Shown here in pieces: positions 1 to 60,294 of a DNA stretch of 60,294 bases. Numbering within the stretch: position 1 is the stretch's first letter; each line of letters opens with the position of its first letter. Position numbers and translations under genes: made by a program. The notes beneath the pieces were generated by a model. It saw only the letters and a program-made list of their open reading frames with translations, made no database searches and was not told where the DNA came from. The stretch spans positions 1 to 60,294 of the forward strand of contig NZ_JBGUAZ010000012.1 in assembly GCF_041821085.1 (NCBI RefSeq), given 5' to 3'. The DNA comes from Natrinema sp. HArc-T2. GTDB lineage: Archaea > Halobacteriota > Halobacteria > Halobacteriales > Natrialbaceae.

Positions 1-24
1 TATTCCAGCGGTCAATAAGCAGAT

Positions 25-186
25 CTACTTATCGGCCAATTCATCATATATCTGGGTGTAATCAACACTGGTGAGTGTGTTATACAACACCTCTTCTTTC
101 TGATCAAGCAGGTAGACGAAACAGATTGACCAGGTACGGATCCGGTCAGGTTCGATGGTAACTCCGAGGCTATCGATTTTCAGTGA
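25..186 (-). pseudogene. 3' remnant of an unidentified gene
   Basis: A minus-strand reading frame is open from about position 216 to a TAG stop at 25-27 and ends in DELADK. It has no start codon and overlaps the end of xseB in another frame, so it is probably a decayed fragment. Its last ~25 bases resemble the sequence at 49243-49272 and, inverted, at 56532-56561, where other fragments also end in similar residues followed by TAG. This suggests leftover 3' ends of related mobile-element genes. The parent family is not recognised. Confidence 0.3.
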
Positions 187-370
187 TTGCCCCGTCGCCA
201 ATATCCAGATCTTCTCTTAACTCTTCTAGAAGATGAGTTCCTTCCGTGTGAAGCTCATTTGCCCGCTCGAGGGAGACTTCTCCATCCTCAAGCTGTGCGA
301 TAATCTCTTCGAGGCGCTCTGTTTTCTCTGAAATCGGTGCATCGTCTGGGATGTCTGGTGTGTCGCTCAT
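170..370 (-). CDS. xseB: Exonuclease VII small subunit
   Basis: This 66-residue acidic protein has the XseB pattern: a short helical hairpin with the core LEEIIAQLEDGEVSLERANE followed by a second helix. In the family it binds the long C-terminal coiled coil of XseA to form a nuclease that degrades single-stranded DNA to short oligonucleotides. The ATG (368-370) overlaps the original xseA stop as ATGA, so the two genes were a translationally coupled operon. The large subunit upstream is now broken in the region expected to bind this subunit, so XseB may have no working partner here. Confidence 0.85.
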   Translation of the reverse strand: MSDTPDIPDDAPISEKTERLEEIIAQLEDGEVSLERANELHTEGTHLLEELREDLDIGDGAITENR

Positions 371-821
371 AGGTTTAACAGAAGGATGCCGAGCAACAGC
401 AACACGAGGATCACGAGTACGGCGATCGTGATCTGCTGCCGGCGTTGTGACTCGCTGTACTCTTGCGCAACTGCTTCTTTCTCTTCCTCGTGGGCTTTCT
501 GCTGTTCGAAGGACTATAGTGCGTGATCGAGTTCTGTCTCAAGCGTCGTGAGTCGTTCAGACGTTCCGCTTCAAATGCGTGGTCGAGGTCTGCTGAGGAA
601 GTAGCGAGTTCGCTGGTCACATACTGTTTGTAGGCATTGTCGAGCTTCTCCTCTGTTCCCTCGAGGTGTGTCTGGACTGTCCGCTGGTACGCACTGTTCA
701 ACCACCCCGTGAGCTCCCGAACTTTCTGTTTCTCGTGGACTTTTTGCTGTTCAAAAGATTCCAGCGCATGCTCAAGTTCTGTCTCAAGCGCCGTGAGCCG
801 TTCAGACGTGGAGCGCTTCAA
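371..821 (-). pseudogene. xseA: Broken, internally duplicated C-terminal part of xseA
   Basis: This stretch holds a second copy of the XseA C-terminal coiled coil: about 485-720 repeats about 728-965 at a ~244-bp spacing. A middle frame (411-821) reads through the copy but leaves the xseA frame. A third frame near 371-514 encodes SFEQQKAHEEEKEA, then a hydrophobic helix (about 21 residues rich in I, L and V), and ends at a TGA overlapping the xseB ATG. An in-frame TAG lies near 514. Joined, the pieces would make a coiled-coil tail with a terminal membrane helix. The frame 411-821 is therefore not an independent gene. Confidence 0.7.
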
Positions 822-1845
822 ACGCGCGATCGAGGTCTGTTGAAAACGTCGCGAGGTTGCTATCGACCTGCTGTTCGTAGGCAGTATTCAGGTTATCAAC
901 AGTCGCCTCGAGTTGGGTCTGGACGGTTCGTTCGTATGCACGGTCCAGCCGGTCAGTGACGTCCTGGAGTTTGGTTTCGAGATCCTCTTTCTTGGGTACG
1001 ATCTCGCCTGCGTGTGTCGGTGTCATGACTCGCTTGTCTGCGACCTCGTCAGCCAGTGTCCGATCGTTTTCGTGGCCGACACCGACAACGAATGGCGTTG
1101 TGGTGTTGTGAATCACTCGACAAAGTGGCGTCTCGTTGAATACGCGGAGGTCCTTTTCTGATCCTCCACCACGGGTTAACACGATCACATCAATGTGTGC
1201 GTTATCATCGAGTTCACTGATCGCTTGCATCATCGACAACATCGCATCGTCACCCTGGACGGTCGTATGGTGGATGACGATATCCACGTCAGGGTGGCGG
1301 CCGTGAATGCTCGTGACGGCATCTTCACGCGCATCACTGTCTGCGCTCGTGACGAGTCCGATCCGGCGAGGGAACTCTGGAAGTGACTGCTTTGTTTTCT
1401 CGCTTAAGAGGCCGTCCTCCTCGAGGATTCGCTTGTTCTCTTGGTACGTTTGCTGGTAGTTTCTCTCTCCGACTTCGACAAAGTCCTCCACAATGAGTGA
1501 AACACTACCGTTTGCTGCGTAGTACGACAGCTCTCCTTTGACTGCGATGTGTGTCCCGTCATCGATCGTGATGTCGAACGAACGGAGCCGATGGCTGAAG
1601 ATCACACAGTGGATCGTGGAGTCTTCGTGAACGAGATCGAAGTGTGCATGTCCGTTTCCGGAGACGCCATAGTCGGAGACGTCGCCAAGAACGTAGTCGT
1701 ACTGGAGATCGGACGTATTCTCGAGAACTGTGCTAATTTCGTCGTTGAGGGCGTCGACGAACGTGATGTTGTCTGTGTTGAGTGTCTCCTGATGTGTCTC
1801 AAGGGTGGTTGTGGTCTCCTCGTCACCACTCGAGTTGACACCCAT
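802..1845 (-). CDS. xseA: Exonuclease VII large subunit, truncated by frameshift
   Basis: The N-terminal OB-fold-like region is followed by the catalytic core, with landmarks RIGLVTSADSDAREDAV, VLTRGGGSEKDL, VVGVGHENDRTLADEVADKR and TPTHAGE, all typical of XseA. Only one coiled-coil segment remains before the frame ends in RAFEALHV, where a shift of one base would rejoin it to the tail at 371-821. I chose the Met at 1845 over 1905 because a TATA-like TATTTTAGTA lies about 25 bp upstream, fitting a leaderless transcript. ExoVII acts with XseB in mismatch repair and DNA turnover. Whether the truncated protein is active is unclear. Confidence 0.75.
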   Translation of the reverse strand: MGVNSSGDEETTTTLETHQETLNTDNITFVDALNDEISTVLENTSDLQYDYVLGDVSDYGVSGNGHAHFDLVHEDSTIHCVIFSHRLRSFDITIDDGTHIAVKGELSYYAANGSVSLIVEDFVEVGERNYQQTYQENKRILEEDGLLSEKTKQSLPEFPRRIGLVTSADSDAREDAVTSIHGRHPDVDIVIHHTTVQGDDAMLSMMQAISELDDNAHIDVIVLTRGGGSEKDLRVFNETPLCRVIHNTTTPFVVGVGHENDRTLADEVADKRVMTPTHAGEIVPKKEDLETKLQDVTDRLDRAYERTVQTQLEATVDNLNTAYEQQVDSNLATFSTDLDRAFEALHV

Positions 1846-1952
1846 TACGCCGCACCTGTTCGTGTCGGTACTAAAATACTTGCTTTGGCTCTGGTGAATC
1901 GCCATATAGCATCGAGCTCTCGTGTTTTGATGGCGTCGTGAGAGCGTCTACC

Positions 1953-1997
1953 CGCTTCGCCACTGCTCGCTTCGCCACTGCTCGCTTCGTTACTGCT
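1953..1997. repeat. Three tandem 15-bp units
   Basis: CGCTTCGCCACTGCT occurs three times in a row; the third copy has two changes. It lies upstream of xseA in the 310-bp stretch before brxHII ends, which otherwise holds no recognisable gene. It may be replication slippage. Confidence 0.7.
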
Positions 1998-2155
1998 AGA
2001 ATTCTCAGTGTCACAGTCAAATCCGGCGTTACGGCTCGAGCGATGTGATTTCTCACCGAAGATCGCCGCCGTCTAGCGATTCATCAAACCAAAATTTCAT
2101 ACGTGAAGACGGATGTGCCGAGAACAGCTACAGTCAGCTATGAGATACTACGGAC

Positions 2156-5074
2156 TCAAAGGGGTAGCGTGAGACAGTAGTTCTCTACCTCGGGTGCAAG
2201 GGAGATAATCTGCTCCCGACGCCGGAGTTCTTCGCGACGCGTTTCGATTCTGTCCTCGAGCTGTTCAAGACGCTCCTGTTGGCCACGGATCGCGATGTCC
2301 ATATCTGAGCCGGCATCGGCTTTGCGCTCGTACTCCTCGATGAAGGACTCGATCCGTTCTCGTTCAGCCTGTGCGTATTCCTCGAGATTCTCCAGCTCCC
2401 GAGCGGTCTCCTCGTGACGCTTCTCCTGAAGATGGTTCTTGATCTCGTTGACCCGCACGCTCACATAGCGATCGGCAGCCGTCCGTAAGTCGGCTTGCAC
2501 GTCGAGTACCGTCTGAAGGTCGTCGACATCGGGCTTTGCTGTTATGGAGTCGCCCTCGACAACACGTTCACCAAGCGCCTGCTGGGCGTCCTCTTGCGCA
2601 GCATCCACGAAGACCGGGATGGTTTCCTCGCGAATCACATCGCCGGTGCCGTCCTCGAACGCGACGCGATAGTTGTAGGTGATCCCCGGCGTGTCGACGA
2701 ACGGAAGCAGTTTGAGTCCGACTTCGCCGCGCTCGTCCTCCAACACGCGTGCCATGAGCCGTTGCAGGACATCTGTGCCGGGAGCGAGGTAGGTGATGTC
2801 CTCGTGATCCATCGCGAAGTCGCGGTCGAACGTGAACGGGCCGAACGTCGCATCTTGGCCGGGCGAATTGATTCCGTCTGGCAATTCGGCTTGATAGAGG
2901 TTGGTGCTGCGCTTCTCGAATTCGCCTCCGAAGGCGCCGACTGCTTGCTCGAAGAACTCGCGGATATCTCTCTCACTTCCGTAGACGTCCTCCGACTCAT
3001 CGACGACTTCCTGAATCTGCCGGCGGCTCTCCGCGTCGAACGTGCTCGTATCGACCAGGCTCCGCTCGTACCACTCCTCGAGCGTCCGCTGACGCTCCTC
3101 GATCATCTCCTCGAGTTCCTCTTTGGTCGCACTCGGTGGTTCGTCGTTCTCGATGGACTCCATGATGAGCGAGTCTACGTCGATGTCATCGAGGATGCCG
3201 AGTACGTCCGCCGTGTTCCCGAGCTGGGAGCGAATCTCTTCGACCTTGGTTTGGAGCATCTCGAAGATCTCGCTCTCGCGGGTATCGTCGAAGAGGAAGT
3301 TCCAGACCTTGACTTCCTCCTCCTGTCCGTAGCGGTGAATGCGTCCGATCCGCTGCTCGAGCCGGTTCGGGTTCCACGGAAGCTCGTAGTTGGCCATAAT
3401 GTGGCAGCTGTGCTGGAGGTCAATCCCCTCGCTCGCTGCGTCGGTCGCGAACAGGAGTCGCGACTGGCCGTGATTGAACTCATCTTCGATCCGCGCCCGT
3501 TCATCCTTGTCCACGTCGCCGTGAATCACGAGAATCTCGTCGGCCCACGGCTCGTCCTGCACGAACTCGAGGAGGTAGTCGAGCGTATCTCGGTACTCAG
3601 TGAATAACAGAAGTTTCTCGTCCGGTTGTTCCTCGAGGAGTTGGGAGATGAACCGTCTGACCTTCTGGGCCTTGGAGTCGACCGGCAAATCCTCCGCCAG
3701 CGAGACGAGGTCGCGGAGTGTGTCGATCTCCTCTTGGAGCTGTTCGTCGGTGCTGGTGACGGTCAGGCCAGCGATCTCGTCTTCCGCGTGTTGCTTGTCG
3801 TCCTCGTCTAAATCCTCACCATCGAGGTAGGCTCGTGCTTCCTCGGAAAGACCATCCGTTTCCGCCTCTTCGTCGAGGAGGTCGTCCAGCCGTCGACGGA
3901 GCGTCGCATGAATCGCACCGACGCTACTCACCAGCCGTTTCTGCATGAGGGCCATCGCGAATCCGACCGCAGGCTCGTTCAACTTCTCCGAACGGTTGTA
4001 GACGTTTTTGACGTAATCGGTGACCGCCCGGTAGAACTGCCGCTCATCGTGCGTCATCGAGACCGATACCGAGTTGACCTCTCGGTCTGGGAAGACGCGT
4101 TCACCATCCTCGTTGTAGATGTCCGTCTTCCCCCGACGGATCATCACGCGGTTGACTGTTTCCTGTGAGAGATCACGGTTCTCGGCGACGAGGAAGGGGT
4201 CGATGTACTCGACGAGTGAGCGGAACGCCTCACCCTTCCCGTCATGTGGCGTCGCGCTGAGAAGCAGCAACGAGTCGGAGTTCCCCGTGACGGTATCGAC
4301 CGTCTTTGCCGTCTTGCTCGGCGAGTCACCTCGCTTGGCGGCCTTGTGTGCCTCGTCGACCACGACGACGTCCCAGAACGCGTCCCGAAGCGCAGGCCGG
4401 AACTCGTCCTGTCGCAGAAACGCCATACTGGTGACGAGCTGTTGTTGGTCTTGGTTCCAGATGTTGGCCTCCTCGCCAAGTCGCCGACGCTCACCTTCGA
4501 CCCACGCCCGGTCTGCGACGGTGAGATCAACGTCGAAGAAACGATCCATATCCCGGATCCACTTCTTCTGCAGGTGTGCAGGAACGACGAACAGGACGCG
4601 GTCGGCGCGATTCCGGGCGGCGAGTTCTTTGAGGATGAGTCCCGCCTCTATCGTTTTCCCGAGCCCGACATCGTCTCCGATGAGCGCCCGCTGACGGAGT
4701 TTCTGCATTACCCAGTTCACGGCGTCGAGTTGGTAGGGCTCCAGTCGAACAAGCGAGTTCGAGATGCTCAAGAGTTGTCCCTGTTCGTGGGCGAGTTTGA
4801 GTTTCGTCGCTTGCGTGTGGAGATCGAACCACTGCGCGGAGACCGAATTGTGATCAGGATGGAGGGAGTCAATTTGCTGATCGGGAATTCTCTCAAGGCC
4901 ACTCTGAGCAGGTTTGACGTCGATGTCGTCGAGACAGACCGTCTTGACACCCTCTCCTTCGAGATACGCTCGAAGGTATTCGATGTCACCCACAGTCCGA
5001 GTCCGAATAACCTCCGCAGGAGTACCGTTGAGAATCACCCGCTGGCCGGGAGAAAATTGTGGAGATCCCGTCAT
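2156..5074 (-). CDS. brxHII: BREX type 5 SNF2-family helicase BrxHII
   Basis: This 972-residue superfamily 2 ATPase has Walker A GDDVGLGKT at residues 133-141, DEAH at 240-243, the SNF2-type LLSATPHDGKGEAFRSLVEY, and motif VI RIGRIHRYGQ near 571-581. Charged coiled coils lie between the lobes and at the C-terminus. The family is HepA/COG0553, the helicase that marks type 5 BREX in haloarchaea, where no Lon-like protease is present. It is the last minus-strand gene of the system and is separated from pglZ by an oppositely oriented nuclease gene. DrmD of DISARM is similar, but the neighbours here are BREX genes. It probably translocates on DNA during phage restriction. Confidence 0.85.
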   Translation of the reverse strand: MTGSPQFSPGQRVILNGTPAEVIRTRTVGDIEYLRAYLEGEGVKTVCLDDIDVKPAQSGLERIPDQQIDSLHPDHNSVSAQWFDLHTQATKLKLAHEQGQLLSISNSLVRLEPYQLDAVNWVMQKLRQRALIGDDVGLGKTIEAGLILKELAARNRADRVLFVVPAHLQKKWIRDMDRFFDVDLTVADRAWVEGERRRLGEEANIWNQDQQQLVTSMAFLRQDEFRPALRDAFWDVVVVDEAHKAAKRGDSPSKTAKTVDTVTGNSDSLLLLSATPHDGKGEAFRSLVEYIDPFLVAENRDLSQETVNRVMIRRGKTDIYNEDGERVFPDREVNSVSVSMTHDERQFYRAVTDYVKNVYNRSEKLNEPAVGFAMALMQKRLVSSVGAIHATLRRRLDDLLDEEAETDGLSEEARAYLDGEDLDEDDKQHAEDEIAGLTVTSTDEQLQEEIDTLRDLVSLAEDLPVDSKAQKVRRFISQLLEEQPDEKLLLFTEYRDTLDYLLEFVQDEPWADEILVIHGDVDKDERARIEDEFNHGQSRLLFATDAASEGIDLQHSCHIMANYELPWNPNRLEQRIGRIHRYGQEEEVKVWNFLFDDTRESEIFEMLQTKVEEIRSQLGNTADVLGILDDIDVDSLIMESIENDEPPSATKEELEEMIEERQRTLEEWYERSLVDTSTFDAESRRQIQEVVDESEDVYGSERDIREFFEQAVGAFGGEFEKRSTNLYQAELPDGINSPGQDATFGPFTFDRDFAMDHEDITYLAPGTDVLQRLMARVLEDERGEVGLKLLPFVDTPGITYNYRVAFEDGTGDVIREETIPVFVDAAQEDAQQALGERVVEGDSITAKPDVDDLQTVLDVQADLRTAADRYVSVRVNEIKNHLQEKRHEETARELENLEEYAQAERERIESFIEEYERKADAGSDMDIAIRGQQERLEQLEDRIETRREELRRREQIISLAPEVENYCLTLPL

Positions 5075-5221
5075 TAACTGATACTGATGGCAACGGTTGA
5101 CGCCGTCTTGAATGTTGATGAGTCGCGGTCTCCAGCTTCCATCGATACCGACCTGTAATGGGTTCCTGCTGGAGCCTATTCCTGTCGTAGATTTATGTCA
5201 GTTCGTTCTAACCGTTGTGTA

Positions 5222-6502
5222 ATGGCGACAGTCGGCGAACTGGAAGAGCGGTTTCGTGAACTCCGAACCTCACTCGAGGCCCTACCAGACGTGTCCGAGC
5301 CGCCAAAGTCGACGCTTCGAATTCTCGGATCAGTGAGATCGGAGCAGACGTGGAATACGCTCTTGGCGTATTTCCTTGACCCCGATCAGCCACACGGCTT
5401 CGGCATCGACCTTCTGACGAGTTTCTTGGACAGGGTACAACAGGAGGCTGATCCCTCATTCGAGTACTACCATCGTCATCTCGAGAATATCGAGGTCGAG
5501 ACCGAAGTCACGTCGCCCAACAATAATCGCCCCGACGTTGTACTCCGCGTTCCGGGGGACTGGTTCCTCTGCCTAGAATCAAAGATCGACTCGACGGAGG
5601 GCAACCAACAAACCACCCGATACGTCGAAGACACACATCTCGGAAGCGAGGAGAAAGCGACGTACTCCGACGACGGACACCACTACGTATTCCTCTCGAA
5701 AAAGTACGCACCAGACTCCAACGCGGGCGAGTTCCGTGACCTGTATTGGCGGCACGTCGTCGAGAGTTTCAAGACGGTACTCGAGCGCTCACACGGCCGC
5801 TATCCGGAACGGAGCGTCAGCCAACTGCGGGAGTTCTTGTCCACGATAACTCAAGTGACCAATATGGAAGACGACGACTTCGCGGAGATACAGAAGGAGA
5901 AAGTCCAGTTGCTCGGGGAGTATCGAGACGACATCGACACGCTGCTCGCTGCCGCGGAATCTCTTCGAGAGCGGGCAATCGAGGACTGGCCGGAACTGTT
6001 CAAAAGCCACGTGGCCGAGGAGCTATGGACGGACGAGTGGCACACCCGTCCGGATCACGGGAAGTGGGGCTGTTTGTTCAAAGACGGCTGGTACCTCGAT
6101 GACGACAATCTCGAACCCACGATAGATCACACAGACACTCACGGCCAGACCGGGTTCCGATTGCACTTTGTCCACCTCATTCGAAACGAGGAGTCGTTCA
6201 GCCGCGGAAAACTCACGTTCATACTCCGTACTCCGACGAGAGTTGACTTACGGGACGAGTTCAACCGCCTCTACAACACTGATCGGTGGCAAGATCGCCT
6301 TGTTCCGATCCTCGATGATACCGGAATCACGAACAAGGGACAAAAGAAGGACTATACGCAGAAAACGTATGATGTCGACCAGTCCAACCTCCCAGAGAGT
6401 TACTTTGAGACACTCGCAACAGCATTCGCGGAACATCAACCTCTCGCGGATGTCGTCGACGAGATCGTTATCGAGGCCACAGAGAACGTCCGCGAGGACT
6501 GA
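5222..6502 (+). CDS. PD-(D/E)XK nuclease family protein (PDDEXK_4-like)
   Basis: The N-terminal helix RSEQTWNTLLAYFLDPDQPH precedes a core with RPDVVLR and FLCLESKIDS. This gives D105 and E119-x-K121, the D...ExK signature of restriction-like nucleases. The fold and the long helical C-terminus resemble the PDDEXK_4 family. The ATG at 5222 is preferred because a TTTATG element lies about 26 bp upstream; an in-frame ATG at 5195 is possible. The gene runs opposite to all BREX genes and is convergent with pglZ, so it looks like an accessory effector with its own promoter in the 120-bp gap before brxHII. Its target is unknown. Confidence 0.75.
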   Translation: MATVGELEERFRELRTSLEALPDVSEPPKSTLRILGSVRSEQTWNTLLAYFLDPDQPHGFGIDLLTSFLDRVQQEADPSFEYYHRHLENIEVETEVTSPNNNRPDVVLRVPGDWFLCLESKIDSTEGNQQTTRYVEDTHLGSEEKATYSDDGHHYVFLSKKYAPDSNAGEFRDLYWRHVVESFKTVLERSHGRYPERSVSQLREFLSTITQVTNMEDDDFAEIQKEKVQLLGEYRDDIDTLLAAAESLRERAIEDWPELFKSHVAEELWTDEWHTRPDHGKWGCLFKDGWYLDDDNLEPTIDHTDTHGQTGFRLHFVHLIRNEESFSRGKLTFILRTPTRVDLRDEFNRLYNTDRWQDRLVPILDDTGITNKGQKKDYTQKTYDVDQSNLPESYFETLATAFAEHQPLADVVDEIVIEATENVRED

Positions 6503-6531
6503 GCGCGTACTGGTTACCGACGCTAGCGGTG

Positions 6532-8724
6532 TTAGCCTTGTGTGATGCTGATGAAGTCGAGGACGAACTCTTGTGGCAAGAGTCCACCGTGATAGAACCG
6601 TGCGTCACCGAGCCCCTGCTTTTTGAACCGCTTGAGTGGGTTCGCAAGGACGCTGACGTTGGCGTCGAGATACCCCAGCCGGGTACTGGAGTCGAGTAGC
6701 ACGCCGGGAGAGTCCTCGTCCACATCCTCACCGGCAATCCATCGCCGGCCGGAGTCGGACGTTTCCATCGGCCGCGAAATCTTCTCCGGCGACGCATTGT
6801 CCGGGAGCAGGACGAACCCGTGATCAGTCAGCACGTAGGCCTGATCCCACTCTCCCTGTTCGAGTTTCGTGCCGATGAACTCTGCGAGCGAGTCGACGCG
6901 TCGGGCGAGCATCGCCTCGAGGTCGCTGAGTTCCTTCTCACCGATGTCGTCGATGTCGTTCTTGAAGTAGGCGACACGCGTCGACTGCCAGCCGTCGTCC
7001 TCTTCGCGAGTGACTGTCCAGCCGTCGCCGTTCAACAGCGACTCGCGGCGGTTGGTCGTCACGCGACGGTTGTTTCGGAGGGGCTGTAACTCGCCATCGA
7101 CCAGCGAGACATCGAACATCTGGATCTCTCCCGGTGTGAGCGCAGCCTTCCCGAACTCAGTCTCCGAGGGAAGCGTTCCGAGCCAGACGTCTTCATCGAC
7201 GGCGAACTCGGGTGCGTCGGTCGGGAGCGTCGCCACGTAGTCGCGCAACTCGTCCGCGAGTCGGCGGGCAAGATCGAGTCGGAGCGCGTCGATGACGAAC
7301 AGTGCGACCGTCTGACCGCTCTCGAGACCTGCCGACTCCTTGGTGAAGAACTGGTAAGAGTGATCCTCGTCGACGAACGGAGCGCCAGCCTCGACGGTTT
7401 CGGTGACGAGATCGCCGAGGTCTTCGAGATACTCGATGTATTCCGACTGGAGCCGTGTGCGGAGATCGTCGAGCGCAGCGGTCGCGGGGTGATCGTCGGG
7501 AAGGTTGGACTCGGGTTCGCCGGCGACGACGAGGTTGAGTACCGCGTTGTCGATCTGCCACGTGCCGTCGTCCGGATCGGCGTACAACGAAACGACATCG
7601 TCGGTGGCGCTCTCGTCCCACGTTTCGAGCTGGTGCGCGAGTCGAGCGATGTCCGCGGCCTGTTCCCACGTTCGCGTCCACGGGCTGTCCGGGCCGTAGG
7701 CTCCTCGGTAGGTGCCGCGAAAGTCCTCGCTCCCGAGGAGGGCGTCATACCGCTCCTCGGCGCGCGTGAGGCACTCTTCGTAGTTGCCAGCATCGAAGGA
7801 TGCGTTCCACTCCTCCCAGAGACGACGTTCGAGCGCACCGTCGACGATACAGTCTGCGAGTTCCCATGGGTCGTCGACATCCGCGATCACGTCGGGCCAT
7901 ATCGCCTCGCCGAGGTAGCGGTCGGCGAGAAGGTCAGACGAGGTGGTGTTGTTCAACAGTGACTTGAGTTCGGGGAGGTCGTGAGCGCCGGCCGTTTCGG
8001 CTCGGAACTCGATTGGGAAGCGTTCGGCGTCGGCGCCAGCGTGGATCAGCCACTCGGCGACGGCCCACCGATGCGTCGCCGCGACGATCCCCACTGGTTC
8101 GTCTTCGTTGGCGACGGCGTTGACGCCCTCGCTGGTGAGCAAGTCCTGCATCTGCTCGATAGTGTTGGGTCTGTCGTTGATGTCACCCCAGCCGTTCTCC
8201 AGCACGAACGCGACCGGGTCAGTGTAGCCGCCAGTGACGATCTGCGTGCGGAGCTGTTCAAGCGTCGGGAGCTGTCCGCCAGTGAGTTGGTCGTGGAGAA
8301 TCCGTACGATCTCACGGCGCTTTTCGGGATCATCCGCCTGTGTTGCGGTTTTCAGCTCCCACGCATCGAGTTGCCCACGCCCAAACGCGTGGACGGTGAG
8401 GTCTTCGATGCTCATCTCCACCTCGCCGCCTGTGTGTTCGATGTCGCGGAACCAGTCGTAGTCTCCCTCGGCGTCTTCGGGTTCCTTGACGTGCGGGACG
8501 TACCAGACCTGTTCGCCGCCGACTGGATCGGCACGGAGTTCCAGCGGCGTTTCCTCAGCGACCTTCAAGTGAACGCCGAGTTCGTCGCAGGCCTGCTCGA
8601 TGATGTCCTCGAGGTAGTTCCCGTCGTCCCACCAGAGAACGATCGGGTCGGACGACTCGGCGCGGTCGAACTCGCTTCGGATTGTGTCTTTCGCGGCGTC
8701 GGGGAGGGTCTGCTTCGCTTGCAT
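6532..8724 (-). CDS. pglZ: BREX phosphatase-like protein PglZ
   Basis: The protein has 730 residues. The C-terminal half carries the alkaline-phosphatase-superfamily PglZ core: VIDALRLDLARRLADELR near residues 474-490 and YVLTDHGFVLLP near 630-642, likely metal-binding parts. The N-terminal half is the helical PglZ extension starting with DPIVLWWDDGNYLEDII. PglZ is required in every BREX type, though its substrate is still unclear. It starts three bases after the pglX stop, so the two genes are probably cotranscribed. The length is normal and no break is seen. Confidence 0.92.
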   Translation of the reverse strand: MQAKQTLPDAAKDTIRSEFDRAESSDPIVLWWDDGNYLEDIIEQACDELGVHLKVAEETPLELRADPVGGEQVWYVPHVKEPEDAEGDYDWFRDIEHTGGEVEMSIEDLTVHAFGRGQLDAWELKTATQADDPEKRREIVRILHDQLTGGQLPTLEQLRTQIVTGGYTDPVAFVLENGWGDINDRPNTIEQMQDLLTSEGVNAVANEDEPVGIVAATHRWAVAEWLIHAGADAERFPIEFRAETAGAHDLPELKSLLNNTTSSDLLADRYLGEAIWPDVIADVDDPWELADCIVDGALERRLWEEWNASFDAGNYEECLTRAEERYDALLGSEDFRGTYRGAYGPDSPWTRTWEQAADIARLAHQLETWDESATDDVVSLYADPDDGTWQIDNAVLNLVVAGEPESNLPDDHPATAALDDLRTRLQSEYIEYLEDLGDLVTETVEAGAPFVDEDHSYQFFTKESAGLESGQTVALFVIDALRLDLARRLADELRDYVATLPTDAPEFAVDEDVWLGTLPSETEFGKAALTPGEIQMFDVSLVDGELQPLRNNRRVTTNRRESLLNGDGWTVTREEDDGWQSTRVAYFKNDIDDIGEKELSDLEAMLARRVDSLAEFIGTKLEQGEWDQAYVLTDHGFVLLPDNASPEKISRPMETSDSGRRWIAGEDVDEDSPGVLLDSSTRLGYLDANVSVLANPLKRFKKQGLGDARFYHGGLLPQEFVLDFISITQG

Positions 8725-8727
8725 AGA

Positions 8728-11700
8728 TCAGAGCACCTTGTCCTCGACTACCTCCGGAACGATGTCCTTCTCCGCGAGCGGCGTGATGTTGATCGCGACG
8801 CCGTGCTTGTGGACAGGCTGGTAACCGGCTGTCGTGATCTCCGATAGCGCACGATCCGACCAGTCCGAGGGAATCTGCTTATCCACCGTCTGACAGCGGT
8901 CATCGATCTCCTCAGCGAGCGCCTTGAACTCCGCTAGCGGTGGTAACTCGTCCACGACGTCGACGTCTTCATCATCCGCAATCTGTTGGAGGTACTCGTC
9001 GTCGATGACTGACGCGTCGTCCACTCCAGTTGCGAGTGAGGCAAGCATCCATTCCTCATCAGTCAGATTCTCAAAGGGCACCCCGTCTTCGTTCAAGAGG
9101 TCAGCACCCTCGCGCTCGAAGTAGTATGTCATGAAAAGGATGCCTGTACTGGAGTAGTGATCCGTGCCCTTGAGTCGCCAGTTGAAGTAGTCGAAGAGGT
9201 CGGCGAGATGGGCTTCGACGGGTTCGTCGCTTGGCTTGGCGTACTCCTCGCAGGCGTGTTCGAGTTCGTTGAGCGCACCCAACCACTCGTTGCGCCATTC
9301 GTCGATGGCATCCCAGAAGTTGTCCGAGAAGGTGTCTTGGAACCACTCTTCACCATTACGCTCTCGAAGTTCGGTGAGCGTCTCGATGCGATCGGCTGTC
9401 TCCTCGCGGAACGTGGCCACCTTCGGTGCGAGTTCTTCGACGAGTCCACGGTCATCCTCGTCGAAGTCGCGCTCGCTCGTGCTGCCGAGTTCCTGCATCA
9501 CTTCTTCGAGTTCGGCGATCTGTTCGAGGGCGCTGGAGCAGAACTCGAACTCCTCAGTGGCTTCGGCCCGCTCGCTGGTCGAGAGCGACTCGTCGTTTTG
9601 CCGTCGGTTCGCAGCCGATCGGCGCTCGCGGAGTTCGGCCTTCCGCGGCTCAAGGTACTTGTTGCTCAGTCGGTCGAAGAGGCCGGCATCAAGCTGGTGG
9701 AAGTCGACAAAGCACGCGAACCCTTCCCCCTTTGCATCGGCAAGAAGGCGTTTCGTACTGATCTTCCAGAGAACCGGTGTATGCTCCATCGTGTCGACAT
9801 GGTATTCAAACAGGTCATCATTGATGAACGAACGGAGATTTGGATAGTTCTCCTCGGCGGCAGTCTCAGTACCGAGCATCTCGTCGACCTCAACAAGTCG
9901 ATCTTCCGCATATTCGCCATATGTATTCTGGAACTGTGTAACGATATGTTCAAGCAGGGTTTTTTCCCCGTTTGTACTCTCGATTGGAACGATCCCGTCG
10001 TTTACCTCCTGAAGAACCTTTAATGCAAAGTGATGTACAAGCTGCTTTACCTTCTCATCGGCATGCTCTGGCACCCCAGTAATAGTATTGGGGTCAGCTA
10101 CCTCTCGATCCTCGGGATCTTCTGCTGTTCGGAGGAAAATTTCAGTGTAGATGTCATCACGAGTTTCCTCAGAGATGCCAAGTTCATTATAGATGGTATT
10201 ATCTATCTGGTCTGCGAGATTTTCAAGACGATGGCGGCGTTTGAGGTCTCGCTTTTCGCTTTCACGAACAAGATCTGAAATCGATTGATCGTAGGAAAGA
10301 GATGGTGTGTCTACATCTAATAGACTAGTTATCTCATCTATGTGCGGGTGCTGATAGAGGAATTCGCGATCAGAGCTTGGGAGAAGATCAGGGCCGCGAT
10401 AGAACGGACTAGTAGGGTCGTTTGACCTTTGTTGGATCTTGATTTTATACTGTTCTTTAGATAGATCTTCTAACCCTTCCAATTCATCTACTTTATCAGG
10501 CCATGGTAAACTCCCTATATCTCCAGCGTTCCATGTCCGTTCTGTTGTTTGCGACAGCATCAAGCAGTGATACAAATTCGAATTTATTACGGCCATTAGT
10601 TTCCAGAGAGACATCTCCTCCAAGGGGAATAACATGAAACCTACGTTACTAAACAATCCGCCCGGGAAGTATCCGAACCGACGGCCCGTTCTTTTTATAT
10701 AATTCCAAGTGAGGCCCGGTTTCCCGTACATTTCCTCATTACGGGTTCTGATACTTTTTCCAGAACGTTTCAGTATTGTTCCATTCTCTCCCCATTCAAC
10801 AGTCTCGACCACTTTGGGAGTTAACCAAACGTTTTCTCCTCCCTTCGAAATCGGTATATAGGTTCTGAAGTCCTCAACCTCCCAGTGGAAGCGAGAAAAT
10901 CTCGCGTCATTCGATGTCTGCAGTCCCGGAATTGCGGTGCAAATTGAGGTTCCATCGATACCTGCTTGTTTAGCATCAATCTTTGATTCAGTTTTATGGA
11001 GATTACGGACTTCTCGAGGAATTGAATAGCAAATTGGGTTTCGAGGGACGATCGAAAATTCATCCAGATCAACATTGAAAATACGCTTCACGCTCCCCTC
11101 GGTCTCGGATAATATCTCTAGGAATTTCTCCTCTTTTTCTTTCGGTTCTATATCATGAAGCCGAAGGAACGTCCCATCTCGATCTGAAGAGGATGTGCCA
11201 GTTTGGATGACAGTCCCTACAGTACCTACTGTGGCATTGTCAAGAATCCCATAACCAAATTCAGCTAAGAAATCAAACTCCCCCTTTTCCCCAATGAAAT
11301 CCTCCCTAAAGTCGCGAAATCTTTGTCGAAACATAAAGCTCCAAGGAACTAACATCCCGATTCTTCCGTTTTGCTTTGTGATTCCGTCACAGACTTCGAA
11401 GAAGTTCAGATAATACTCAGCAGTATATTCATATCGCGTCTCTACATAGTCCTGTACTACATCAGGCATTCTATTCTTTGATCCATATGGTGGATTCATT
11501 AGTGATACATCATAATCAAGGGATAGAATTTCCAACAATCTAATGAAGCTTTTGAGATCTTGAGCTAAGAAGGAATCTTCTTCCTGATACTCAGATATTG
11601 AATCTTGGAGGGATTGGAGAAAATCAGACAAAGAATGATCAATATCAAACGATTCGTTCAATGTGAGTTGTTTCCCCCCTTCAAATTGTTCTGCGAGAGT

Positions 11701-13038
11701 TCCACGTACATCAAGGAGGCTACCTAAACCATGTATATCCTCGAAAGCTTCCAAAACAGTATGTAGTGCTTCACGCACCTTTGGCTGTTCTCCAGCCACA
11801 TCTTCAAAGACCTCTTCCGCAGACTCAATATCCGCAATCTTAGAGTCGGCACAAACAATTCCCATTTGAGGGACTTGAAAATTGTCCTTACCTTCTGCTT
11901 CAGAACGTGTACGAGCCTTCAAATAAAGGCTAAATGAGGTAAGTTGACATGCGCGAAGATCTAAGTCAACTCCATAGAGGTTATATCGGAGGATTTTCTC
12001 CGGTATCTTCGAAAAGTCCATTTCTGGCCGTTCCGTTCGCCATATCCGCTCCAAAATATCAAATGCATAGAGAAGAAAGTGACCGCTCCCACAGGCCGGG
12101 TCAATAACACGGATGTCTTTTGGGCTGTCGAACTCCGGGGGTTCGCCTTCTTCTTCAGACGGAACGAGATAGGTGCAGAAATCGGCTATGTTCGGGGATT
12201 CGTCGGGGGAAAGTGTTCGATTCTTGCGCTCGTCAAGGGTCAACGAGTCCTGTGTATCGATGACATCCTGTAACTCACCAGTATCCTCCAGATAGAGTTT
12301 GCCAAGCGAGTTATCGGTGAGCATCCGCACGACCCAGTGCGGTGTGTAAAACTGATTAGCTGGAGGTACTTCTTCAGGTTCTAAGCCTTCATAATTACCT
12401 TTTCTACGTAAATCCTCTAATAAATCGACATTGTAATACTCGTAGACCCAACCCAGAACATCATCAGCTCGCCATACTTCGTCGGGTACCTCATCGAGCA
12501 TCTCACAGAGATCCTCGAAGGTGTCGTCGTCAGGGTCGATCTGGCTATAGGCCGTAGAACGGTCGAAGAGAATATCGATCTCCTCAGCGAGATCGTCGCA
12601 GGCGTTCCGATAGGCTTCGAGAACGGCTTCCTCTTCGAGCATGAACTCCTCGGTGACCAGCCGGTCTGCGGCCGGCGTCAGGCCGTCGTCGCGGAAGGCC
12701 GTGACCTCGTCATCGATGAAGTCTCGAACCTCCATGCAGCGGAGCGCAGCCAGCCGATTGACGATCGTGTAGCCGACGCTCGTGATGTACTGTTCGTAGC
12801 CATCATCCCAATCGTTCCCATCGACGGCTTCGAGTTCGATAGCCTCGACGAGGTCTTCCTGCTCCTCGCTCAGGGACGCGTCGTCGCCCGGCTTCTCGTC
12901 GAGACCGTGTTCGTCCTCGAGCTGGTAGCGAACGTTCGCCTCGACGCGGTCGCGCATCTCGGTGACGATGTCTTCGAGATGCTCACGCTCCTCCTTGTCG
13001 AGCTGGGCCTTCCGGGGTTGGGTAGATTGTCCGTCCAT
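8728..13038 (-). CDS. pglX: BREX adenine-specific DNA methyltransferase PglX
   Basis: This 1436-residue protein has SAM motif I DPACGSGHF at residues 313-321 and catalytic NPPY near 515, marking an N6-adenine methylase of the Eco57I/PglX type. An N-terminal helical region precedes the core. The C-terminal part holds target-recognition and long helical segments rich in E, D and R. PglX modifies one strand of an asymmetric site on the host and sets BREX self/non-self discrimination. The ends are GC-rich, but roughly 9.8-12.45 kb, covering the catalytic core and target-recognition region, is visibly AT-richer (sampled lines are 35-48% GC), suggesting a mosaic origin. The gene is divergent from kwaA across 152 bp. 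Confidence 0.92.
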   Translation of the reverse strand: MDGQSTQPRKAQLDKEEREHLEDIVTEMRDRVEANVRYQLEDEHGLDEKPGDDASLSEEQEDLVEAIELEAVDGNDWDDGYEQYITSVGYTIVNRLAALRCMEVRDFIDDEVTAFRDDGLTPAADRLVTEEFMLEEEAVLEAYRNACDDLAEEIDILFDRSTAYSQIDPDDDTFEDLCEMLDEVPDEVWRADDVLGWVYEYYNVDLLEDLRRKGNYEGLEPEEVPPANQFYTPHWVVRMLTDNSLGKLYLEDTGELQDVIDTQDSLTLDERKNRTLSPDESPNIADFCTYLVPSEEEGEPPEFDSPKDIRVIDPACGSGHFLLYAFDILERIWRTERPEMDFSKIPEKILRYNLYGVDLDLRACQLTSFSLYLKARTRSEAEGKDNFQVPQMGIVCADSKIADIESAEEVFEDVAGEQPKVREALHTVLEAFEDIHGLGSLLDVRGTLAEQFEGGKQLTLNESFDIDHSLSDFLQSLQDSISEYQEEDSFLAQDLKSFIRLLEILSLDYDVSLMNPPYGSKNRMPDVVQDYVETRYEYTAEYYLNFFEVCDGITKQNGRIGMLVPWSFMFRQRFRDFREDFIGEKGEFDFLAEFGYGILDNATVGTVGTVIQTGTSSSDRDGTFLRLHDIEPKEKEEKFLEILSETEGSVKRIFNVDLDEFSIVPRNPICYSIPREVRNLHKTESKIDAKQAGIDGTSICTAIPGLQTSNDARFSRFHWEVEDFRTYIPISKGGENVWLTPKVVETVEWGENGTILKRSGKSIRTRNEEMYGKPGLTWNYIKRTGRRFGYFPGGLFSNVGFMLFPLEEMSLWKLMAVINSNLYHCLMLSQTTERTWNAGDIGSLPWPDKVDELEGLEDLSKEQYKIKIQQRSNDPTSPFYRGPDLLPSSDREFLYQHPHIDEITSLLDVDTPSLSYDQSISDLVRESEKRDLKRRHRLENLADQIDNTIYNELGISEETRDDIYTEIFLRTAEDPEDREVADPNTITGVPEHADEKVKQLVHHFALKVLQEVNDGIVPIESTNGEKTLLEHIVTQFQNTYGEYAEDRLVEVDEMLGTETAAEENYPNLRSFINDDLFEYHVDTMEHTPVLWKISTKRLLADAKGEGFACFVDFHQLDAGLFDRLSNKYLEPRKAELRERRSAANRRQNDESLSTSERAEATEEFEFCSSALEQIAELEEVMQELGSTSERDFDEDDRGLVEELAPKVATFREETADRIETLTELRERNGEEWFQDTFSDNFWDAIDEWRNEWLGALNELEHACEEYAKPSDEPVEAHLADLFDYFNWRLKGTDHYSSTGILFMTYYFEREGADLLNEDGVPFENLTDEEWMLASLATGVDDASVIDDEYLQQIADDEDVDVVDELPPLAEFKALAEEIDDRCQTVDKQIPSDWSDRALSEITTAGYQPVHKHGVAINITPLAEKDIVPEVVEDKVL

Positions 13039-13190
13039 ACGAAACTCAGTGATGTTTCAAGCAGAGCCATTGAGGTGTCTTGAAGATTGTCCATATACTC
13101 TCGGACGGCGGCCGGGTCAGTATCCATGATGTTCTCCGGAAAGTGGATACAAAACTGACTTTGACCTCCGAATAGAACATAGCGAACCTA
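13039..13190. promoter_or_regulatory. Divergent promoter region between pglX and kwaA
   Basis: This 152-bp gap separates the start of pglX (minus) from kwaA (plus) and must hold both promoters. A minus-strand frame beginning with an ATG at 13127 (MDTDPAAVREYMDNLQ) runs into pglX in another frame. It could be a leader peptide or a trace of an older pglX start; I see no support beyond an open frame. Confidence 0.4.
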
Positions 13191-13760
13191 ATGGGGCGCA
13201 TTCCGAGCTGGGCAAAGATCGTCCTGTTCCTGAGCTCCTATAGCCCGCTCTTCGCTATCGTCGCTCTCCGCGCCCACGATTCGACCCACTCGGTTTTCGG
13301 GTACCAACTGGAGCCCGTCGGAATCGGGCCTGTTGAGTTATCCTATCTTTCGCTCAGTTTCTCGGTTCTCACCGTAATTAGCGTCGTCTTCTTGGCTCTG
13401 ATGATACGGATGAACCGCACGAGACAGGGCCAGTTGAGCGAAATCGAGCACTACCGAAATCGGTCAGATATGTTCACAGAGTACCTCTTGGTCTACATCT
13501 TCCCGTTCATCGTGTTTGAGTTCTCGAATATATACGATGTAGCGGCGTTTCTCGTGCTATTTATCACGGTCGCTGCGATCGTGATCCGCTCTAACCGGTT
13601 GTTCGTCAATCCGGTTCTGATCGGCTTCCGTTACCGCGTCTACGAAATCGAAACTGAGCACGACAGACGAATCCTCCTCACCAAGCAGGAACTCGATGGG
13701 AATGATATGACACTCAATACAGCAAGAATAAGTAGTGATGTCTATATCACCACAAGATAA
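13191..13760 (+). CDS. kwaA: Kiwa-like membrane protein KwaA
   Basis: This 189-residue protein has four predicted membrane helices at about residues 8-27, 50-73, 95-112 and 114-133, then a soluble tail of ~55 residues. Size, helix number and the partner downstream match KwaA, the membrane sensor of the Kiwa anti-phage system. Its TAA shares a base with the kwaB start (TAATG), so the two are translationally coupled. It lies on the plus strand inside the minus-strand BREX cluster. Sequence alone cannot prove homology for a small membrane protein, so the name depends on kwaB and the overlap. Confidence 0.65.
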   Translation: MGRIPSWAKIVLFLSSYSPLFAIVALRAHDSTHSVFGYQLEPVGIGPVELSYLSLSFSVLTVISVVFLALMIRMNRTRQGQLSEIEHYRNRSDMFTEYLLVYIFPFIVFEFSNIYDVAAFLVLFITVAAIVIRSNRLFVNPVLIGFRYRVYEIETEHDRRILLTKQELDGNDMTLNTARISSDVYITTR

Positions 13761-14770
13761 TGAGTTCAGCGAGCCGGGGTGACGCTCGAAACCACTTCGA
13801 CGAACTGGTCGCATTCCTCCAGCGGATCGAGGACATCGATACCAGCGAACTTGGGATCGACCTACTGCTGGCTCGTCTGGACGGGGAAAGCGCCGAAGAC
13901 TATGACTACACCTTTGACCGCATCTCGCTAGATCAAGAACTCCCCGAGGATCTGGAGAATCTGGTGCGCGAGAAGGTCGAACACAAGCAATCTGTGCTCG
14001 AAAGCGACAAGATTCGGTTTTCGGATTACGGCATCGAAAACCGAGATCGCGACCAGACTTTCGTTCAGTATGAACCCACGGAGAACATCCCTCAGTTCGA
14101 TAACTTCGAACGCCTGCTGGAGGGACAGCGGTTTAGTCACACGACATATACGGAGCCGCCGAAACCCGAATTCCAAGCGATCCGTATTCGAGATGCCGAC
14201 AACGACCAGATGGCGATTGCCTTTCTAAACTACAGTCGGCGCCAGATTATGGGTCGAACGTCTCGTACTCGTATGCTGGTCGGAAGCGAGAAACACAGGA
14301 AGGTGGATGACTCGCTAATCTCGATCCCCGACCGCGTGGATTCTATCTACTACGATGGGATGATGTACATTTTCGACCAGTCCCGGTTCGAGAAGGTATT
14401 CGATTATCTCGCAGAATATGAGCGGTGCGCAGACGACGTCTTAGACCGGATCGAGGAGACGGATATTCCGTTCCACGACTTTGATATGTTCAAGGATGCG
14501 GTTTACGGGAACAACCGTGTGCTGAGACTGATGTACAAGGTACATGAACGCGGCGTGTACGAGGATATGGATTTAGACGACGCGACGTATATCCGCGACA
14601 ACTTCGATACTGACGTGAAGTTCGAGGAGAACGGTGACGGAGAGATGTCCATCAAGATGGACGACAAGCGAGATGTTTGGGCTGTTCTCCGCTTCTTCAA
14701 CGACGATCACCTCGACTCGCCGCTTACGAATGAGCAGTATATCTCGCTCTCAAAGCAAGATGCTGGATAG
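13760..14770 (+). CDS. kwaB: Kiwa-like effector KwaB (DUF4868-like)
   Basis: This 336-residue soluble protein is coupled to the four-helix gene upstream by a TAATG overlap. It has DUF4868/KwaB hallmarks: central strands around FQAIRIRDADNDQMAIAFLN, then SIYYDGMMYIFDQSRFEKVF, and a helical C-terminal half. In described Kiwa systems KwaB binds DNA and works with KwaA at the membrane to stop phage transcription or replication. No catalytic motif is evident. The gene is convergent with the nuclease gene that ends two bases away. The assignment comes from recalled family features and should be confirmed by profile search. Confidence 0.65.
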   Translation: MSSASRGDARNHFDELVAFLQRIEDIDTSELGIDLLLARLDGESAEDYDYTFDRISLDQELPEDLENLVREKVEHKQSVLESDKIRFSDYGIENRDRDQTFVQYEPTENIPQFDNFERLLEGQRFSHTTYTEPPKPEFQAIRIRDADNDQMAIAFLNYSRRQIMGRTSRTRMLVGSEKHRKVDDSLISIPDRVDSIYYDGMMYIFDQSRFEKVFDYLAEYERCADDVLDRIEETDIPFHDFDMFKDAVYGNNRVLRLMYKVHERGVYEDMDLDDATYIRDNFDTDVKFEENGDGEMSIKMDDKRDVWAVLRFFNDDHLDSPLTNEQYISLSKQDAG

Positions 14771-14772
14771 GC

Positions 14773-15816
14773 TCACCCAGTAGTCTCGCCGAGTATCTCC
14801 CGAGTCTGAGATTCAAGCGCGTCGAAATCGACCTCCTGATTCGGGTTACAGGTAATTCTCACCCCCCTCCGACCATTTCCTCGCATATCGTCTTTCACCT
14901 CAACTGACTCAACATCAATTTCGAGTGCATCCGCAATCTTTCCAGCATCTAACGAAACAGTATCAACGTCGTATAGTTCGATGTGGAACTGTGTCCGTTG
15001 CGTCCAGATCGAAATACGACGCTTTCGGCCCTTGTTGAAAGCAACGTAGAGCTTTTGCCCCCACTCCGGCCCATTCAGGGACTCCAGTTCCTGCAGCGCA
15101 GCTATGACATCTTTCAGCAGATCCGCTGTCTGTTCGTTGGAACGCTCGTTGAGGTGCCAACTCTGTCCGTCCTCTTTCCATGGCTCGTCAGAGGTATCAG
15201 GACTTACGTCCGTTACCGTGTGTTCCGGTATCGGGATCGTTTGCTCTGCATCGAGATACAGCCGGTCGCCGTCCTTGAGGAGCTGAAACTCGATGACTGA
15301 GATGTCGATCGACCTGTCGCTGAGCCACCGGAGCACGATGTCTAGCCGCTCGCGGACGGATTCCCCGACAAAAACGATCCGCTGATCCTGATTGAGCGTG
15401 TAGTCCTCGTTGCAGAACTCGTCGAGTACCTCGGTAAACGTGGTTTCCTCCTCGTAGAGCGTCTTCCCCCACGTCGTGGACTTGAATTTCTCGAACTGGT
15501 CGCGGAGCTTGGAGTAATCCCAGTGCGAAGTGTAGGCGGCGTACTTGAGCCCCTGAAAATCGACTTTTGGCTTCAACGCGCCTCGCTTGAGTTCGATGGC
15601 GACGACGTTGGCGTCTCGGTCGATAGCGAGGAGATCGATGCCATCGCCAATCTGCTTCACGGAGACCTCCCGACCGATGAGCCGAAAGTCCTCTCCAAGG
15701 ATGCTTTCGGGGCTGTTGATGATCCACTCTCGGAGGTCGTCCTCACGAAAACCCTCATCCTTCAGGGAGACCGTCTCTAATGTGGAAACGTTTTCTTCAT
15801 CTCCAACTCTAAGCAT
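14773..15816 (-). CDS. NucS/RecB-like PD-(D/E)XK nuclease
   Basis: This 347-residue protein starts with a helical region (LREWIINSPESILGEDF), then GIDLLAIDRD and VVAIELKRG, giving D61 and E75-x-K77, the restriction-fold active site seen in NucS-like (DUF91) nucleases. FQGLKYAAYTS fits the following helix. The C-terminal ~130 residues form a separate domain with KGRKRRISIWTQRTQFHIEL, perhaps for nucleic acid or partner binding. It is convergent with kwaB, with almost no gap, and divergent from the next gene over 175 bp. It may act with Kiwa or BREX as an effector; this is inference from position. Confidence 0.7.
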   Translation of the reverse strand: MLRVGDEENVSTLETVSLKDEGFREDDLREWIINSPESILGEDFRLIGREVSVKQIGDGIDLLAIDRDANVVAIELKRGALKPKVDFQGLKYAAYTSHWDYSKLRDQFEKFKSTTWGKTLYEEETTFTEVLDEFCNEDYTLNQDQRIVFVGESVRERLDIVLRWLSDRSIDISVIEFQLLKDGDRLYLDAEQTIPIPEHTVTDVSPDTSDEPWKEDGQSWHLNERSNEQTADLLKDVIAALQELESLNGPEWGQKLYVAFNKGRKRRISIWTQRTQFHIELYDVDTVSLDAGKIADALEIDVESVEVKDDMRGNGRRGVRITCNPNQEVDFDALESQTREILGETTG

Positions 15817-15991
15817 GATGTCGAAATAGTATCACAGACGCATGATAATCCTTTGGAGCCATCAGTAAGCGATGGGCGCTGGACGCACGTTGCAGATTCA
15901 AATGGGGTAGACTACGAGGGTATATTCAACGTGGAATCAGATAACGGGCGTTCACCGCGATTTAACAACTCTCGACCGAAAGTAGCCGACA

Positions 15992-16852
15992 ATGAAGGGG
16001 ATTCTTAGCTCGGTCATCGGGCTTCCAGCTCGGATAGGGGTCTCGGCACGAGCAGCCCTCTATCAAAGCGAGGCCGAATTGAACGACGAGGCGACATCCT
16101 GCCTCCCCGACTCCAAAGAATTGCGCACCATCAGCGAAGTCGACATCTGCGTCCGGACGAGAGCATCGCATTCGGGGTTGAGCGAGTTCTATTCGAGACA
16201 GGCCTTAGCCTCGATCTGCGTGGAACTGGTCGAAGAAGCACCTCCATACGACATCGTTCGCCTGCAGCGCCAGCTACGAGAGTCGGATATTCCGGTCGTA
16301 CAGGTTTTTGGAGACATATTGGTTTCCCGAGGAAACCTCGGAATGAACGAGAAACTCCTGTTTTCTGGTCGTGACAACTCCTCGTTTGAGGTCTTGATAG
16401 AGTTAGGGTCTGACGTAGGTGATGTCGAGCGGTGGGTTCGTGATCTCGATTCGGAGCTATTTGAGCATCTTCGTGCCGTGGAAAACGACGTCGACGAGGG
16501 GAACAATCGCGAAAGGTACGATCACGGCGAGCGAATCGCTACGAGCATCACAGCACACCTCGAGAGAGTGTCTTGGAGTACGTCCCTCGACCAACTTCTA
16601 ACGCAAGTCGAGGAGGAAACAGATGTTGTGACCGTATTCCGGCGTTACGAGCCCGACTGGTACCTCGAACGCGTAGGGGGATCAGATCACTCCGACACGA
16701 CGGTTCTGACTGTAAGCCACCGCTATCGTATTGACGATGGATGGCACGATGGTGCGGGGACTCACGAGGAAGAGTTCACTGAAACAGAGGCTGCACTTCG
16801 GTGGCTAAGTGAGTTCCGCGATGACCCACCGGATTGTCTCGATATACGATAG
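15992..16852 (+). CDS. Unrecognised protein inside the BREX/Kiwa insert
   Basis: This 286-residue acidic soluble protein has no motif I can assign. It has no signal peptide or membrane helix. The N-terminal half looks alpha/beta (ASICVELVEEAPPYDIVRLQ); the middle is helical and charged; the last ~70 residues are rich in H, D, W and Y with a repeated strand pattern (DTTVLTVSHRYRIDDGWHD). It is flanked by a nuclease gene (divergent) and brxC2 (convergent), so it has its own promoter in 15817-15991. A role in defence is inferred only from the location. Confidence 0.6.
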   Translation: MKGILSSVIGLPARIGVSARAALYQSEAELNDEATSCLPDSKELRTISEVDICVRTRASHSGLSEFYSRQALASICVELVEEAPPYDIVRLQRQLRESDIPVVQVFGDILVSRGNLGMNEKLLFSGRDNSSFEVLIELGSDVGDVERWVRDLDSELFEHLRAVENDVDEGNNRERYDHGERIATSITAHLERVSWSTSLDQLLTQVEEETDVVTVFRRYEPDWYLERVGGSDHSDTTVLTVSHRYRIDDGWHDGAGTHEEEFTETEAALRWLSEFRDDPPDCLDIR

Positions 16853-16975
16853 GCCAACCTCGTTCTCACAGATTGATTTTGGACAAGTACGTCGTTTTCG
16901 AACGTGATGATGTTCCTGTATTGCGTAGTTACGAAATGAACGTAAATGAGTTCGGTATCTTGCAACAGCAGGTTG

Positions 16976-19900
16976 TCAGTCGAGCGGTTCGATCATCATA
17001 ACAGAGCCATCTGGTAGTTCATCCATGGTTTCCTGAATCCGCCGCAACTGCTCATCCACACCGTCAAGCAACTGTTCGGCTTCTTCGATCAATTCACCCA
17101 CGCGTTCCTCACTCGGCGAGCTGGTTCCCTCCACTGCATCGACAACCTCTTGCGTGAGAACGTGACTGGGATATTCTGACTGTAGCTCGCCGGCGAGTTC
17201 TTTAAGCCGCTTATCGATCTTGAAGGGGTTCTCTGCCTCGTCAAGGAGTTGTTCCACCTCGTTGACGCTCGGTGGCTGCGACCGACTGAGCATTTCGTTC
17301 ACATTGGTCGTGGTCGGATGGTTCGGATATTCCTCCTCAAGTCGTCTCGACGCATCGCGAAGTCGCGACCAGAGCGATGCCTCGCTGCCGGATGCCTCGA
17401 GGAGTCGCCGTGCCCGTTCGTATCGCTTGGCCTGCTGGACGACCGTCGGATCGACGAGAGCTACCTCCGAGAACGAGTCACCGTTCCACGCCGTCTCGAA
17501 GAGATCGTAGAGATCATCGATGGTCACACCGTCGAATTCGACGGCAACGCGGTCGGCAGTTTCCTTGCTGCTCCCATCGTGGGTGGAGAGCCACGTCGCG
17601 AGACTGGAAACCACGCTCTCGGGCTCTTCGTCCGTCGGCGGTTCCCCCGTGATGCGTTCGTACTGCTTACGAACAACGGTTCGTCTGTGAGCGTCGGCTT
17701 CGTTGATCTTTGCTCGAAGCCGGTCGGCATCAGGTACCTCGTCTCCGCCGACGATTGCTTGCATCTCTTTTGTGATGTTTTCACCGTGGTAAAGCCGGTT
17801 CATCTCTGCCGCCCGCTGGCTGAAACGCTCCCAGAGGGAGTCGCCATCTTCGCTCAGTCGGAACAGCTCTTTTGCCCGAGCGAACCGCTCGGACTGCCGT
17901 TCGATCTCGTTGGATGCGAAATCATCTGTTTCGAGAGACGCACCACCGAGTGCAGGCTGGAGAGCGGTTTCAAGATCGTCCAGCGAAGCGTCTTCACCGA
18001 ACTCTCTGCTGACGCCTCGCAAGACGCGTTTCACCAACACGCTATTCTCGTCCACCCATCCAGCTAACTCAGCGAGCCACGCGTCGGGATCGGTACCGTC
18101 TGACTCCTCGCCAATCAGCGTCTCGACAGTCTCCCGGATCTGGTCAGGATCAATACCGTCCAGTGACTCAAAGCGAATCTGTACGTCAGTAAGGTTCGTC
18201 TTGTTTCTGACCGCTCGCCCGATTTCGTCAGGTTCGGTAATGTACTCGTCGTCTCGCCGTAGCGCGATTTTGTTAGCCGTTGCAAGCGTGATCAGCAGTG
18301 CCGAAATCGATTCCTGCGGTGTCCCACGATACGTGCCTCCGCGCTGGACGGTCTGAGTAAGCAAGTCTTCGGCACGAAGCGACTGGGTGTTCTCGTGCTC
18401 GTTAAGGAATTCCTGACACCGGCCGTCGGCGAGTTCCGCTCGGTCGGTATCCACACCGAGTCTAACGGCATCCTCGCTCGAGAGCGGCCAGTCGTCGACA
18501 CCGCGGAAGAACCGCGCCATCTGCTTGGCGTCCTCGACTTCCGTGATTCCGTTGGTCAGGACGAAGCGCGTCTCGCTGAACACGGACTTGACTTGCGTTT
18601 CCACGACCTGTTCGAACACGTCCCCGTATCGTCCTCTCGTCCCGCCTGTTCGGACGTAGACGTCCGCGTCCTCGAGTTCCTCACGAATTGTCGACTCGAG
18701 TGCCCGCTGTTCGTCGCGGTGGTCGGACTCCAAGTCCGGATACGTTTCCGTCTCCTCTGACAGCACTTCCTGCATACCCATCACGTCCCGCAGGCGGTCG
18801 ACCGTCGATCCCTGTAGCTCGACGGCGACGAGGACATGTTCGCCCCCGTCCCGTCCTTCGTTCGTCGACTGCCATGCATCGACCTGATCGCTAACCTCCT
18901 CGTCGCGGCCCGCGACCAGCCGCACACGAACGGCGTCAAACTCCGGCGTCGGTGCTTGCTCGATAGGGTCGAGAACAGAGTAGCCGAAACGGAGCGGGAC
19001 TTTGCGCTCACCCTCGAAATCGACTTCGTGTCGACTGCCCTCTGAGAGCAGGAGGTCGCTTCCCTCTCGAAGGGAGTTCTCCAACTTGGCCGAAAGTCGA
19101 TGTGACGGGATCTGCTGTGCGCGAGTCTTCGCCCGCGTCAAGATGTCTTCCTGTTCTTCGGAGACCAGCAGGTACTCCTCGTCACCGCGATCGTTCGTCT
19201 CCGTCAGCACCTTCCGATCCTTGAGGAGGTCGGTCAGCGCCGATTTGACATCGTCCCGGACGGATTCGAATGACTCGTCGGTTGACTTGACCATCAGCCG
19301 GGCAAGATTCACCGGCGTCGACGGCACCTCGGAACGAACCTGATTCAGCAAGTACAGCGCCTTTGCAACGCGGACAGAGAACGCGTCCTCGTCGCCGCCG
19401 GCCGAGGGAATGAGTTTGTTCTCGACCATCTCCTGCACCCATAGCGGAATGTAGGTCGTCTCTTCGACCAGTAGATCGTACAACTCGTCCCACGTGACGA
19501 GGGCACCAACCTGCTTGTCGCCCCACTCGAACCGTGTGAACAGCGACCGGACGAGGATGAGCAACGCCCGGCCCTGAACGTACTCTTCTTCGGTCACGCG
19601 TCCCCGCGGCATCAGTTGTTGAATCACTGTACGGAGCAACCCGAGATCGTACTCGCGGAACGGGTACGACTCGACCGCGTCGGGGTCAGCACCAGCAATA
19701 TCGGAGTATGCATCGAGCGTCAGGTCGGACATCTCCCGAAGTGCAGACTCAACGTCCTGTCCACCATCGGTGTCTTTCTGCAGCCACCGTTTCCGGACGA
19801 TGATTTCGGTGTCGGCGCCCTCGAGTGGTTCTTGAGCTCCGTACCACGGCTGATCTGTGACTTCGGTATCTTCGAACTCGCCGTGAATACGCTCGATCGG

Positions 19901-20818
19901 ATACTGTCCAGTCCCGATGACTGGCGGATTAGGCCCGACGCCCAGTTCCGTCAGGGCTTCCATCGTCTCTTGGAACTCTCTATAACGATGTCGTCCATCG
20001 CCGATGAACAGCGCCACCTCGTCGAGCCCGATCAGCAACTCTGTCTCAGTCTCCGGCGTACTCAGCGACTCTTGAGCCGCTTCGATGCGATCGACGAGTT
20101 CGTCGGGATCGAACTCGTCGGGATCGACCTCTTCGATGGCGTCGTCGATCGACTCCTTGACCTCCTCTCGGGACGCGAACGGCGAGTCCTCGAGTGTCGG
20201 AACGACGTCGTAGAGCCAGCTTCGTAGCGAAGCCCGCTCGTCGTACACATCCTCGAACGTCTGGCCGTCATACTCGACTTCCTGTAGATGCTCCCAGCAG
20301 TCACCGTGGTTCATGTCGAGCTGCCACGCCCACTCAAGTAGCCAATTCGGGTCGGTGGGATACCCGAGTTCGCGACCGATTGCCTCGTAAATGAGGTAGG
20401 GGAGTGGCGGTTCCTGTGATGCGTCCCGGTTGAGGAGGTTCAGGAAGACGGGTTTCAGGCGGTCAACGTGAGAGTTAGCGACGCTCTGTCGGAACGACTG
20501 GAAGCCCGGCCATCTGTTCGCCAGCTCTTCGCCGAGATCGGCAAACTCCGATTCGGTGTCGGCAGCGAACCCGATGAGTTTCAGGAGGTGCGTCTTCCCC
20601 GACCCGAACGTCGCGGAGATGTAGAGGAAGCGCGGTTCCTCGTGTGGATACTTGTCGACGAGGTTCCCGAGCGTGGTGAGCACGTCGCGAGCGCTGTCGG
20701 TCTCGTAGAACTCGCGGACGTCGTTTTCGGCCTGCGCTCTGGCGTTGACCTTCTGGACTTCCTCGAGTTCGCGGGTCGGTGACTGCTGGAAGATGTCGTG
20801 AATGTGTGTGTCGCTCAT
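16976..20818 (-). CDS. pglY: Second BREX P-loop ATPase (BrxC/PglY)
   Basis: This 1280-residue protein has Walker A SATFGSGKTHLLKL near residues 64-77 and a Walker B-like LLIGLDEVALFIGDG. It shares the large AAA-like architecture and long charged C-terminal helices of BrxC/PglY. Two BrxC-type ATPases are a feature of type 5 BREX. Its ATG overlaps the brxB stop by four bases, so translation is coupled to the brxA-brxC-brxB block. It is the last gene of that block before the Kiwa-containing insert. The family drives a large ATP-dependent BREX complex; how the two paralogues divide the work is not known. Confidence 0.88.
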   Translation of the reverse strand: MSDTHIHDIFQQSPTRELEEVQKVNARAQAENDVREFYETDSARDVLTTLGNLVDKYPHEEPRFLYISATFGSGKTHLLKLIGFAADTESEFADLGEELANRWPGFQSFRQSVANSHVDRLKPVFLNLLNRDASQEPPLPYLIYEAIGRELGYPTDPNWLLEWAWQLDMNHGDCWEHLQEVEYDGQTFEDVYDERASLRSWLYDVVPTLEDSPFASREEVKESIDDAIEEVDPDEFDPDELVDRIEAAQESLSTPETETELLIGLDEVALFIGDGRHRYREFQETMEALTELGVGPNPPVIGTGQYPIERIHGEFEDTEVTDQPWYGAQEPLEGADTEIIVRKRWLQKDTDGGQDVESALREMSDLTLDAYSDIAGADPDAVESYPFREYDLGLLRTVIQQLMPRGRVTEEEYVQGRALLILVRSLFTRFEWGDKQVGALVTWDELYDLLVEETTYIPLWVQEMVENKLIPSAGGDEDAFSVRVAKALYLLNQVRSEVPSTPVNLARLMVKSTDESFESVRDDVKSALTDLLKDRKVLTETNDRGDEEYLLVSEEQEDILTRAKTRAQQIPSHRLSAKLENSLREGSDLLLSEGSRHEVDFEGERKVPLRFGYSVLDPIEQAPTPEFDAVRVRLVAGRDEEVSDQVDAWQSTNEGRDGGEHVLVAVELQGSTVDRLRDVMGMQEVLSEETETYPDLESDHRDEQRALESTIREELEDADVYVRTGGTRGRYGDVFEQVVETQVKSVFSETRFVLTNGITEVEDAKQMARFFRGVDDWPLSSEDAVRLGVDTDRAELADGRCQEFLNEHENTQSLRAEDLLTQTVQRGGTYRGTPQESISALLITLATANKIALRRDDEYITEPDEIGRAVRNKTNLTDVQIRFESLDGIDPDQIRETVETLIGEESDGTDPDAWLAELAGWVDENSVLVKRVLRGVSREFGEDASLDDLETALQPALGGASLETDDFASNEIERQSERFARAKELFRLSEDGDSLWERFSQRAAEMNRLYHGENITKEMQAIVGGDEVPDADRLRAKINEADAHRRTVVRKQYERITGEPPTDEEPESVVSSLATWLSTHDGSSKETADRVAVEFDGVTIDDLYDLFETAWNGDSFSEVALVDPTVVQQAKRYERARRLLEASGSEASLWSRLRDASRRLEEEYPNHPTTTNVNEMLSRSQPPSVNEVEQLLDEAENPFKIDKRLKELAGELQSEYPSHVLTQEVVDAVEGTSSPSEERVGELIEEAEQLLDGVDEQLRRIQETMDELPDGSVMMIEPLD

Positions 20819-21396
20819 TGGAGATGCACCCCCTCAACCCGGCCTTCGATCTGGTGGGCTGGGTAGTAGTTGCGCGATTCCTCGCCGAAGAAGCTCAGTT
20901 TCCCACCGACGATGTCTCCGGGGAACGGAATGCCGATCGTAGACTGGACGTTGCGGCGGTCGAGCTCGTCGAGGAGTTCTGACGCACGCGTGAACGGGTA
21001 GAGACTCCCGAGGTGCGTGAGGAGAACGACGTGTCGCTGCTGGGCTGGCGCCTCAATTTTCTCGACCATAACCGCGACGAGTTCCTCCGCTAATCGGTCT
21101 TGCATCGTTTCAGTGATCGTCGCTGGTTGGCTGCTCTCACCGAGATCGACCGCAAGTTCGAAAACATCGGTTTCGACGAACAGCTCGTCCAACCGGAGGA
21201 CTTGAATGGTTCCATCGTCCGGGAAGTCCTTAGTACGATGCGGGTTCGCTGCCCACTCAGTGAGACGTTCGGCGACCCGTCGCTCGTACTTCGGCTGAAC
21301 AGGGACGATCACGAACGGGTTTCGGATGCCGCGTCGCCCGTCAGCGAACTGTGCGAGCCGTTCTGTGAAGTCGTGGAAGGGACGTTTAGTCGTCAT
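20815..21396 (-). CDS. brxB: BREX protein BrxB
   Basis: This 193-residue protein matches the DUF1788/BrxB family in length and pattern, with an N-terminal KRPFHDFTERLAQF, a middle IQVLRLDELFVETDVFELAV, VVLLTHLGSLYPFTRASELL and a C-terminal ESRNYYPAHQIEG. BrxB is a core component needed for BREX activity, with no known enzymatic motif. It is sandwiched between the two BrxC-type genes with ATGA overlaps on both sides, which implies coupled translation and fixed stoichiometry. Confidence 0.88.
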   Translation of the reverse strand: MTTKRPFHDFTERLAQFADGRRGIRNPFVIVPVQPKYERRVAERLTEWAANPHRTKDFPDDGTIQVLRLDELFVETDVFELAVDLGESSQPATITETMQDRLAEELVAVMVEKIEAPAQQRHVVLLTHLGSLYPFTRASELLDELDRRNVQSTIGIPFPGDIVGGKLSFFGEESRNYYPAHQIEGRVEGVHLQ

Positions 21397-24300
21397 CGGA
21401 TGATCACCCCCATCTCAGTCCGCTCGATACTGAGGTCATGGCGTTCGACGAGCCGTTCTAGCTCGGAGTCCAGCGATTCGCGATCCGACGGGAGAACTCC
21501 AATCGCCGTGATGTCTGTCGGAGACTGATCACCGACAAGTGTCCGTAACTCCTCGAATGTATCTCGTAACTCCTCGACATCGCTGCCGGCAACCACAGCA
21601 AGAGGTTCGCTGTCGAGCAGTGCGTTCGTCGCGCGAATGAAGTCGTCAGCCTTGGCGTTGGTCGTTCCGCCAGTCACCGTCGACACCGCGTTCGAGACAT
21701 CTTCGTACCACGATGCGGCCCGGTGGAGCGGTGTGATGTATTTGCTCTCGAAGGCCGGCCGAACGTTCGATCCAAACTCGCTTGCGGGCTGAATCCACGA
21801 ATGCTCCTGTAACTCGTCAACGAACACATCGACATCGGTTTCCTCTTGGAACGAGTCCCACGCGGTCTCGATTGCGTCATCGAGCGCTGGCGAGGCGGTT
21901 TGGGCGTCGTTGAACCGATCCCAGCCGTCGTGTGTCCACCATTCACCCTCGTAGCCATCGATACTCTCGCGGAGCGTCTGGCTAGCCGTTTCACACTCCT
22001 CGGTCAGCCAGTCGTACGACTGCTGGGCGAGAGTCAGCTGCGCATCGATTTGTGTGAGCGCGGGAAGTCGCAAACTCCACACTTCCCCGGCGTCGTCGTA
22101 CCACTCCTGAGCGTCGTTGGTTGCTTCGACGACATCCTCCCAGTCGGTGTCACGTGATTTGACGGCCTCTCTTCGGTCGGTCGCGCTCTGCTGCTCGGCT
22201 TCTAGCTCCTCGACGAACGACTCGAGGAGGTTGCGAACGGCTCGCGTTTGGATGTCAGTCTCGGCGACTAGCCTGACGTCCTCCACGAGACTACCGAGCC
22301 GACCGGCAAGCGTGTCGTTCGCGGACTGGAGCCTGACGATTCCGTCCGGTATAGTCTCCGTCGAGTCGATGAATCCTCCCTCTCGAAGAATCCCTCGTAC
22401 GCCGCCGTTCCCTGCAATCTTGAGACGCGTCGTCGTCAGTTTGTTCAGGTCGATGACGATGTCGAGTTCGAGGGAGTCCCCTGTCTCGTCGACGGGCAGG
22501 AAGTCTCCCTTCCGGCAGAGGCCCCAGATAATCGCACACAGCGCGGGGCGAGCATCCTCGTAAATCGGCTTCTTCTTAGTGATCCCGTCGAGGAGCGTAG
22601 CCATCGCGAGGTTTCCACCGCGTTGCTTCAACTGCTGGCCGGTGAAGGCGCGCACGTTGTTCTGGATCGAGCCGCCGTGCGTTTCCGGGTCTTCTGTCGC
22701 GACATCGATCTGCTGAGCCCACGAAGGTAGTGGATCTTGTGCGGAGAGTCCTCGAAGTTCCTGCAAGTGCTCGTCGCTAACCTGCAGCATTACGGGATGG
22801 AAGTCGTCGGGATAGTTGACGTCGAGATACTCCTCAACTCCCGAGACCATGCCTCCGATCTGATCGCCGCGATCCTTGACATCGAACGTCCCGCTCTTGA
22901 GAGCCTCGACGAGTTTGCTTTGAACCCGAGCTGCGCGATCTGAAAGATCACGCTCTACGGACTGTGGGAGCGTGTGGTCTCCGACGGCATCTCTGAGTGA
23001 CCACCACTCGATGAGACTATCTTGGAGATCGTCAAGCCCGTCTTGTCCGATCGTCCATTCGAGCAGATCACCATCGTAGTCGGTGTCTGCTGCAGTGGAA
23101 GAAATCCCCTCGACGGCGACCTCAACATCGAGCGCGTCCTCAGCATCGACCGTCGTATCGAGATCGATCCCGTCAATACTGAATTCGTAGCGAACCGGAT
23201 ACTGCTCACCGGTATCTCCGTACTCGGCCGATGTCGGAAGTGAGAGGTCACGTACGATGTCCTCCCAGAGATTCCTGTCCACGGCTTCGATAATGGACTG
23301 CCAGTCCGGGTTGTCGAGGTTCTGCTCGGAGGCTTCGATGATCTCGCGCTCTTCCGGATGAGTGAACGCGTACTTCGGCCCGGTCTCATCGTGCGTCGGA
23401 CGGATATATTTCCGAAGTCGACCGAGAGAGTCTTCGACGCGGTTCTCCATCTGGAACTGAGTCGGGCCGTCAAGATCGCTCAACACGGCGACTGCGAGAT
23501 TCCGCTCGGACATCGGAATGGTGTTTGGGATGTGTTGGAGGAGCAGCACGGCCTTCGCGACGTCCACGTCGATCTCCTCCAGTTCGCCTACCTCGTGTTG
23601 TTCTTCGATCTCGTCGATGACTGCCACGTCTTGTGGCGTAATGTCATCAAGTTCTGGCTCGATGAGGTCGTAGAAGTCGACCAGCGAAATGACGTGTGTC
23701 TCGTCGCCGGCCTCTATCCACTCTTGGAGGAGCCCGTGAACGAGGGCCAGAATCGCCCGCGCGGTTCCCGAGAAAATCGACTTCGCCGGATCGTGAGCTT
23801 CCTGCCGGAGGTTCGAGAGGATCTCGAGGAACAGCGGTGGCTGATACGGAAGGAACGGATAGAACTCGATGAGGCGCTCGCGATCGATGTCGTCGAGCGG
23901 TGGTTCGGTGTTCTGTTCGATGCCCGAGTACACGAGTAGCGTCTCGGGCTCGTTGCTGGTTCGTTCGAGGACGCGTTCCGTGTCTGCCCTTCCGGCTTCC
24001 GTCTTTTTGAGTAACCTTTGCGTCGATATTTCGCCGACGTGTCTGCTCGGAAGACCAAATCGGTGCGGGAACCGATCCTTGACGATACTGAAGTCGGCGC
24101 CGCGAGCCGCGAACTGCGGTTGGACATCCTCGATTTTGGCCTGTGCCGTTGCCACCAGTTGGATGTCGCCGTCACCGGTCTCGTCGACGCTCTCTGCGAG
24201 CGTCTGCAACTCCGTGAGTCGATCGAAATCCGTCCCGATGAAGAGACTGACCTCGTCGAGCAACAGTACGAGCTTGACCGGGCGGCCGAGTTCGTCTTCG

Positions 24301-25076
24301 CGATCGCTCCGTAACTGTTCGAGACGCTCGACCATCGCTTCAGGGTCGAGATCTGACGGCGTCAAGTCGTCCAAACCGTCCTCCGTGCCGGTCTCCTGCT
24401 CGAAGAGTGTGGGAAGAACGGCGTCGGCAAGAGCGTTGTACTGCTGAACGTCCGTCCAGTCGTACTTCTCGGGGCTGTCAACCGTACTCCGCAGTGCCGT
24501 TTGGGTGTTGGCAGTTCGGTCATCCCACGCGTCGGTCGTCCGGTACCAGTCCTCGAAGAATGCGACGTCGAGTTGCGACGAGAGCCCTCCCTCGGTGCCG
24601 GTGAGCCGTTCCGACGTGTGAGCGCTTCGGAGAACGATCTCGCTGAAGCTCAGCTTCTTCTGGCCCTGATGCTTCAGGAGGTTCACCGAAATCGGGATAA
24701 CCTCGTATTCGTCGTGGATCGATGACCACGTGGACTCGAGCGCCTCCAACTCACGACCGTCGGTCAGCTGCTCCCAGACATCGTCTCGCTGTCGGAGCCA
24801 TTCGCTATCCAGAAGCCCGCGAAGCACGCTGAGGAGGTGGCTCTTCCCGCTCCCATAGTATCCGTAGAGCCAGTAGTTCGCACCCGACCGCATATCCTCG
24901 GAACGACCGAGTAGACGTGAAAAGAAGTCGGATATGAAGTCCTTGGACTCCTCGGTCACGTGGTAGGTGTCGATCGATTCCAGCCGGTGATCGCGACCGT
25001 CATCCTCGCGGTCGATGCGGACGGACTCCTCGAAATCACTCCCGACATCGGCAGCGAACCAGTCTTCGTCTGTCAT
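21393..25076 (-). CDS. brxC: BREX P-loop ATPase BrxC
   Basis: The protein has about 1227 residues with Walker A GYYGSGKSHLLSVL near residues 69-82 and Walker B-like LVLLLDEVSLFIGTD, then extended helical regions. The start at 25076 is chosen because this ATG overlaps the brxA TGA (ATGA), as at the other joints of the operon; five upstream codons are open but overlap brxA further. BrxC is an essential AAA-like ATPase of BREX. It is clearly paralogous to the gene at 16976-20818 in size and motif layout. Confidence 0.9.
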   Translation of the reverse strand: MTDEDWFAADVGSDFEESVRIDREDDGRDHRLESIDTYHVTEESKDFISDFFSRLLGRSEDMRSGANYWLYGYYGSGKSHLLSVLRGLLDSEWLRQRDDVWEQLTDGRELEALESTWSSIHDEYEVIPISVNLLKHQGQKKLSFSEIVLRSAHTSERLTGTEGGLSSQLDVAFFEDWYRTTDAWDDRTANTQTALRSTVDSPEKYDWTDVQQYNALADAVLPTLFEQETGTEDGLDDLTPSDLDPEAMVERLEQLRSDREDELGRPVKLVLLLDEVSLFIGTDFDRLTELQTLAESVDETGDGDIQLVATAQAKIEDVQPQFAARGADFSIVKDRFPHRFGLPSRHVGEISTQRLLKKTEAGRADTERVLERTSNEPETLLVYSGIEQNTEPPLDDIDRERLIEFYPFLPYQPPLFLEILSNLRQEAHDPAKSIFSGTARAILALVHGLLQEWIEAGDETHVISLVDFYDLIEPELDDITPQDVAVIDEIEEQHEVGELEEIDVDVAKAVLLLQHIPNTIPMSERNLAVAVLSDLDGPTQFQMENRVEDSLGRLRKYIRPTHDETGPKYAFTHPEEREIIEASEQNLDNPDWQSIIEAVDRNLWEDIVRDLSLPTSAEYGDTGEQYPVRYEFSIDGIDLDTTVDAEDALDVEVAVEGISSTAADTDYDGDLLEWTIGQDGLDDLQDSLIEWWSLRDAVGDHTLPQSVERDLSDRAARVQSKLVEALKSGTFDVKDRGDQIGGMVSGVEEYLDVNYPDDFHPVMLQVSDEHLQELRGLSAQDPLPSWAQQIDVATEDPETHGGSIQNNVRAFTGQQLKQRGGNLAMATLLDGITKKKPIYEDARPALCAIIWGLCRKGDFLPVDETGDSLELDIVIDLNKLTTTRLKIAGNGGVRGILREGGFIDSTETIPDGIVRLQSANDTLAGRLGSLVEDVRLVAETDIQTRAVRNLLESFVEELEAEQQSATDRREAVKSRDTDWEDVVEATNDAQEWYDDAGEVWSLRLPALTQIDAQLTLAQQSYDWLTEECETASQTLRESIDGYEGEWWTHDGWDRFNDAQTASPALDDAIETAWDSFQEETDVDVFVDELQEHSWIQPASEFGSNVRPAFESKYITPLHRAASWYEDVSNAVSTVTGGTTNAKADDFIRATNALLDSEPLAVVAGSDVEELRDTFEELRTLVGDQSPTDITAIGVLPSDRESLDSELERLVERHDLSIERTEMGVIIR

Positions 25077-25840
25077 ACTTCGCCCTCCCACGGTTCCGCC
25101 CAGTCGTATGTGTCATCGACCGGCTGGAGCCTCAGTTCACCGTGAATCCCGCTTGCTTCCCAGTTCGGATCGTCGCTCACACGTTCGGCTAAGGAGTCCC
25201 AGTACTGTTCCGGCTGGAAGAGACAGAGCCAGCCGATCGGCTGAGACAGCCAGTCATCGCCGTGGGTCTTCCACGAGTATCCTGACGCAATAAGTAGTGG
25301 AGTCGTTCCGAGATTGGGGATTTGTCCTTGAAGGGCCTGTTGTGTGTCGATAACGCCGATCTTTCGCATCACCGATCGGAGCCCTTCACCCCATCGACGC
25401 GTCGTGGATTCTGCATAGTCAAACTCACTCCCGTCGTCGTAGTGGAACTCGTTCAGGAGGCGCTCGACAGTATCCTGCTCGAAATCCAGTCCATCGACAC
25501 CGGACTCCTGAAGCCGGTCGACGTACCGGTGGACAGCGTACTTCACAAGGGGGTCGTCCTCCAGTAAATAGAAGTACAACACCTGCGCTTTGTCGCGCAC
25601 CGTCTCACATTGGTCTAGTACGGAGGGCAGTTGGACAATAGACGGAAGCTCGCTACCAGTGGTCTTGAACCGGGAACTGAGAGCGCGGTAGATTCCCTTT
25701 GAACTCCCACGTGTACTTCGCTCATCGAATCGTTCTTCGATCCACTTCTCTTCGACGACCGTCCAGTCCCGATGTTGGGCGTACAGCCGAGCGAGCGTCT
25801 CTGCTCTATCCACGAGAAGCCCGCATCTAGTGAGAGTCAT
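25073..25840 (-). CDS. brxA: BREX protein BrxA
   Basis: This is a DUF1819/BrxA family protein of 255 residues: CGLLVDRAETLARLYAQH, then a helical DNA-binding-like region with QLPSVLDQCETVRDKAQVLY and RRWGEGLRSVMRKIGVI. The Met at 25840 is preferred over 25915 because GAGGTG, a strong Shine-Dalgarno match, sits about five bases upstream. BrxA is small, binds DNA in characterised systems and is typically the first BREX gene, as here. It leads the coupled block brxA-brxC-brxB-brxC2. Confidence 0.88.
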   Translation of the reverse strand: MTLTRCGLLVDRAETLARLYAQHRDWTVVEEKWIEERFDERSTRGSSKGIYRALSSRFKTTGSELPSIVQLPSVLDQCETVRDKAQVLYFYLLEDDPLVKYAVHRYVDRLQESGVDGLDFEQDTVERLLNEFHYDDGSEFDYAESTTRRWGEGLRSVMRKIGVIDTQQALQGQIPNLGTTPLLIASGYSWKTHGDDWLSQPIGWLCLFQPEQYWDSLAERVSDDPNWEASGIHGELRLQPVDDTYDWAEPWEGEV

Positions 25841-26526
25841 CGACACCTCTTTGTGAGAAAATGTTGAGTCGAGCGACGGTAGGGAAGCACCCCTTCCGTC
25901 GGTGCGGAGAGTCATACTGTATCCCGAACCATCCGCACCACTTAGTTGATATGGATAAACGAATCGGAGAGGTCTGTTATCAGTTGCAGGAAGCTTCTGT
26001 CCTTCGAATTCTTACGGATTTGTCCGACGTTGTGACGAAGCAATTTTGAGTTCTTACCAACACATCTGTAAAAAATGTCTGATACGACTATGAGAAATAT
26101 AAAAGATCTCGGCCCAGACAATCTCGAATCTCATCCGATCCTGGCGTCGACGACGATGGCCGCAAGGATCTCGAGACGCTCTCGGCGGAGATTACGGGGA
26201 GTGTCAAGATTCGTCTCAAACACGAATTTCACTTAGCCCACGAGCAGGTTGTACTGACCGAACTGCTTGGCTTCTGGTTGACGACGAGTTCAGGCTTCAC
26301 ATCACCGGTGGTCTGCGAACCGCCGAGCGGCAGTAACTCGCCCGACGAGTCCTCAAGACTAACTTCGGATTCGACGTTGCAGTGTGTCATAGAATACGAT
26401 CACGCCCTCTACCTGACGATTATACAGCTCTCAATGCGTATGAGCCTGTAGTTTCGCCAGCCACCTATTTATTCAATACATATGCCATGGATAATATTTG
26501 TTGAGAACCATTATATGACACGGTCA
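25841..26526. other. Intergenic stretch with a short coding relic
   Basis: No intact gene is seen. The part near brxA must contain the BREX promoter. From about 26158 to 26340 a plus-strand frame reads as normal haloarchaeal coding sequence (DLETLSAEITGSVKIRLKHE) but has no clear start and soon ends, so it is probably a decayed gene. The parent family is not recognised. The 3' part (26400-26520) is AT-rich and featureless. Confidence 0.4.
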
Positions 26527-27873
26527 CTATATCAGTTGTTGGAACATCTCGTGATCTTCCACGAGTTCAGACTGCGCTGCTGGAGTGTCCGGCTTCGTCG
26601 GTCCGAATGACTCTGGTGAAACGGCCTGTTGCATCGCCTCGAGTTGTGATTGGAGTTGGCCGCTCGTCGATCGAATGAGTTCGTCGTCGGGCCACGAGTG
26701 GACCTCCAGCCCGTCGAATCGCCGCGCAACTTGCTGGACTGTGTTGAGCTGTTCGAGTGCGTATTCGACCCAGTATTGCCGATCGTCACGCATCCGTCGA
26801 AGTTCCCTCTCGACATCCTCGTAGCCGGCGTCGGAAGCCGCCTTGAGACATTGTTGGAAGTTCTTTCCACGAGGATTGATCGGCTCGTGGAAAACAACGA
26901 TTTCACCCAGCGCTCGGAAGTAACTCAGCAACTCGTGAAAGTCGTCTTCATCCATCGTCGGGTATGTGGGTGACATTGAAACGAATACTGGAACATCAGC
27001 TTGCTGAAGACGATCGAGTGCCTCCCATCGTTTTATTGGCGGTGGTGCGTTCGGTTCGACCGCGTTAACCAGCGGAGCCTCGAACGAGGGAATCGATGAG
27101 CCGACCGTGATGCGGTTGCCGGCTTCTCGAAAGAGATCGATATCGCGAACAACTGCTGGGCTACGCGTGAGGATTCGGACTGGGATATCATGCATAATGA
27201 GTTCAGTGACCGCCCCGCGAGTGATCTGGGCGGCACGGCGGTCCTGGTAGCAGTCGGTCCCGCTCGAGAGCATAACAACACCACGGCCGCGGTTGGTTTG
27301 TTTTCGGTCACTTGGAACCCGGTCCTCAAGAACGCGGCCCAGTCGTTCTGGGAGGTCGTCACGGTACAGCAGGTAATTGCCCCAGTCTGACTGTGGGTCG
27401 CCAACGTCGGCTTGGTCAGCGAGCATTTCGTCGCGATTGTCGATCGCTGGCGTGGTTGGGACATAACAGAATTCACAACCGTGCCGGCAGCCGGTCGCGA
27501 CGTTGATGACGTGGTCACAGAGGCTCTTAGTGTGGAGATGCGATTCGCTCACCACCGATTTCGTTGGATCGGTATTAACACGGATTCCGTTTCGATCTGT
27601 GCTTTCGGTATTCATCGCACAGTCCCAGCAAAGGATGTCACTGTCTGGATTGGCAGCGAAGCGGTCGTTAATCTCACTGTTGCAGTCGGTACAGAGGAGT
27701 CCTGCTTGCCACAAGTCTAATCGATCGGTCGGACCGCCGTACTTACGTTCGATTTTACGGAGCTCGTCAAGCGTTGGCTGGCTTCCGAGCGTCTCGAGTG
27801 TTTGACCGTTCGATCGTTCGACGGTGTATGTTCGCTCAAACCAGCTACCACCTGTTTCCCAAGTGAGCTCCAT
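26527..27873 (-). CDS. Radical SAM protein with N-terminal zinc-finger extension
   Basis: This 448-residue protein has a CxxxCxxC cluster motif at C129, C133 and C136 (CRHGCEFCYVP), the site of a 4Fe-4S cluster in radical SAM enzymes. LSSGTDCYQDRRAAQITRG and IGSSIPSFEAPLVNAVEPNA resemble the spore-photoproduct-lyase-like (SplB) branch. An extra N-terminal domain has two CxxC pairs (C61/C64, C82/C85) that probably bind zinc. The Met at 27873 is preferred to 27957 because the domain starts there. It is paralogous to, and divergent from, the gene at 28012. The substrate is unknown; a nucleic-acid role is suggested by the branch and the neighbours. Confidence 0.78.
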   Translation of the reverse strand: MELTWETGGSWFERTYTVERSNGQTLETLGSQPTLDELRKIERKYGGPTDRLDLWQAGLLCTDCNSEINDRFAANPDSDILCWDCAMNTESTDRNGIRVNTDPTKSVVSESHLHTKSLCDHVINVATGCRHGCEFCYVPTTPAIDNRDEMLADQADVGDPQSDWGNYLLYRDDLPERLGRVLEDRVPSDRKQTNRGRGVVMLSSGTDCYQDRRAAQITRGAVTELIMHDIPVRILTRSPAVVRDIDLFREAGNRITVGSSIPSFEAPLVNAVEPNAPPPIKRWEALDRLQQADVPVFVSMSPTYPTMDEDDFHELLSYFRALGEIVVFHEPINPRGKNFQQCLKAASDAGYEDVERELRRMRDDRQYWVEYALEQLNTVQQVARRFDGLEVHSWPDDELIRSTSGQLQSQLEAMQQAVSPESFGPTKPDTPAAQSELVEDHEMFQQLI

Positions 27874-28011
27874 AGAGTTTGCCTCGGTTCTATCTTCTAA
27901 CTGTAACCCAAAAGAGGTCAGCCTAGTGTAGTGAAAGTAAAAGGATAGAGTAACCAATAGTGACTAGCAAGAATTTTGTGAGTGGGCCGATAGTATTTAG
28001 ATACTAGAATA
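27874..28011. promoter_or_regulatory. Divergent promoter of the two radical SAM genes
   Basis: This AT-rich 138-bp gap lies between two paralogous genes read outward. GTATTTAGATACT at about 27989 is an imperfect palindrome that could be a regulatory or TATA element for the plus-strand gene, whose ATG follows about 12 bases later. Confidence 0.4.
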
Positions 28012-29061
28012 ATGTCTGAGGATTACGGTAGAGTACGAACTGGAGACGACCCGACGAAGGCGATCCTCAGTGAATCCGGACTCAATAGCAAGCATCTCTG
28101 TGATTACGTTGTCAACGTTGCTACCGGTTGTCGCCACGGATGCAAATTCTGTTACGTCCCGTCAACACCGAACATCCGTACCCGTCCAGATATGCTTGAA
28201 GAGGAACTCGGAGTAGAGAACGGGCAGGAGGAGTGGGGAGATTACGTCCTTTACCGCGACGGACTGGGTGAGCGGCTTGATGCGCACCTAGATCGTAAAC
28301 GAAAGTGGCGAAAAACGAGACGCGGACGTGGTGTCGTCGGTGTTTCCTTTTCTACGGATTGCTATATGGATGGTCGTGCAGGAAAAATCACACGCAACGT
28401 TGTTCGATCACTTACGGATCGTGAGAAATATACGCGTGTTTTGACACGGAATCCCATTCTTGCGCTTCAGGACTTGGATGTATTCATAGAAGGGGGAGAA
28501 TATGTCACGATCGGCTCATCGATTCCCTGTATGGATGCCGATCAGGTTGGAGCCATCGAACCAAAGGCACCAGTACCAGAACATCGGCTTCGCGGGCTCA
28601 AGGAATTCAACGAGAACGGAGTCCAGACGTTCGTGAGTATGAGCCCAACCTACCCAACACAGGACAAAGACGACCTTCGCGATCAACTTGAGCGCGTGTC
28701 AGAGTGTGATCCTGCCGTTGTCTTCCATGAACCGATCAATCCTCGTGGTGGAAACTTCGAGATGACCGTGCAAGCTGCCCGAGATGCAGGTGAAGATGAA
28801 CTGGCACAAGAGTTGGACCGACTTCGCGATCGTGAGCGGTGGGTTGAGTACGCGACTAACCATCTTCAATGGGTTCAGGAGATCGGTGAAGAGTTAGGAT
28901 TGCCGATACACCTGTGGCCAGACAAGCAACTCATCAAGTATGCTTCTGATGAAGAACAAGTATGGTTGCAATCATGGCGAGATCGTCAGTCACCAGAGGA
29001 ATTCGCAGAAAGGGACAAACCAGATTCACCTGCGCCAAATATTCCCTGTACAGAGGTTTAA
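28012..29061 (+). CDS. Radical SAM protein, short paralogue
   Basis: This 349-residue enzyme shares the core of the divergent neighbour: TKAILSES, NVATGCRHGCKFCYVP (C40, C44, C47), STDCYMDGRAGKITRN, IGSSIPCMDADQVGAIEPKA, VSMSPTYPTQD and FHEPINPRGGNF. It lacks the zinc-finger extension. Two paralogues back to back suggest either a heteromeric enzyme or two substrates. It is convergent with a TcmP-like gene nine bases beyond its stop. TcmP proteins are named as partners of three-Cys-motif (CxxxCxxC) proteins, which fits. The reaction is unknown. Confidence 0.8.
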   Translation: MSEDYGRVRTGDDPTKAILSESGLNSKHLCDYVVNVATGCRHGCKFCYVPSTPNIRTRPDMLEEELGVENGQEEWGDYVLYRDGLGERLDAHLDRKRKWRKTRRGRGVVGVSFSTDCYMDGRAGKITRNVVRSLTDREKYTRVLTRNPILALQDLDVFIEGGEYVTIGSSIPCMDADQVGAIEPKAPVPEHRLRGLKEFNENGVQTFVSMSPTYPTQDKDDLRDQLERVSECDPAVVFHEPINPRGGNFEMTVQAARDAGEDELAQELDRLRDRERWVEYATNHLQWVQEIGEELGLPIHLWPDKQLIKYASDEEQVWLQSWRDRQSPEEFAERDKPDSPAPNIPCTEV

Positions 29062-29070
29062 TGACATGTA

Positions 29071-29949
29071 CTAAATAAAATCGCCTAAGCCAGACTGACC
29101 AAGTTCGTCTTGAGCTTTTTCCCAGAGAGTATCTTGATTCATGATTGACTCCATTGCACTACGGGCTCCGTCATTTGTGCAGGCAAAGACCAAATCAAAT
29201 CTGCATCGTCGGTCATCAGGAGATTCAAGTCCTTTTGTTAAAACAGGCTGAATGTCTCCATTCTCTTCCAGCTTTTCTCTGTATATTTGGACATACTCCT
29301 CTCTTGAACCTGCCTCTGGCCAATCGTCATCACCCATTGTACGTCTCACCGCACCGTGAGCGTGTTCAGCTGCAGCACTCCTCATTACACCCGTTGTTTG
29401 ATAGTTCAGTAGAATATCTACGTTCCCTCTATCTAATAAGGTGTCTAAAGTTGACTTTTTAGCTGTCAAACCTTTAGGATCAATAAATGAAAACCAATGT
29501 GAATTACTATTGGCATTGTTTGCTAAAAAGCTCACCCCCTGATTAGAATCCATCTGCATTATCCTGATATACGGGTCGTCACATCGGGCGACTAAGAAAT
29601 CCTCGCCATCTGTCTCTACCGGCCCCACATCAAATTGTATATCGAATGTATCTGATAGTGTCCTGTGTAGTGTGTGGAAATGTTCTTCATTCAATTCGTA
29701 TAGGTAAAATCTATCAAAAAACTCTGAATAGTCATCAATGGCCCGGATTGCCGATCCGTCGATATTGATACCCTTATCATCAATATGGGTTTTTCCTGTG
29801 CCCGAATGTGTGTCTACATACCATAAATCGCCCCATTCCCAATTGGAATCAAGAATCGTTGTATATACATCTAAATACTCTTCTAAAATCACCAGTTTGG
29901 CCGCTGTTTTGAGATCCCCTCCCGAGAAGTGGTCTGACATATTGGACAA
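29071..29949 (-). CDS. tcmP: Three-Cys-motif partner protein (TcmP-like)
   Basis: The protein has 292 residues (an in-frame Met at 29940 gives MSDHFSGGD). The N-terminal pattern KLVILEEYLDVY...LWYVDTHSGTG, then GSAIRAI, LYELNEEHF and SFIDPKGL, resembles the TcmP family, which looks like a Rossmann methyltransferase-type fold with a glycine-rich loop. The family is found next to proteins with a three-cysteine radical SAM-like motif, here the two genes upstream. Base composition is AT-richer than the neighbours, a sign of transfer. Its role is not established; substrate binding or modification together with the radical SAM enzymes is inferred. Confidence 0.65.
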   Translation of the reverse strand: MSNMSDHFSGGDLKTAAKLVILEEYLDVYTTILDSNWEWGDLWYVDTHSGTGKTHIDDKGINIDGSAIRAIDDYSEFFDRFYLYELNEEHFHTLHRTLSDTFDIQFDVGPVETDGEDFLVARCDDPYIRIMQMDSNQGVSFLANNANSNSHWFSFIDPKGLTAKKSTLDTLLDRGNVDILLNYQTTGVMRSAAAEHAHGAVRRTMGDDDWPEAGSREEYVQIYREKLEENGDIQPVLTKGLESPDDRRCRFDLVFACTNDGARSAMESIMNQDTLWEKAQDELGQSGLGDFI

Positions 29950-30198
29950 ATCCCCTTCTGTACCAACATGAATGTTCGGGTGTAACCGTAGATCATCGCG
30001 GACTATCAGTAAAACAACGCAATCCGAAATTTTATGTAAACCATCAAAATATGCAAATTAAACCCCTTACCTTCGCATTGTCCCTGAGAAGACAGTACCA
30101 AAAATCATAGCACCTCGCACCGCCTCTGCTTGCAGTTCTCCAGTTGAAGAACTTGCGACAGGATAACTGTTATTTCCGTCGAATTGTTATCCCTTTCC

Positions 30199-30414
30199 AT
30201 GGGTGCAAAAGCAGGACTAGATAGAAGCGGCACATGGCACATTATAGATCCTGACGAAAAGAGTTGTGTTATGGGCCATAAGTTACGTAACTGGGACAAG
30301 GAGTACGAAACGCTATGGCGCGAAGGGCTGACGGATGTTAGATATTGTCTTGGGAATAGAGCCCCAGAAGCGAATGAAGATATTTGCAGAGAATGTGATT
30401 GGCCAAGTTACTAA
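30199..30414 (+). CDS. Small Cys/His-containing hypothetical protein
   Basis: This 71-residue protein is read from ATG at 30199. It contains CVMGH, a later CLGN and a terminal CREC, so it might bind one zinc ion. It has no signal peptide or membrane helix. It follows the AT-rich promoter region upstream of the TcmP-like gene and is divergent from it. Family not recognised. Confidence 0.45.
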   Translation: MGAKAGLDRSGTWHIIDPDEKSCVMGHKLRNWDKEYETLWREGLTDVRYCLGNRAPEANEDICRECDWPSY

Positions 30415-30713
30415 TTAAGCGGGTTGTTTCTCTAAGCAAACTCTCTGCTGTGTTCCTTCTGTGTTCCTTTCCTCTCTCCTCTCCCCCTCTGGGGTTGCAT
30501 GTCGTCAGAACCCGATTCCCAAATATGCATACGAGTCGCGACTTGTCGTGTGCATGTCGTCCATTTGAGGATTCCGAAGTAAACGAACTGTCTGTGCCTA
30601 TTTAGACGATCTGCCTACGTATCGATGTCAACCTCACTTGAAAAAGCTGGGTTCGTGTGTACGAATTGTCTCAGAGCTGCTGCTGAGAGTGAGCAATCTC
30701 AGTACCGAACATG
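30415..30713. other. Gap without a recognisable gene
   Basis: This stretch contains a pyrimidine-rich run (CTTTCCTCTCTCCTCTCCCC near 30470) and an imperfect palindrome around CGAGTCGCGACTTG near 30534. No coding frame with normal codon use is evident. Confidence 0.4.
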
Positions 30714-30818
30714 TCAATGTCCGATCAGCAACTGTGGGAGTGCGGCGAGTGCGTCGCGGACATAGGCGAGCGACTGTTTGTGAACCTCAAGATCCGACAA
30801 TGGCTGCTGGTCACTCAT
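30714..30818 (-). CDS. Possible 34-residue protein
   Basis: A short frame MSDQQPLSDLEVHKQSLAYV ends in LIGH. Its ATG overlaps the end of the upstream 80-residue gene by eight bases, as in coupled operons. It is helical and acidic. It is too short to identify and could be fortuitous. Confidence 0.35.
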   Translation of the reverse strand: MSDQQPLSDLEVHKQSLAYVRDALAALPQLLIGH

Positions 30819-31053
30819 CGTAATCATGCTCCTCGCAGACAACATCGCGAAGTTCCTCGAGCAACTCCGGGTGGTGTTCCTCGAGGACTTCAATATCCTT
30901 CGACAGCTCATCATTAATCCGCGAACGCACACGCGAGATGGACTGCATCCGCTGCGAGTCTGATGGATCCCCCTTACCAGAGATGTACTCGCGATCTGTG
31001 TCCGTCATGATCGCACGGTACCGTCCCATTCTGGGTGTTTGGTTTTGCGCCAT
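30811..31053 (-). CDS. Conserved-type haloarchaeal hypothetical protein, 80 aa
   Basis: This charged helical protein (MAQNQTPRMGRYRAIMTDTD, then SRVRSRINDELSKDIEVLEE) has no membrane segment. Its length and the region context (plasmid- or provirus-like genes) fit small regulators found in haloarchaeal mobile DNA, but I do not recognise a named domain. It is divergent from the plus-strand gene pair at 31233-32167 across a palindromic operator cluster, so it could be an autoregulated DNA-binding protein. This is inference. Confidence 0.55.
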   Translation of the reverse strand: MAQNQTPRMGRYRAIMTDTDREYISGKGDPSDSQRMQSISRVRSRINDELSKDIEVLEEHHPELLEELRDVVCEEHDYDE

Positions 31054-31089
31054 TGCAAATGAAGCTTCTTTCCTATAGTCTAATAATTT

Positions 31090-31143
31090 TGCTCCAGTGC
31101 ATATGTTTGCACTACTGCAAAACTATTAATATGCACTAGTGCA
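31090..31143. promoter_or_regulatory. Cluster of overlapping TGCACT/AGTGCA palindromes
   Basis: Three inverted repeats are packed within 54 bp: AGTGCA-N6-TGCACT at 31096-31113, TTTGCA-N4-TGCAAA at 31106-31121 and the perfect 12-mer TGCACTAGTGCA at 31132-31143. An AT-rich TATA-like stretch (ACTATTAATAT) lies between them. The cluster sits between divergent genes (starts 31053 and 31233), as expected for an operator bound by a dimeric repressor, perhaps the 80-residue gene product. Confidence 0.6.
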
Positions 31144-31232
31144 AAGTGGTGACTGAGCACGGAAGTTCGGCTGCAGAAGTCTGTGGCCGGCGGGCGTACC
31201 AGCGCCCCCGACCGTGCTGGAGAGAACCAGCA

Positions 31233-31538
31233 ATGAGCATTCAGCCGCGAACCCACGAAACGGTTTCGGAAGCACAGACGACCGATCCACGCGCCGACTA
31301 CATCTCTGTCGGCGTCGACAACGAGGGTGCACACCACATCTACCGGACGACCGACGAGTCCGTTCACGTTATCGAGAACGGCGAGCGCACCGTCCGCTAC
31401 GACCTCGAGGACGTCGAGAAGACGATCGACGACTGGATCGACTATATCGCCGACCGTCGCGGCGGCTTCGAAGTGCAGTACTTGTTCAAAACGATGGCTG
31501 ACGCGATCGTTGGCGCTATCGAGGTGACCGACCAATGA
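31233..31538 (+). CDS. Haloarchaeal plasmid-type hypothetical protein
   Basis: This 101-residue acidic protein starts at ATG 31233. It contains ISVGVDNEGAHHIYRTTDES (a short beta-rich unit) followed by helices (DVEKTIDDWIDYIADRRGGF). It overlaps the next gene by four bases (ATGA), so both are made together. The order of this pair followed by a coiled-coil gene is what I would expect of haloarchaeal plasmid housekeeping genes, but no function can be assigned. Confidence 0.65.
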   Translation: MSIQPRTHETVSEAQTTDPRADYISVGVDNEGAHHIYRTTDESVHVIENGERTVRYDLEDVEKTIDDWIDYIADRRGGFEVQYLFKTMADAIVGAIEVTDQ

Positions 31539-32167
31539 CGATCGTCAACGATCACGAGGCTGTCGCAAAGCGTGCCGAGCAACTCGAGCGCGAAGGCGCT
31601 CGCGAGATGCGCCTGCGAGCGGAGGCCCGCGCCGTCGCCGGCTACGAACCGGGCGACATCGAAGCGACCGACGGCTCGGAGATCATTATCGCTGACGACG
31701 ATACCCGAACCCACACTCTCGAGACCGAGAACGGAATTCTACTCGTCGATGCCGATGACGACCCATGTCTTGCAACCGACGGCGGCTGTGACCAGTCCAC
31801 CGAACCGACCGTCGAATTCGTGTTCGAGTACACGTCGATCAACGGCCGTCGCCGACGGGTGATGGTTGTCCCCGATACCGGTGGTGAGGCCTGGAGGATC
31901 GAACACGAACGCCGCAATAGTAAGTGGAGAGAAACTGGTCGAGAACCGATTACCGAAGTCGATCTTCACGTACACGGACGGCCCAGCGAGCACGACCCCA
32001 GTGAACTCGAGCACCAAAGACAGTCTGCTGTACCCGATGGCGGCCACACGAAACGTGAGACGTTCCTCACCGAGCAGAGACATTACTGCGATATCTGCGA
32101 GTGCCCGTTCGACTCGCTCACCACGCTGGCAAGTCATGACTGCCGACTCCAACCCGAAGGTGGATAG
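31535..32167 (+). CDS. Hypothetical protein with C-terminal C2H2 zinc finger
   Basis: In this 210-residue protein, residues ~1-60 form charged helices, ~95-150 a beta-rich domain (VEFVFEYTSINGRRRRVMVV), and the C-terminus YCDICECPFDSLTTLASHDC is a C2H2-like finger (CxxC, 12 residues, HDC). A nucleic-acid-binding role is plausible. Its start overlaps the stop of the gene at 31233 by four bases. Confidence 0.65.
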   Translation: MTIVNDHEAVAKRAEQLEREGAREMRLRAEARAVAGYEPGDIEATDGSEIIIADDDTRTHTLETENGILLVDADDDPCLATDGGCDQSTEPTVEFVFEYTSINGRRRRVMVVPDTGGEAWRIEHERRNSKWRETGREPITEVDLHVHGRPSEHDPSELEHQRQSAVPDGGHTKRETFLTEQRHYCDICECPFDSLTTLASHDCRLQPEGG

Positions 32168-32422
32168 CTGATCCAGCACACCTCGGGGTCGCCTTGACTT
32201 ATCCAGCGCAGTAGACCAGACTTCGCCACTCGAGACGGAGCCACCAACCCCCGGTAGACCGACATCGGTGTTCCTGAACACGAAGACGTCTCTCGGGGAG
32301 ACGGCCACTGCGATTCCTCGAGACGGCTCTCGAGTCAGTAGGCTACTGCTCTACCAGCGTTCCCGACACCGACCAGCAGCGCGAGTCGAATCGCCCGACG
32401 ATGACACCGAACCCAGAACTAA

Positions 32423-33289
32423 ATGAGCGCGAACACAGACTGTCCCGATCCTGACGCACAGACACTCCAAACACTCGTCGACGAACTCGAGCGCCTTCAC
32501 GAGCGTGTCACAACCCTCGAGGACGAACTCACCCGAAAGGACGACCGTATAGGTCACCTCGAGGCCGAACTCGAGGAAGCTCACACTGAAAACAAGGATC
32601 TCGAAGCACGGCTCGAGGACTTAGAAGAATCACGGACACCGATCGAAGCACGACTGGACGCCCACGAGAAGAAACTCAACGCCAACAAAGACCGCGTCGG
32701 GGAACTCCAGGCACGCGAACTCGAGAAAGGTGCACACCTCCTAGAGGAACACATCGATAACGGGGAGATCGACGTTGTGGATGGCCGCCTCGAGCGCATC
32801 CAGAAAGACGACGGTGAGTGCTACTTCCGATTGCCCGAGAGTGACGACCCACTCGACCGTGGTGGCGATGTCTCCCTCTCGTATGGGGATCTGCTTCCAC
32901 TCCAGCAGCTCGCGAAGATGGACGAAGATATGCTCCGGGCGACGACATCATCGCTTCCGTCACGGCTCGCTGCAAAGCTCTGGAAGGCACGTACCGATCC
33001 GGCAGTTGGAGACAACCCCTGGCGGAAGGGAAGTGCAAGCGTTCGAGAGTACGTCACCGCTGGCGACATGAAACACTGGATTCGACGACAGGAGAAGGGC
33101 ATCAGTGACGACTACGCGAAGAAGTTGGTCTCCCGAACGATCGACGCGTTACTCGATCTCTCGAAGAGCAGACTGGCAGTCAAAAAGCGGACACAGCGCA
33201 AGAACGGCCTCGAGTACACGGAACGACGCGTCTTGTTGATGGACGATGTCGACATTCCCGGTGAGATGGCCGGTTCCGGAGACACCTGA
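32423..33289 (+). CDS. Coiled-coil DNA-binding-like plasmid protein
   Basis: In this 288-residue protein, residues ~15-110 form a long coiled coil (LERLHERVTTLEDELTRKDD). The C-terminal ~130 residues hold helices around MKHWIRRQEKGISDDYAKKL and a likely winged-helix wing (RLAVKKRTQRKNGLEYTERR). The layout resembles proteins encoded near haloarchaeal plasmid replication genes. It might bind DNA as a coiled-coil dimer. There are 255 bp without a gene before it. Confidence 0.6.
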   Translation: MSANTDCPDPDAQTLQTLVDELERLHERVTTLEDELTRKDDRIGHLEAELEEAHTENKDLEARLEDLEESRTPIEARLDAHEKKLNANKDRVGELQARELEKGAHLLEEHIDNGEIDVVDGRLERIQKDDGECYFRLPESDDPLDRGGDVSLSYGDLLPLQQLAKMDEDMLRATTSSLPSRLAAKLWKARTDPAVGDNPWRKGSASVREYVTAGDMKHWIRRQEKGISDDYAKKLVSRTIDALLDLSKSRLAVKKRTQRKNGLEYTERRVLLMDDVDIPGEMAGSGDT

Positions 33290-33457
33290 CGTCGACGGTT
33301 GCGGGTGTCTCTCGACTACCCACAACCCCTGAGAAGGGTTTCACTCTATCCGCCCACCTAATATCCAGCACAGGAGCGGTTGTATGCAGTGTACTGTTAG
33401 TCTGTAGTACGTCATTTGATCGGTCGTTGTCGGTCTTACTCCAATGACTTCCCTGTG

Positions 33458-33497
33458 GGTGTGTCTAAAGACGCCAGCTGTCACCGGAATCCTCTCG
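33458..33497. repeat. 40-bp repeat, copy 1
   Basis: GGTGTGTC followed by AAGACGCCAGCTGTCACCGG and GAATCCTCTCG recurs in the same orientation at 36510-36551 with few changes. It lies in a non-coding stretch (33290-33614) that contains no gene I can support. It is possibly the end of a decayed insertion sequence. Confidence 0.55.
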
Positions 33498-33614
33498 AGA
33501 GCACTGTGGAGATTCTCGGATCGACGTTAATACTGTGCGCTGACTTGACTGGGCCAGTCGGCTGTTGCAAGATAGCGAAGTCACTTATATATCAATCAGC
33601 TATTATGCAACAGT

Positions 33615-33692
33615 ATGCTCACTGATGGCGAGCTCCACACCCTCACTGCTCTTCACGGTGAGCAGACGCTCTCCGAGTTCGATGTCAAGTGA
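33615..33692 (+). pseudogene. Truncated N-terminus of a regulator
   Basis: A 25-residue frame MLTDGELHTLTALHGEQTLS ends early (FDVK, TGA). It looks like the first helices of a helix-turn-helix regulator that should continue. TATA-like CTTATATATCAA lies just upstream. It may once have been a partner of the following HVO_A0114-type gene. Confidence 0.45.
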
Positions 33693-33707
33693 GGCCATCA
33701 CACCACG

Positions 33708-34166
33708 GTGATACCTATGAACGATACCACGCCGCCGCTGCACCCGATGGAGCGCGAACAGCTTCGGGCCGAATCAACCCTCGTCGTGACTGTCAAGTCG
33801 TCCAGTGAGTTCCACGATGATGTCACCGACGGCATTGAGGCACTCGAGCGGGGCGACGCGGTGGATTCCCCGCCGACGCTCTCGTTCACCAGCCACGACG
33901 ACCTCATGGAGACGCTGACGCCGCGCGTCCTCGATCTCATCGAAGCCATCCGCCAGGAAGAGCCATCCAGCATTAACGAGATTGCACAGGTTGTTGACCG
34001 GGATGTGAAGAACGTCCACGAAGAACTCAGTCGACTCGCCCAGTTGGGAATCATCTTCTTCGAGGAAGACGACCAGAGCAAGCGCCCGGTCGTCTGGTTC
34101 AACGAACTCGTCATCAGTCTCTCGTTCGATCCAGCGACTGATGACACGGTAGCCGCCGCACCGTGA
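33708..34166 (+). CDS. HVO_A0114-type HTH DNA-binding protein (antitoxin-like)
   Basis: In this 152-residue protein (alternative Met at 33717), a central winged-helix region PRVLDLIEAIRQEEPSSINE, then VVDRDVKNVHEELSRLAQLG, precedes a C-terminal strand region ending in NELVISLSFDP. This matches my memory of the haloarchaeal HVO_A0114 family, often the antitoxin or regulator next to a TumE-like toxin. No intact toxin gene is present here; only a 25-residue fragment precedes it. A relic of a second copy lies at 37559-37648. Confidence 0.6.
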   Translation: MIPMNDTTPPLHPMEREQLRAESTLVVTVKSSSEFHDDVTDGIEALERGDAVDSPPTLSFTSHDDLMETLTPRVLDLIEAIRQEEPSSINEIAQVVDRDVKNVHEELSRLAQLGIIFFEEDDQSKRPVVWFNELVISLSFDPATDDTVAAAP

Positions 34167-34261
34167 AGGCGACGTCTCAGGCTACACACTCCTCGTCGAT
34201 CTTACACATACGCCCCGTCCACACCTGTTGTTTTTCCTACCCGCATACGTACTCTCGAGTA

Positions 34262-35353
34262 ATGGTCGAGTGTCGCTACTGCGAGCAAACCTTTGAGGAG
34301 GAATCTGCGATCCGTGAGCATCTATACGAAGATCATGAACGTAAGGAACTCAGCCGGATTGACCGGAAGCGTGTCGAGCAATACGTCGACGAACACGGAT
34401 TAGGTGAGAGTGGCAACGAAGAGGCCCAAGAAGCAAGTCAACCCGCTCACCGTGAGCAACGAACAGCCGACACATCAAATGGGACCCACCCTGCTGATGC
34501 GTGGGAACTCAGCGACGTCGAAGCCCTCTCGACGGACGAAATTGTCGAAAAACTCGCCGATCACGGCATCGAAACGAGCGAGACGATGTTTCGGAGTCGA
34601 ATTGAAGGCTTAAACTCGGCGACGACACTTTCCGAGCAGTGGGAAGCTGAATACGAGGTTGATGTCACGGGCTATGATCAGGACTTCATCTGGATGGCGG
34701 CAGAAGTACTCTGGGAGCGCTGGGCACCCGACACCCCGAACAAAGAACGGATCTACGACTTCGTTCAGGAGGGACGCGATCTCCGCGAGAAAGGAAATCG
34801 CGCTGAGGCTTGCGATCGGTGGCTAACTGCCTGGGAGTACATCGTCGCCGTAACACCCGACGAAATCACGACTATCGAGGAAGCAGACCGAAAATTGCCG
34901 TCGTTTCTCTCGCTTGAGGCCTTCATTCGATCAGCGGACAACGACCTTGCCACTGTAGCGGAGGACGAGCCGACGTACCACGAGCACCGACTCGAGTTCT
35001 GTCAGGAGGTCTGCGAGCAGTTCCCGGATGCATCTGACGAGTTCTTACTCGACTTTCGTCACTTCGTCGCTGACTCGCTTGTGGAATTGGACAGAACCGC
35101 CGACAGCAGGGCGGAATTCGAGTCACTCATCGAGGAGTATCCCGAGGATCCTTGGGCATACAAGAAACTCGCAGATAGCTACTGGCTCGAGGACCCAGAC
35201 GAACTAACGAGAGAGGAGATGGAACGCACTGCAGAACTGTACCGAGCGGCACTGGATGTCGACGGCCCCCTCGAGGGAGCGTCGATTGTAACCGAGCGCT
35301 GTGAGGAAGTAGAAAGCCGACTAGCTGATACAGAGACGTCCAACCCAGAGTGA
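34262..35353 (+). CDS. C2H2 zinc finger protein with helical-repeat domain
   Basis: The protein has 363 residues from ATG 34262. It opens with CRYCEQTFEEESAIREHLYE, a classic C2H2 finger (CxxC...HxxxxxH). After a low-complexity linker, residues ~80-150 form a compact helical unit and ~150-340 form TPR-like helices (AEFESLIEEYPEDPWAYKKL). A finger followed by helical repeats suggests a nucleic-acid-binding scaffold. I know no named family for the full architecture. The upstream ~85 codons that stay open lack typical codon use, so the later start is chosen. Confidence 0.6.
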   Translation: MVECRYCEQTFEEESAIREHLYEDHERKELSRIDRKRVEQYVDEHGLGESGNEEAQEASQPAHREQRTADTSNGTHPADAWELSDVEALSTDEIVEKLADHGIETSETMFRSRIEGLNSATTLSEQWEAEYEVDVTGYDQDFIWMAAEVLWERWAPDTPNKERIYDFVQEGRDLREKGNRAEACDRWLTAWEYIVAVTPDEITTIEEADRKLPSFLSLEAFIRSADNDLATVAEDEPTYHEHRLEFCQEVCEQFPDASDEFLLDFRHFVADSLVELDRTADSRAEFESLIEEYPEDPWAYKKLADSYWLEDPDELTREEMERTAELYRAALDVDGPLEGASIVTERCEEVESRLADTETSNPE

Positions 35354-35425
35354 GCGCTTGAGCACGAGAACTTACTTAGTCCATGACGCACTATCTGCTT
35401 GTAGAGGAGCACACTCCCGTACACC

Positions 35426-35530
35426 ATGGAATTCGAAGAACAACTTCGGTCGCTGGAAGAACGGTATGGCATCTCTGAGAGCGAACGTGCTCGGGAACTC
35501 GGACGGACCGTTGCCCAACTGCGGGACTAA
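35426..35530 (+). CDS. Possible 34-residue helix-turn-helix peptide
   Basis: ATG at 35426 reads MEFEEQLRSLEERYGISESE, ARELGRTVAQLRD, TAA. The spacing of E, L and R and the GIS...ARELGRT segment look like a small HTH. It is convergent with the Fic-like gene and ends 11 bases from it, so it could be a small antitoxin-like partner or a gene fragment. Confidence 0.4.
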   Translation: MEFEEQLRSLEERYGISESERARELGRTVAQLRD

Positions 35531-35540
35531 CGCGTACGTC

Positions 35541-36383
35541 TTACTCGCTAGCTTCCAGATACTCGAGGAACTCCTGTTTGTCGACCCCATTCTCAAAACG
35601 CAGATGCGACGCTCCGGCTCGCGTCACTGACTCAATCATGAACTCGGTACAGAGTTCGGTATGATGAGTCGCATACGTCGACAGGGCTTCTGACTGTGGC
35701 AGCTCGAGGTCGTACTCCGAGAGCTCGATTTCAATCCCACCTTTTCGCAACACGATCTCACAGCCCCACTCATCGAGCAACCTGAACGGGGTTGTGTTTC
35801 GCCGTACGGTGAGAAGTCGCTTCGAGTCGGCGATATACGTGTCGACCCATTCTTGCCAGTCGTAGCTCTCGGTCGCCAACTTCGGGAGCGAAAACGACGG
35901 CTCGGCACTCTCGAGGTACCACTCGGCGAATGCGATCGAGGTTCGATGGTTGGCGTTTGGAAGCGGGTGAGCCAAAATGAGTGACGACATCAACTGCCCT
36001 GCGACCTCGACTACCGATTTTGACCAATCGACGTGCTCGAGTGCAGCTGGAATTCGACCAACGTCGATCTGCTTGTAAATCTCGAGTTTTTCTCCCTCCT
36101 CGAGTTCTGTGGCTTCAAGGACACCTTCGAACGTCTGGAGAATTCGCACTGTCACGAGCCGGTCTGATTCGTCCATTTCGTCCAGTATCGCTTCAAAATT
36201 CTCGGTGATGTCGTCGACCGTTCCACTCGCACCGGTGTTGGTGTAGAGGACGTGTACTGTTTCCTCGAGTTGGTAGGTTTCGACTTTCCCATCGTCGGGG
36301 TCGATCTCGTCGTGATCGAGCGTAACGTACGCGAGCGAATATTGCTCGTCGTCGGGGTGATGGTAGTGGACGAGACCGGTCAT
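35541..36383 (-). CDS. Fic/Doc-like protein with degenerate motif
   Basis: This 280-residue protein starts at 36383 (MTGLVHYHHP). The helical region contains LILAHPLPNANHRTSIAFAE; HPLPNANHRT at residues 139-148 aligns with the Fic motif HPFxxGNGRxxR but has LPNAN in place of F-D/E-G-N-G and HRT in place of the first Arg turn. Fic proteins transfer AMP or other groups to targets. The key Asp/Glu and the GNG loop are altered, so catalysis is doubtful or changed. The ~130 C-terminal residues are a separate domain. A tiny convergent gene lies downstream. Confidence 0.6.
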   Translation of the reverse strand: MTGLVHYHHPDDEQYSLAYVTLDHDEIDPDDGKVETYQLEETVHVLYTNTGASGTVDDITENFEAILDEMDESDRLVTVRILQTFEGVLEATELEEGEKLEIYKQIDVGRIPAALEHVDWSKSVVEVAGQLMSSLILAHPLPNANHRTSIAFAEWYLESAEPSFSLPKLATESYDWQEWVDTYIADSKRLLTVRRNTTPFRLLDEWGCEIVLRKGGIEIELSEYDLELPQSEALSTYATHHTELCTEFMIESVTRAGASHLRFENGVDKQEFLEYLEASE

Positions 36384-36411
36384 TACACTTGGGAACGTAC
36401 CGGAGCAACAT

Positions 36412-36640
36412 AGTGACTTTCTTCCCACCCTACTCGCTCACGGCTGACGCCGTTCGCTCCTTGAGGTGGGGCTTCCTGTTTCCACGACGCGCTTTGCAGG
36501 AACCGAATAGGTGTGTCCCTGAAGACGCCAGCTGTCACCGGAATCTTCTCGTCTCGAGATGCGTTCTACGTCCGTGGGAAGAGCAGGGTGGAGAATTGGC
36601 TCGGCGTTACCAGAAACAATTTCGGATGTCAACGATTGCG
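36412..36640. mobile_element. Probable decayed insertion-sequence end
   Basis: Non-coding sequence with CGCTCACGGCTGACGCCGTT, then CCTTGAGGTGGGGCTTCC, a style common at haloarchaeal IS200/IS605-IS1341-type ends, and the second copy of the 40-bp repeat (36510-36551). No transposase frame remains. Confidence 0.35.
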
Positions 36641-36805
36641 GCAATCATGGGTGTGATCTGTATCTTCAACATTTACAAACCACTCTCTCAGAGTGCAGTC
36701 GCTGTCTGACCGACGGACTGGGTTGGCTAACTCTGAATCTGGCGACTGCTAAACTCACATCCTTCAGTCTACCGTTTATATAAGAAGCCGCGGCCAACGC
36801 CCGTG

Positions 36806-36985
36806 ATGCAACTGACCAATCGCCAAGAAGATCTCCTGATTGCCGTCGCACTAACTGAGTTCTCAGTCCACTACGAAGCTGCTGACCCTGAACTCGCTGA
36901 GTATGCCTGGCAGCTGGCCGCCGATTGCCTCCTCGAGTACGATGTCGAACCAGGCGAAGCTGTTGACGAACTCGAGATCGAGTAG
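36806..36985 (+). CDS. Small helical hypothetical protein
   Basis: This 59-residue acidic protein (an ATG three bases upstream is also possible) has two or three helices (LTNRQEDLLIAVALTEFSVH, then LAEYAWQLAADCLLEYDVEP). No motif is assigned. A likely TATA (TTTATATAAG) lies about 28 bp upstream, consistent with a leaderless transcript. Confidence 0.55.
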   Translation: MQLTNRQEDLLIAVALTEFSVHYEAADPELAEYAWQLAADCLLEYDVEPGEAVDELEIE

Positions 36986-37558
36986 CTACCGCTCACCGTC
37001 CTTGATCAGACCTCAAAAGCCACCCGGATGGGCGTAGAACGGTGGCCGCCGGGCGGACTGAGACAAATAGGGTCGTGGATGATTTAACTGGCCTGTCGCG
37101 CGGTAATGGTCCAGACGTGAATTGAAAACTGCGAGCACAAGCAGACGAATTAGACGCTCTCTCAACTGTTTTGAGATACGATTTGCGCTGGATTGTCAGT
37201 TTATATGTGGGTGCGAAAAACGACCTGTATAACCGTTCTACTGTCTATTCTATCTCTGCCTCAACCGCTTGTGTGAGGCCTGTGAATGAGACTAACCATA
37301 GCTATGAGTCAATATAAGACTCTTAAATCAGCGCTAATCCGCTTTCATCCACTTTCTCTAGCATCGGCCAGTAACTTTCAAACCTTTTCTAAGCCATTAG
37401 TAACGCGACAGATGGGATATTTGGGAGAGTTACTATCAACCTCGCTTCGATTCTCAGTTGGTCAGAACTGTCTCTATTGACTCTGTGATCACCCACTGTT
37501 CCGTTGAGGTGCTTGGAACTGTTCTGTATGGCTTTGTGATCGACCACCTTTGTGCGTG
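36986..37558. other. Long gap without a gene
   Basis: Mostly AT-richer sequence with no frame of normal haloarchaeal codon use; a small open frame at 37286-37480 has atypical composition. Probably decayed mobile DNA. Confidence 0.4.
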
Positions 37559-37648
37559 ATGTCAAACTCGAAGGAAGCTGCCGACGAATTCGTCATCAAC
37601 CTCCCGTTTGACCCAGAGGCTGGCGACACGGCAGCCGCCGCATCATAA
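37559..37648 (+). pseudogene. C-terminal relic of an HVO_A0114-type regulator
   Basis: The frame MSNSKEAADEFVINLPFDPE ends in GDTAAAAS. It matches the C-terminus of the gene at 33708 (NELVISLSFDP...DTVAAAP) and is the last piece of a lost paralogue. Confidence 0.6.
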
Positions 37649-37731
37649 AATCTCACTCGATTGCGAGCAAAACCCGTATTCAACGGGTACTGTTAAGCGG
37701 ATGACTGTCGAAACAACCAGACAGAACTGCA

Positions 37732-38004
37732 ATGGCTCGCGTCACAGATCCACGGCCACCACTTCCGGAGTGGATTCTTGAGTGCTACGACCGGCTGTGT
37801 ACGCAGGCATGTCGGCCAGACCACGGAGAAGACAGCGTTCCGCTGGTTGATTACGACGATGCCGTTGACGTGCTGATCTCTGATTCAGAGTTAGTACTCG
37901 AGCAACGGGACGTCGAGCACGCACTTACTCGGCTGCTCGAGCGGGGCTACTTTTACGAAGTCGAGGATGAACTTCGGGTCACATCGCCGGAAGAACAGTG
38001 TTAG
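37732..38004 (+). CDS. Hypothetical protein, 90 aa
   Basis: This acidic protein has a winged-helix look: PLPEWILECYDRLC, LVDYDDAVDVLISDSELVLE, then VEHALTRLLERGYFYEVEDE with a final strand. This fits a small transcription-regulator-like fold, but no family is recognised. It stands alone, with long non-coding stretches on both sides. Confidence 0.55.
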   Translation: MARVTDPRPPLPEWILECYDRLCTQACRPDHGEDSVPLVDYDDAVDVLISDSELVLEQRDVEHALTRLLERGYFYEVEDELRVTSPEEQC

Positions 38005-38107
38005 CGACTGTTGGTTCTATTCGGATTACAAATATGGCGTGTTCTCTCTAAGAGTGCGTCAAGGAGAGGGAACGGTCATTTCGAGTGGTGCTGGTAGCGA
38101 AATATCC

Positions 38108-38124
38108 CGGTCCCGCCGGGACCG
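38108..38124. terminator. GC-rich hairpin in a non-coding gap
   Basis: CGGTCCC-GCC-GGGACCG is a perfect 7-bp stem with a 3-nt loop in the 266-bp gap between the genes ending at 38004 and 38271. It may end transcripts from either side. There is no T-run, so this is uncertain. Confidence 0.35.
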
Positions 38125-38270
38125 ACACCACGGGAATCGCCCTCCCCAATCACCTATCGTTTCAGATCCAACATAAAGTTACTAGTCTTATATTTCATAT
38201 TTTACTGAATGTAATTCAAACGAATATTTTATCTGTGAGTAAAAGCACTCTATCTTTCCGCTCTGTTACC

Positions 38271-39998
38271 CTACTGGTCAGAGACGACCGCTGCGCTCTG
38301 CTGGAGGTCTACCTCATACTCTTCGAACACGGACTCGAATCCCTCGTCAACAACCTGCTGGACAAGTTTCGCGAACGAACGTCGATTACCCGGATCCTCA
38401 ACAAGCGACCGAAACGTGCCCTCGAAGTGATGCCCATGAGAAGGCCGATCACGACTCGAAGTCTCGTGGGCTGCCTCGTGTAACATCACGAGATACAGAT
38501 CGTGCATCCAGACTGCACGCTGGCGGCTCGTCACGGCTGAGTCGGTGATCACGATGTACGTCCTGCCGTCGGTCCAGGCATCGGCACTTGCCTCACCGTA
38601 GTACACATCTCGTTCAATCCCAAGCTCCCGTGCGAGTACTCGAGCGAAGCGAAGATACCGCCGCTGATCAGCGTTCAACTGCGATTCGTCCTCAACCCGA
38701 TGATAGCCTGTCCACACACCTTCTGACTCTGCTTGCTCGCCAACATCGAACGTCTCCGGTACCGCTATCGATGTGTCCTCATCAGCGGCGAAGTCGCGAA
38801 GCCGCTGCGTCGCCGAATCACTCGTATCGAGGACGACGTAACCACGCTCGACGAGTTTGTCCGCGCCTTTTTCGGCACCGCCGACCCACCCGATTTTCGG
38901 GGCCGCCTGGATCTCCTCGAGACTGATGCGGGACTCGGTCGCCAGCTGGAACAGCTTGCGATCGGCCCACTGCTCGTCCGATGACTCGGATGCCATCGCC
39001 TCGATCATTACCTCCCGACTCTCGGCGGTCAGCCGATCGTCTGAAACCTCAGCATATAGATCGTCACGTGTCTGCTCGAGTGCGTTGTCGATCCGCTGCC
39101 AGCGGTCACAGCCCGACTGGATGTCGTTTCGGGCAAAGTTCAGCGTCAGATTCCCTTTCGAGACGACGACCCCGCCGAGTCCGTACTCGCGTTTTGTCGT
39201 CACGTACAGGCCATTGCTGTAGATATCGAGTCCCTCGTGGGGCGTGTACTCGAGTGCGAGGATCGCATCGTCAGTTTCGCGCGTGAGTGATGGGTGTGGT
39301 GAGTCAGCCACCGCTTCGAATGGATCGCCCTTGTCAACCGGTTCGCCGTTGATCACGACCGAGACGCCGGTTCGGGATTGCACGTACGCGAAGCGCTTGC
39401 GAAGATCGCGAACGTAGCGCCGCCAGCGGTAGCTGTCCGGATCAGGCACCTCGTCTTCGTAGTGATCGATCTCGACGAGCATCCCCTCGAGATGATGCTC
39501 AGCGTCCACGAGATGGCCATCGCGCCCACTGACGTCTGCCCACGGTCCTGAATCGCGTCGATCTCGGTAGTCAAAGCACAGTGCGGCGTTGTGACTCCAG
39601 ATGTGAACCGCGCCCTTCGCGATGATCGCACCCTTTCCGATGCCCCACTCGCCGATCGTCTCATCGTCCGATCGCTGCTTGCTTCCTGCACCCAGCACCG
39701 ACAGGTTGCGTCTCCCGTCAGTCGACTCGAGATCGACACCAGCGCCGTCATCGAGGATGATCGATCGTTCAGGCGAGATGCTGACCAACACACGGGATGA
39801 ACCCGGACTGTCGATGCCGTTTTGGACGGCTTCGCGAATTGCGTCTGTGAGATCCGCCATTTGGTCTTCGATGAGATACGTTGCAACCCGCTCGTCAGCC
39901 GTCATCGTCACGGTCTCGTCAGTCGATGGCTGACTGCCCGGTCTCGAGTCAGTCGCTTCGTTCGTAGCGAACTCCGATAACGTCGGATGATCTGTCAT
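38271..39998 (-). CDS. GHKL ATPase fused to an HExxH metallopeptidase-like domain
   Basis: The 575-residue protein starts at ATG 39998. The N-terminal half has the GHKL (Hsp90/MutL-like) ATP site: REAVQNGID with N60, DDGAG at 83-87 and GEWGIGKGA at 117-125. About 200 residues then follow in a transducer-like layout. The C-terminal third holds VMLHEAAHETSS with HEAAH near residues 507-511 and a later HGHHFE, as in zinc peptidases. The fusion suggests an ATP-gated protease or sensor. It is divergent from a HTH gene across 111 bp, and might be a defence or stress module. No described system with this architecture comes to mind. Confidence 0.7.
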   Translation of the reverse strand: MTDHPTLSEFATNEATDSRPGSQPSTDETVTMTADERVATYLIEDQMADLTDAIREAVQNGIDSPGSSRVLVSISPERSIILDDGAGVDLESTDGRRNLSVLGAGSKQRSDDETIGEWGIGKGAIIAKGAVHIWSHNAALCFDYRDRRDSGPWADVSGRDGHLVDAEHHLEGMLVEIDHYEDEVPDPDSYRWRRYVRDLRKRFAYVQSRTGVSVVINGEPVDKGDPFEAVADSPHPSLTRETDDAILALEYTPHEGLDIYSNGLYVTTKREYGLGGVVVSKGNLTLNFARNDIQSGCDRWQRIDNALEQTRDDLYAEVSDDRLTAESREVMIEAMASESSDEQWADRKLFQLATESRISLEEIQAAPKIGWVGGAEKGADKLVERGYVVLDTSDSATQRLRDFAADEDTSIAVPETFDVGEQAESEGVWTGYHRVEDESQLNADQRRYLRFARVLARELGIERDVYYGEASADAWTDGRTYIVITDSAVTSRQRAVWMHDLYLVMLHEAAHETSSRDRPSHGHHFEGTFRSLVEDPGNRRSFAKLVQQVVDEGFESVFEEYEVDLQQSAAVVSDQ

Positions 39999-40109
39999 GG
40001 TGTCCACCCCTGTGGCACCACAGAAACTGAACGGCGGAACTCGAGCGCTTTCGCTAGTCGTAGTTTCCTGGAAAGGATTATTGTGATCTGCGTGCAATTC
40101 GCTATTAGG

Positions 40110-40625
40110 ATGTCTACAAAAGAAGCAGATTGGAACACGCCTCTCGATACTGGAGGAGAGGCGTTTGAACTCCTCAGGAACGCCCGGAAAGCGTGGATAT
40201 ATACCTACATTCGTCATAATACGGACACCACGATTGACGATATCGTTGACTCCCTTGAGATTCCACAGCGGACTGCTTACGACTATATCAACGATCTCGA
40301 ATCTGCAGGGTTCATTGAGCAGTCGAACAAGGGACGACCGGCACGATATGCCGCTCGTGAGATCGATCTCCAACTGGTACAGGATGATGTCCAGCGGCAG
40401 ATCACGCCAGCATTGATCGAGGCGATTGCACGTCGAGAGAGGGATGGCGATATCGATACGTACATCGAACGTCACGGCTTGGATGGGCTTGCGGTCGCTC
40501 TCGAGTATGCTCGGGAATATGCTGAGGGGTCAGTAACCCATCGAATTATGGCCCGGGAGCAGGAAATCTCATCGTTAGAAGCAGGTATTATTCTGGACGC
40601 ACTTCGCCCCATTGTTGAGGAATAA
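40110..40625 (+). CDS. Winged-helix transcriptional regulator
   Basis: In this 171-residue protein, residues ~20-75 form a winged helix: NARKAWIYTYIRHNTDTTID, SLEIPQRTAYDYINDLESAG, then a wing with NKGRPARY. The C-terminal helices (~85-171) may bind ligand or dimerise. The ATG is at 40110. It is divergent from the GHKL-metallopeptidase gene and may regulate it, and it lies just outside the putative origin. Confidence 0.7.
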   Translation: MSTKEADWNTPLDTGGEAFELLRNARKAWIYTYIRHNTDTTIDDIVDSLEIPQRTAYDYINDLESAGFIEQSNKGRPARYAAREIDLQLVQDDVQRQITPALIEAIARRERDGDIDTYIERHGLDGLAVALEYAREYAEGSVTHRIMAREQEISSLEAGIILDALRPIVEE

Positions 40626-40694
40626 CAACCGTATGCGACTGAAAACAGATCTATCTGGTAAGCGGTTCACCACAGTAGATGTGCTGACTCACTC

Positions 40695-40715
40695 ACCCCA
40701 CTGCTTCCGCTGTTA
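40695..40715 (-). repeat. Origin repeat A (inverted)
   Basis: Perfect inverted copy of the 21-bp element at 40878-40898; likely initiator binding site. Confidence 0.65.
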
Positions 40716-40877
40716 GCGATTGAACAAGGGCATATCCTCCATGTCAGGAGGATAATTTATTGTTCAGTGTTGAACAACCTACGGTTTTGGTTATTACTGT
40801 TTATACTTAATACTACTGTAAGAATATATATGATTATTCGACCGTAGAAGAGCTACCTGCACAAGTCCATCAACTCT

Positions 40878-40898
40878 TAACAGCGGAAGCAGTGGGGT
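40878..40898 (+). repeat. Origin repeat B
   Basis: Identical to the reverse complement of repeat A, with core GCGGAAGCAGTGGGGT. Confidence 0.65.
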
Positions 40899-40976
40899 GG
40901 GGGTAAGCCCACCTTCTCTCTCATTGACTGTGAAAGGGGTGTGGTAGATTACATTCTGTAACAGAACAGTCAGTCC

Positions 40977-40997
40977 TAACAACGGAAGCAGTGGGGT
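40977..40997 (+). repeat. Origin repeat C
   Basis: One-base variant of repeat B, just before the orc1 stop. Confidence 0.6.
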
Positions 40998-41004
40998 CTG
41001 TCTA

Positions 41005-42192
41005 TCACGGTGTCGTTCCTATCAACTCTTCAAGACCTGCTTTCACGCTCGAGGTCGACTGATTCAATTCGTGTTTTTTGAACTTTCCGCCACTTTTACC
41101 GCGATTGATCTCCGCCGATTTGATGATTCCCAATGTCTCGAGTTCGGCAAGATACTCACGAACAGCTCGGTCTGAGACGGGATCGTTACCTTCCCGTTCA
41201 CAGAGCATCTCGTAAGGTTCGCGAATCTCTCGTGTTCGAGACGGTGTTTTACCCTGTTCTTGGAGCAACGTTAGTGCCCACAGAACCAGTTGTCCGTGGT
41301 ATGAGTAGTTGATAATTCCTTCTATTACTTGATCAGTCTGTAGTCGCTCACGAGCTTGGGCGACATACTCCTCTGCTACATGATCGGCGTTCCTCTCGCG
41401 AGCGATGTCGCCACTTTCGAGCAGCAGGTCCAGTGCCTGCCGGGCGTCACCGGAATCTTTCGCTCCGTACGCGGCACACATCTCAATAACGCCCTCTTCA
41501 AGGACACCGTCGTGAAAGGCAACTGACTCACGCTGTTTTAGGACTTTGGCAAGATCAGTCGCATTGTATGCGCTAAATGACACCTCTTTCTCGCACAAGC
41601 TTGATCGGACTTTGGAACTCAGTTGATTCCGGAAGCTCAGATCATTCGAAATCCCAATCACACCAAGCCGAGCATTCGTAATATCGCCGTTTGACCGTGC
41701 TCGAGGGAGTTTATAGAGGAGGCTGTCGTCTTCGATATGATCAACCTCGTCGAGAACGATCAGAACCGTGCCGCCCAACTTATCAATTTCATCAAACAGG
41801 AACTGATAGACAGACGCTTGTGGATATCCAGTATTCGAGATTTGATTTGCGGGATCGCGGAGTTCGTTCACAAGCGCAACGGCAGTCTGATAGCTGGAAT
41901 TTAGCCCATCACAATTAACTTCTACAGTATGGAGTTCAAGATGGTCGATGCCGGCGGCACTCTTCTCGAGTTGATATAGCAGAAAACGAGTTGCGGCGGT
42001 TTTTCCAACACCGCTTTTTCCGTATAGAAAGATGTTTGACGGTGTTTCCCCCTCGATCACAGGCTGGAGCGCCGCATGGTATTGTTGGAGCTCTTGATCA
42101 CGCCCGACTAGTTTCTCTGGTGTCCACTCCTCAAGGAGAGCCTCCCGTTCTTTGAAAATACGACCAGTTGGCTCGAAACTGAAATCGCTCAT
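41005..42192 (-). CDS. orc1/cdc6: Orc1/Cdc6 replication initiator
   Basis: This 395-residue AAA+ protein has Walker A GKSGVGKT at 58-65 and Walker B VLIVLDEVD ending at ~151, followed by sensor-like regions and a C-terminal winged helix (QGKTPSRTREIREPYEMLC, then RAVREYLAELETLGIIKSAE). Haloarchaeal replicons carry such genes beside their origins, where the protein binds ORB repeats and loads MCM. Inverted repeats at its 3' end and a related copy upstream (42271-42292) support that here. The promoter lies in 42193-42373. Confidence 0.9.
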   Translation of the reverse strand: MSDFSFEPTGRIFKEREALLEEWTPEKLVGRDQELQQYHAALQPVIEGETPSNIFLYGKSGVGKTAATRFLLYQLEKSAAGIDHLELHTVEVNCDGLNSSYQTAVALVNELRDPANQISNTGYPQASVYQFLFDEIDKLGGTVLIVLDEVDHIEDDSLLYKLPRARSNGDITNARLGVIGISNDLSFRNQLSSKVRSSLCEKEVSFSAYNATDLAKVLKQRESVAFHDGVLEEGVIEMCAAYGAKDSGDARQALDLLLESGDIARERNADHVAEEYVAQARERLQTDQVIEGIINYSYHGQLVLWALTLLQEQGKTPSRTREIREPYEMLCEREGNDPVSDRAVREYLAELETLGIIKSAEINRGKSGGKFKKHELNQSTSSVKAGLEELIGTTP

Positions 42193-42270
42193 TGCGTGGA
42201 GTATCTTATTCTATCCTCTTAACCTTTGGTTCCGGTGCTTCCGCTGACCTCTTTTATTTATATACTTCCG

Positions 42271-42292
42271 ACCCCACCATTTCCGTTGTTAG
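42271..42292 (-). repeat. Diverged origin-type repeat upstream of orc1
   Basis: ACCCCACC...TTCCG.TGTTAG matches repeat A with about four changes, about 80 bp upstream of the orc1 ATG. It could mediate autoregulation or be part of the origin. Confidence 0.5.
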
Positions 42293-42373
42293 AGTGATTA
42301 ATATTCAAATCTGAAATGCGCCTCCACTGATTTGTGGTGTTTGCCCTGAGAATTCTCCAGAAGACGCTATCGA

Positions 42374-43309
42374 TCACTCATTGTCGGTCACCTCGCTGAC
42401 GATGTCGATGATCTCCTGGGCGGTCGAACTGATCCGCTCAAGCCGGTCGAGGATCGTCTCCGGTTCGTCACCGTGCCACGCAGCGAGGTAAAACGCTGAT
42501 CCACTGGTATCCAACTCGAAGTACCGCCCAACGATGTAGCCGATCGCTTCGGCCTCGAGCTCACGTTTCGATCGCTCAGCCTCGTCGTCGACGCCACTGT
42601 GTAACAGCGCATGCGCGTACTCGTGAACGAGCGTGACGGCGAGGTCAGCGTCGTTCTCACGATCTCGGACGGCGACGCGTGGCCATTCCGATGGGCGGTA
42701 CTCACAGATTCCCTTGGCACTCCCATGCGACCAGTCCTGGGGTGGCACGACCTCTACGTCTACCTCGAGGGGATCTGCTGCCTCGAGGAGTGCGGGAACC
42801 AACTCGTCAGCCTGTCCCTTGGCTTCTGTCTCGAGGTCGGGCAGTGGCTCGCCGTCAGTCTGTGAGATATCGAAGACGGGTGCTGGTCGAAAGCCCACGA
42901 GTCCTTTCTCCCAGCTGTCCGGCGGTGTCTCATCATACTCACAGTCACTGCGCTCGTGGTACGATGGCGAGTTCCCACAGTTGGGACATTGCTTCGCGAT
43001 GATGGGCGCCCAGATCCAGATCGCTGTTTCCCCCTCTTTGACGTGTCGGTCAAACTCGTTTTGCCACGTTCGGTAGCCGGCAACGCGTGTTGCATGCGGA
43101 CACTGGAGTTTGATCAACAGCGTGTTTCGGTGCGAGTAGTCGTGGAACCGACTCTGAACATCCAACCACTCTGTGAACTGTTCGCTCGAGACGGCGTCAT
43201 CGACTTCGTCGACGAGGTCCTGGATCCATGCTTCGATCGTACTGTGCATCTCATCGTGCCGGGTGTCCGAATCGTCGAACGTTTCCCGGGAGCTGCTGCT
43301 CGTAGCCAT
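42374..43309 (-). CDS. ArdC-like antirestriction protein with zincin domain
   Basis: In this 311-residue protein, the N-terminal half has the ArdC-like single-strand-DNA-binding pattern (FTEWLDVQSRFHDYSHRNTL, GYRTWQNEF, KEGETAIWIWAP) plus a CPNC...C insertion. The C-terminal half is an ImmA/IrrE-type peptidase with HEYAH at 229-233 and a later ELEAEAIGYIV supplying the third ligand. ArdC proteins on plasmids protect incoming DNA from restriction. The gene lies directly upstream of orc1/cdc6, a plausible place on a mobile replicon. Confidence 0.8.
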   Translation of the reverse strand: MATSSSSRETFDDSDTRHDEMHSTIEAWIQDLVDEVDDAVSSEQFTEWLDVQSRFHDYSHRNTLLIKLQCPHATRVAGYRTWQNEFDRHVKEGETAIWIWAPIIAKQCPNCGNSPSYHERSDCEYDETPPDSWEKGLVGFRPAPVFDISQTDGEPLPDLETEAKGQADELVPALLEAADPLEVDVEVVPPQDWSHGSAKGICEYRPSEWPRVAVRDRENDADLAVTLVHEYAHALLHSGVDDEAERSKRELEAEAIGYIVGRYFELDTSGSAFYLAAWHGDEPETILDRLERISSTAQEIIDIVSEVTDNE

Positions 43310-43490
43310 ATTTGATCACTGCTTCTCGAGTCGGATCGAATCGAACTGAACTCGAGAAGACCTCCACCCCTCGGGGATCTCACAAAATGCGCCAGACTCG
43401 AGCAGTTGGAGGGTCGTTAATCAGTAGGCGCCAGCGTCTCGTTTCTTCTGAAGACAGTGACTGGTAGGAATTCACCACCGTCTGTCGGCG

Positions 43491-43925
43491 TCAGTTGGGA
43501 TCGTAGGGGTTCGTAGCTGTGTCGAGTCGATAGACATCCTCTGTTGCATCGAAGTCGTCATCGAACGCATACAGATAGCCGAGCCCTTCGGTCTGCATAT
43601 ACGCGATAATGCAACTATCGACGAAGGACAGTGGCTCGTGCTGTCGGAACAGTGCTTTTCCCGTCGCAAGGGCGTCGACAGTGAGCGAGTCGATATGGAA
43701 GCGAGCGTTTTCCTCAATACGGTCGAGGAGGTCGACAGCTGCGTCGTGGCCGGCGTGGGTAACGAGGCCGTTGAGCGTTTCTGCGAGGACGTAGTCGAGG
43801 ACCACCGCCTCTGGAAGGGCTCCATTGTCGATGCCATGGAGTATCGGGAGCGCGGCTTCGTGGGAACTGTCCCGTCGGTATGCTGCTGCGAAGAGGACTG
43901 TTGTATCGATGAGAGCGCGTGGCAT
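43491..43925 (-). CDS. vapC: PIN-domain toxin (VapC-like)
   Basis: In this 144-residue PIN domain, MPRALIDTTVLFAAAYRRDS gives the first acidic residue, VLDYVLAETLNGLV the second (E), and LSFVDSCIIAYM plus YAFDDDFDAT the last Asp residues. Such proteins are RNases inhibited by a paired antitoxin. It starts immediately after the antitoxin TAA, with no gap. Both genes run minus. Confidence 0.85.
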   Translation of the reverse strand: MPRALIDTTVLFAAAYRRDSSHEAALPILHGIDNGALPEAVVLDYVLAETLNGLVTHAGHDAAVDLLDRIEENARFHIDSLTVDALATGKALFRQHEPLSFVDSCIIAYMQTEGLGYLYAFDDDFDATEDVYRLDTATNPYDPN

Positions 43926-44171
43926 TTACTCTACGCCCCAAGCGTCATGATCGGTCGTGACGTTGGTATCCGTCTCGCCCTCGTAGCCATCGAATTCAGC
44001 GAACGTGCCTGTTTGCTGTTGGATAACTTGGATGCGAACGCTCCCATCGTCTTCGATACGCCACCGGAGCTGGTCACCGTCGTCAATACCGAGTTCACGC
44101 CGAATTTGAGCCGGGATGTTCGCTTGATTCCCTGACACCTTGCTTTCGGCGTCGATCCGCTCACTGCTCAT
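43926..44171 (-). CDS. vapB: AbrB/SpoVT-type antitoxin
   Basis: This 81-residue protein with the swapped-hairpin pattern KVSGNQANIPAQIRRELGID, DGDQLRWRI pairs with the PIN toxin directly downstream and probably represses the operon. The Met at 44171 is preferred over 44219, since the AbrB domain starts there. Confidence 0.85.
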   Translation of the reverse strand: MSSERIDAESKVSGNQANIPAQIRRELGIDDGDQLRWRIEDDGSVRIQVIQQQTGTFAEFDGYEGETDTNVTTDHDAWGVE

Positions 44172-44356
44172 ATCTCTCACTATGAGACTGGCCCTGAAAA
44201 ATCTAGTGTGTCGCCACACTACTCAGAAATACGTCTCGTATATAGCAGAATGAACCGCCCGGCAGCGTAGCTCTTCATGAGGCACTTCCGCACAGCCGTC
44301 TCGTCGAATTCGACGGTATCAGCCACAGTGGTCCCGGTGAAGCGCCGGAGTTGATT
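44172..44356. other. Gap with a possible coding relic
   Basis: A minus-strand frame (about 44219-44346) reads RFTGTTVADTVEFDETAVRK and ends in RRISE, without a start. It could be a fragment of a lost gene, maybe a transposase end; not identified. Confidence 0.25.
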
Positions 44357-45562
44357 TCAGCGGAGGTCGATTCCTTCCTTCATCACAGGGAGTGAGGTAC
44401 CAGTCGTTCGCCGGTAGCGAAATCGGCGGAAGATACTGTTTGGAAGAAGGTTGACTGCGTGATTACGCACTCGGCAACCGAGATTCGATTGTATTGTCGC
44501 GAGTTTTCCAAGCCAGTGTGATTCCGAGCGGATCCGCTCGGCACGGTGCTTTCGCTCGCGTTCATATGTTTCTAGCGCCGTTGTGTGATCAGAATACCTA
44601 CTGAGTGCGGCGGCCAACGTGAGTGCGTCCTCGATCGCCTGTGCTGCACCTTGACCGGCGAACGGTAACATTCCGTGAGCAGCATCTCCGGCAAGAACCA
44701 CAGACCCGCGTGACCACTGGTCAAGTGGTGGCACAGCCATGAGGCCAGTCGTGATTATGTCTTCGTCAGGGGCGAACGAATTGATGATAGTCGGAACTGG
44801 TTCCGGGAAGCTACTGTAGTATTCGCGTAACTGTTCCGTGATGGTCTGTCGGCCAGTAGTCGCCGTCTCGAACGGACTCGGACTTGGTGTCGTAGCGAAC
44901 CAATAGAAGCGATCAGAGCCGATCGGAGCGCCACCAGTGTAGGTTCCCTCTCCCCAGACCTCTACTCCTCGAGTGCAGTGGTGCTCTGGCAATGCACAGG
45001 TTGCGGTGGCTCGATAGACGGTGGCGTCGAGCGTTTGCAACTCGATATCGGGAGCGATCACGTCACGCACAGTCGAATTAATGCCGTCTGCACCAACGAG
45101 GATGTCTGGGTGGATACGTGTCCCATCTTCGAATCGGGCGGTTGGTGGGTCCGTGTCTTCAATTTCTGCACAGGCTTTGCCTGTTTTGACTCGTGAGTCG
45201 AGTTCATCAAGGAGGAGTCGCTGCAGGTCGCCGCGGTGGATTGCAACATAGCCGTAGTCGAAGTGCGCCCGTTCAACGCCATCCAGATCGAATCGCTGCA
45301 GGGTTCGACCACTCGTCGAGAGGATCCGACCACTGTCGAGTGGTACTCCTGTTGACTGGATTTGGTCTGCGATTCCGAGCCGGTCGAACACCAGCAACGC
45401 GTTCGTCTGGAGGAGAATGCCGGCACCGACCGGTTGGTATTCGGATGCTGCTTCGTATACCGTCGGCGACAGCCCCCGCTGCTCGAGCGCGAGTGCAGTC
45501 GTGAGACCGCAAATCCCGCCGCCGATGATCGCGATCTCTGTTGTCTCTCCGAAATGCTGCAT
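44357..45562 (-). CDS. FAD-dependent monooxygenase
   Basis: In this 401-residue flavoprotein, TEIAIIGGGICGLTTALALE is the GxGxxG dinucleotide site, VYEAASEYQPVGAGILLQTN follows, DILVGADGINSTVR is the DG motif, and VVLAGDAAHGMLPFAGQGAA is the GD motif that binds the FAD ribityl chain. This is the class A aromatic-ring hydroxylase (UbiH/salicylate hydroxylase) family. The Met at 45562 is chosen over 45607 because the FAD motif follows it at the usual distance. It is divergent from the HTH-10 regulator at 45646, which may control it. Substrate unknown. Confidence 0.85.
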   Translation of the reverse strand: MQHFGETTEIAIIGGGICGLTTALALEQRGLSPTVYEAASEYQPVGAGILLQTNALLVFDRLGIADQIQSTGVPLDSGRILSTSGRTLQRFDLDGVERAHFDYGYVAIHRGDLQRLLLDELDSRVKTGKACAEIEDTDPPTARFEDGTRIHPDILVGADGINSTVRDVIAPDIELQTLDATVYRATATCALPEHHCTRGVEVWGEGTYTGGAPIGSDRFYWFATTPSPSPFETATTGRQTITEQLREYYSSFPEPVPTIINSFAPDEDIITTGLMAVPPLDQWSRGSVVLAGDAAHGMLPFAGQGAAQAIEDALTLAAALSRYSDHTTALETYERERKHRAERIRSESHWLGKLATIQSNLGCRVRNHAVNLLPNSIFRRFRYRRTTGTSLPVMKEGIDLR

Positions 45563-45645
45563 AGCTATCAGTACAGCCTTGAAGATGGAAGCACGACTGC
45601 CGGTCAAACACGTGTTTTTAAGTTGGCAGCGTTATTCTCCAGTCA

Positions 45646-46302
45646 ATGCGATATCTCACTGTCAAAATAACTCCTGCTGAAGGTGAGGCGTTTCACCCAA
45701 CTGCGGCGGCGCTGCGAGACGAACCGGCGATCACCCGAGAGGCGATTCATCACGTCGAACTGCTCGCCGATGATACAGTGTTGGTGTTTGCTGAGGGGAG
45801 TGGCGATTCGGGCCGATACGAAGCGATCATGCGGGACTCCTCTCTTGTGGAGGAATATCTCGTCTCCGGAGAGGACCGGTGGATGGCGGTGAGTCAGTTC
45901 CAGCCCTCGGACGTGATGCGGCGATTCTTGGAGTTCGAACGCGAGTCGGACATCGTCATCGAGACGCCGATTACGATCAACTCTGATGGATCGGTTCGAG
46001 TTACCTACGTAGGGAGCGATTCAGCATTTCAAGAGGCTCTTCGACGCGTCGATGAGGAACTCCCGCTGACGTACGAGGTCATGGAAACGGGAAGCTATGA
46101 CCCGGACGTAAATAAGCTTCTGAGAGTATTAACAACGCGTCAGCAAGAAGTACTCGAAGCGGCTGTCAAAGTTGGGTATTACAGTTCTCCCCGGGAGGCG
46201 ACTCACAAGGACGTGGCTGAATGCGTTGGGATCGCACCCACAACCGCGGGTGAACACCTTCGGAAAGTCGAGAAACAAGTCTTTGACGCGCTCGTTCGCT
46301 AA
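45646..46302 (+). CDS. HTH-10 (Bat-like) transcriptional regulator
   Basis: In this 218-residue protein, the N-terminal ~150 residues form the haloarchaeal sensory region. The C-terminus LLRVLTTRQQEVLEAAVKVG, YYSSPREATHKDVAECVGIA, PTTAGEHLRKVEKQV is the HTH-10 domain of the bacterio-opsin activator family. It starts 84 bases from the divergent FAD monooxygenase gene and is its likely regulator. Confidence 0.85.
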   Translation: MRYLTVKITPAEGEAFHPTAAALRDEPAITREAIHHVELLADDTVLVFAEGSGDSGRYEAIMRDSSLVEEYLVSGEDRWMAVSQFQPSDVMRRFLEFERESDIVIETPITINSDGSVRVTYVGSDSAFQEALRRVDEELPLTYEVMETGSYDPDVNKLLRVLTTRQQEVLEAAVKVGYYSSPREATHKDVAECVGIAPTTAGEHLRKVEKQVFDALVR

Positions 46303-46348
46303 GTCGTCACTTTGCTCGTCGAACCTTCTGGGCTCTGCTCTCGCTCGT

Positions 46349-46777
46349 TCATAGACACTGATTGTACCAACTGAGTCGTTCTCCGATCAGCAGCCCCTCC
46401 GTCGGAATCTCTATTGTAACGTCGTGGTCCTCGAGCAACGGGAGTAGTTCCTCGTAGTATGCCTTCCCCGCATGGAACACGAGCGTGATGTCGGACTCGA
46501 GCAGACCTACTTCTTCCAGTTCCTCGTATACAGCTTGGGACCACTCTCGCTTTCGTGCGACTCGCGCGCCGGTCAGCGTCTCGTCGTACGGTTCGATCGG
46601 TGGGCCGTCTAGCTCGAGTAGCTGGTGCTTTGCTGAAAGAATATACCAGTCGTCGTGATACTGCTCACAATACTGTCGCGCTTTGCTGAACAACGACGAC
46701 GGCGAGTAGAGTTCTGCTGGTGGTGCCGCGTGTTCGCGCTTCGTTTTCGTGCAGCTCACCAACCCGATTTCAGTCAT
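46349..46777 (-). CDS. YaaA/DUF6884-like protein
   Basis: This 142-residue protein has MTEIGLVSCTKTKREHAAPP, a C-T-K-T-K start, then YSPSSLFSKARQYCEQYHDD, WYILSAKHQLLELD and ITLVFHAGKAYYEELL. This is a small Rossmann-like domain known mainly from haloarchaea and mobile DNA. Function unknown; its relatives are named by DUF number only, and I give that number from memory. Confidence 0.6.
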   Translation of the reverse strand: MTEIGLVSCTKTKREHAAPPAELYSPSSLFSKARQYCEQYHDDWYILSAKHQLLELDGPPIEPYDETLTGARVARKREWSQAVYEELEEVGLLESDITLVFHAGKAYYEELLPLLEDHDVTIEIPTEGLLIGERLSWYNQCL

Positions 46778-46898
46778 AGGACGATATTTTCACGCCAGAT
46801 GGTAATTAGCCGACGATTTGGTGGGCAGGATGCTGAAGCCCATCTACAGTCGGCGAGCCAGGAACAGAGTCAAGTAATTCGGTGTGGAAGTATTACCT

Positions 46899-47210
46899 AT
46901 GTCAAGTAATACTCCGTCTAATGGTGAGGAGCGTGTCGTCTCTGTCACCGAAAAAGGGCAGGCGACGATCCCCAAGCAGCTTCGGGAGAAACACGGCATT
47001 CCTGCGCCAGGACGGGTCAAATTCGTCGAAAACGAGGCTGGGGAAATCGTTGTCCGGCCAGTTGGCTCAATGCGGGAGTTCCGCGGTCTCGAGCGGGAGG
47101 GCGATGAGGACCGTCCCGCAACAGCGGTCCTGCATGAGGAACGCGAACGCGACAAACAGCGAGCCGATGACGTCGTAGAGCGCTTTTCCAGCGACCCGGA
47201 GGACGAATGA
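46899..47210 (+). CDS. vapB: AbrB-family antitoxin
   Basis: In this 103-residue protein, VVSVTEKGQATIPKQLREKH, GIPAPGRVKF, then EIVVRPV is a standard AbrB hairpin; the tail is charged. The ATG at 46899 gives the usual length. The TGA overlaps the start of the PIN toxin by four bases (ATGA). Confidence 0.85.
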   Translation: MSSNTPSNGEERVVSVTEKGQATIPKQLREKHGIPAPGRVKFVENEAGEIVVRPVGSMREFRGLEREGDEDRPATAVLHEERERDKQRADDVVERFSSDPEDE

Positions 47211-47620
47211 CGGACACGATCGTTTTTGATACGGAACCGCTCGTTGCCTATCTGGACGATGAACCAGGGAGTGATACTGTCGAAGAGTGGATCGATCGCG
47301 TCGCGTCTGGCGAGATCGAGGGCTACATCAGTCCAGTAACGAAAACAGAGGTCCTCTACGTCGGCTCTCGAGTGGGATTCCGCCCTGCTGATGTCCGGGC
47401 AAGTCTTGAACGGCTCGAAGAGTTGGGCGTCACGGTCTCTGATCCTCGAGAGTGTTGGGACGGTGCAGCCGCGCTCAAGGAAGCGTATACAATGGCACTC
47501 GGCGATGCATATTCGCTTGCGACGGCCGACGCTGTCGATGGAACACTTCTCGTCGGGGCAGACGATGATTTCGATGACGTAGAAGATGACGTCGTGAGGT
47601 TCCGCGACGAGCCAGTCTAG
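47207..47620 (+). CDS. vapC: PIN-domain toxin (VapC-like)
   Basis: In this 137-residue protein, IVFDTEPLVAYLDDEPGSD supplies the first Asp, YISPVTKTEVLYV the Glu, ALGDAYSLATADAVDG and VGADDDFDDVE the last acidic residues. It is coupled to the antitoxin by an ATGA overlap. This second VapBC module may stabilise the replicon. Confidence 0.85.
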   Translation: MTDTIVFDTEPLVAYLDDEPGSDTVEEWIDRVASGEIEGYISPVTKTEVLYVGSRVGFRPADVRASLERLEELGVTVSDPRECWDGAAALKEAYTMALGDAYSLATADAVDGTLLVGADDDFDDVEDDVVRFRDEPV

Positions 47621-47648
47621 TTTATTTTCAGAACTTCAGGGTTTCTGG

Positions 47649-48221
47649 TCACGCAAGTTCGACTCCCAGTTTCTCGAGAGCAGTTTCCAGCGGTCCATGA
47701 AACTGCCAGGACGCTCGCTTGAACGCCTCGTCTGTCGGCCCGTCCCACCGCGGAAAGCCGGCGTGATCGCTCACCTTGACGGTCCACTCGGCCGGTTCGT
47801 CGGATGGATTTCGCGACGGCAATTCGACGATGTAGAGATACTCTTCGTCACCATGAATGCCATTGGCAGGGTTCTCAACGCCGTGGCCGAGCAGGAACAA
47901 TGGCTGCTCGAGATGTGCCATGTTCGACGGGTCCAGCAAGTCATCCGGCTGATCTGCACGAATGCTTCGCTCACGTCCTTCGTCCACGTAGAGGCCCATA
48001 CTCGAAAGCATCTCGAGGAAGATGAACTGTGCAGCGGCGTAGCTGGGTCCACGTTCCGTTCGTGTCTTCTCGAGCAGATGCTTGAGCTGGGCAAGGTCAC
48101 GGAGGACGCTTTCGGGATAGCCATCGGAATGCCGGTAGACCTGTGCGATGCGATTGGTTGAATCCTGTTCTGCTGCAGACTCGTTTCGGTGAACGAATCG
48201 GAGTTGACTTCGGGTTGACAT
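47649..48221 (-). CDS. Conserved-type haloarchaeal hypothetical protein
   Basis: The protein has 190 residues from ATG 48221. The helical N-terminus SVLRDLAQLKHLLEKTRTER precedes a mixed C-terminal domain (YLYIVELPSRNPSDEPAEWT). No motif for a function. The inverted repeat at 48244-48270 lies just upstream and is shared with the genes at 55738 and 57015, so they may be co-regulated. Confidence 0.6.
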   Translation of the reverse strand: MSTRSQLRFVHRNESAAEQDSTNRIAQVYRHSDGYPESVLRDLAQLKHLLEKTRTERGPSYAAAQFIFLEMLSSMGLYVDEGRERSIRADQPDDLLDPSNMAHLEQPLFLLGHGVENPANGIHGDEEYLYIVELPSRNPSDEPAEWTVKVSDHAGFPRWDGPTDEAFKRASWQFHGPLETALEKLGVELA

Positions 48222-48243
48222 CGATCTCTCCTCTCCGGCGCGA

Positions 48244-48270
48244 GTGCGCCGGCGCCCATCACCGGCGCAC
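48244..48270. promoter_or_regulatory. Shared inverted repeat, copy 1
   Basis: GTGCGCCGG-N9-CCGGCGCAC is perfectly symmetric, 23 bp upstream of the gene starting at 48221. The same arms recur at 56293-56319 and a weaker form at 57208-57231, each before a minus-strand gene. It could be an operator or a structured 5' leader. The rest of 48271-48512 shows no gene. Confidence 0.6.
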
Positions 48271-48512
48271 AAACAACTCCTGCGGACGGGGTGCTCTGGC
48301 GTCTAAGTACGGCTACGTCGACTCTCCGTACTGGGTGGGAGATGTCTACGGTTTCGTCCATGGTGTTGGACTCGCCCTGCTCAATAAGTTCTCTCCGTAG
48401 AGAGAGTCATCGAACTGTTCACACTGTCCATATTGAAGTCTCCTGAATCGACAAGTACAGGTAATTCAGTAAGCAGCACTGGGTATCTCCGATTCTCAGT
48501 AGAGATGCTGAT

Positions 48513-49193
48513 TTAATTTTCTGTCCATGGGCATCGTCCATCATCTGCATCACCATAACTGCTTACTGAGACCTGATCCTCAGATAGTGATATTCGAATG
48601 CTTCCGGTCCCTCTATTAATTACAAATCGGTCTGTTTCGCGCCGGCCATCTTCAAATTCGATAGTCACTTCATAGGCGCCGAATTCATCAGCTATCCCAA
48701 CAGTCTCATATACTTCCTCTGGTCCAAGGGAAACTCCTCTATCGCGTATCCTCTCACCATCTACATCTGTCAAACGACCTCCAGCTTCATAATCAACTGT
48801 AAAAGTGAAATTAAGACTATTGTCGGTTGTATTCCGTATCCTGATAGATTTTGGAGGGTCAAATGTTGGCGTTACTTCATTGAATTCTAAATTTGACTTA
48901 TCTTTAGTTATATCAATATCCGCCATATAATATTTGTCATCTTTAAACAAATATTGCTCGTCTTTATCTTCAATTAGTAATTCATAGTACAGATTCCCCT
49001 TAGTTTCATATTCACCTTCCGCGAACGCAGTATCAACCTCGTTTTTCACGTTATCCGGGAGATTCCAATAATTAATAATCATTCGGTCACACGCTGCTTG
49101 ATAACTCCACCCGTCAGAATTATCGCTGCCCATACAGCCAGCAAATGTACCCATACCAGTAATGATTGTAGTAAGAAGGGTTCGCCGCTTCAT
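48513..49193 (-). CDS. Secreted lipoprotein of unknown function
   Basis: The 226-residue protein has an N-terminal MKRRTLLTTIITGMGTFAGC lipobox followed by an acidic linker. The rest is beta-rich, with an immunoglobulin-like pattern (IRIRNTTDNSLNFTFTVDYE, LGPEEVYETVGIADEFGAYE). It is much AT-richer than its neighbours, a sign of recent transfer. Probably anchored outside the membrane; role unknown. Confidence 0.75.
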   Translation of the reverse strand: MKRRTLLTTIITGMGTFAGCMGSDNSDGWSYQAACDRMIINYWNLPDNVKNEVDTAFAEGEYETKGNLYYELLIEDKDEQYLFKDDKYYMADIDITKDKSNLEFNEVTPTFDPPKSIRIRNTTDNSLNFTFTVDYEAGGRLTDVDGERIRDRGVSLGPEEVYETVGIADEFGAYEVTIEFEDGRRETDRFVINRGTGSIRISLSEDQVSVSSYGDADDGRCPWTEN

Positions 49194-49242
49194 ATTCCCT
49201 CATCTGATACGACCTATAAGTGTTTTTGGAAAGTCAACTGTT

Positions 49243-49272
49243 CAGTTCGCACATCTACTTACCGGCTAATTC
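49243..49272 (+). repeat. 30-bp repeat, left copy
   Basis: CAGTTCGCACATCTACTTAC and the following ten bases recur inverted at 56532-56561 (29 of 30 identical). On the minus strand a short frame ends here with GELAGK and a stop, so it may be the 3' end of an old transposase-like gene. Confidence 0.6.
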
Positions 49273-49363
49273 ACCGCAGCAGTCGGTGAACCAAATCAGT
49301 AGAAGAGTTCTCTGATACCCGTCGAGAGCAAGGTTTAGTCGGGACGGCGCGTAACTTCCCTGT

Positions 49364-50341
49364 ATGCCATTCAGCGTCAGTTGGCACACGCTTCTCGAGC
49401 ATCTGGATGAGCTGCCGGCAGACGCGACACTGATCACACCGTTGTCGCACTCTCGCATCCACATTACAGATATCCAGGAACACCGCGTTATCGTCCAGTT
49501 TGATGAGTCAAACGAGAAGCGTCCGCTCCAGTGCGATCAGTTTGAGACACTCTATCATCAGATACAGACTGCGCACGATGGGTTCGATCTCGACCGGCTG
49601 CCACCAGATGCTGACCCGTATCCAGCGGTATTGAGCGTCCATCCCCGGTTCGAGATCGACGAGGACGCGGGTGTGATCGCCGAGACAGACGGGCCGACAA
49701 CGACCCAACTGGCCGACGCAGCACACGAACCAGATATCGATAACGACGACCGCACCGAACCAGACGGTCTGGACGTCTACTCGGATGCGCTGCTACTGAT
49801 CGATGCACTCGAGCGCCACGACGTAACCGACCTACCTGACTTGGAGACGGCCACCCTCGTAAATCTCTACACACTGCTATCGGATGTCCAGCGTGATGCC
49901 AACGACTTTCGACAGGAAGTCGCCGACGTGCTTCTCTCACGGCTTCATCACGACCGTCCTGTTGCCGGTCAGTACGGCTCCGTCCAGCGCACGAGTCGCC
50001 GCAACCGCTCGCTCAAAGATGACGAAGACGTCCTCTCGATGCTCGAGGCGGAAGGGATCGACCGCGAGCGCGTCATGAGTGTTGATCGCCAGAAGGTCGA
50101 CGAAGCACTCGAGGTGACGACGCTTACCGAGTCCGATGTCTATGAGATCGATGAGAGCGAGTACGTTCGCAAGGCAGAGGTCGACGACGACGTCAAGGAG
50201 TCACGCCTTCAGGGCTTGAAGGACCGGCTTGCCGCCAGCGAGGAGACAGAAGCCGAGGAACTGCAACAGGAAATCGAAGCGCTCGAAGAGCGTATCGATG
50301 ATCTCACGAGTTTCCGAGCGGGGACGGAGGTACAGTACTGA
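49364..50341 (+). CDS. Haloarchaeal hypothetical protein with coiled-coil tail
   Basis: The protein has 325 residues. The N-terminal ~70 residues form a small beta-rich unit (DATLITPLSHSRIHITDIQE, VIVQFDES), followed by an acidic linker and helical domains (~150-230). The last 60 residues are a charged coiled coil (EEETEAEELQQEIEALEERI). No catalytic motif. Similar proteins occur with plasmid-type genes in haloarchaea, but I cannot name a family. Confidence 0.6.
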   Translation: MPFSVSWHTLLEHLDELPADATLITPLSHSRIHITDIQEHRVIVQFDESNEKRPLQCDQFETLYHQIQTAHDGFDLDRLPPDADPYPAVLSVHPRFEIDEDAGVIAETDGPTTTQLADAAHEPDIDNDDRTEPDGLDVYSDALLLIDALERHDVTDLPDLETATLVNLYTLLSDVQRDANDFRQEVADVLLSRLHHDRPVAGQYGSVQRTSRRNRSLKDDEDVLSMLEAEGIDRERVMSVDRQKVDEALEVTTLTESDVYEIDESEYVRKAEVDDDVKESRLQGLKDRLAASEETEAEELQQEIEALEERIDDLTSFRAGTEVQY

Positions 50342-50428
50342 CTGCTAACGGCTTGTGTATGCCAGTGTCTTTCGGGAACCGTTGGAGTGGTGCCCGAGAC
50401 GGGTCACTCCAGGCAAAATCGTGTGCTG

Positions 50429-50824
50429 TTAGTTCTGACGTGCTCGCTTGAAGAAGGCGATAGCGGCACCAAGGAGTACCAGATTCTGAAGGAACGAGGT
50501 AAGTTCTTCGTCACGCGAGTCTTCGTCGACGGCCCAGAAATCGTGCATGACTGGAGTCACGCCGATGAAGAACGCGGCAACACTGGCTGCAGATAGCTTG
50601 GGAAGTTTCCAGAGGCCGATGCCAAGGCCGCCACCGAGAAGGAGACCACTCGAGGCAGGGACGAGTTTGTCTGCGAGGGGGACGCCTTTGGCATCTGCAT
50701 AGGCGATTCGTCCGTCAAGATTCGTCAGGTTGCGGAGTGCGAGTGCTGCAAGCCCGCTCCCAAAGAGGAGTCGACCGAGCAACGACGGTGGGCTCTCGTG
50801 AGCAGAGTCGGAATCAGACATCAA
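50429..50824 (-). CDS. DoxX-like membrane protein
   Basis: This 131-residue protein has four hydrophobic helices: about 15-35, 57-75, 80-97 and 110-126. SLLGRLLFGSGLAALALRNL and GRIAYADAKGVPLADKLVPA match the DoxX family. These are membrane proteins linked to redox or sulfur metabolism. It stands alone. Confidence 0.7.
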   Translation of the reverse strand: MMSDSDSAHESPPSLLGRLLFGSGLAALALRNLTNLDGRIAYADAKGVPLADKLVPASSGLLLGGGLGIGLWKLPKLSAASVAAFFIGVTPVMHDFWAVDEDSRDEELTSFLQNLVLLGAAIAFFKRARQN

Positions 50825-50988
50825 CTAGAGGAGAGGGCGCTGGCGCGTTAACTGCCACGGTCTCTGTAGCGCCTGATGGAATCTCGAGAAGAGTACATAG
50901 ACAGTGACACACAGCGAATTGTGGCGTCTGTCCGAAGATGCTCAACAGAACGCTATCGGTGAGTGACTATGTCAGATGATGTGTCGAA

Positions 50989-51219
50989 TTAGTCGTCATC
51001 CTTGTCCTGCGAACGGAGTTCGCTGGCCCGTTTCTCGAGTTGGCGGAGAATTGGGACGCGTTGTTGGTGCTGGTTTTCGTAGGCGATACAGGCTCGGAGC
51101 GTGTCCATATCGTTGATCGTCGCGATTCCGGCGTTGATGAGTCGCGTGTTCGGTGCTTCGAGCCGCTTGGCTGGTGAGAGTTCGCTCAAGTTTCCAGGTT
51201 GCTCTGGTGTATCGCTCAT
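50989..51219 (-). CDS. Small helical hypothetical protein
   Basis: This 76-residue protein (MSDTPEQPGNLSELSPAKRL, then TLRACIAYENQHQQRVPILR and LEKRASELRSQDKDDD) is a helical pair with an acidic end. The Met at 51219 is preferred to 51282. It resembles small proteins found with haloarchaeal mobile elements; function unknown. Confidence 0.6.
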   Translation of the reverse strand: MSDTPEQPGNLSELSPAKRLEAPNTRLINAGIATINDMDTLRACIAYENQHQQRVPILRQLEKRASELRSQDKDDD

Positions 51220-51338
51220 TGGGTATGCTTCCGCCCCTAGTGGGGCATGAAAAACGGTATTGCTCTCTGGCTCTTTCAACAAGTGAGATATTACTGTTTG
51301 TTACGGTACGTACAGAACAACCATCTAACGGCTGGTTC

Positions 51339-51447
51339 ATACTGTCGGACAGAACTATTTGTAGCTCGATCACTCGGGTTCGGCTGTCACCGCTGGAGAC
51401 AGCCGGCTTTCGCGAGCGACTTCTCACTGACTTCTGTCCGACAGTAT
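51339..51447. mobile_element. Miniature inverted-repeat element (MITE candidate)
   Basis: This is a 109-bp stretch bounded by perfect 16-bp inverted repeats ATACTGTCGGACAGAA (51339-51354 and 51432-51447). It has no transposase and no clear target duplication. The form fits a non-autonomous element mobilised by a related IS. A separate partial IS5-type end (AGGATTTCAACAGA) lies just beyond, at 51472-51485. Confidence 0.55.
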
Positions 51448-52017
51448 CAGTAGTGGAAGTGTCGGATTAGTAGGATTTCAACAGAAGCTGTCGGGCAAAT
51501 CTGACGGTCAGTTATCGAGTTCGGAGTACGTTAACTGGAGTTCTCCATTGAGCGTGTAGTCTCTTTCGAGGACGCCACTACTTGTGAGTTCGATTGTGGT
51601 GTGAATAGTGAGCTTGGTGGCGGTTTCTGTTACTGGTTTGATGAGCAGATTGAGGATACTGATAGTCTCGTCTGCAAGGTCATTCAAATCAGAGACCTCG
51701 ATAACGGTTCCGAGAGCGCGGTCAGGCGTGTAGAGTGTCACTGAGGGCGGTGGCGAACTATCACCTTCTACTGGCGAGGCGATAGCGACCTTTGGGGGAG
51801 ATTCCGTCGCTACTTCAGGCATCCACACTCTGAGCTTGACGGAATTCACAGCTGTTCCTTCGCGGTGCCAAATCTCGAGTGGTGCATCGATTACCCCAGA
51901 GTCAACACGGCCATTTATCCCAAATTTCCCGATTTCCCCATTGTTGGTTGCGAAGACGAGCGTCTTTCGTCCGCTCGAGTCCGCACGAACGGTCGGGTCG
52001 GAGAGTGTCTGTTTACT

Positions 52018-52025
52018 TCTTATTG
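52018..52025. repeat. 8-bp target site duplication, left
   Basis: TCTTATTG, repeated at 53094-53101 on the other side of the IS. Confidence 0.85.
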
Positions 52026-53093
52026 GAGGGTGTCATAGAACGAGTAGCACACCAAAGAGCAGGGTGAACGCTGAGGTGGATGAGTTCAGCGACCCTGCAA
52101 GATGATCCTTCGGTAGAGTCGTTCTTCAATGTCGCGGAAACCGAGACGCTAGCGTTGTTTGAGCATCTCTCCTTCGAGTTTCTCGAAGAGTTCGACGTGT
52201 TCGCCCCGGCGGAGACGGGGCGAACACGAGATCACGAACCACCAGAGCTGATGCGTGGCTTCCTCCATTGCTACTACCACGACATCTACGGCATTCGTCC
52301 CGTTGAGCGAGAGCTTCGAAACACGGTCGTTTGGCTCAGCTGTGGGTTCGATCGACCGCCGTCGAGAGACGCGGTCGATCGCTTTCTCACCGACCTCGAA
52401 CACGTCGTTGACGAAGTCTTTGACCGACTCGTCGAGCAGGCCGCCCGGCGCGGCCTGCTCGACTTAACCTACTGTATCGATTCAACCGACGTGAGGGCGA
52501 TGCCCGCCGATCAAGACGCGTCGAAGTGCTACGATCCAACCGACGACGAGTACTACTACGGCTACGGTTGCACGATCGTCTCGACCGGGCAAAAGATCCC
52601 GATTGCAGCCGAGTTCACCGAGAGTAAGCAAGCGCCAGAGGAGACGGCGATGCGCGTCACACGTGACGCGCTCGCCGTCGCCAAGCCGATCTGGATGGTC
52701 GGTGACAGCGCCTACGACATGCTCGACTGGCACGACCACCTGCTGGCCGCAGGGGTCGTGCCAGTCGCTCCGTACAACGCGCGAAACACTGACGACCCGA
52801 AAGACATCGAGTACAGGGTCGAAGATCGCATCGAACAACACAGCGAGGACGTTCAGCTAAAGCAGTCCACGTTGGATGAGACGTACAACCGCCGTACTGG
52901 AGTCGAACGAACCAACGAATCAGTGAAGGACTGCGGCCTCGGGCGAACGCACGCCCGAGGCCGCGTCCACGCACGAGCGCAGGTGTTTCTTGCCCTGTGC
53001 CTTCGCCTCGTCGTCGCTATCACCAACTACGAGCGTGGAGACAATCCGGGAAGTACGATCATCACGGTGTGACAAGAGTTCTATGACACCCTC
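52026..53093. mobile_element. Insertion sequence of 1068 bp (ISH11-like)
   Basis: The element is bounded by perfect 16-bp terminal inverted repeats GAGGGTGTCATAGAAC at 52026-52041 and 53078-53093 and flanked by an exact 8-bp duplication TCTTATTG. It holds one transposase gene. The length of 1068 bp and transposase size match my memory of ISH11 in the IS5/IS4 superfamily; the name needs checking against ISfinder. It sits in a lipoprotein gene. Confidence 0.88.
52080..53072 (+). CDS. DDE transposase of the 1068-bp IS
   Basis: This 330-residue protein has catalytic acids in YCIDSTDVRAMPADQD (first D), WMVGDSAYDMLDWHD (second D) and RRTGVERTNESVKDCG (E), the DDE layout of the IS4/IS5 superfamily. 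The N-terminal half is helical and probably binds the terminal repeats. It is intact, so the copy may still be mobile. Confidence 0.88.
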   Translation: MSSATLQDDPSVESFFNVAETETLALFEHLSFEFLEEFDVFAPAETGRTRDHEPPELMRGFLHCYYHDIYGIRPVERELRNTVVWLSCGFDRPPSRDAVDRFLTDLEHVVDEVFDRLVEQAARRGLLDLTYCIDSTDVRAMPADQDASKCYDPTDDEYYYGYGCTIVSTGQKIPIAAEFTESKQAPEETAMRVTRDALAVAKPIWMVGDSAYDMLDWHDHLLAAGVVPVAPYNARNTDDPKDIEYRVEDRIEQHSEDVQLKQSTLDETYNRRTGVERTNESVKDCGLGRTHARGRVHARAQVFLALCLRLVVAITNYERGDNPGSTIITV

Positions 53094-53101
53094 TCTTATT
53101 G
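53094..53101. repeat. 8-bp target site duplication, right
   Basis: TCTTATTG, identical to 52018-52025. Confidence 0.85.
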
Positions 53102-53405
53102 CGCTACACCCCGCCATTGCGACGACTCCAGTACTACATACTGCCGCGAGACACTCACGTCTATTCACATTGGTGACAATCCTATGATTAGTGAACTATT
53201 TTCTGGTATTCAATGACTTTTCTCAATCATACACAATTGATATGTCTACTCATGTAGTGACCGTCTGCTTCCTATTGATTAGGTTCAACAGCGAATATCT
53301 TCGTAGGATCTTTCTCAGTCGTGAAAGCAGCTGTCTTGGATACTGTCACCGAATGGCCATTATTAATATAAAATCGCGATAATGATCACCAACAATGGAT
53401 GGGGA

Positions 53406-53693
53406 ATGGCGATAATGAGACTTCGACGCCCAACAGACTTCTTGATCCTCGAGGCGCTCGATGAGAGGGGACGCAACGTTGCGACGAATCTTGCAGCGCA
53501 CACGGGGAAGAGTCGGCAGAACATCAATACTCGGCTACCGGTGCTTGCAGATTATGGTCTCGTACGCAAGATCGGACCCAAAGAACGGTCTGGGCTATAC
53601 GAAATCACACCAAAGAGGCAAGCCGCACTCGCTCATAGAGATGAGTACAGGAGGGTAGGGGATTTCGAACAGTTGATCGAAGACGCGAAGTAA
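53406..53693 (+). CDS. Winged-helix regulator (PhiH1-repressor-like)
   Basis: This 95-residue protein has RLRRPTDFLILEALDERGRN, TNLAAHTGKSRQNINTRLPV, LADYGLVRKI, then a wing GPKERSGLYEITPKRQAALA, a typical short winged helix such as haloarchaeal provirus repressors. ATGs at 53382, 53406 and 53415 are in frame; 53406 keeps the domain complete. A TATA-like TATTAATATA lies at 53361-53370. The IS5-type element begins 66 bp downstream. Confidence 0.7.
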   Translation: MAIMRLRRPTDFLILEALDERGRNVATNLAAHTGKSRQNINTRLPVLADYGLVRKIGPKERSGLYEITPKRQAALAHRDEYRRVGDFEQLIEDAK

Positions 53694-53751
53694 CGACGAC
53701 TAATTGAACTGCGACCGCTCCTCGAGACACATGATTGCTCTGAACGATTAG

Positions 53752-53759
53752 CTTGCGCT
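53752..53759. repeat. 8-bp target duplication of the IS5-type element, left
   Basis: CTTGCGCT, repeated at 55347-55354. Confidence 0.85.
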
Positions 53760-53811
53760 GGCTCTGTTGAAATCCTCAAGAAGTTACAGATATGTCCGGT
53801 AGTCTGACCGG

Positions 53812-54633
53812 ATGGAAACCCTCCCGAAGTCGCGGTTACTCCGGTTCGTCGAGCAGGCATTTCACTTGGCACGCCGAGCTGTCGCTCGCTACTCATCGAA
53901 GTTCTCCAAACGCCGGTACACACTCCACCAGCACATCGTTTTACTCTGTCTCAAAGTTCGGAAGAACACGACGTACAGGACGCTCCTTGACGAACTCATC
54001 GAGATGCCCCGGATTCGGAATGCCATCGATCTTGAAGAACTCCCGTCACCTTCGACGTTATGTAAAGCGTTCAACCGGCTCGATATGGCAGTCTGGCGTG
54101 TTCTGCTCAATCTCTCGATCACGCTTCTCCCGACAAACGGTGTCGTGGGGATCGACGCTTCCGGGTTCGACCGCAGTCACGCCTCAAAACATTACACGAA
54201 GCGAACAAAATTGACGATTCAGCAGTTGAAAGTTACACTGCTCGTAGATACGAGAGCGAATGCAATCATTGATCTCCACGTAACGACGACCAGAAAACAC
54301 GACTCACAGATCGCACCGTCACTCATCAAGCGGAACACCGATCAGGTGACGATTCTCCTCGGCGACAAAGGATACGACGACCAGAAGATTCGGGCGTTAG
54401 CCCGTGAAGAGAGCCTTCGTCCGCTTATCAAACACCGAGAGTTTTCGGCACTTCACAAGGCGTGGAACGCTCGGCTAGACGCCGACCTCTACGGCCAACG
54501 GAGTCAGAACGAGACTGTGAACTCCCGTCTCAAGCGAAAATATGGGGCATTCGTGCGCTCACGACACTGGTGGAAGCAGTTCCGTGAACTCGTTGTCGGC
54601 TGTCTCACTCACAATATCGATAAAACACTCTGA
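53812..54633 (+). CDS. IS5-family transposase
   Basis: This 273-residue DDE transposase has GVVGIDASGFDRSHASKH (D), LLGDKGYDDQKIR (D) and GQRSQNETVNSRLKRKYGAF (E plus downstream R/K), typical of IS5-type enzymes in haloarchaea. It is intact, with the start 36 bp inside the left repeat. Confidence 0.9.
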   Translation: METLPKSRLLRFVEQAFHLARRAVARYSSKFSKRRYTLHQHIVLLCLKVRKNTTYRTLLDELIEMPRIRNAIDLEELPSPSTLCKAFNRLDMAVWRVLLNLSITLLPTNGVVGIDASGFDRSHASKHYTKRTKLTIQQLKVTLLVDTRANAIIDLHVTTTRKHDSQIAPSLIKRNTDQVTILLGDKGYDDQKIRALAREESLRPLIKHREFSALHKAWNARLDADLYGQRSQNETVNSRLKRKYGAFVRSRHWWKQFRELVVGCLTHNIDKTL

Positions 54634-54785
54634 ACAGTGTAGATGTAGATCGACGGTGGAGCGAACCAGGTCGTAACATCCCTGATTTTCGTCAGAAGCG
54701 CCGTGACCGATACAGAGGGATTAGTATAGAGGGAATCTATCTTTGTGAGCAGAGACATTACAATAGGTGATTACAAGTATCAACT

Positions 54786-55175
54786 ATGGGTATTGAAAGC
54801 GACCCGTTTAAGATTCGCCGATCATTCGAATCTATTGCCACTTACACGGACAAATGGTGGTATTTACCGGCACTGTCGGGTATGAGTTGGCTGTTTTTAG
54901 TTGGTCTCGCTTTTCTCACGTCTACACCAGTATGGGCATTGGAGACATTCGGCGTATTGATTATTTTCCCCACGACTGTTCTCGCTATTCCAGCCATTAT
55001 TTTCGACATATTGAATAAATGTGGAGGCGATACGCCTCCAGGGTTGTTCCTTTACTCACCTGCTCTCTTGGGTGCGCTCTTTATCGGTTCCACCGCAGTC
55101 ATCACTGTCATCGTGATCTATCTGATTATATGGGTATGGCCCGGTAAAACGAGGCTTCACAATTTGCTCAGCTAA
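54786..55175 (+). CDS. Membrane protein carried inside the IS
   Basis: This 129-residue protein has three hydrophobic helices: about 28-46, 51-73 and 88-116. The N-terminal MGIESDPFKIRRSFESIATY is soluble. Codon use is AT-richer than in the surrounding genes. It lies between the transposase and the right terminal repeat, so it is passenger DNA. No family recognised. Possible roles such as target or host interaction or immunity are speculation. Confidence 0.7.
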   Translation: MGIESDPFKIRRSFESIATYTDKWWYLPALSGMSWLFLVGLAFLTSTPVWALETFGVLIIFPTTVLAIPAIIFDILNKCGGDTPPGLFLYSPALLGALFIGSTAVITVIVIYLIIWVWPGKTRLHNLLS

Positions 55176-55346
55176 CCTATCACGGGTTAGTTTCTCAATG
55201 CTAAATCTGCTGTATTTGCGCTGTGTATGCAGCACGCCCGCATAATATCCATCGAAACTGGTAATTTCTCTAACTATCAGTCCCCCACCTTCCTAACGAC
55301 TATTCTGGCAAGAAAAGTATCGAGAAAATAGGATTTCAACAGAGCC

Positions 55347-55354
55347 CTTGCGCT
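55347..55354. repeat. 8-bp target duplication of the IS5-type element, right
   Basis: CTTGCGCT, identical to 53752-53759. It ends 11 bp before the stop of the next gene. Confidence 0.85.
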
Positions 55355-55365
55355 CTCAACTGCTG

Positions 55366-55731
55366 CTAGCGTTCTGCGCCATAGACGATTTGCGAGGGGG
55401 CTTCGTAGCCACAGTCAGGACAGTCGAACCATCGCTGGACCTTTGCACCAGTGGCAGATTTCTGGCCGACGATGACGTCGTCGTTCGGACACTCCGGACA
55501 AGCGAGTTCGGGAGCTGGACGATCCCGAAGTGTATCCCGAAAGCTGGTCGCCTCCTTCGTCTCGAAGCCGCGCGACCACACTGGATAGCCATCGACGAGG
55601 ATCGCTGCCCGCCACTTGTACGCGTAGGAGTCCGGGGCACGATGCAGGATGGCTCGTGCTCCAGTCTCCGTGTTTCGATATGCCAGCGTGGGTGTTCGAC
55701 TCTCTCGCGTCCAGTTGGTGATTCGGGGCAT
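55366..55731 (-). CDS. Haloarchaeal zinc-ribbon protein
   Basis: The protein has 121 residues. The C-terminal half LACPECPNDDVIVGQKSATG, RWFDCPDCGYEAPSQI has two CxxC pairs (CPEC, CPDC) forming a zinc ribbon. The N-terminal half is beta-rich (ARAILHRAPDSYAYKWRAAI). It follows the gene at 55738 with six bases between, so they are one operon. Typical of haloarchaeal plasmids; function unknown. Confidence 0.65.
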   Translation of the reverse strand: MPRITNWTRESRTPTLAYRNTETGARAILHRAPDSYAYKWRAAILVDGYPVWSRGFETKEATSFRDTLRDRPAPELACPECPNDDVIVGQKSATGAKVQRWFDCPDCGYEAPSQIVYGAER

Positions 55732-55737
55732 GAGTAC

Positions 55738-56232
55738 TCAGAAATGGACGTCTGCCAGCACGATCCAGCACGTCTCGCTCTCGTCAGTGTCCTCGAGGAG
55801 GCGATCGAGGTGTCTGCGATGGCGGATCCCAGTTGCGTGCTGATCATACAAGCAGATCGACGGGCCACGGGAAGCACCAACCTGCTGGAAGGCGTGCCGA
55901 GCAAGGCCCTCGTCGCGCATGATCTCGTCGTCGCTGCGTTCTTCGAGTGCTTGCTTCACCCGATTCAGATTTCGTTGGAACGTTTCCGTTGTGGTCTCCC
56001 AGGCCCGCTCGAGGAGTTCTTCACCTTCGTCGGATGTAACGGGTGCAGCTGTCGGCAGGTCGCCCCACCGTGCTTTTCCAGCCACTGTCGTCTCCTCTTC
56101 GTCGAAGGTGACGTAGTAGTCGAACACTGCACAGGAGTCCGGCTCTGCGCCAACCAGTCGGTCGAACACGGTCTTTCCGGTTGACAGTGCCTCGTCTGCT
56201 GTCGATGCCTCTACTAGTGCGTAAATGATCAT
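55738..56232 (-). CDS. Conserved-type haloarchaeal hypothetical protein
   Basis: This 164-residue protein starts MIIYALVEASTADEALSTG (a codon at 56238 is also in frame). It has AVFDYYVTFDEEETTVAGKA, then helices (LLERAWETTTETFQRNLNRV) and ends RLLEDTDESETCWIVLADVHF. It is cotranscribed with the zinc-ribbon gene. The 27-bp inverted repeat at 56293-56319 lies about 60 bp upstream. Confidence 0.6.
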   Translation of the reverse strand: MIIYALVEASTADEALSTGKTVFDRLVGAEPDSCAVFDYYVTFDEEETTVAGKARWGDLPTAAPVTSDEGEELLERAWETTTETFQRNLNRVKQALEERSDDEIMRDEGLARHAFQQVGASRGPSICLYDQHATGIRHRRHLDRLLEDTDESETCWIVLADVHF

Positions 56233-56292
56233 ATGCATCTGGGATACCTCACTGTGCCGACGCTCTGGTCAGTACTCGTCTGTTCTTACTCA

Positions 56293-56319
56293 GTGCGCCG
56301 GCAGCCATTACCGGCGCAC
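56293..56319. promoter_or_regulatory. Shared inverted repeat, copy 2
   Basis: GTGCGCCGG-N9-CCGGCGCAC, same arms and spacer length as 48244-48270; the spacer also shares a central CAT. Upstream of the gene starting at 56232. Confidence 0.6.
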
Positions 56320-56531
56320 AAAATCACGGTGCAACGCGTCTGTCTCACGGAGTAGAGTGATCCGTATCGGTAGTAGCATCGACAGCGGGCATCAAGTTGC
56401 TCGACTCGTCGATAGCTTCGAAAAGACAGTAAGTGCCTTCGGAAACTTGCACCCCTGCCTCAAGTGGAGTTGCTGGTTAGGGTGCACATCATAGAAGACT
56501 CGTGAACGATTTCTTTCAACTCTCTTTTATT

Positions 56532-56561
56532 GAATCAGCCGGTAAGTAGATGTGCGAACTG
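56532..56561 (-). repeat. 30-bp repeat, right copy (inverted)
   Basis: Inverted match to 49243-49272 with one difference. A short plus-strand frame (NDFFQLSFIESAGK, TAG at 56547-56549) runs into it, like the left copy, and looks like the tail of a decayed gene. Confidence 0.6.
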
Positions 56562-56631
56562 AGCGGTACCCTATATGGAGGACAGATGTCTGACTGTACG
56601 TGTCAGTATTGAAGTGAGCAATTTATTTGAC

Positions 56632-56793
56632 CTATTCTTTAGTAGTGTCTATCGAGCGGTAGATCTTGGATCGTAATTTAGATGCTTGCTCTTCTCCAAT
56701 CGTTTCGCTCTCTTCAAGCACATCTACAATTTCAGCTATTGTCTCGCAGAGTTGTTCCGGATTGTCGATGTGTGTTTTAGGTTCGTCTTCCAT
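56632..56793 (-). CDS. Small helical protein, 53 aa
   Basis: ATG at 56791-56793 opens MEDEPKTHIDNPEQLCETIA, continuing EIVDVLEESETIGEEQASKL and ending SIDTTKE. It has amphipathic helices with no Cys motif, acidic and haloarchaeal in codon style. It is too small to identify. It stands in a stretch otherwise without genes (56562-57014). Confidence 0.5.
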   Translation of the reverse strand: MEDEPKTHIDNPEQLCETIAEIVDVLEESETIGEEQASKLRSKIYRSIDTTKE

Positions 56794-57014
56794 ACGCTAT
56801 CGTCTACATCAAGTGTATTCAACAAAGGGGACAGCTGTCCAGCATCTCTTGTCAAAAATGATGAATTTGACACAACAACTAAACAATTCTCGGATACAAT
56901 GTTCGCAATCAGACTGCTGGCTTTGTTCACTGATACAATGGAAACTGTATCATCTGTACTGACTGTTCACTACAGCGCCAAATAGATCCGAGACCGATTC
57001 TATGACCTGCTCGG

Positions 57015-57203
57015 TTAGGAGTTACTGTGGGTATCAGTAGGTTCACCACGCTCTGGTCGAGTGAGATGACTCACTTCTTCAAGGAGTGCTGTTGCTGTCT
57101 CGATTCGTTCTCTGTCTGCGTCACTCAGCTGATCGCCCTCGAGATCATTGAGTTGGCTGAGTGCACGATGCAGTCTGTATCCTGGTGTGTTGCGTGGGTC
57201 CAT
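57015..57203 (-). CDS. Small hypothetical protein, 62 aa
   Basis: From ATG 57203 it reads MDPRNTPGYRLHRALSQLND, then LEEVSHLTRPERGEPTDTHS. It is helical and acidic. An imperfect form of the shared inverted repeat lies directly upstream at 57208-57231, so it may be regulated with the genes at 47649 and 55738. Function unknown. Confidence 0.5.
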   Translation of the reverse strand: MDPRNTPGYRLHRALSQLNDLEGDQLSDADRERIETATALLEEVSHLTRPERGEPTDTHSNS

Positions 57204-57207
57204 TGAA

Positions 57208-57231
57208 TGCGCCTCAGCCGATCGCGGCGCA
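57208..57231. promoter_or_regulatory. Shared inverted repeat, degenerate copy 3
   Basis: TGCGCC-N12-GGCGCA, weaker than the two other copies, five bases upstream of the ATG at 57203. Confidence 0.45.
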
Positions 57232-57327
57232 GACAAACATGACACGATAGCACGGGCGACCGTTCTGTTAACCAACAGCCACGCTGCACCATCGCCGTCT
57301 GTTGGTTAAGCCCTGACGCGGAGCAAG

Positions 57328-58212
57328 TCATTCTGGGCTCGGCCCATAGCGCGGCGTCCCGCAGACCTGGCACTCCCAGATTGCGTGGCCGGTCCAGGTT
57401 TCGTCGGGAGCCGATTCATGCTCGCTGAATCGATGATCGGTTGTGCGTCCGCACTGGTGACACTCGAGGCGTTCTTTGGTCGGAATGCCACTATCTTGAT
57501 GCTCAGGTTCACGTTCTTGAGGTGCCTGCTGGAGGGCAATTGCAGGAACTAGCCACGCATGATCACCGACATTGTCGAGCAGCGTCGCAAGTCGCTGCTC
57601 ATCGCGAATGCCGGATCCCCCCTCGTCGTAGAGATAGGTTGTTGGTTCGCAGTCGCTCTCCACCGCTGATTGGACAGTCCACGCTGTTCGATCATGGGCC
57701 GCTGCGAAAAGCTGCTCACCGTCAGTGGACGAGATCCGTACTGCAGCGGGTAGTACAGGCCACCGATCGGTCAATTGGGCTGCGGGCTCGTCCTCGAGAT
57801 CGTAGATGATCGTGCAGTCGTCGACAGCCTGTTCGGTCGCATTCGAGGCAAGGAGTGTCGCAGCGGCCGCGCCTTTCGCGACGGCGCCGTAGAACGTAGA
57901 CGACTCAACAAGCATGTGGACGACGCCGAGGAGTGTCCACTCTGTTGCTGGTGCGTCTGTCTCAGAAGAGCAGTCCTCGAGATTGTTGGTGAGACAGAAC
58001 AGGCATTTGGTCCGGTCAGCTGGGGTCGGTGCGCCACAGGACCGACACTCGGTGTCTGTTTCCGTTGGAGTGTCTGGATATCCAGCTGTCGCCGTCGCAA
58101 CTCGCTGTCGATCAGGCTCACCGTCATCATCTTCCCTGAGTGTCTCGTCTGGGATATGCGACGCTTCGCCGGTCGGACGAAGCTCTTCAAAGTTAGAATC
58201 GCGATCAGTCAT
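57328..58212 (-). CDS. Haloarchaeal protein with two zinc ribbons
   Basis: In this 294-residue protein, CRSCGAPTPADRTKCLFC near residues 56-73 is one ribbon and LECHQCGRTTDHRF...IWECQVCGTPRYGPS near the C-terminus is another; between lies an alpha/beta domain (~90-245). Such multi-ribbon proteins are common on haloarchaeal plasmids near transposons. No catalytic residues are seen. Function unknown. Confidence 0.65.
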   Translation of the reverse strand: MTDRDSNFEELRPTGEASHIPDETLREDDDGEPDRQRVATATAGYPDTPTETDTECRSCGAPTPADRTKCLFCLTNNLEDCSSETDAPATEWTLLGVVHMLVESSTFYGAVAKGAAAATLLASNATEQAVDDCTIIYDLEDEPAAQLTDRWPVLPAAVRISSTDGEQLFAAAHDRTAWTVQSAVESDCEPTTYLYDEGGSGIRDEQRLATLLDNVGDHAWLVPAIALQQAPQEREPEHQDSGIPTKERLECHQCGRTTDHRFSEHESAPDETWTGHAIWECQVCGTPRYGPSPE

Positions 58213-58296
58213 TGATTGGGTAGTGGGTTGTATGGTCTCACGTCTTGATCAGGTCCAGTTCGATAGAGACGATCTGGAAATGAGATTACTGAGACG

Positions 58297-58434
58297 CTAT
58301 TGCTGGCGGAGTCCTGCTTCTCGAGCTTCACGGTTGCTGGCACAATGAATACACGCTGGCAGATCACCATCAACAGCAAAAACCCGGTAGTAGTTCTCTG
58401 TGACATGAGAGCCACAGCCATCACATTCTGGCAT
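58297..58434 (-). CDS. Small zinc-finger protein (DUF7563-like)
   Basis: The 45-residue protein is encoded by an ATG at 58432-58434 and a TAG at 58297-58299. MPECDGCGSHVTENYYRVFA, VDGDLPACIHCASNREAREA has CxxC...CxxC. It matches my memory of haloarchaeal one-domain zinc fingers (pattern CxxCGSxVTExYxRVF). Confidence 0.7.
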   Translation of the reverse strand: MPECDGCGSHVTENYYRVFAVDGDLPACIHCASNREAREAGLRQQ

Positions 58435-58509
58435 TATCCAAATCTGTGTTGTTACTCCAGTAAATATCTTGTTCCAATGCTTGTGTACTTTTTCTCAATG
58501 GCATTCTAT

Positions 58510-58695
58510 CTAAGTGGGATTGACTCTTTTCTGGGCTTGGTATTGTTGCGGTTCGAGAAGGAGTCCACAGTCTTCACAACGAGTTTCGACTGCGTTGGTG
58601 GTCACCCGTCCGTTGCATTTGGGACACGGACTGGCGCTCGAGTCGGGCAGGATGTCTTCGTCGAACGTTGTCTGGTAGATCTCTCTGAGAGTCAT
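58510..58695 (-). CDS. TFIIB-type zinc-ribbon mini-protein
   Basis: In this 61-residue protein (Met 58695), CPKCNGRVTTNAVETRCEDC is a CxxC...CxxC ribbon like the N-terminus of TFB, but the cyclin-like repeats are absent. The start MTLREIYQTTFDEDILPDSS also fits a truncated TFB. Probably a small zinc protein or a fragment of a transcription factor. Confidence 0.55.
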   Translation of the reverse strand: MTLREIYQTTFDEDILPDSSASPCPKCNGRVTTNAVETRCEDCGLLLEPQQYQAQKRVNPT

Positions 58696-58923
58696 GGTGT
58701 TCACGAGGGGCAATGAGTAACTCCGACTGCCCCTCACCTGCTCGTGGGGTAGAGAAACCTATCTCGAAGTAGACCGTAGCATGGTTCCTTTATTCAGGAC
58801 ACCTTGCGAAACTCGCGGTAAGTACAGAAGACACACGTATCAGTCAGGACAGTACTTCGAATAACTCATCAGAGAGGTCATCCTGGCAGCAGTCCTTTCC
58901 CGGCAGACTGCATCAATTCGGAT

Positions 58924-59622
58924 ATGGCTACCGAGGCGACGTTCACGGTTCCGTCAGACCAGTTCCCCTTAGGGACAGTGTTCCACCAACTGCCGAACGT
59001 GACGGTCACGCTGGAGAGATTTATTCCCGCACAGAGCGTGGTGATTCCCTATTTTTGGGTGCGGGGAACCGAAATCGAGGACATCGAGAGTGCGTTCACT
59101 GAGCACCCGGGCGTGAAGGACATTCGGCTCGTGGACTCTGTCGAGGACGAGTACCTGTTACGCGTCGAGTGGGCGCTGGACTACGACGACGTGCTAACCG
59201 TCCTGGCGGAGACAGAGGTTCCACTGATCGAGGCCACCGGCACAAACCAACTGTGGACGTTCGAGATCCGTGGGGATGATCGAAGCGACATTGCTGCCTT
59301 TCAGCGACGCTATCGAGAGCTGGATATCCCGGTCACGTTGACGAAGTTGCACGCGCTCACACCGGTTGAGACGGGAACCGAAGCCGTACTCACTGACACC
59401 CAGCAAGAGGCGCTGGTGCTTGCCTACGAGCGTGGGTACTTCGAGTCGCCCCGCGAGGTCACGTTGGAAACCCTCGGCAAGGAACTCGGTATCTCACAGC
59501 AGGCCGTCGGCTCCCGCCTCCGAGGGGAATCAAGCACGTCCTCGGGAGTACGCTCTCCTCCCTTACAGCCAGACCTTGATCAGCCGCTTAAAAATGGTTC
59601 GTGTATGAAAAAATCGGCGTGA
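58924..59622 (+). CDS. Bat-like HTH-10 regulator, C-terminus frameshifted
   Basis: In this 232-residue frame, the first ~150 residues form a sensory domain. The HTH-10 region LTDTQQEALVLAYERGYFES, PREVTLETLGKELGISQQAV, GSRLRG is present, but after GSRLR the frame runs into a low-complexity tail. In another frame the sequence continues GIKHVLGSTLSSLTARP and stops, a natural end for this family. A one-base change in the GGGG run near 59522-59525 explains this. Function may be partly lost. Confidence 0.7.
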   Translation: MATEATFTVPSDQFPLGTVFHQLPNVTVTLERFIPAQSVVIPYFWVRGTEIEDIESAFTEHPGVKDIRLVDSVEDEYLLRVEWALDYDDVLTVLAETEVPLIEATGTNQLWTFEIRGDDRSDIAAFQRRYRELDIPVTLTKLHALTPVETGTEAVLTDTQQEALVLAYERGYFESPREVTLETLGKELGISQQAVGSRLRGESSTSSGVRSPPLQPDLDQPLKNGSCMKKSA

Positions 59623-59649
59623 TTTCCGTCGGTCGTCTACGGTAATTTA

Positions 59650-60000
59650 ATGAATAAGGATTCCATCGGCTTTGATTCGGTACTTGACCTGTGCCAACAT
59701 CGTCGGATCGTCCTGGGGGTACTCGCAGAAGAAAAGCGGCCATTAACGCTCAGAGACCTCACGGAGGCCGTCCTCAAGCACAATCATCAGACGCCACTTA
59801 CAGAGGTGTCTGAGGACGTACTAACAGAGATTCGCATCTCGTTATCTCATGTCCACATCCTGAAGTTGGCCTCGGAAGGACTCATAAACTATGCTCCAGA
59901 GCGCCAACTCGTAGCCCCGACCAAGCAAGTGAAGTACCACGGGTCGGGTGACCCGTGGCGTCCGTGTTTTGTCCAGCACTGCCGACGCACCGGTCTTTAA
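59650..60000 (+). CDS. HTH (DUF7344-like) protein, truncated by mobile DNA
   Basis: In this 116-residue frame, LDLCQHRRIVLGVLAEEKRP, LTLRDLTEAVLKHNH..., LTEIRISLSHVHILKLASEG, LINYAPERQLV is the small winged-helix family common in haloarchaea. The last ~20 residues (from KYHGSGDPWRP) come from the hairpin at 59937 and are unlike the family, so the true end was replaced. Confidence 0.65.
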   Translation: MNKDSIGFDSVLDLCQHRRIVLGVLAEEKRPLTLRDLTEAVLKHNHQTPLTEVSEDVLTEIRISLSHVHILKLASEGLINYAPERQLVAPTKQVKYHGSGDPWRPCFVQHCRRTGL

Positions 60001-60253
60001 TTCCCTCCGCACTCGCGGTGAGGCTCGTGTGGAAGCAGTAACACCCGAACACCCGCGTTGTGTCCGTGAAGGTCGGCCCCTTCACCACGGCCCGACACAG
60101 CCAGACTCACCACGTCTTCCCATGTTTCAGTGCGTGGGTTTTGTGAGGCGATTAACGTGGCTTCCGTCCCAATACCGTCGTTTCAAAGTGACTTGAAATT
60201 ATGGATTGTGGAGGAAGCGGACGCGATTCACCCACGGGCCAGGTGACCCATGG
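59937..60253. mobile_element. Hairpin-bounded element, possible IS200/IS605-type remnant
   Basis: It starts with a perfect 9-bp stem CCACGGGTC-GGGT-GACCCGTGG (59937-59958) and ends with a related hairpin CCACGGGCC-AGGT-GACCCATGG (60232-60253, two stem mismatches). The ~317 bp between hold no transposase. Hairpin ends without inverted repeats or duplications recall IS200/IS605 elements. The left end replaces the tail of the HTH gene. It may continue outside the window. Confidence 0.4.
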
Positions 60254-60294
60254 AACTCTCGCTGTTTTCTTTAGATCAAGTACAGCCGACCCTG

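Follow-up and report, generated by a model that had tools for sequence, protein, structure and literature searches.

The haloarchaeon Natrinema sp. HArc-T2 carries, next to a BREX locus, a TcmP gene and two genes for radical SAM proteins resembling spore photoproduct lyase (SPL), and this trio is best read as a mobile module of defence islands that acts on DNA associated with PCNA. With about even confidence, we hold that the TcmP–radical SAM module is self-contained, moves horizontally and probably serves haloarchaea as a defence against viruses or other DNA invaders. The window, i.e., the whole stretch of DNA analysed, comprises 60,294 nt of the forward strand of contig NZ_JBGUAZ010000012.1 (assembly GCF_041821085.1). 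A first-pass annotation of the sequence had proposed these genes as a candidate uncharacterised defence or nucleic-acid modification system, and this remains the favoured reading: the two findings that it named as fatal to the proposal, namely a third protein not matching TcmP or radical SAM genes that were ordinary SPL homologues lacking conserved linkage, were not what we obtained. The three ORFs were found as proposed, and the features of the locus are as follows:

2156–25915: BREX locus (BrxHII, PglZ, PglX, two BrxC, BrxB; candidate BrxA, by its position, at 25073–25915) with a KwaB gene inside; a neighbour, outside the module
26527–27957, minus strand: rSAM-L, SPL-like radical SAM protein with an N-terminal CxxC...CxxC domain (ORF, profiles, model)
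27466–27489, minus strand: CRHGCEFC, radical SAM [4Fe-4S] motif of rSAM-L
27619–27693, minus strand: CTDC...CWDC, putative zinc-binding knuckles of rSAM-L (weak match to Pfam zf_Tbcl_Rhp7)
27874–28011: putative promoter region, the divergent intergenic region between rSAM-L and rSAM-S if rSAM-L starts at ATG 27873
28012–29061, plus strand: rSAM-S, SPL-like radical SAM protein of 349 aa without the zinc-type domain (ORF, profiles)
28129–28152, plus strand: CRHGCKFC, radical SAM [4Fe-4S] motif of rSAM-S
29071–29949, minus strand: TcmP (TIGR04474), with a predicted RlmJ-like class I methyltransferase fold (profile, model)
29074–29097, minus strand: QSGLGDFI, PIP-box-like C-terminal tail of TcmP (disordered, low confidence in the model)
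29479–29481, minus strand: Asp157 of TcmP, in FIDPKG, counterpart of RlmJ D164 (invariant in 73 TcmPs)
29794–29820, minus strand: YVDTHSGTG, motif I of TcmP (SAM-binding loop)
29896–29898, minus strand: Lys18 of TcmP, counterpart of the catalytic K18 of RlmJ (invariant in 73 TcmPs)

Comparison with relatives makes ATG 27873 the likelier start of rSAM-L (448 aa) and ATG 29940 that of TcmP (289 aa). With the former start, the divergent gap amounts to 138 bp and, as had been claimed, the two radical SAM paralogues (49% identical) are read outward from this single intergenic region. TcmP and rSAM-S are convergent, with 9 bp between them.

Both paralogues scored above the cut-off of the radical SAM family PF04055 (47.5 and 36 bits; cut-off 29.5), and both carry the CRHGCxFCYVP motif noticed at first reading, as CRHGCEFCYVP in rSAM-L and CRHGCKFCYVP in rSAM-S. 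The three cysteines of CxxxCxxC are invariant in the radical SAM alignment, and so is the tyrosine right after the third, which in SPL is Y98 (Gt) or Y99 (Bs). The extra domain ascribed to one paralogue is the CTDC...CWDC pair of rSAM-L (aa 89–113), whose zinc binding is putative. By sequence, the families nearest to both proteins are PA0069, Rv2578c and radical SAM mobile pair protein B (TIGR04470), with E values of 1e-11 to 1e-25 and scores of 45–88 bits, far below the curated cut-offs of 360–430. Searching the PDB by sequence with both proteins gave no useful match.

The predicted model of rSAM-L, on the other hand, was most similar to SPL (Z 17.6–18.1 over 269–284 residues, against Z 14.5 for the next family), and the radical SAM enzymes are predicted to have the SPL fold. 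The best match being one of fold, at 14–16% identity, SPL chemistry need not carry over. Scores with the SPL family PF20903 (11.5 and 13.8 bits) were far below its cut-off of 27, and the SPL model TIGR04070 reported no match for either protein. Unlike SPL, moreover, the haloarchaeal proteins have Phe at the position of Y96 (Gt), an extra CxxC domain in the case of rSAM-L, and paired genes accompanied by TcmP. The SPL cut-offs, together with the linkage to TcmP, rule out ordinary SPL homologues. The H-donor cysteine of SPL is C141 (Bs) or C140 (Gt), or the upstream C74 in Clostridium; here, one candidate is Cys30, which is invariant and lies ten residues ahead of the cluster. The alignment to SPL, obtained via a bicaudavirus relative, extends over the cluster and a piece towards the C-terminus only, so that the loop of C141 lies outside it.

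The third protein, described at first reading as TcmP-like with a glycine-rich loop, is indeed a TcmP (TIGR04474, 94.9 bits; cut-off 53), and the loop is YVDTHSGTG, motif I. Its predicted model (pLDDT 81.5) was closest in fold to RlmJ (Z 17) and then to Trm1 (Z 15.8), while a viral fold library yielded only general methyltransferases. RlmJ is the 23S rRNA A2030 N6-methyltransferase, in which a Lys/Asp pair, K18 and D164, is essential (PMC3814359). A profile alignment set the YVDTHSGTG and GS motifs of TcmP against RlmJ, and TcmP retains the pair as Lys18 and Asp157. Based on model and alignment, TcmP is predicted to be an RlmJ-type base amino-methyltransferase. However, motif IV, DPP(Y/F), was not found in TcmP, which has DPKG in the window and DPxG or DNxx in other members; without the DPPY that N6-adenine methyltransferases have, methyl transfer cannot be taken for granted. 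TcmP also differs from RlmJ in lacking an insertion of ~40 residues and in not being an rRNA-specific chromosomal gene.

A further difference from RlmJ lies at the end of TcmP, where QSGLGDFI conforms to the pattern QxxI/L/MxxF/Y at the extreme C-terminus, the usual place of archaeal PIP boxes; the host's own FEN1 ends in QTGLDRWT. Among haloarchaeal TcmPs of the window's type, all 19 that are intact end in a PIP box, as do 3 of 513 background ORFs and none of 50 bacterial or phage TcmPs. A common C-terminal tail, such as a bacterial sliding-clamp motif, was also sought in these 50 proteins, and none was found. Of the nine haloarchaeal TcmPs of the PDC-M30 type (see below), by contrast, five have no more than a degenerate PIP-like end and the other four lack one altogether. 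For the window's type, we infer that the PIP box ties TcmP to PCNA.

Within 391 haloarchaeal genomes, TIGR04474 was present in 24 (one copy each, all above cut-off) and full-length radical SAM homologues in 29. All 24 TcmPs adjoin one or two SPL-like radical SAM genes, so that the co-occurrence check in archaea attests to a conserved linkage (Fisher p ~1e-33, albeit with species that are not independent). No other gene is constant within 9 kb of the haloarchaeal modules, whose distribution is patchy, with many copies on plasmids. Repeatedly, TcmPs of two remote types have been swapped for one another beside the same pair of radical SAM genes, and the swap shows as a sharp boundary in the DNA. 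Such exchange on a constant pair suggests that TcmP sets the target or specificity.

The bacterial partner of TcmP is DUF5131, and both proteins are common across bacteria, plasmids and phages. DUF5131 occurs in 11 of the 391 haloarchaeal genomes and in none of the 24 with TcmP; in haloarchaea, SPL-like radical SAM enzymes replace it. The window follows this rule, its TcmP lying beside an SPL-like radical SAM gene and not beside a DUF5131/Gp37-Gp68 three-Cys-motif gene. In a profile comparison, the radical SAM proteins and DUF5131 were in register at the cluster, though weakly (probability 19%, E 0.0012). PADLOC lists TcmP as PDC-M41A/M30A and DUF5131 as PDC-M41B/M30B. The window TcmP matched PDC-M41A (2.9e-14) and those of other modules best matched PDC-M30A; no PADLOC model matched either window radical SAM protein, and gene B of PDC-M41 was not found. 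Like PDC-M41 and PDC-M30, the haloarchaeal module sets TcmP by a radical-SAM-like three-Cys-motif partner, often convergently, in defence islands and on plasmids; unlike them, it has an SPL-like enzyme (usually two) as the partner and, in the window's type, a PIP box on TcmP. Because PADLOC already has the bacterial pairs as untested phage defence candidates, the haloarchaeal module represents a variant within a known kind of candidate. The epithet "uncharacterised" thus holds insofar as our literature search found no demonstration of defence activity for the candidate module, but the kind itself had been listed. The same search turned up no paper on PDC-M41, on DUF5131 or on TcmP combined with radical SAM, and none that assigns a function to TcmP or DUF5131. 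New here are the swap to an SPL-like partner, the RlmJ-type model of TcmP, the PIP box and the exchange of TcmP types.

PADLOC confirmed the window's BREX genes BrxHII, PglZ, PglX, two BrxC and BrxB. The final ORF on the BREX side stops at 25915, which leaves ~610 bp before rSAM-L and not the 700 bp first given; the adjacency itself stands. BREX and KwaB give the module a defence context in the window. BREX, however, does not accompany the module regularly: it has no gene in common with it and lies beside it in 1 of ~24 haloarchaeal loci (~9 kb flanks). A complete BREX-1 also adjoins radical SAM and TcmP genes on a Nostoc plasmid. The flanks of the modules carry type I restriction, Mrr, GmrSD and Cas1 domains, and bacterial TcmP–DUF5131 pairs adjoin McrBC, Abi, NACHT and a helicase. 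PADLOC matched 233 models in the flanks versus 90 in 20 loci that served as controls from the same genomes, but the members were uncountable and the controls held CRISPR and Mokosh genes, so that defence genes occurred in both sets; consequently, this comparison was not used as proof of defence enrichment.

Doubtful, in our judgement, is an alternative whereby plasmids or islands use the module to modify and shield their own DNA (by anti-restriction or hypermodification), as with phage-carried base modification. The absence of a nuclease and the many plasmid-borne haloarchaeal copies agree with it, as does the frequency of DUF5131 in viral contigs (at least 585 loci found, 80 kept, 36 of these 80 with TcmP within 4 kb). 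However, the haloarchaeal radical SAM pair is nearly absent from viral contigs (one locus), the window-type TcmP had no match in viral contigs or phages, and the module recurs in defence islands. The TcmP alignment contained no conserved stretch that could serve as a query against viral contigs, so that this result comes from the window TcmP by itself.

We consider it unlikely that the module serves DNA repair, with SPL-like lyases reversing a photoproduct or other lesion and TcmP recruiting them to PCNA. The predicted SPL fold, the invariant tyrosine and the PIP box, typical of repair enzymes, would suit this role, and genes for a DNA glycosylase, Ada and MGMT adjoin a related radical SAM gene carried by a Staphylococcus plasmid. 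Yet haloarchaea as a group inhabit strong-light habitats, and only 24 of the 391 genomes have the module; the repeated swapping of TcmP and the unreached SPL family models also argue against repair, and Lys18 and Asp157 point to methyl transfer instead. Decidedly improbable is an RNA modification module, in which TcmP would methylate rRNA or tRNA and the radical SAM enzymes would complete the modification, as RlmN/Cfr do. The closest folds of TcmP are RlmJ and Trm1, and RlmJ acts on rRNA (PMC3814359), but the PIP box in every intact window-type TcmP points to DNA, and patchy spread and TcmP swapping do not favour an RNA target. Finally, that the module is an accessory of BREX is very improbable despite the adjacency seen here and in Nostoc. 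This reading was rejected, because the other haloarchaeal loci have no BREX within ~9 kb and bacterial pairs adjoin other systems instead.

In a mobile defence module, the PIP box would bring TcmP, via PCNA, to DNA under replication. There the radical SAM enzymes would make a 5'-deoxyadenosyl radical and modify a base, at the thymine methyl or another C–H, while TcmP would bind or methylate the same target; the outcome might be that self DNA is marked or that invader DNA is poisoned. We put forward only tentatively that this could be a new class of defence: a methyltransferase-like protein tethered to the replication clamp, its specificity exchangeable, would direct radical SAM enzymes to DNA that has just been replicated, where they would modify or poison a base by C–H radical chemistry and not by cutting.

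The haloarchaeal form gives a handle on TcmP: it predicts PCNA as the partner, base methyl transfer combined with SPL-like radical chemistry as the class of reaction, and TcmP, the component that is swapped, as the specificity subunit. If this reading is true, haloarchaea would possess an unusual defence or modification system, one that employs radical SAM enzymes and works by way of the replication clamp.

The window, 60,294 bases long, is a complete single contig from a haloarchaeal genome, and the three open reading frames described by the first-pass annotation were all found there:

26527-27957, minus strand: rSAM-L, a radical SAM protein with an added CxxC...CxxC domain (CTDC...CWDC) at its N-terminus
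28012-29061, plus strand: rSAM-S, a paralogue (49% identity) without that domain
29071-29949, minus strand: TcmP (family TIGR04474), its gene convergent with that of rSAM-S

In profile searches the third protein scored above the curated TIGR04474 cut-off, confirming its naming as TcmP, and both radical SAM proteins exceeded that of PF04055; neither reached the cut-offs of the spore photoproduct lyase (SPL), PA0069, Rv2578c or mobile-pair-B models. The starts kept among relatives are ATG 27873 for rSAM-L, which gives a divergent gap of 138 bp between the radical SAM genes, and ATG 29940 for TcmP. The cautious interpretation of the trio as a candidate defence or nucleic-acid modification system also stands.

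When 391 haloarchaeal genomes were scanned with the TIGR04474 model, exactly 24 TcmP genes were found, each above cut-off and one per genome, and every one adjoined radical SAM genes. DUF5131 (Gp37/Gp68), the bacterial partner of TcmP, is present in 11 haloarchaeal genomes and in none of the 24 TcmP carriers. Consequently, within this sample the SPL-like enzyme has wholly replaced DUF5131 as the TcmP partner. Of the 391 genomes, 29 encode full-length homologues of the radical SAM proteins, which leaves five without TcmP; in one of the five, the contig bearing the locus is only 12 kb long. Two radical SAM genes are present in most modules and a single one in some (loci L054, L055, L061), and in several the CxxC domain is on both proteins. 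Comparison of the haloarchaeal neighbourhoods revealed no further constant gene within about 9 kb.

Outside haloarchaea, TcmP is convergent with DUF5131 on a Deinococcus plasmid, and the pair is also present in Rhodococcus and Acetobacter; it adjoins McrC and an AAA ATPase in Nocardioides, Abi genes in Leisingera, a DEAD/DEAH helicase in Agrobacterium and a NACHT gene in Streptomyces. On viral contigs, TcmP lies within 4 kb of DUF5131 at 36 of 80 DUF5131 loci; the haloarchaeal radical SAM family was found on one viral contig only. The PADLOC models PDC-M41A and PDC-M30A match TcmP, and PDC-M41B and PDC-M30B match DUF5131; PADLOC phage defence candidates have been described as uncharacterised, a statement made for other members of the list (PMC12482510). 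A Sinorhizobium expression table lists TcmP (SMa2243) together with the defence gene hna (SMa2245) (PMC12445080). At one Agrobacterium and one Sinorhizobium locus (L109, L110), a pair of adjacent TcmPs that differ in type lies next to a DUF5131 gene and near a DEAD/DEAH helicase, in Sinorhizobium the Hna region.

On a Nostoc plasmid, TcmP is accompanied by an SPL-like radical SAM protein that shares 37% identity with rSAM-S, and the two genes adjoin a BREX-1 operon; the SPL-type partner thus also exists in cyanobacteria, there likewise beside BREX. Inside the adjoining BREX-1 operon of the Nostoc sp. C052 plasmid (L117) are a DarT-like thymidine ADP-ribosyltransferase and an ADP-ribosylglycohydrolase.

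The window itself holds BREX genes, with a KwaB gene (PF16162, 7e-17, above cut-off) between PglX and BrxC. It is the second of two open reading frames at 13191-14770; the first is a candidate KwaA, and the two together would make up a Kiwa-like system within the BREX locus. At 14773-15816, also within BREX, lies a NucS_C-like frame slightly under the Pfam cut-off, a homologue of which (39.5% identical) directly adjoins an rSAM-L gene in an uncultured haloarchaeon (L079 2356-3471). Type I restriction, Mrr, GmrSD and Cas1 domains occur among the flanks of other modules; because control loci of the same genomes carry defence genes too, enrichment around the modules is suggested rather than shown.

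The TcmP tree splits the haloarchaeal sequences into remote clades, which lie close to PDC-M41A and PDC-M30A and are separated by bacterial sequences. Mapped onto the radical SAM tree, TcmP type switches at least 11 times if well-supported branches alone are counted and 15 times on the best tree, not fewer than under shuffled labels; rSAM-S and rSAM-L subtrees were both counted, so that about half of these switches are independent. Window and L069 DNA are 80% identical across 26526-29015, the radical SAM pair, and the similarity ends at TcmP; other locus pairs give the same boundary, and TcmP orientation also varies. Given the switches, the boundary and the changing orientation, we read TcmP as the exchangeable part of the module, probably the bearer of specificity.

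Haloarcula sebkhae (L066 1277-1401, 3624-3823, 7233-8615) has two extra copies of the rSAM-L 3' end, both beginning at gene nucleotide 1184-1186, as if left over from repeated cassette exchange at one point. Several genomes (L080 and further loci from its genus) carry multiple stand-alone rSAM-L C-terminal halves, open frames of about 150-230 amino acids without the CxxxCxxC motif, which may be relics or a separate protein.

The AlphaFold model of TcmP (15 sequences, mean pLDDT 81.5) best matched RlmJ (VIA Z 17, rmsd 3.2, 207 residues), followed by Trm1 (Z 15.8) and others at about 14 or less. Foldseek agreed and, independently of the model, the sequence profile aligned with RlmJ across motif I and the GS motif (E 0.013). 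Lys18, Gly50 and Asp157 are invariant across 73 TcmPs; methyl transfer by RlmJ requires both K18 and D164 (PMC3814359). As the structural alignment starts in register (8 to 8), TcmP K18 would occupy the RlmJ K18 position. TcmP lacks the DPPY motif, and methyl transfer is therefore likely but not assured.

The rSAM-L model (pLDDT 82.5) matched SPL with Z 18, the next family reaching 14.5. The Tyr directly after the third cluster Cys is invariant in these proteins; in SPL, it belongs to the radical relay (PMC5368176). The preceding Tyr of SPL is replaced by Phe. Cys30, upstream of the cluster, is invariant and a candidate counterpart of the H-donor Cys of SPL; that rSAM-L and rSAM-S form a heterodimer is a guess. 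Among distant relatives, the radical SAM protein ORF301 of Acidianus two-tailed virus (L114, 28% to the window enzymes) weakly matches the SPL family model (4e-6), and an SPL-like radical SAM gene on a Staphylococcus saprophyticus plasmid (L119) adjoins DNA glycosylase, Ada and methylguanine methyltransferase genes, neighbours that suggest a DNA-damage role for that branch.

Window TcmP ends in QSGLGDFI, which fits the PCNA-binding (PIP-box) consensus QxxI/L/MxxF[F/Y]; the tail is disordered in the AlphaFold model. Archaeal PIP boxes sit at the extreme end, with the last residue relaxed in halophiles (PMC2737543, PMC3504372), and FEN1 of the same genome ends in QTGLDRWT. Within the final 14 residues, the strict pattern was present in 19 of 19 intact TcmPs of the window's type (and on one fragment of a broken gene) and in none of 50 bacterial or phage TcmPs, and it occurred in 3 of 513 other frames of the same neighbourhoods, all counts being phylogenetically non-independent. 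Among the nine haloarchaeal TcmPs of PDC-M30 type, four lack a PIP-like end and the other five have a weaker version of it, in which another residue replaces Gln.

We favour a mechanism in which a methyltransferase-like subunit and its radical SAM partners would act on PCNA-associated DNA, a step that we infer beyond the level of fold and motif. In kind, the module is a variant of an existing defence candidate, known so far as a prediction; what is new here is that the partner has been replaced, that TcmP carries a putative clamp tag and that TcmP itself is exchanged.
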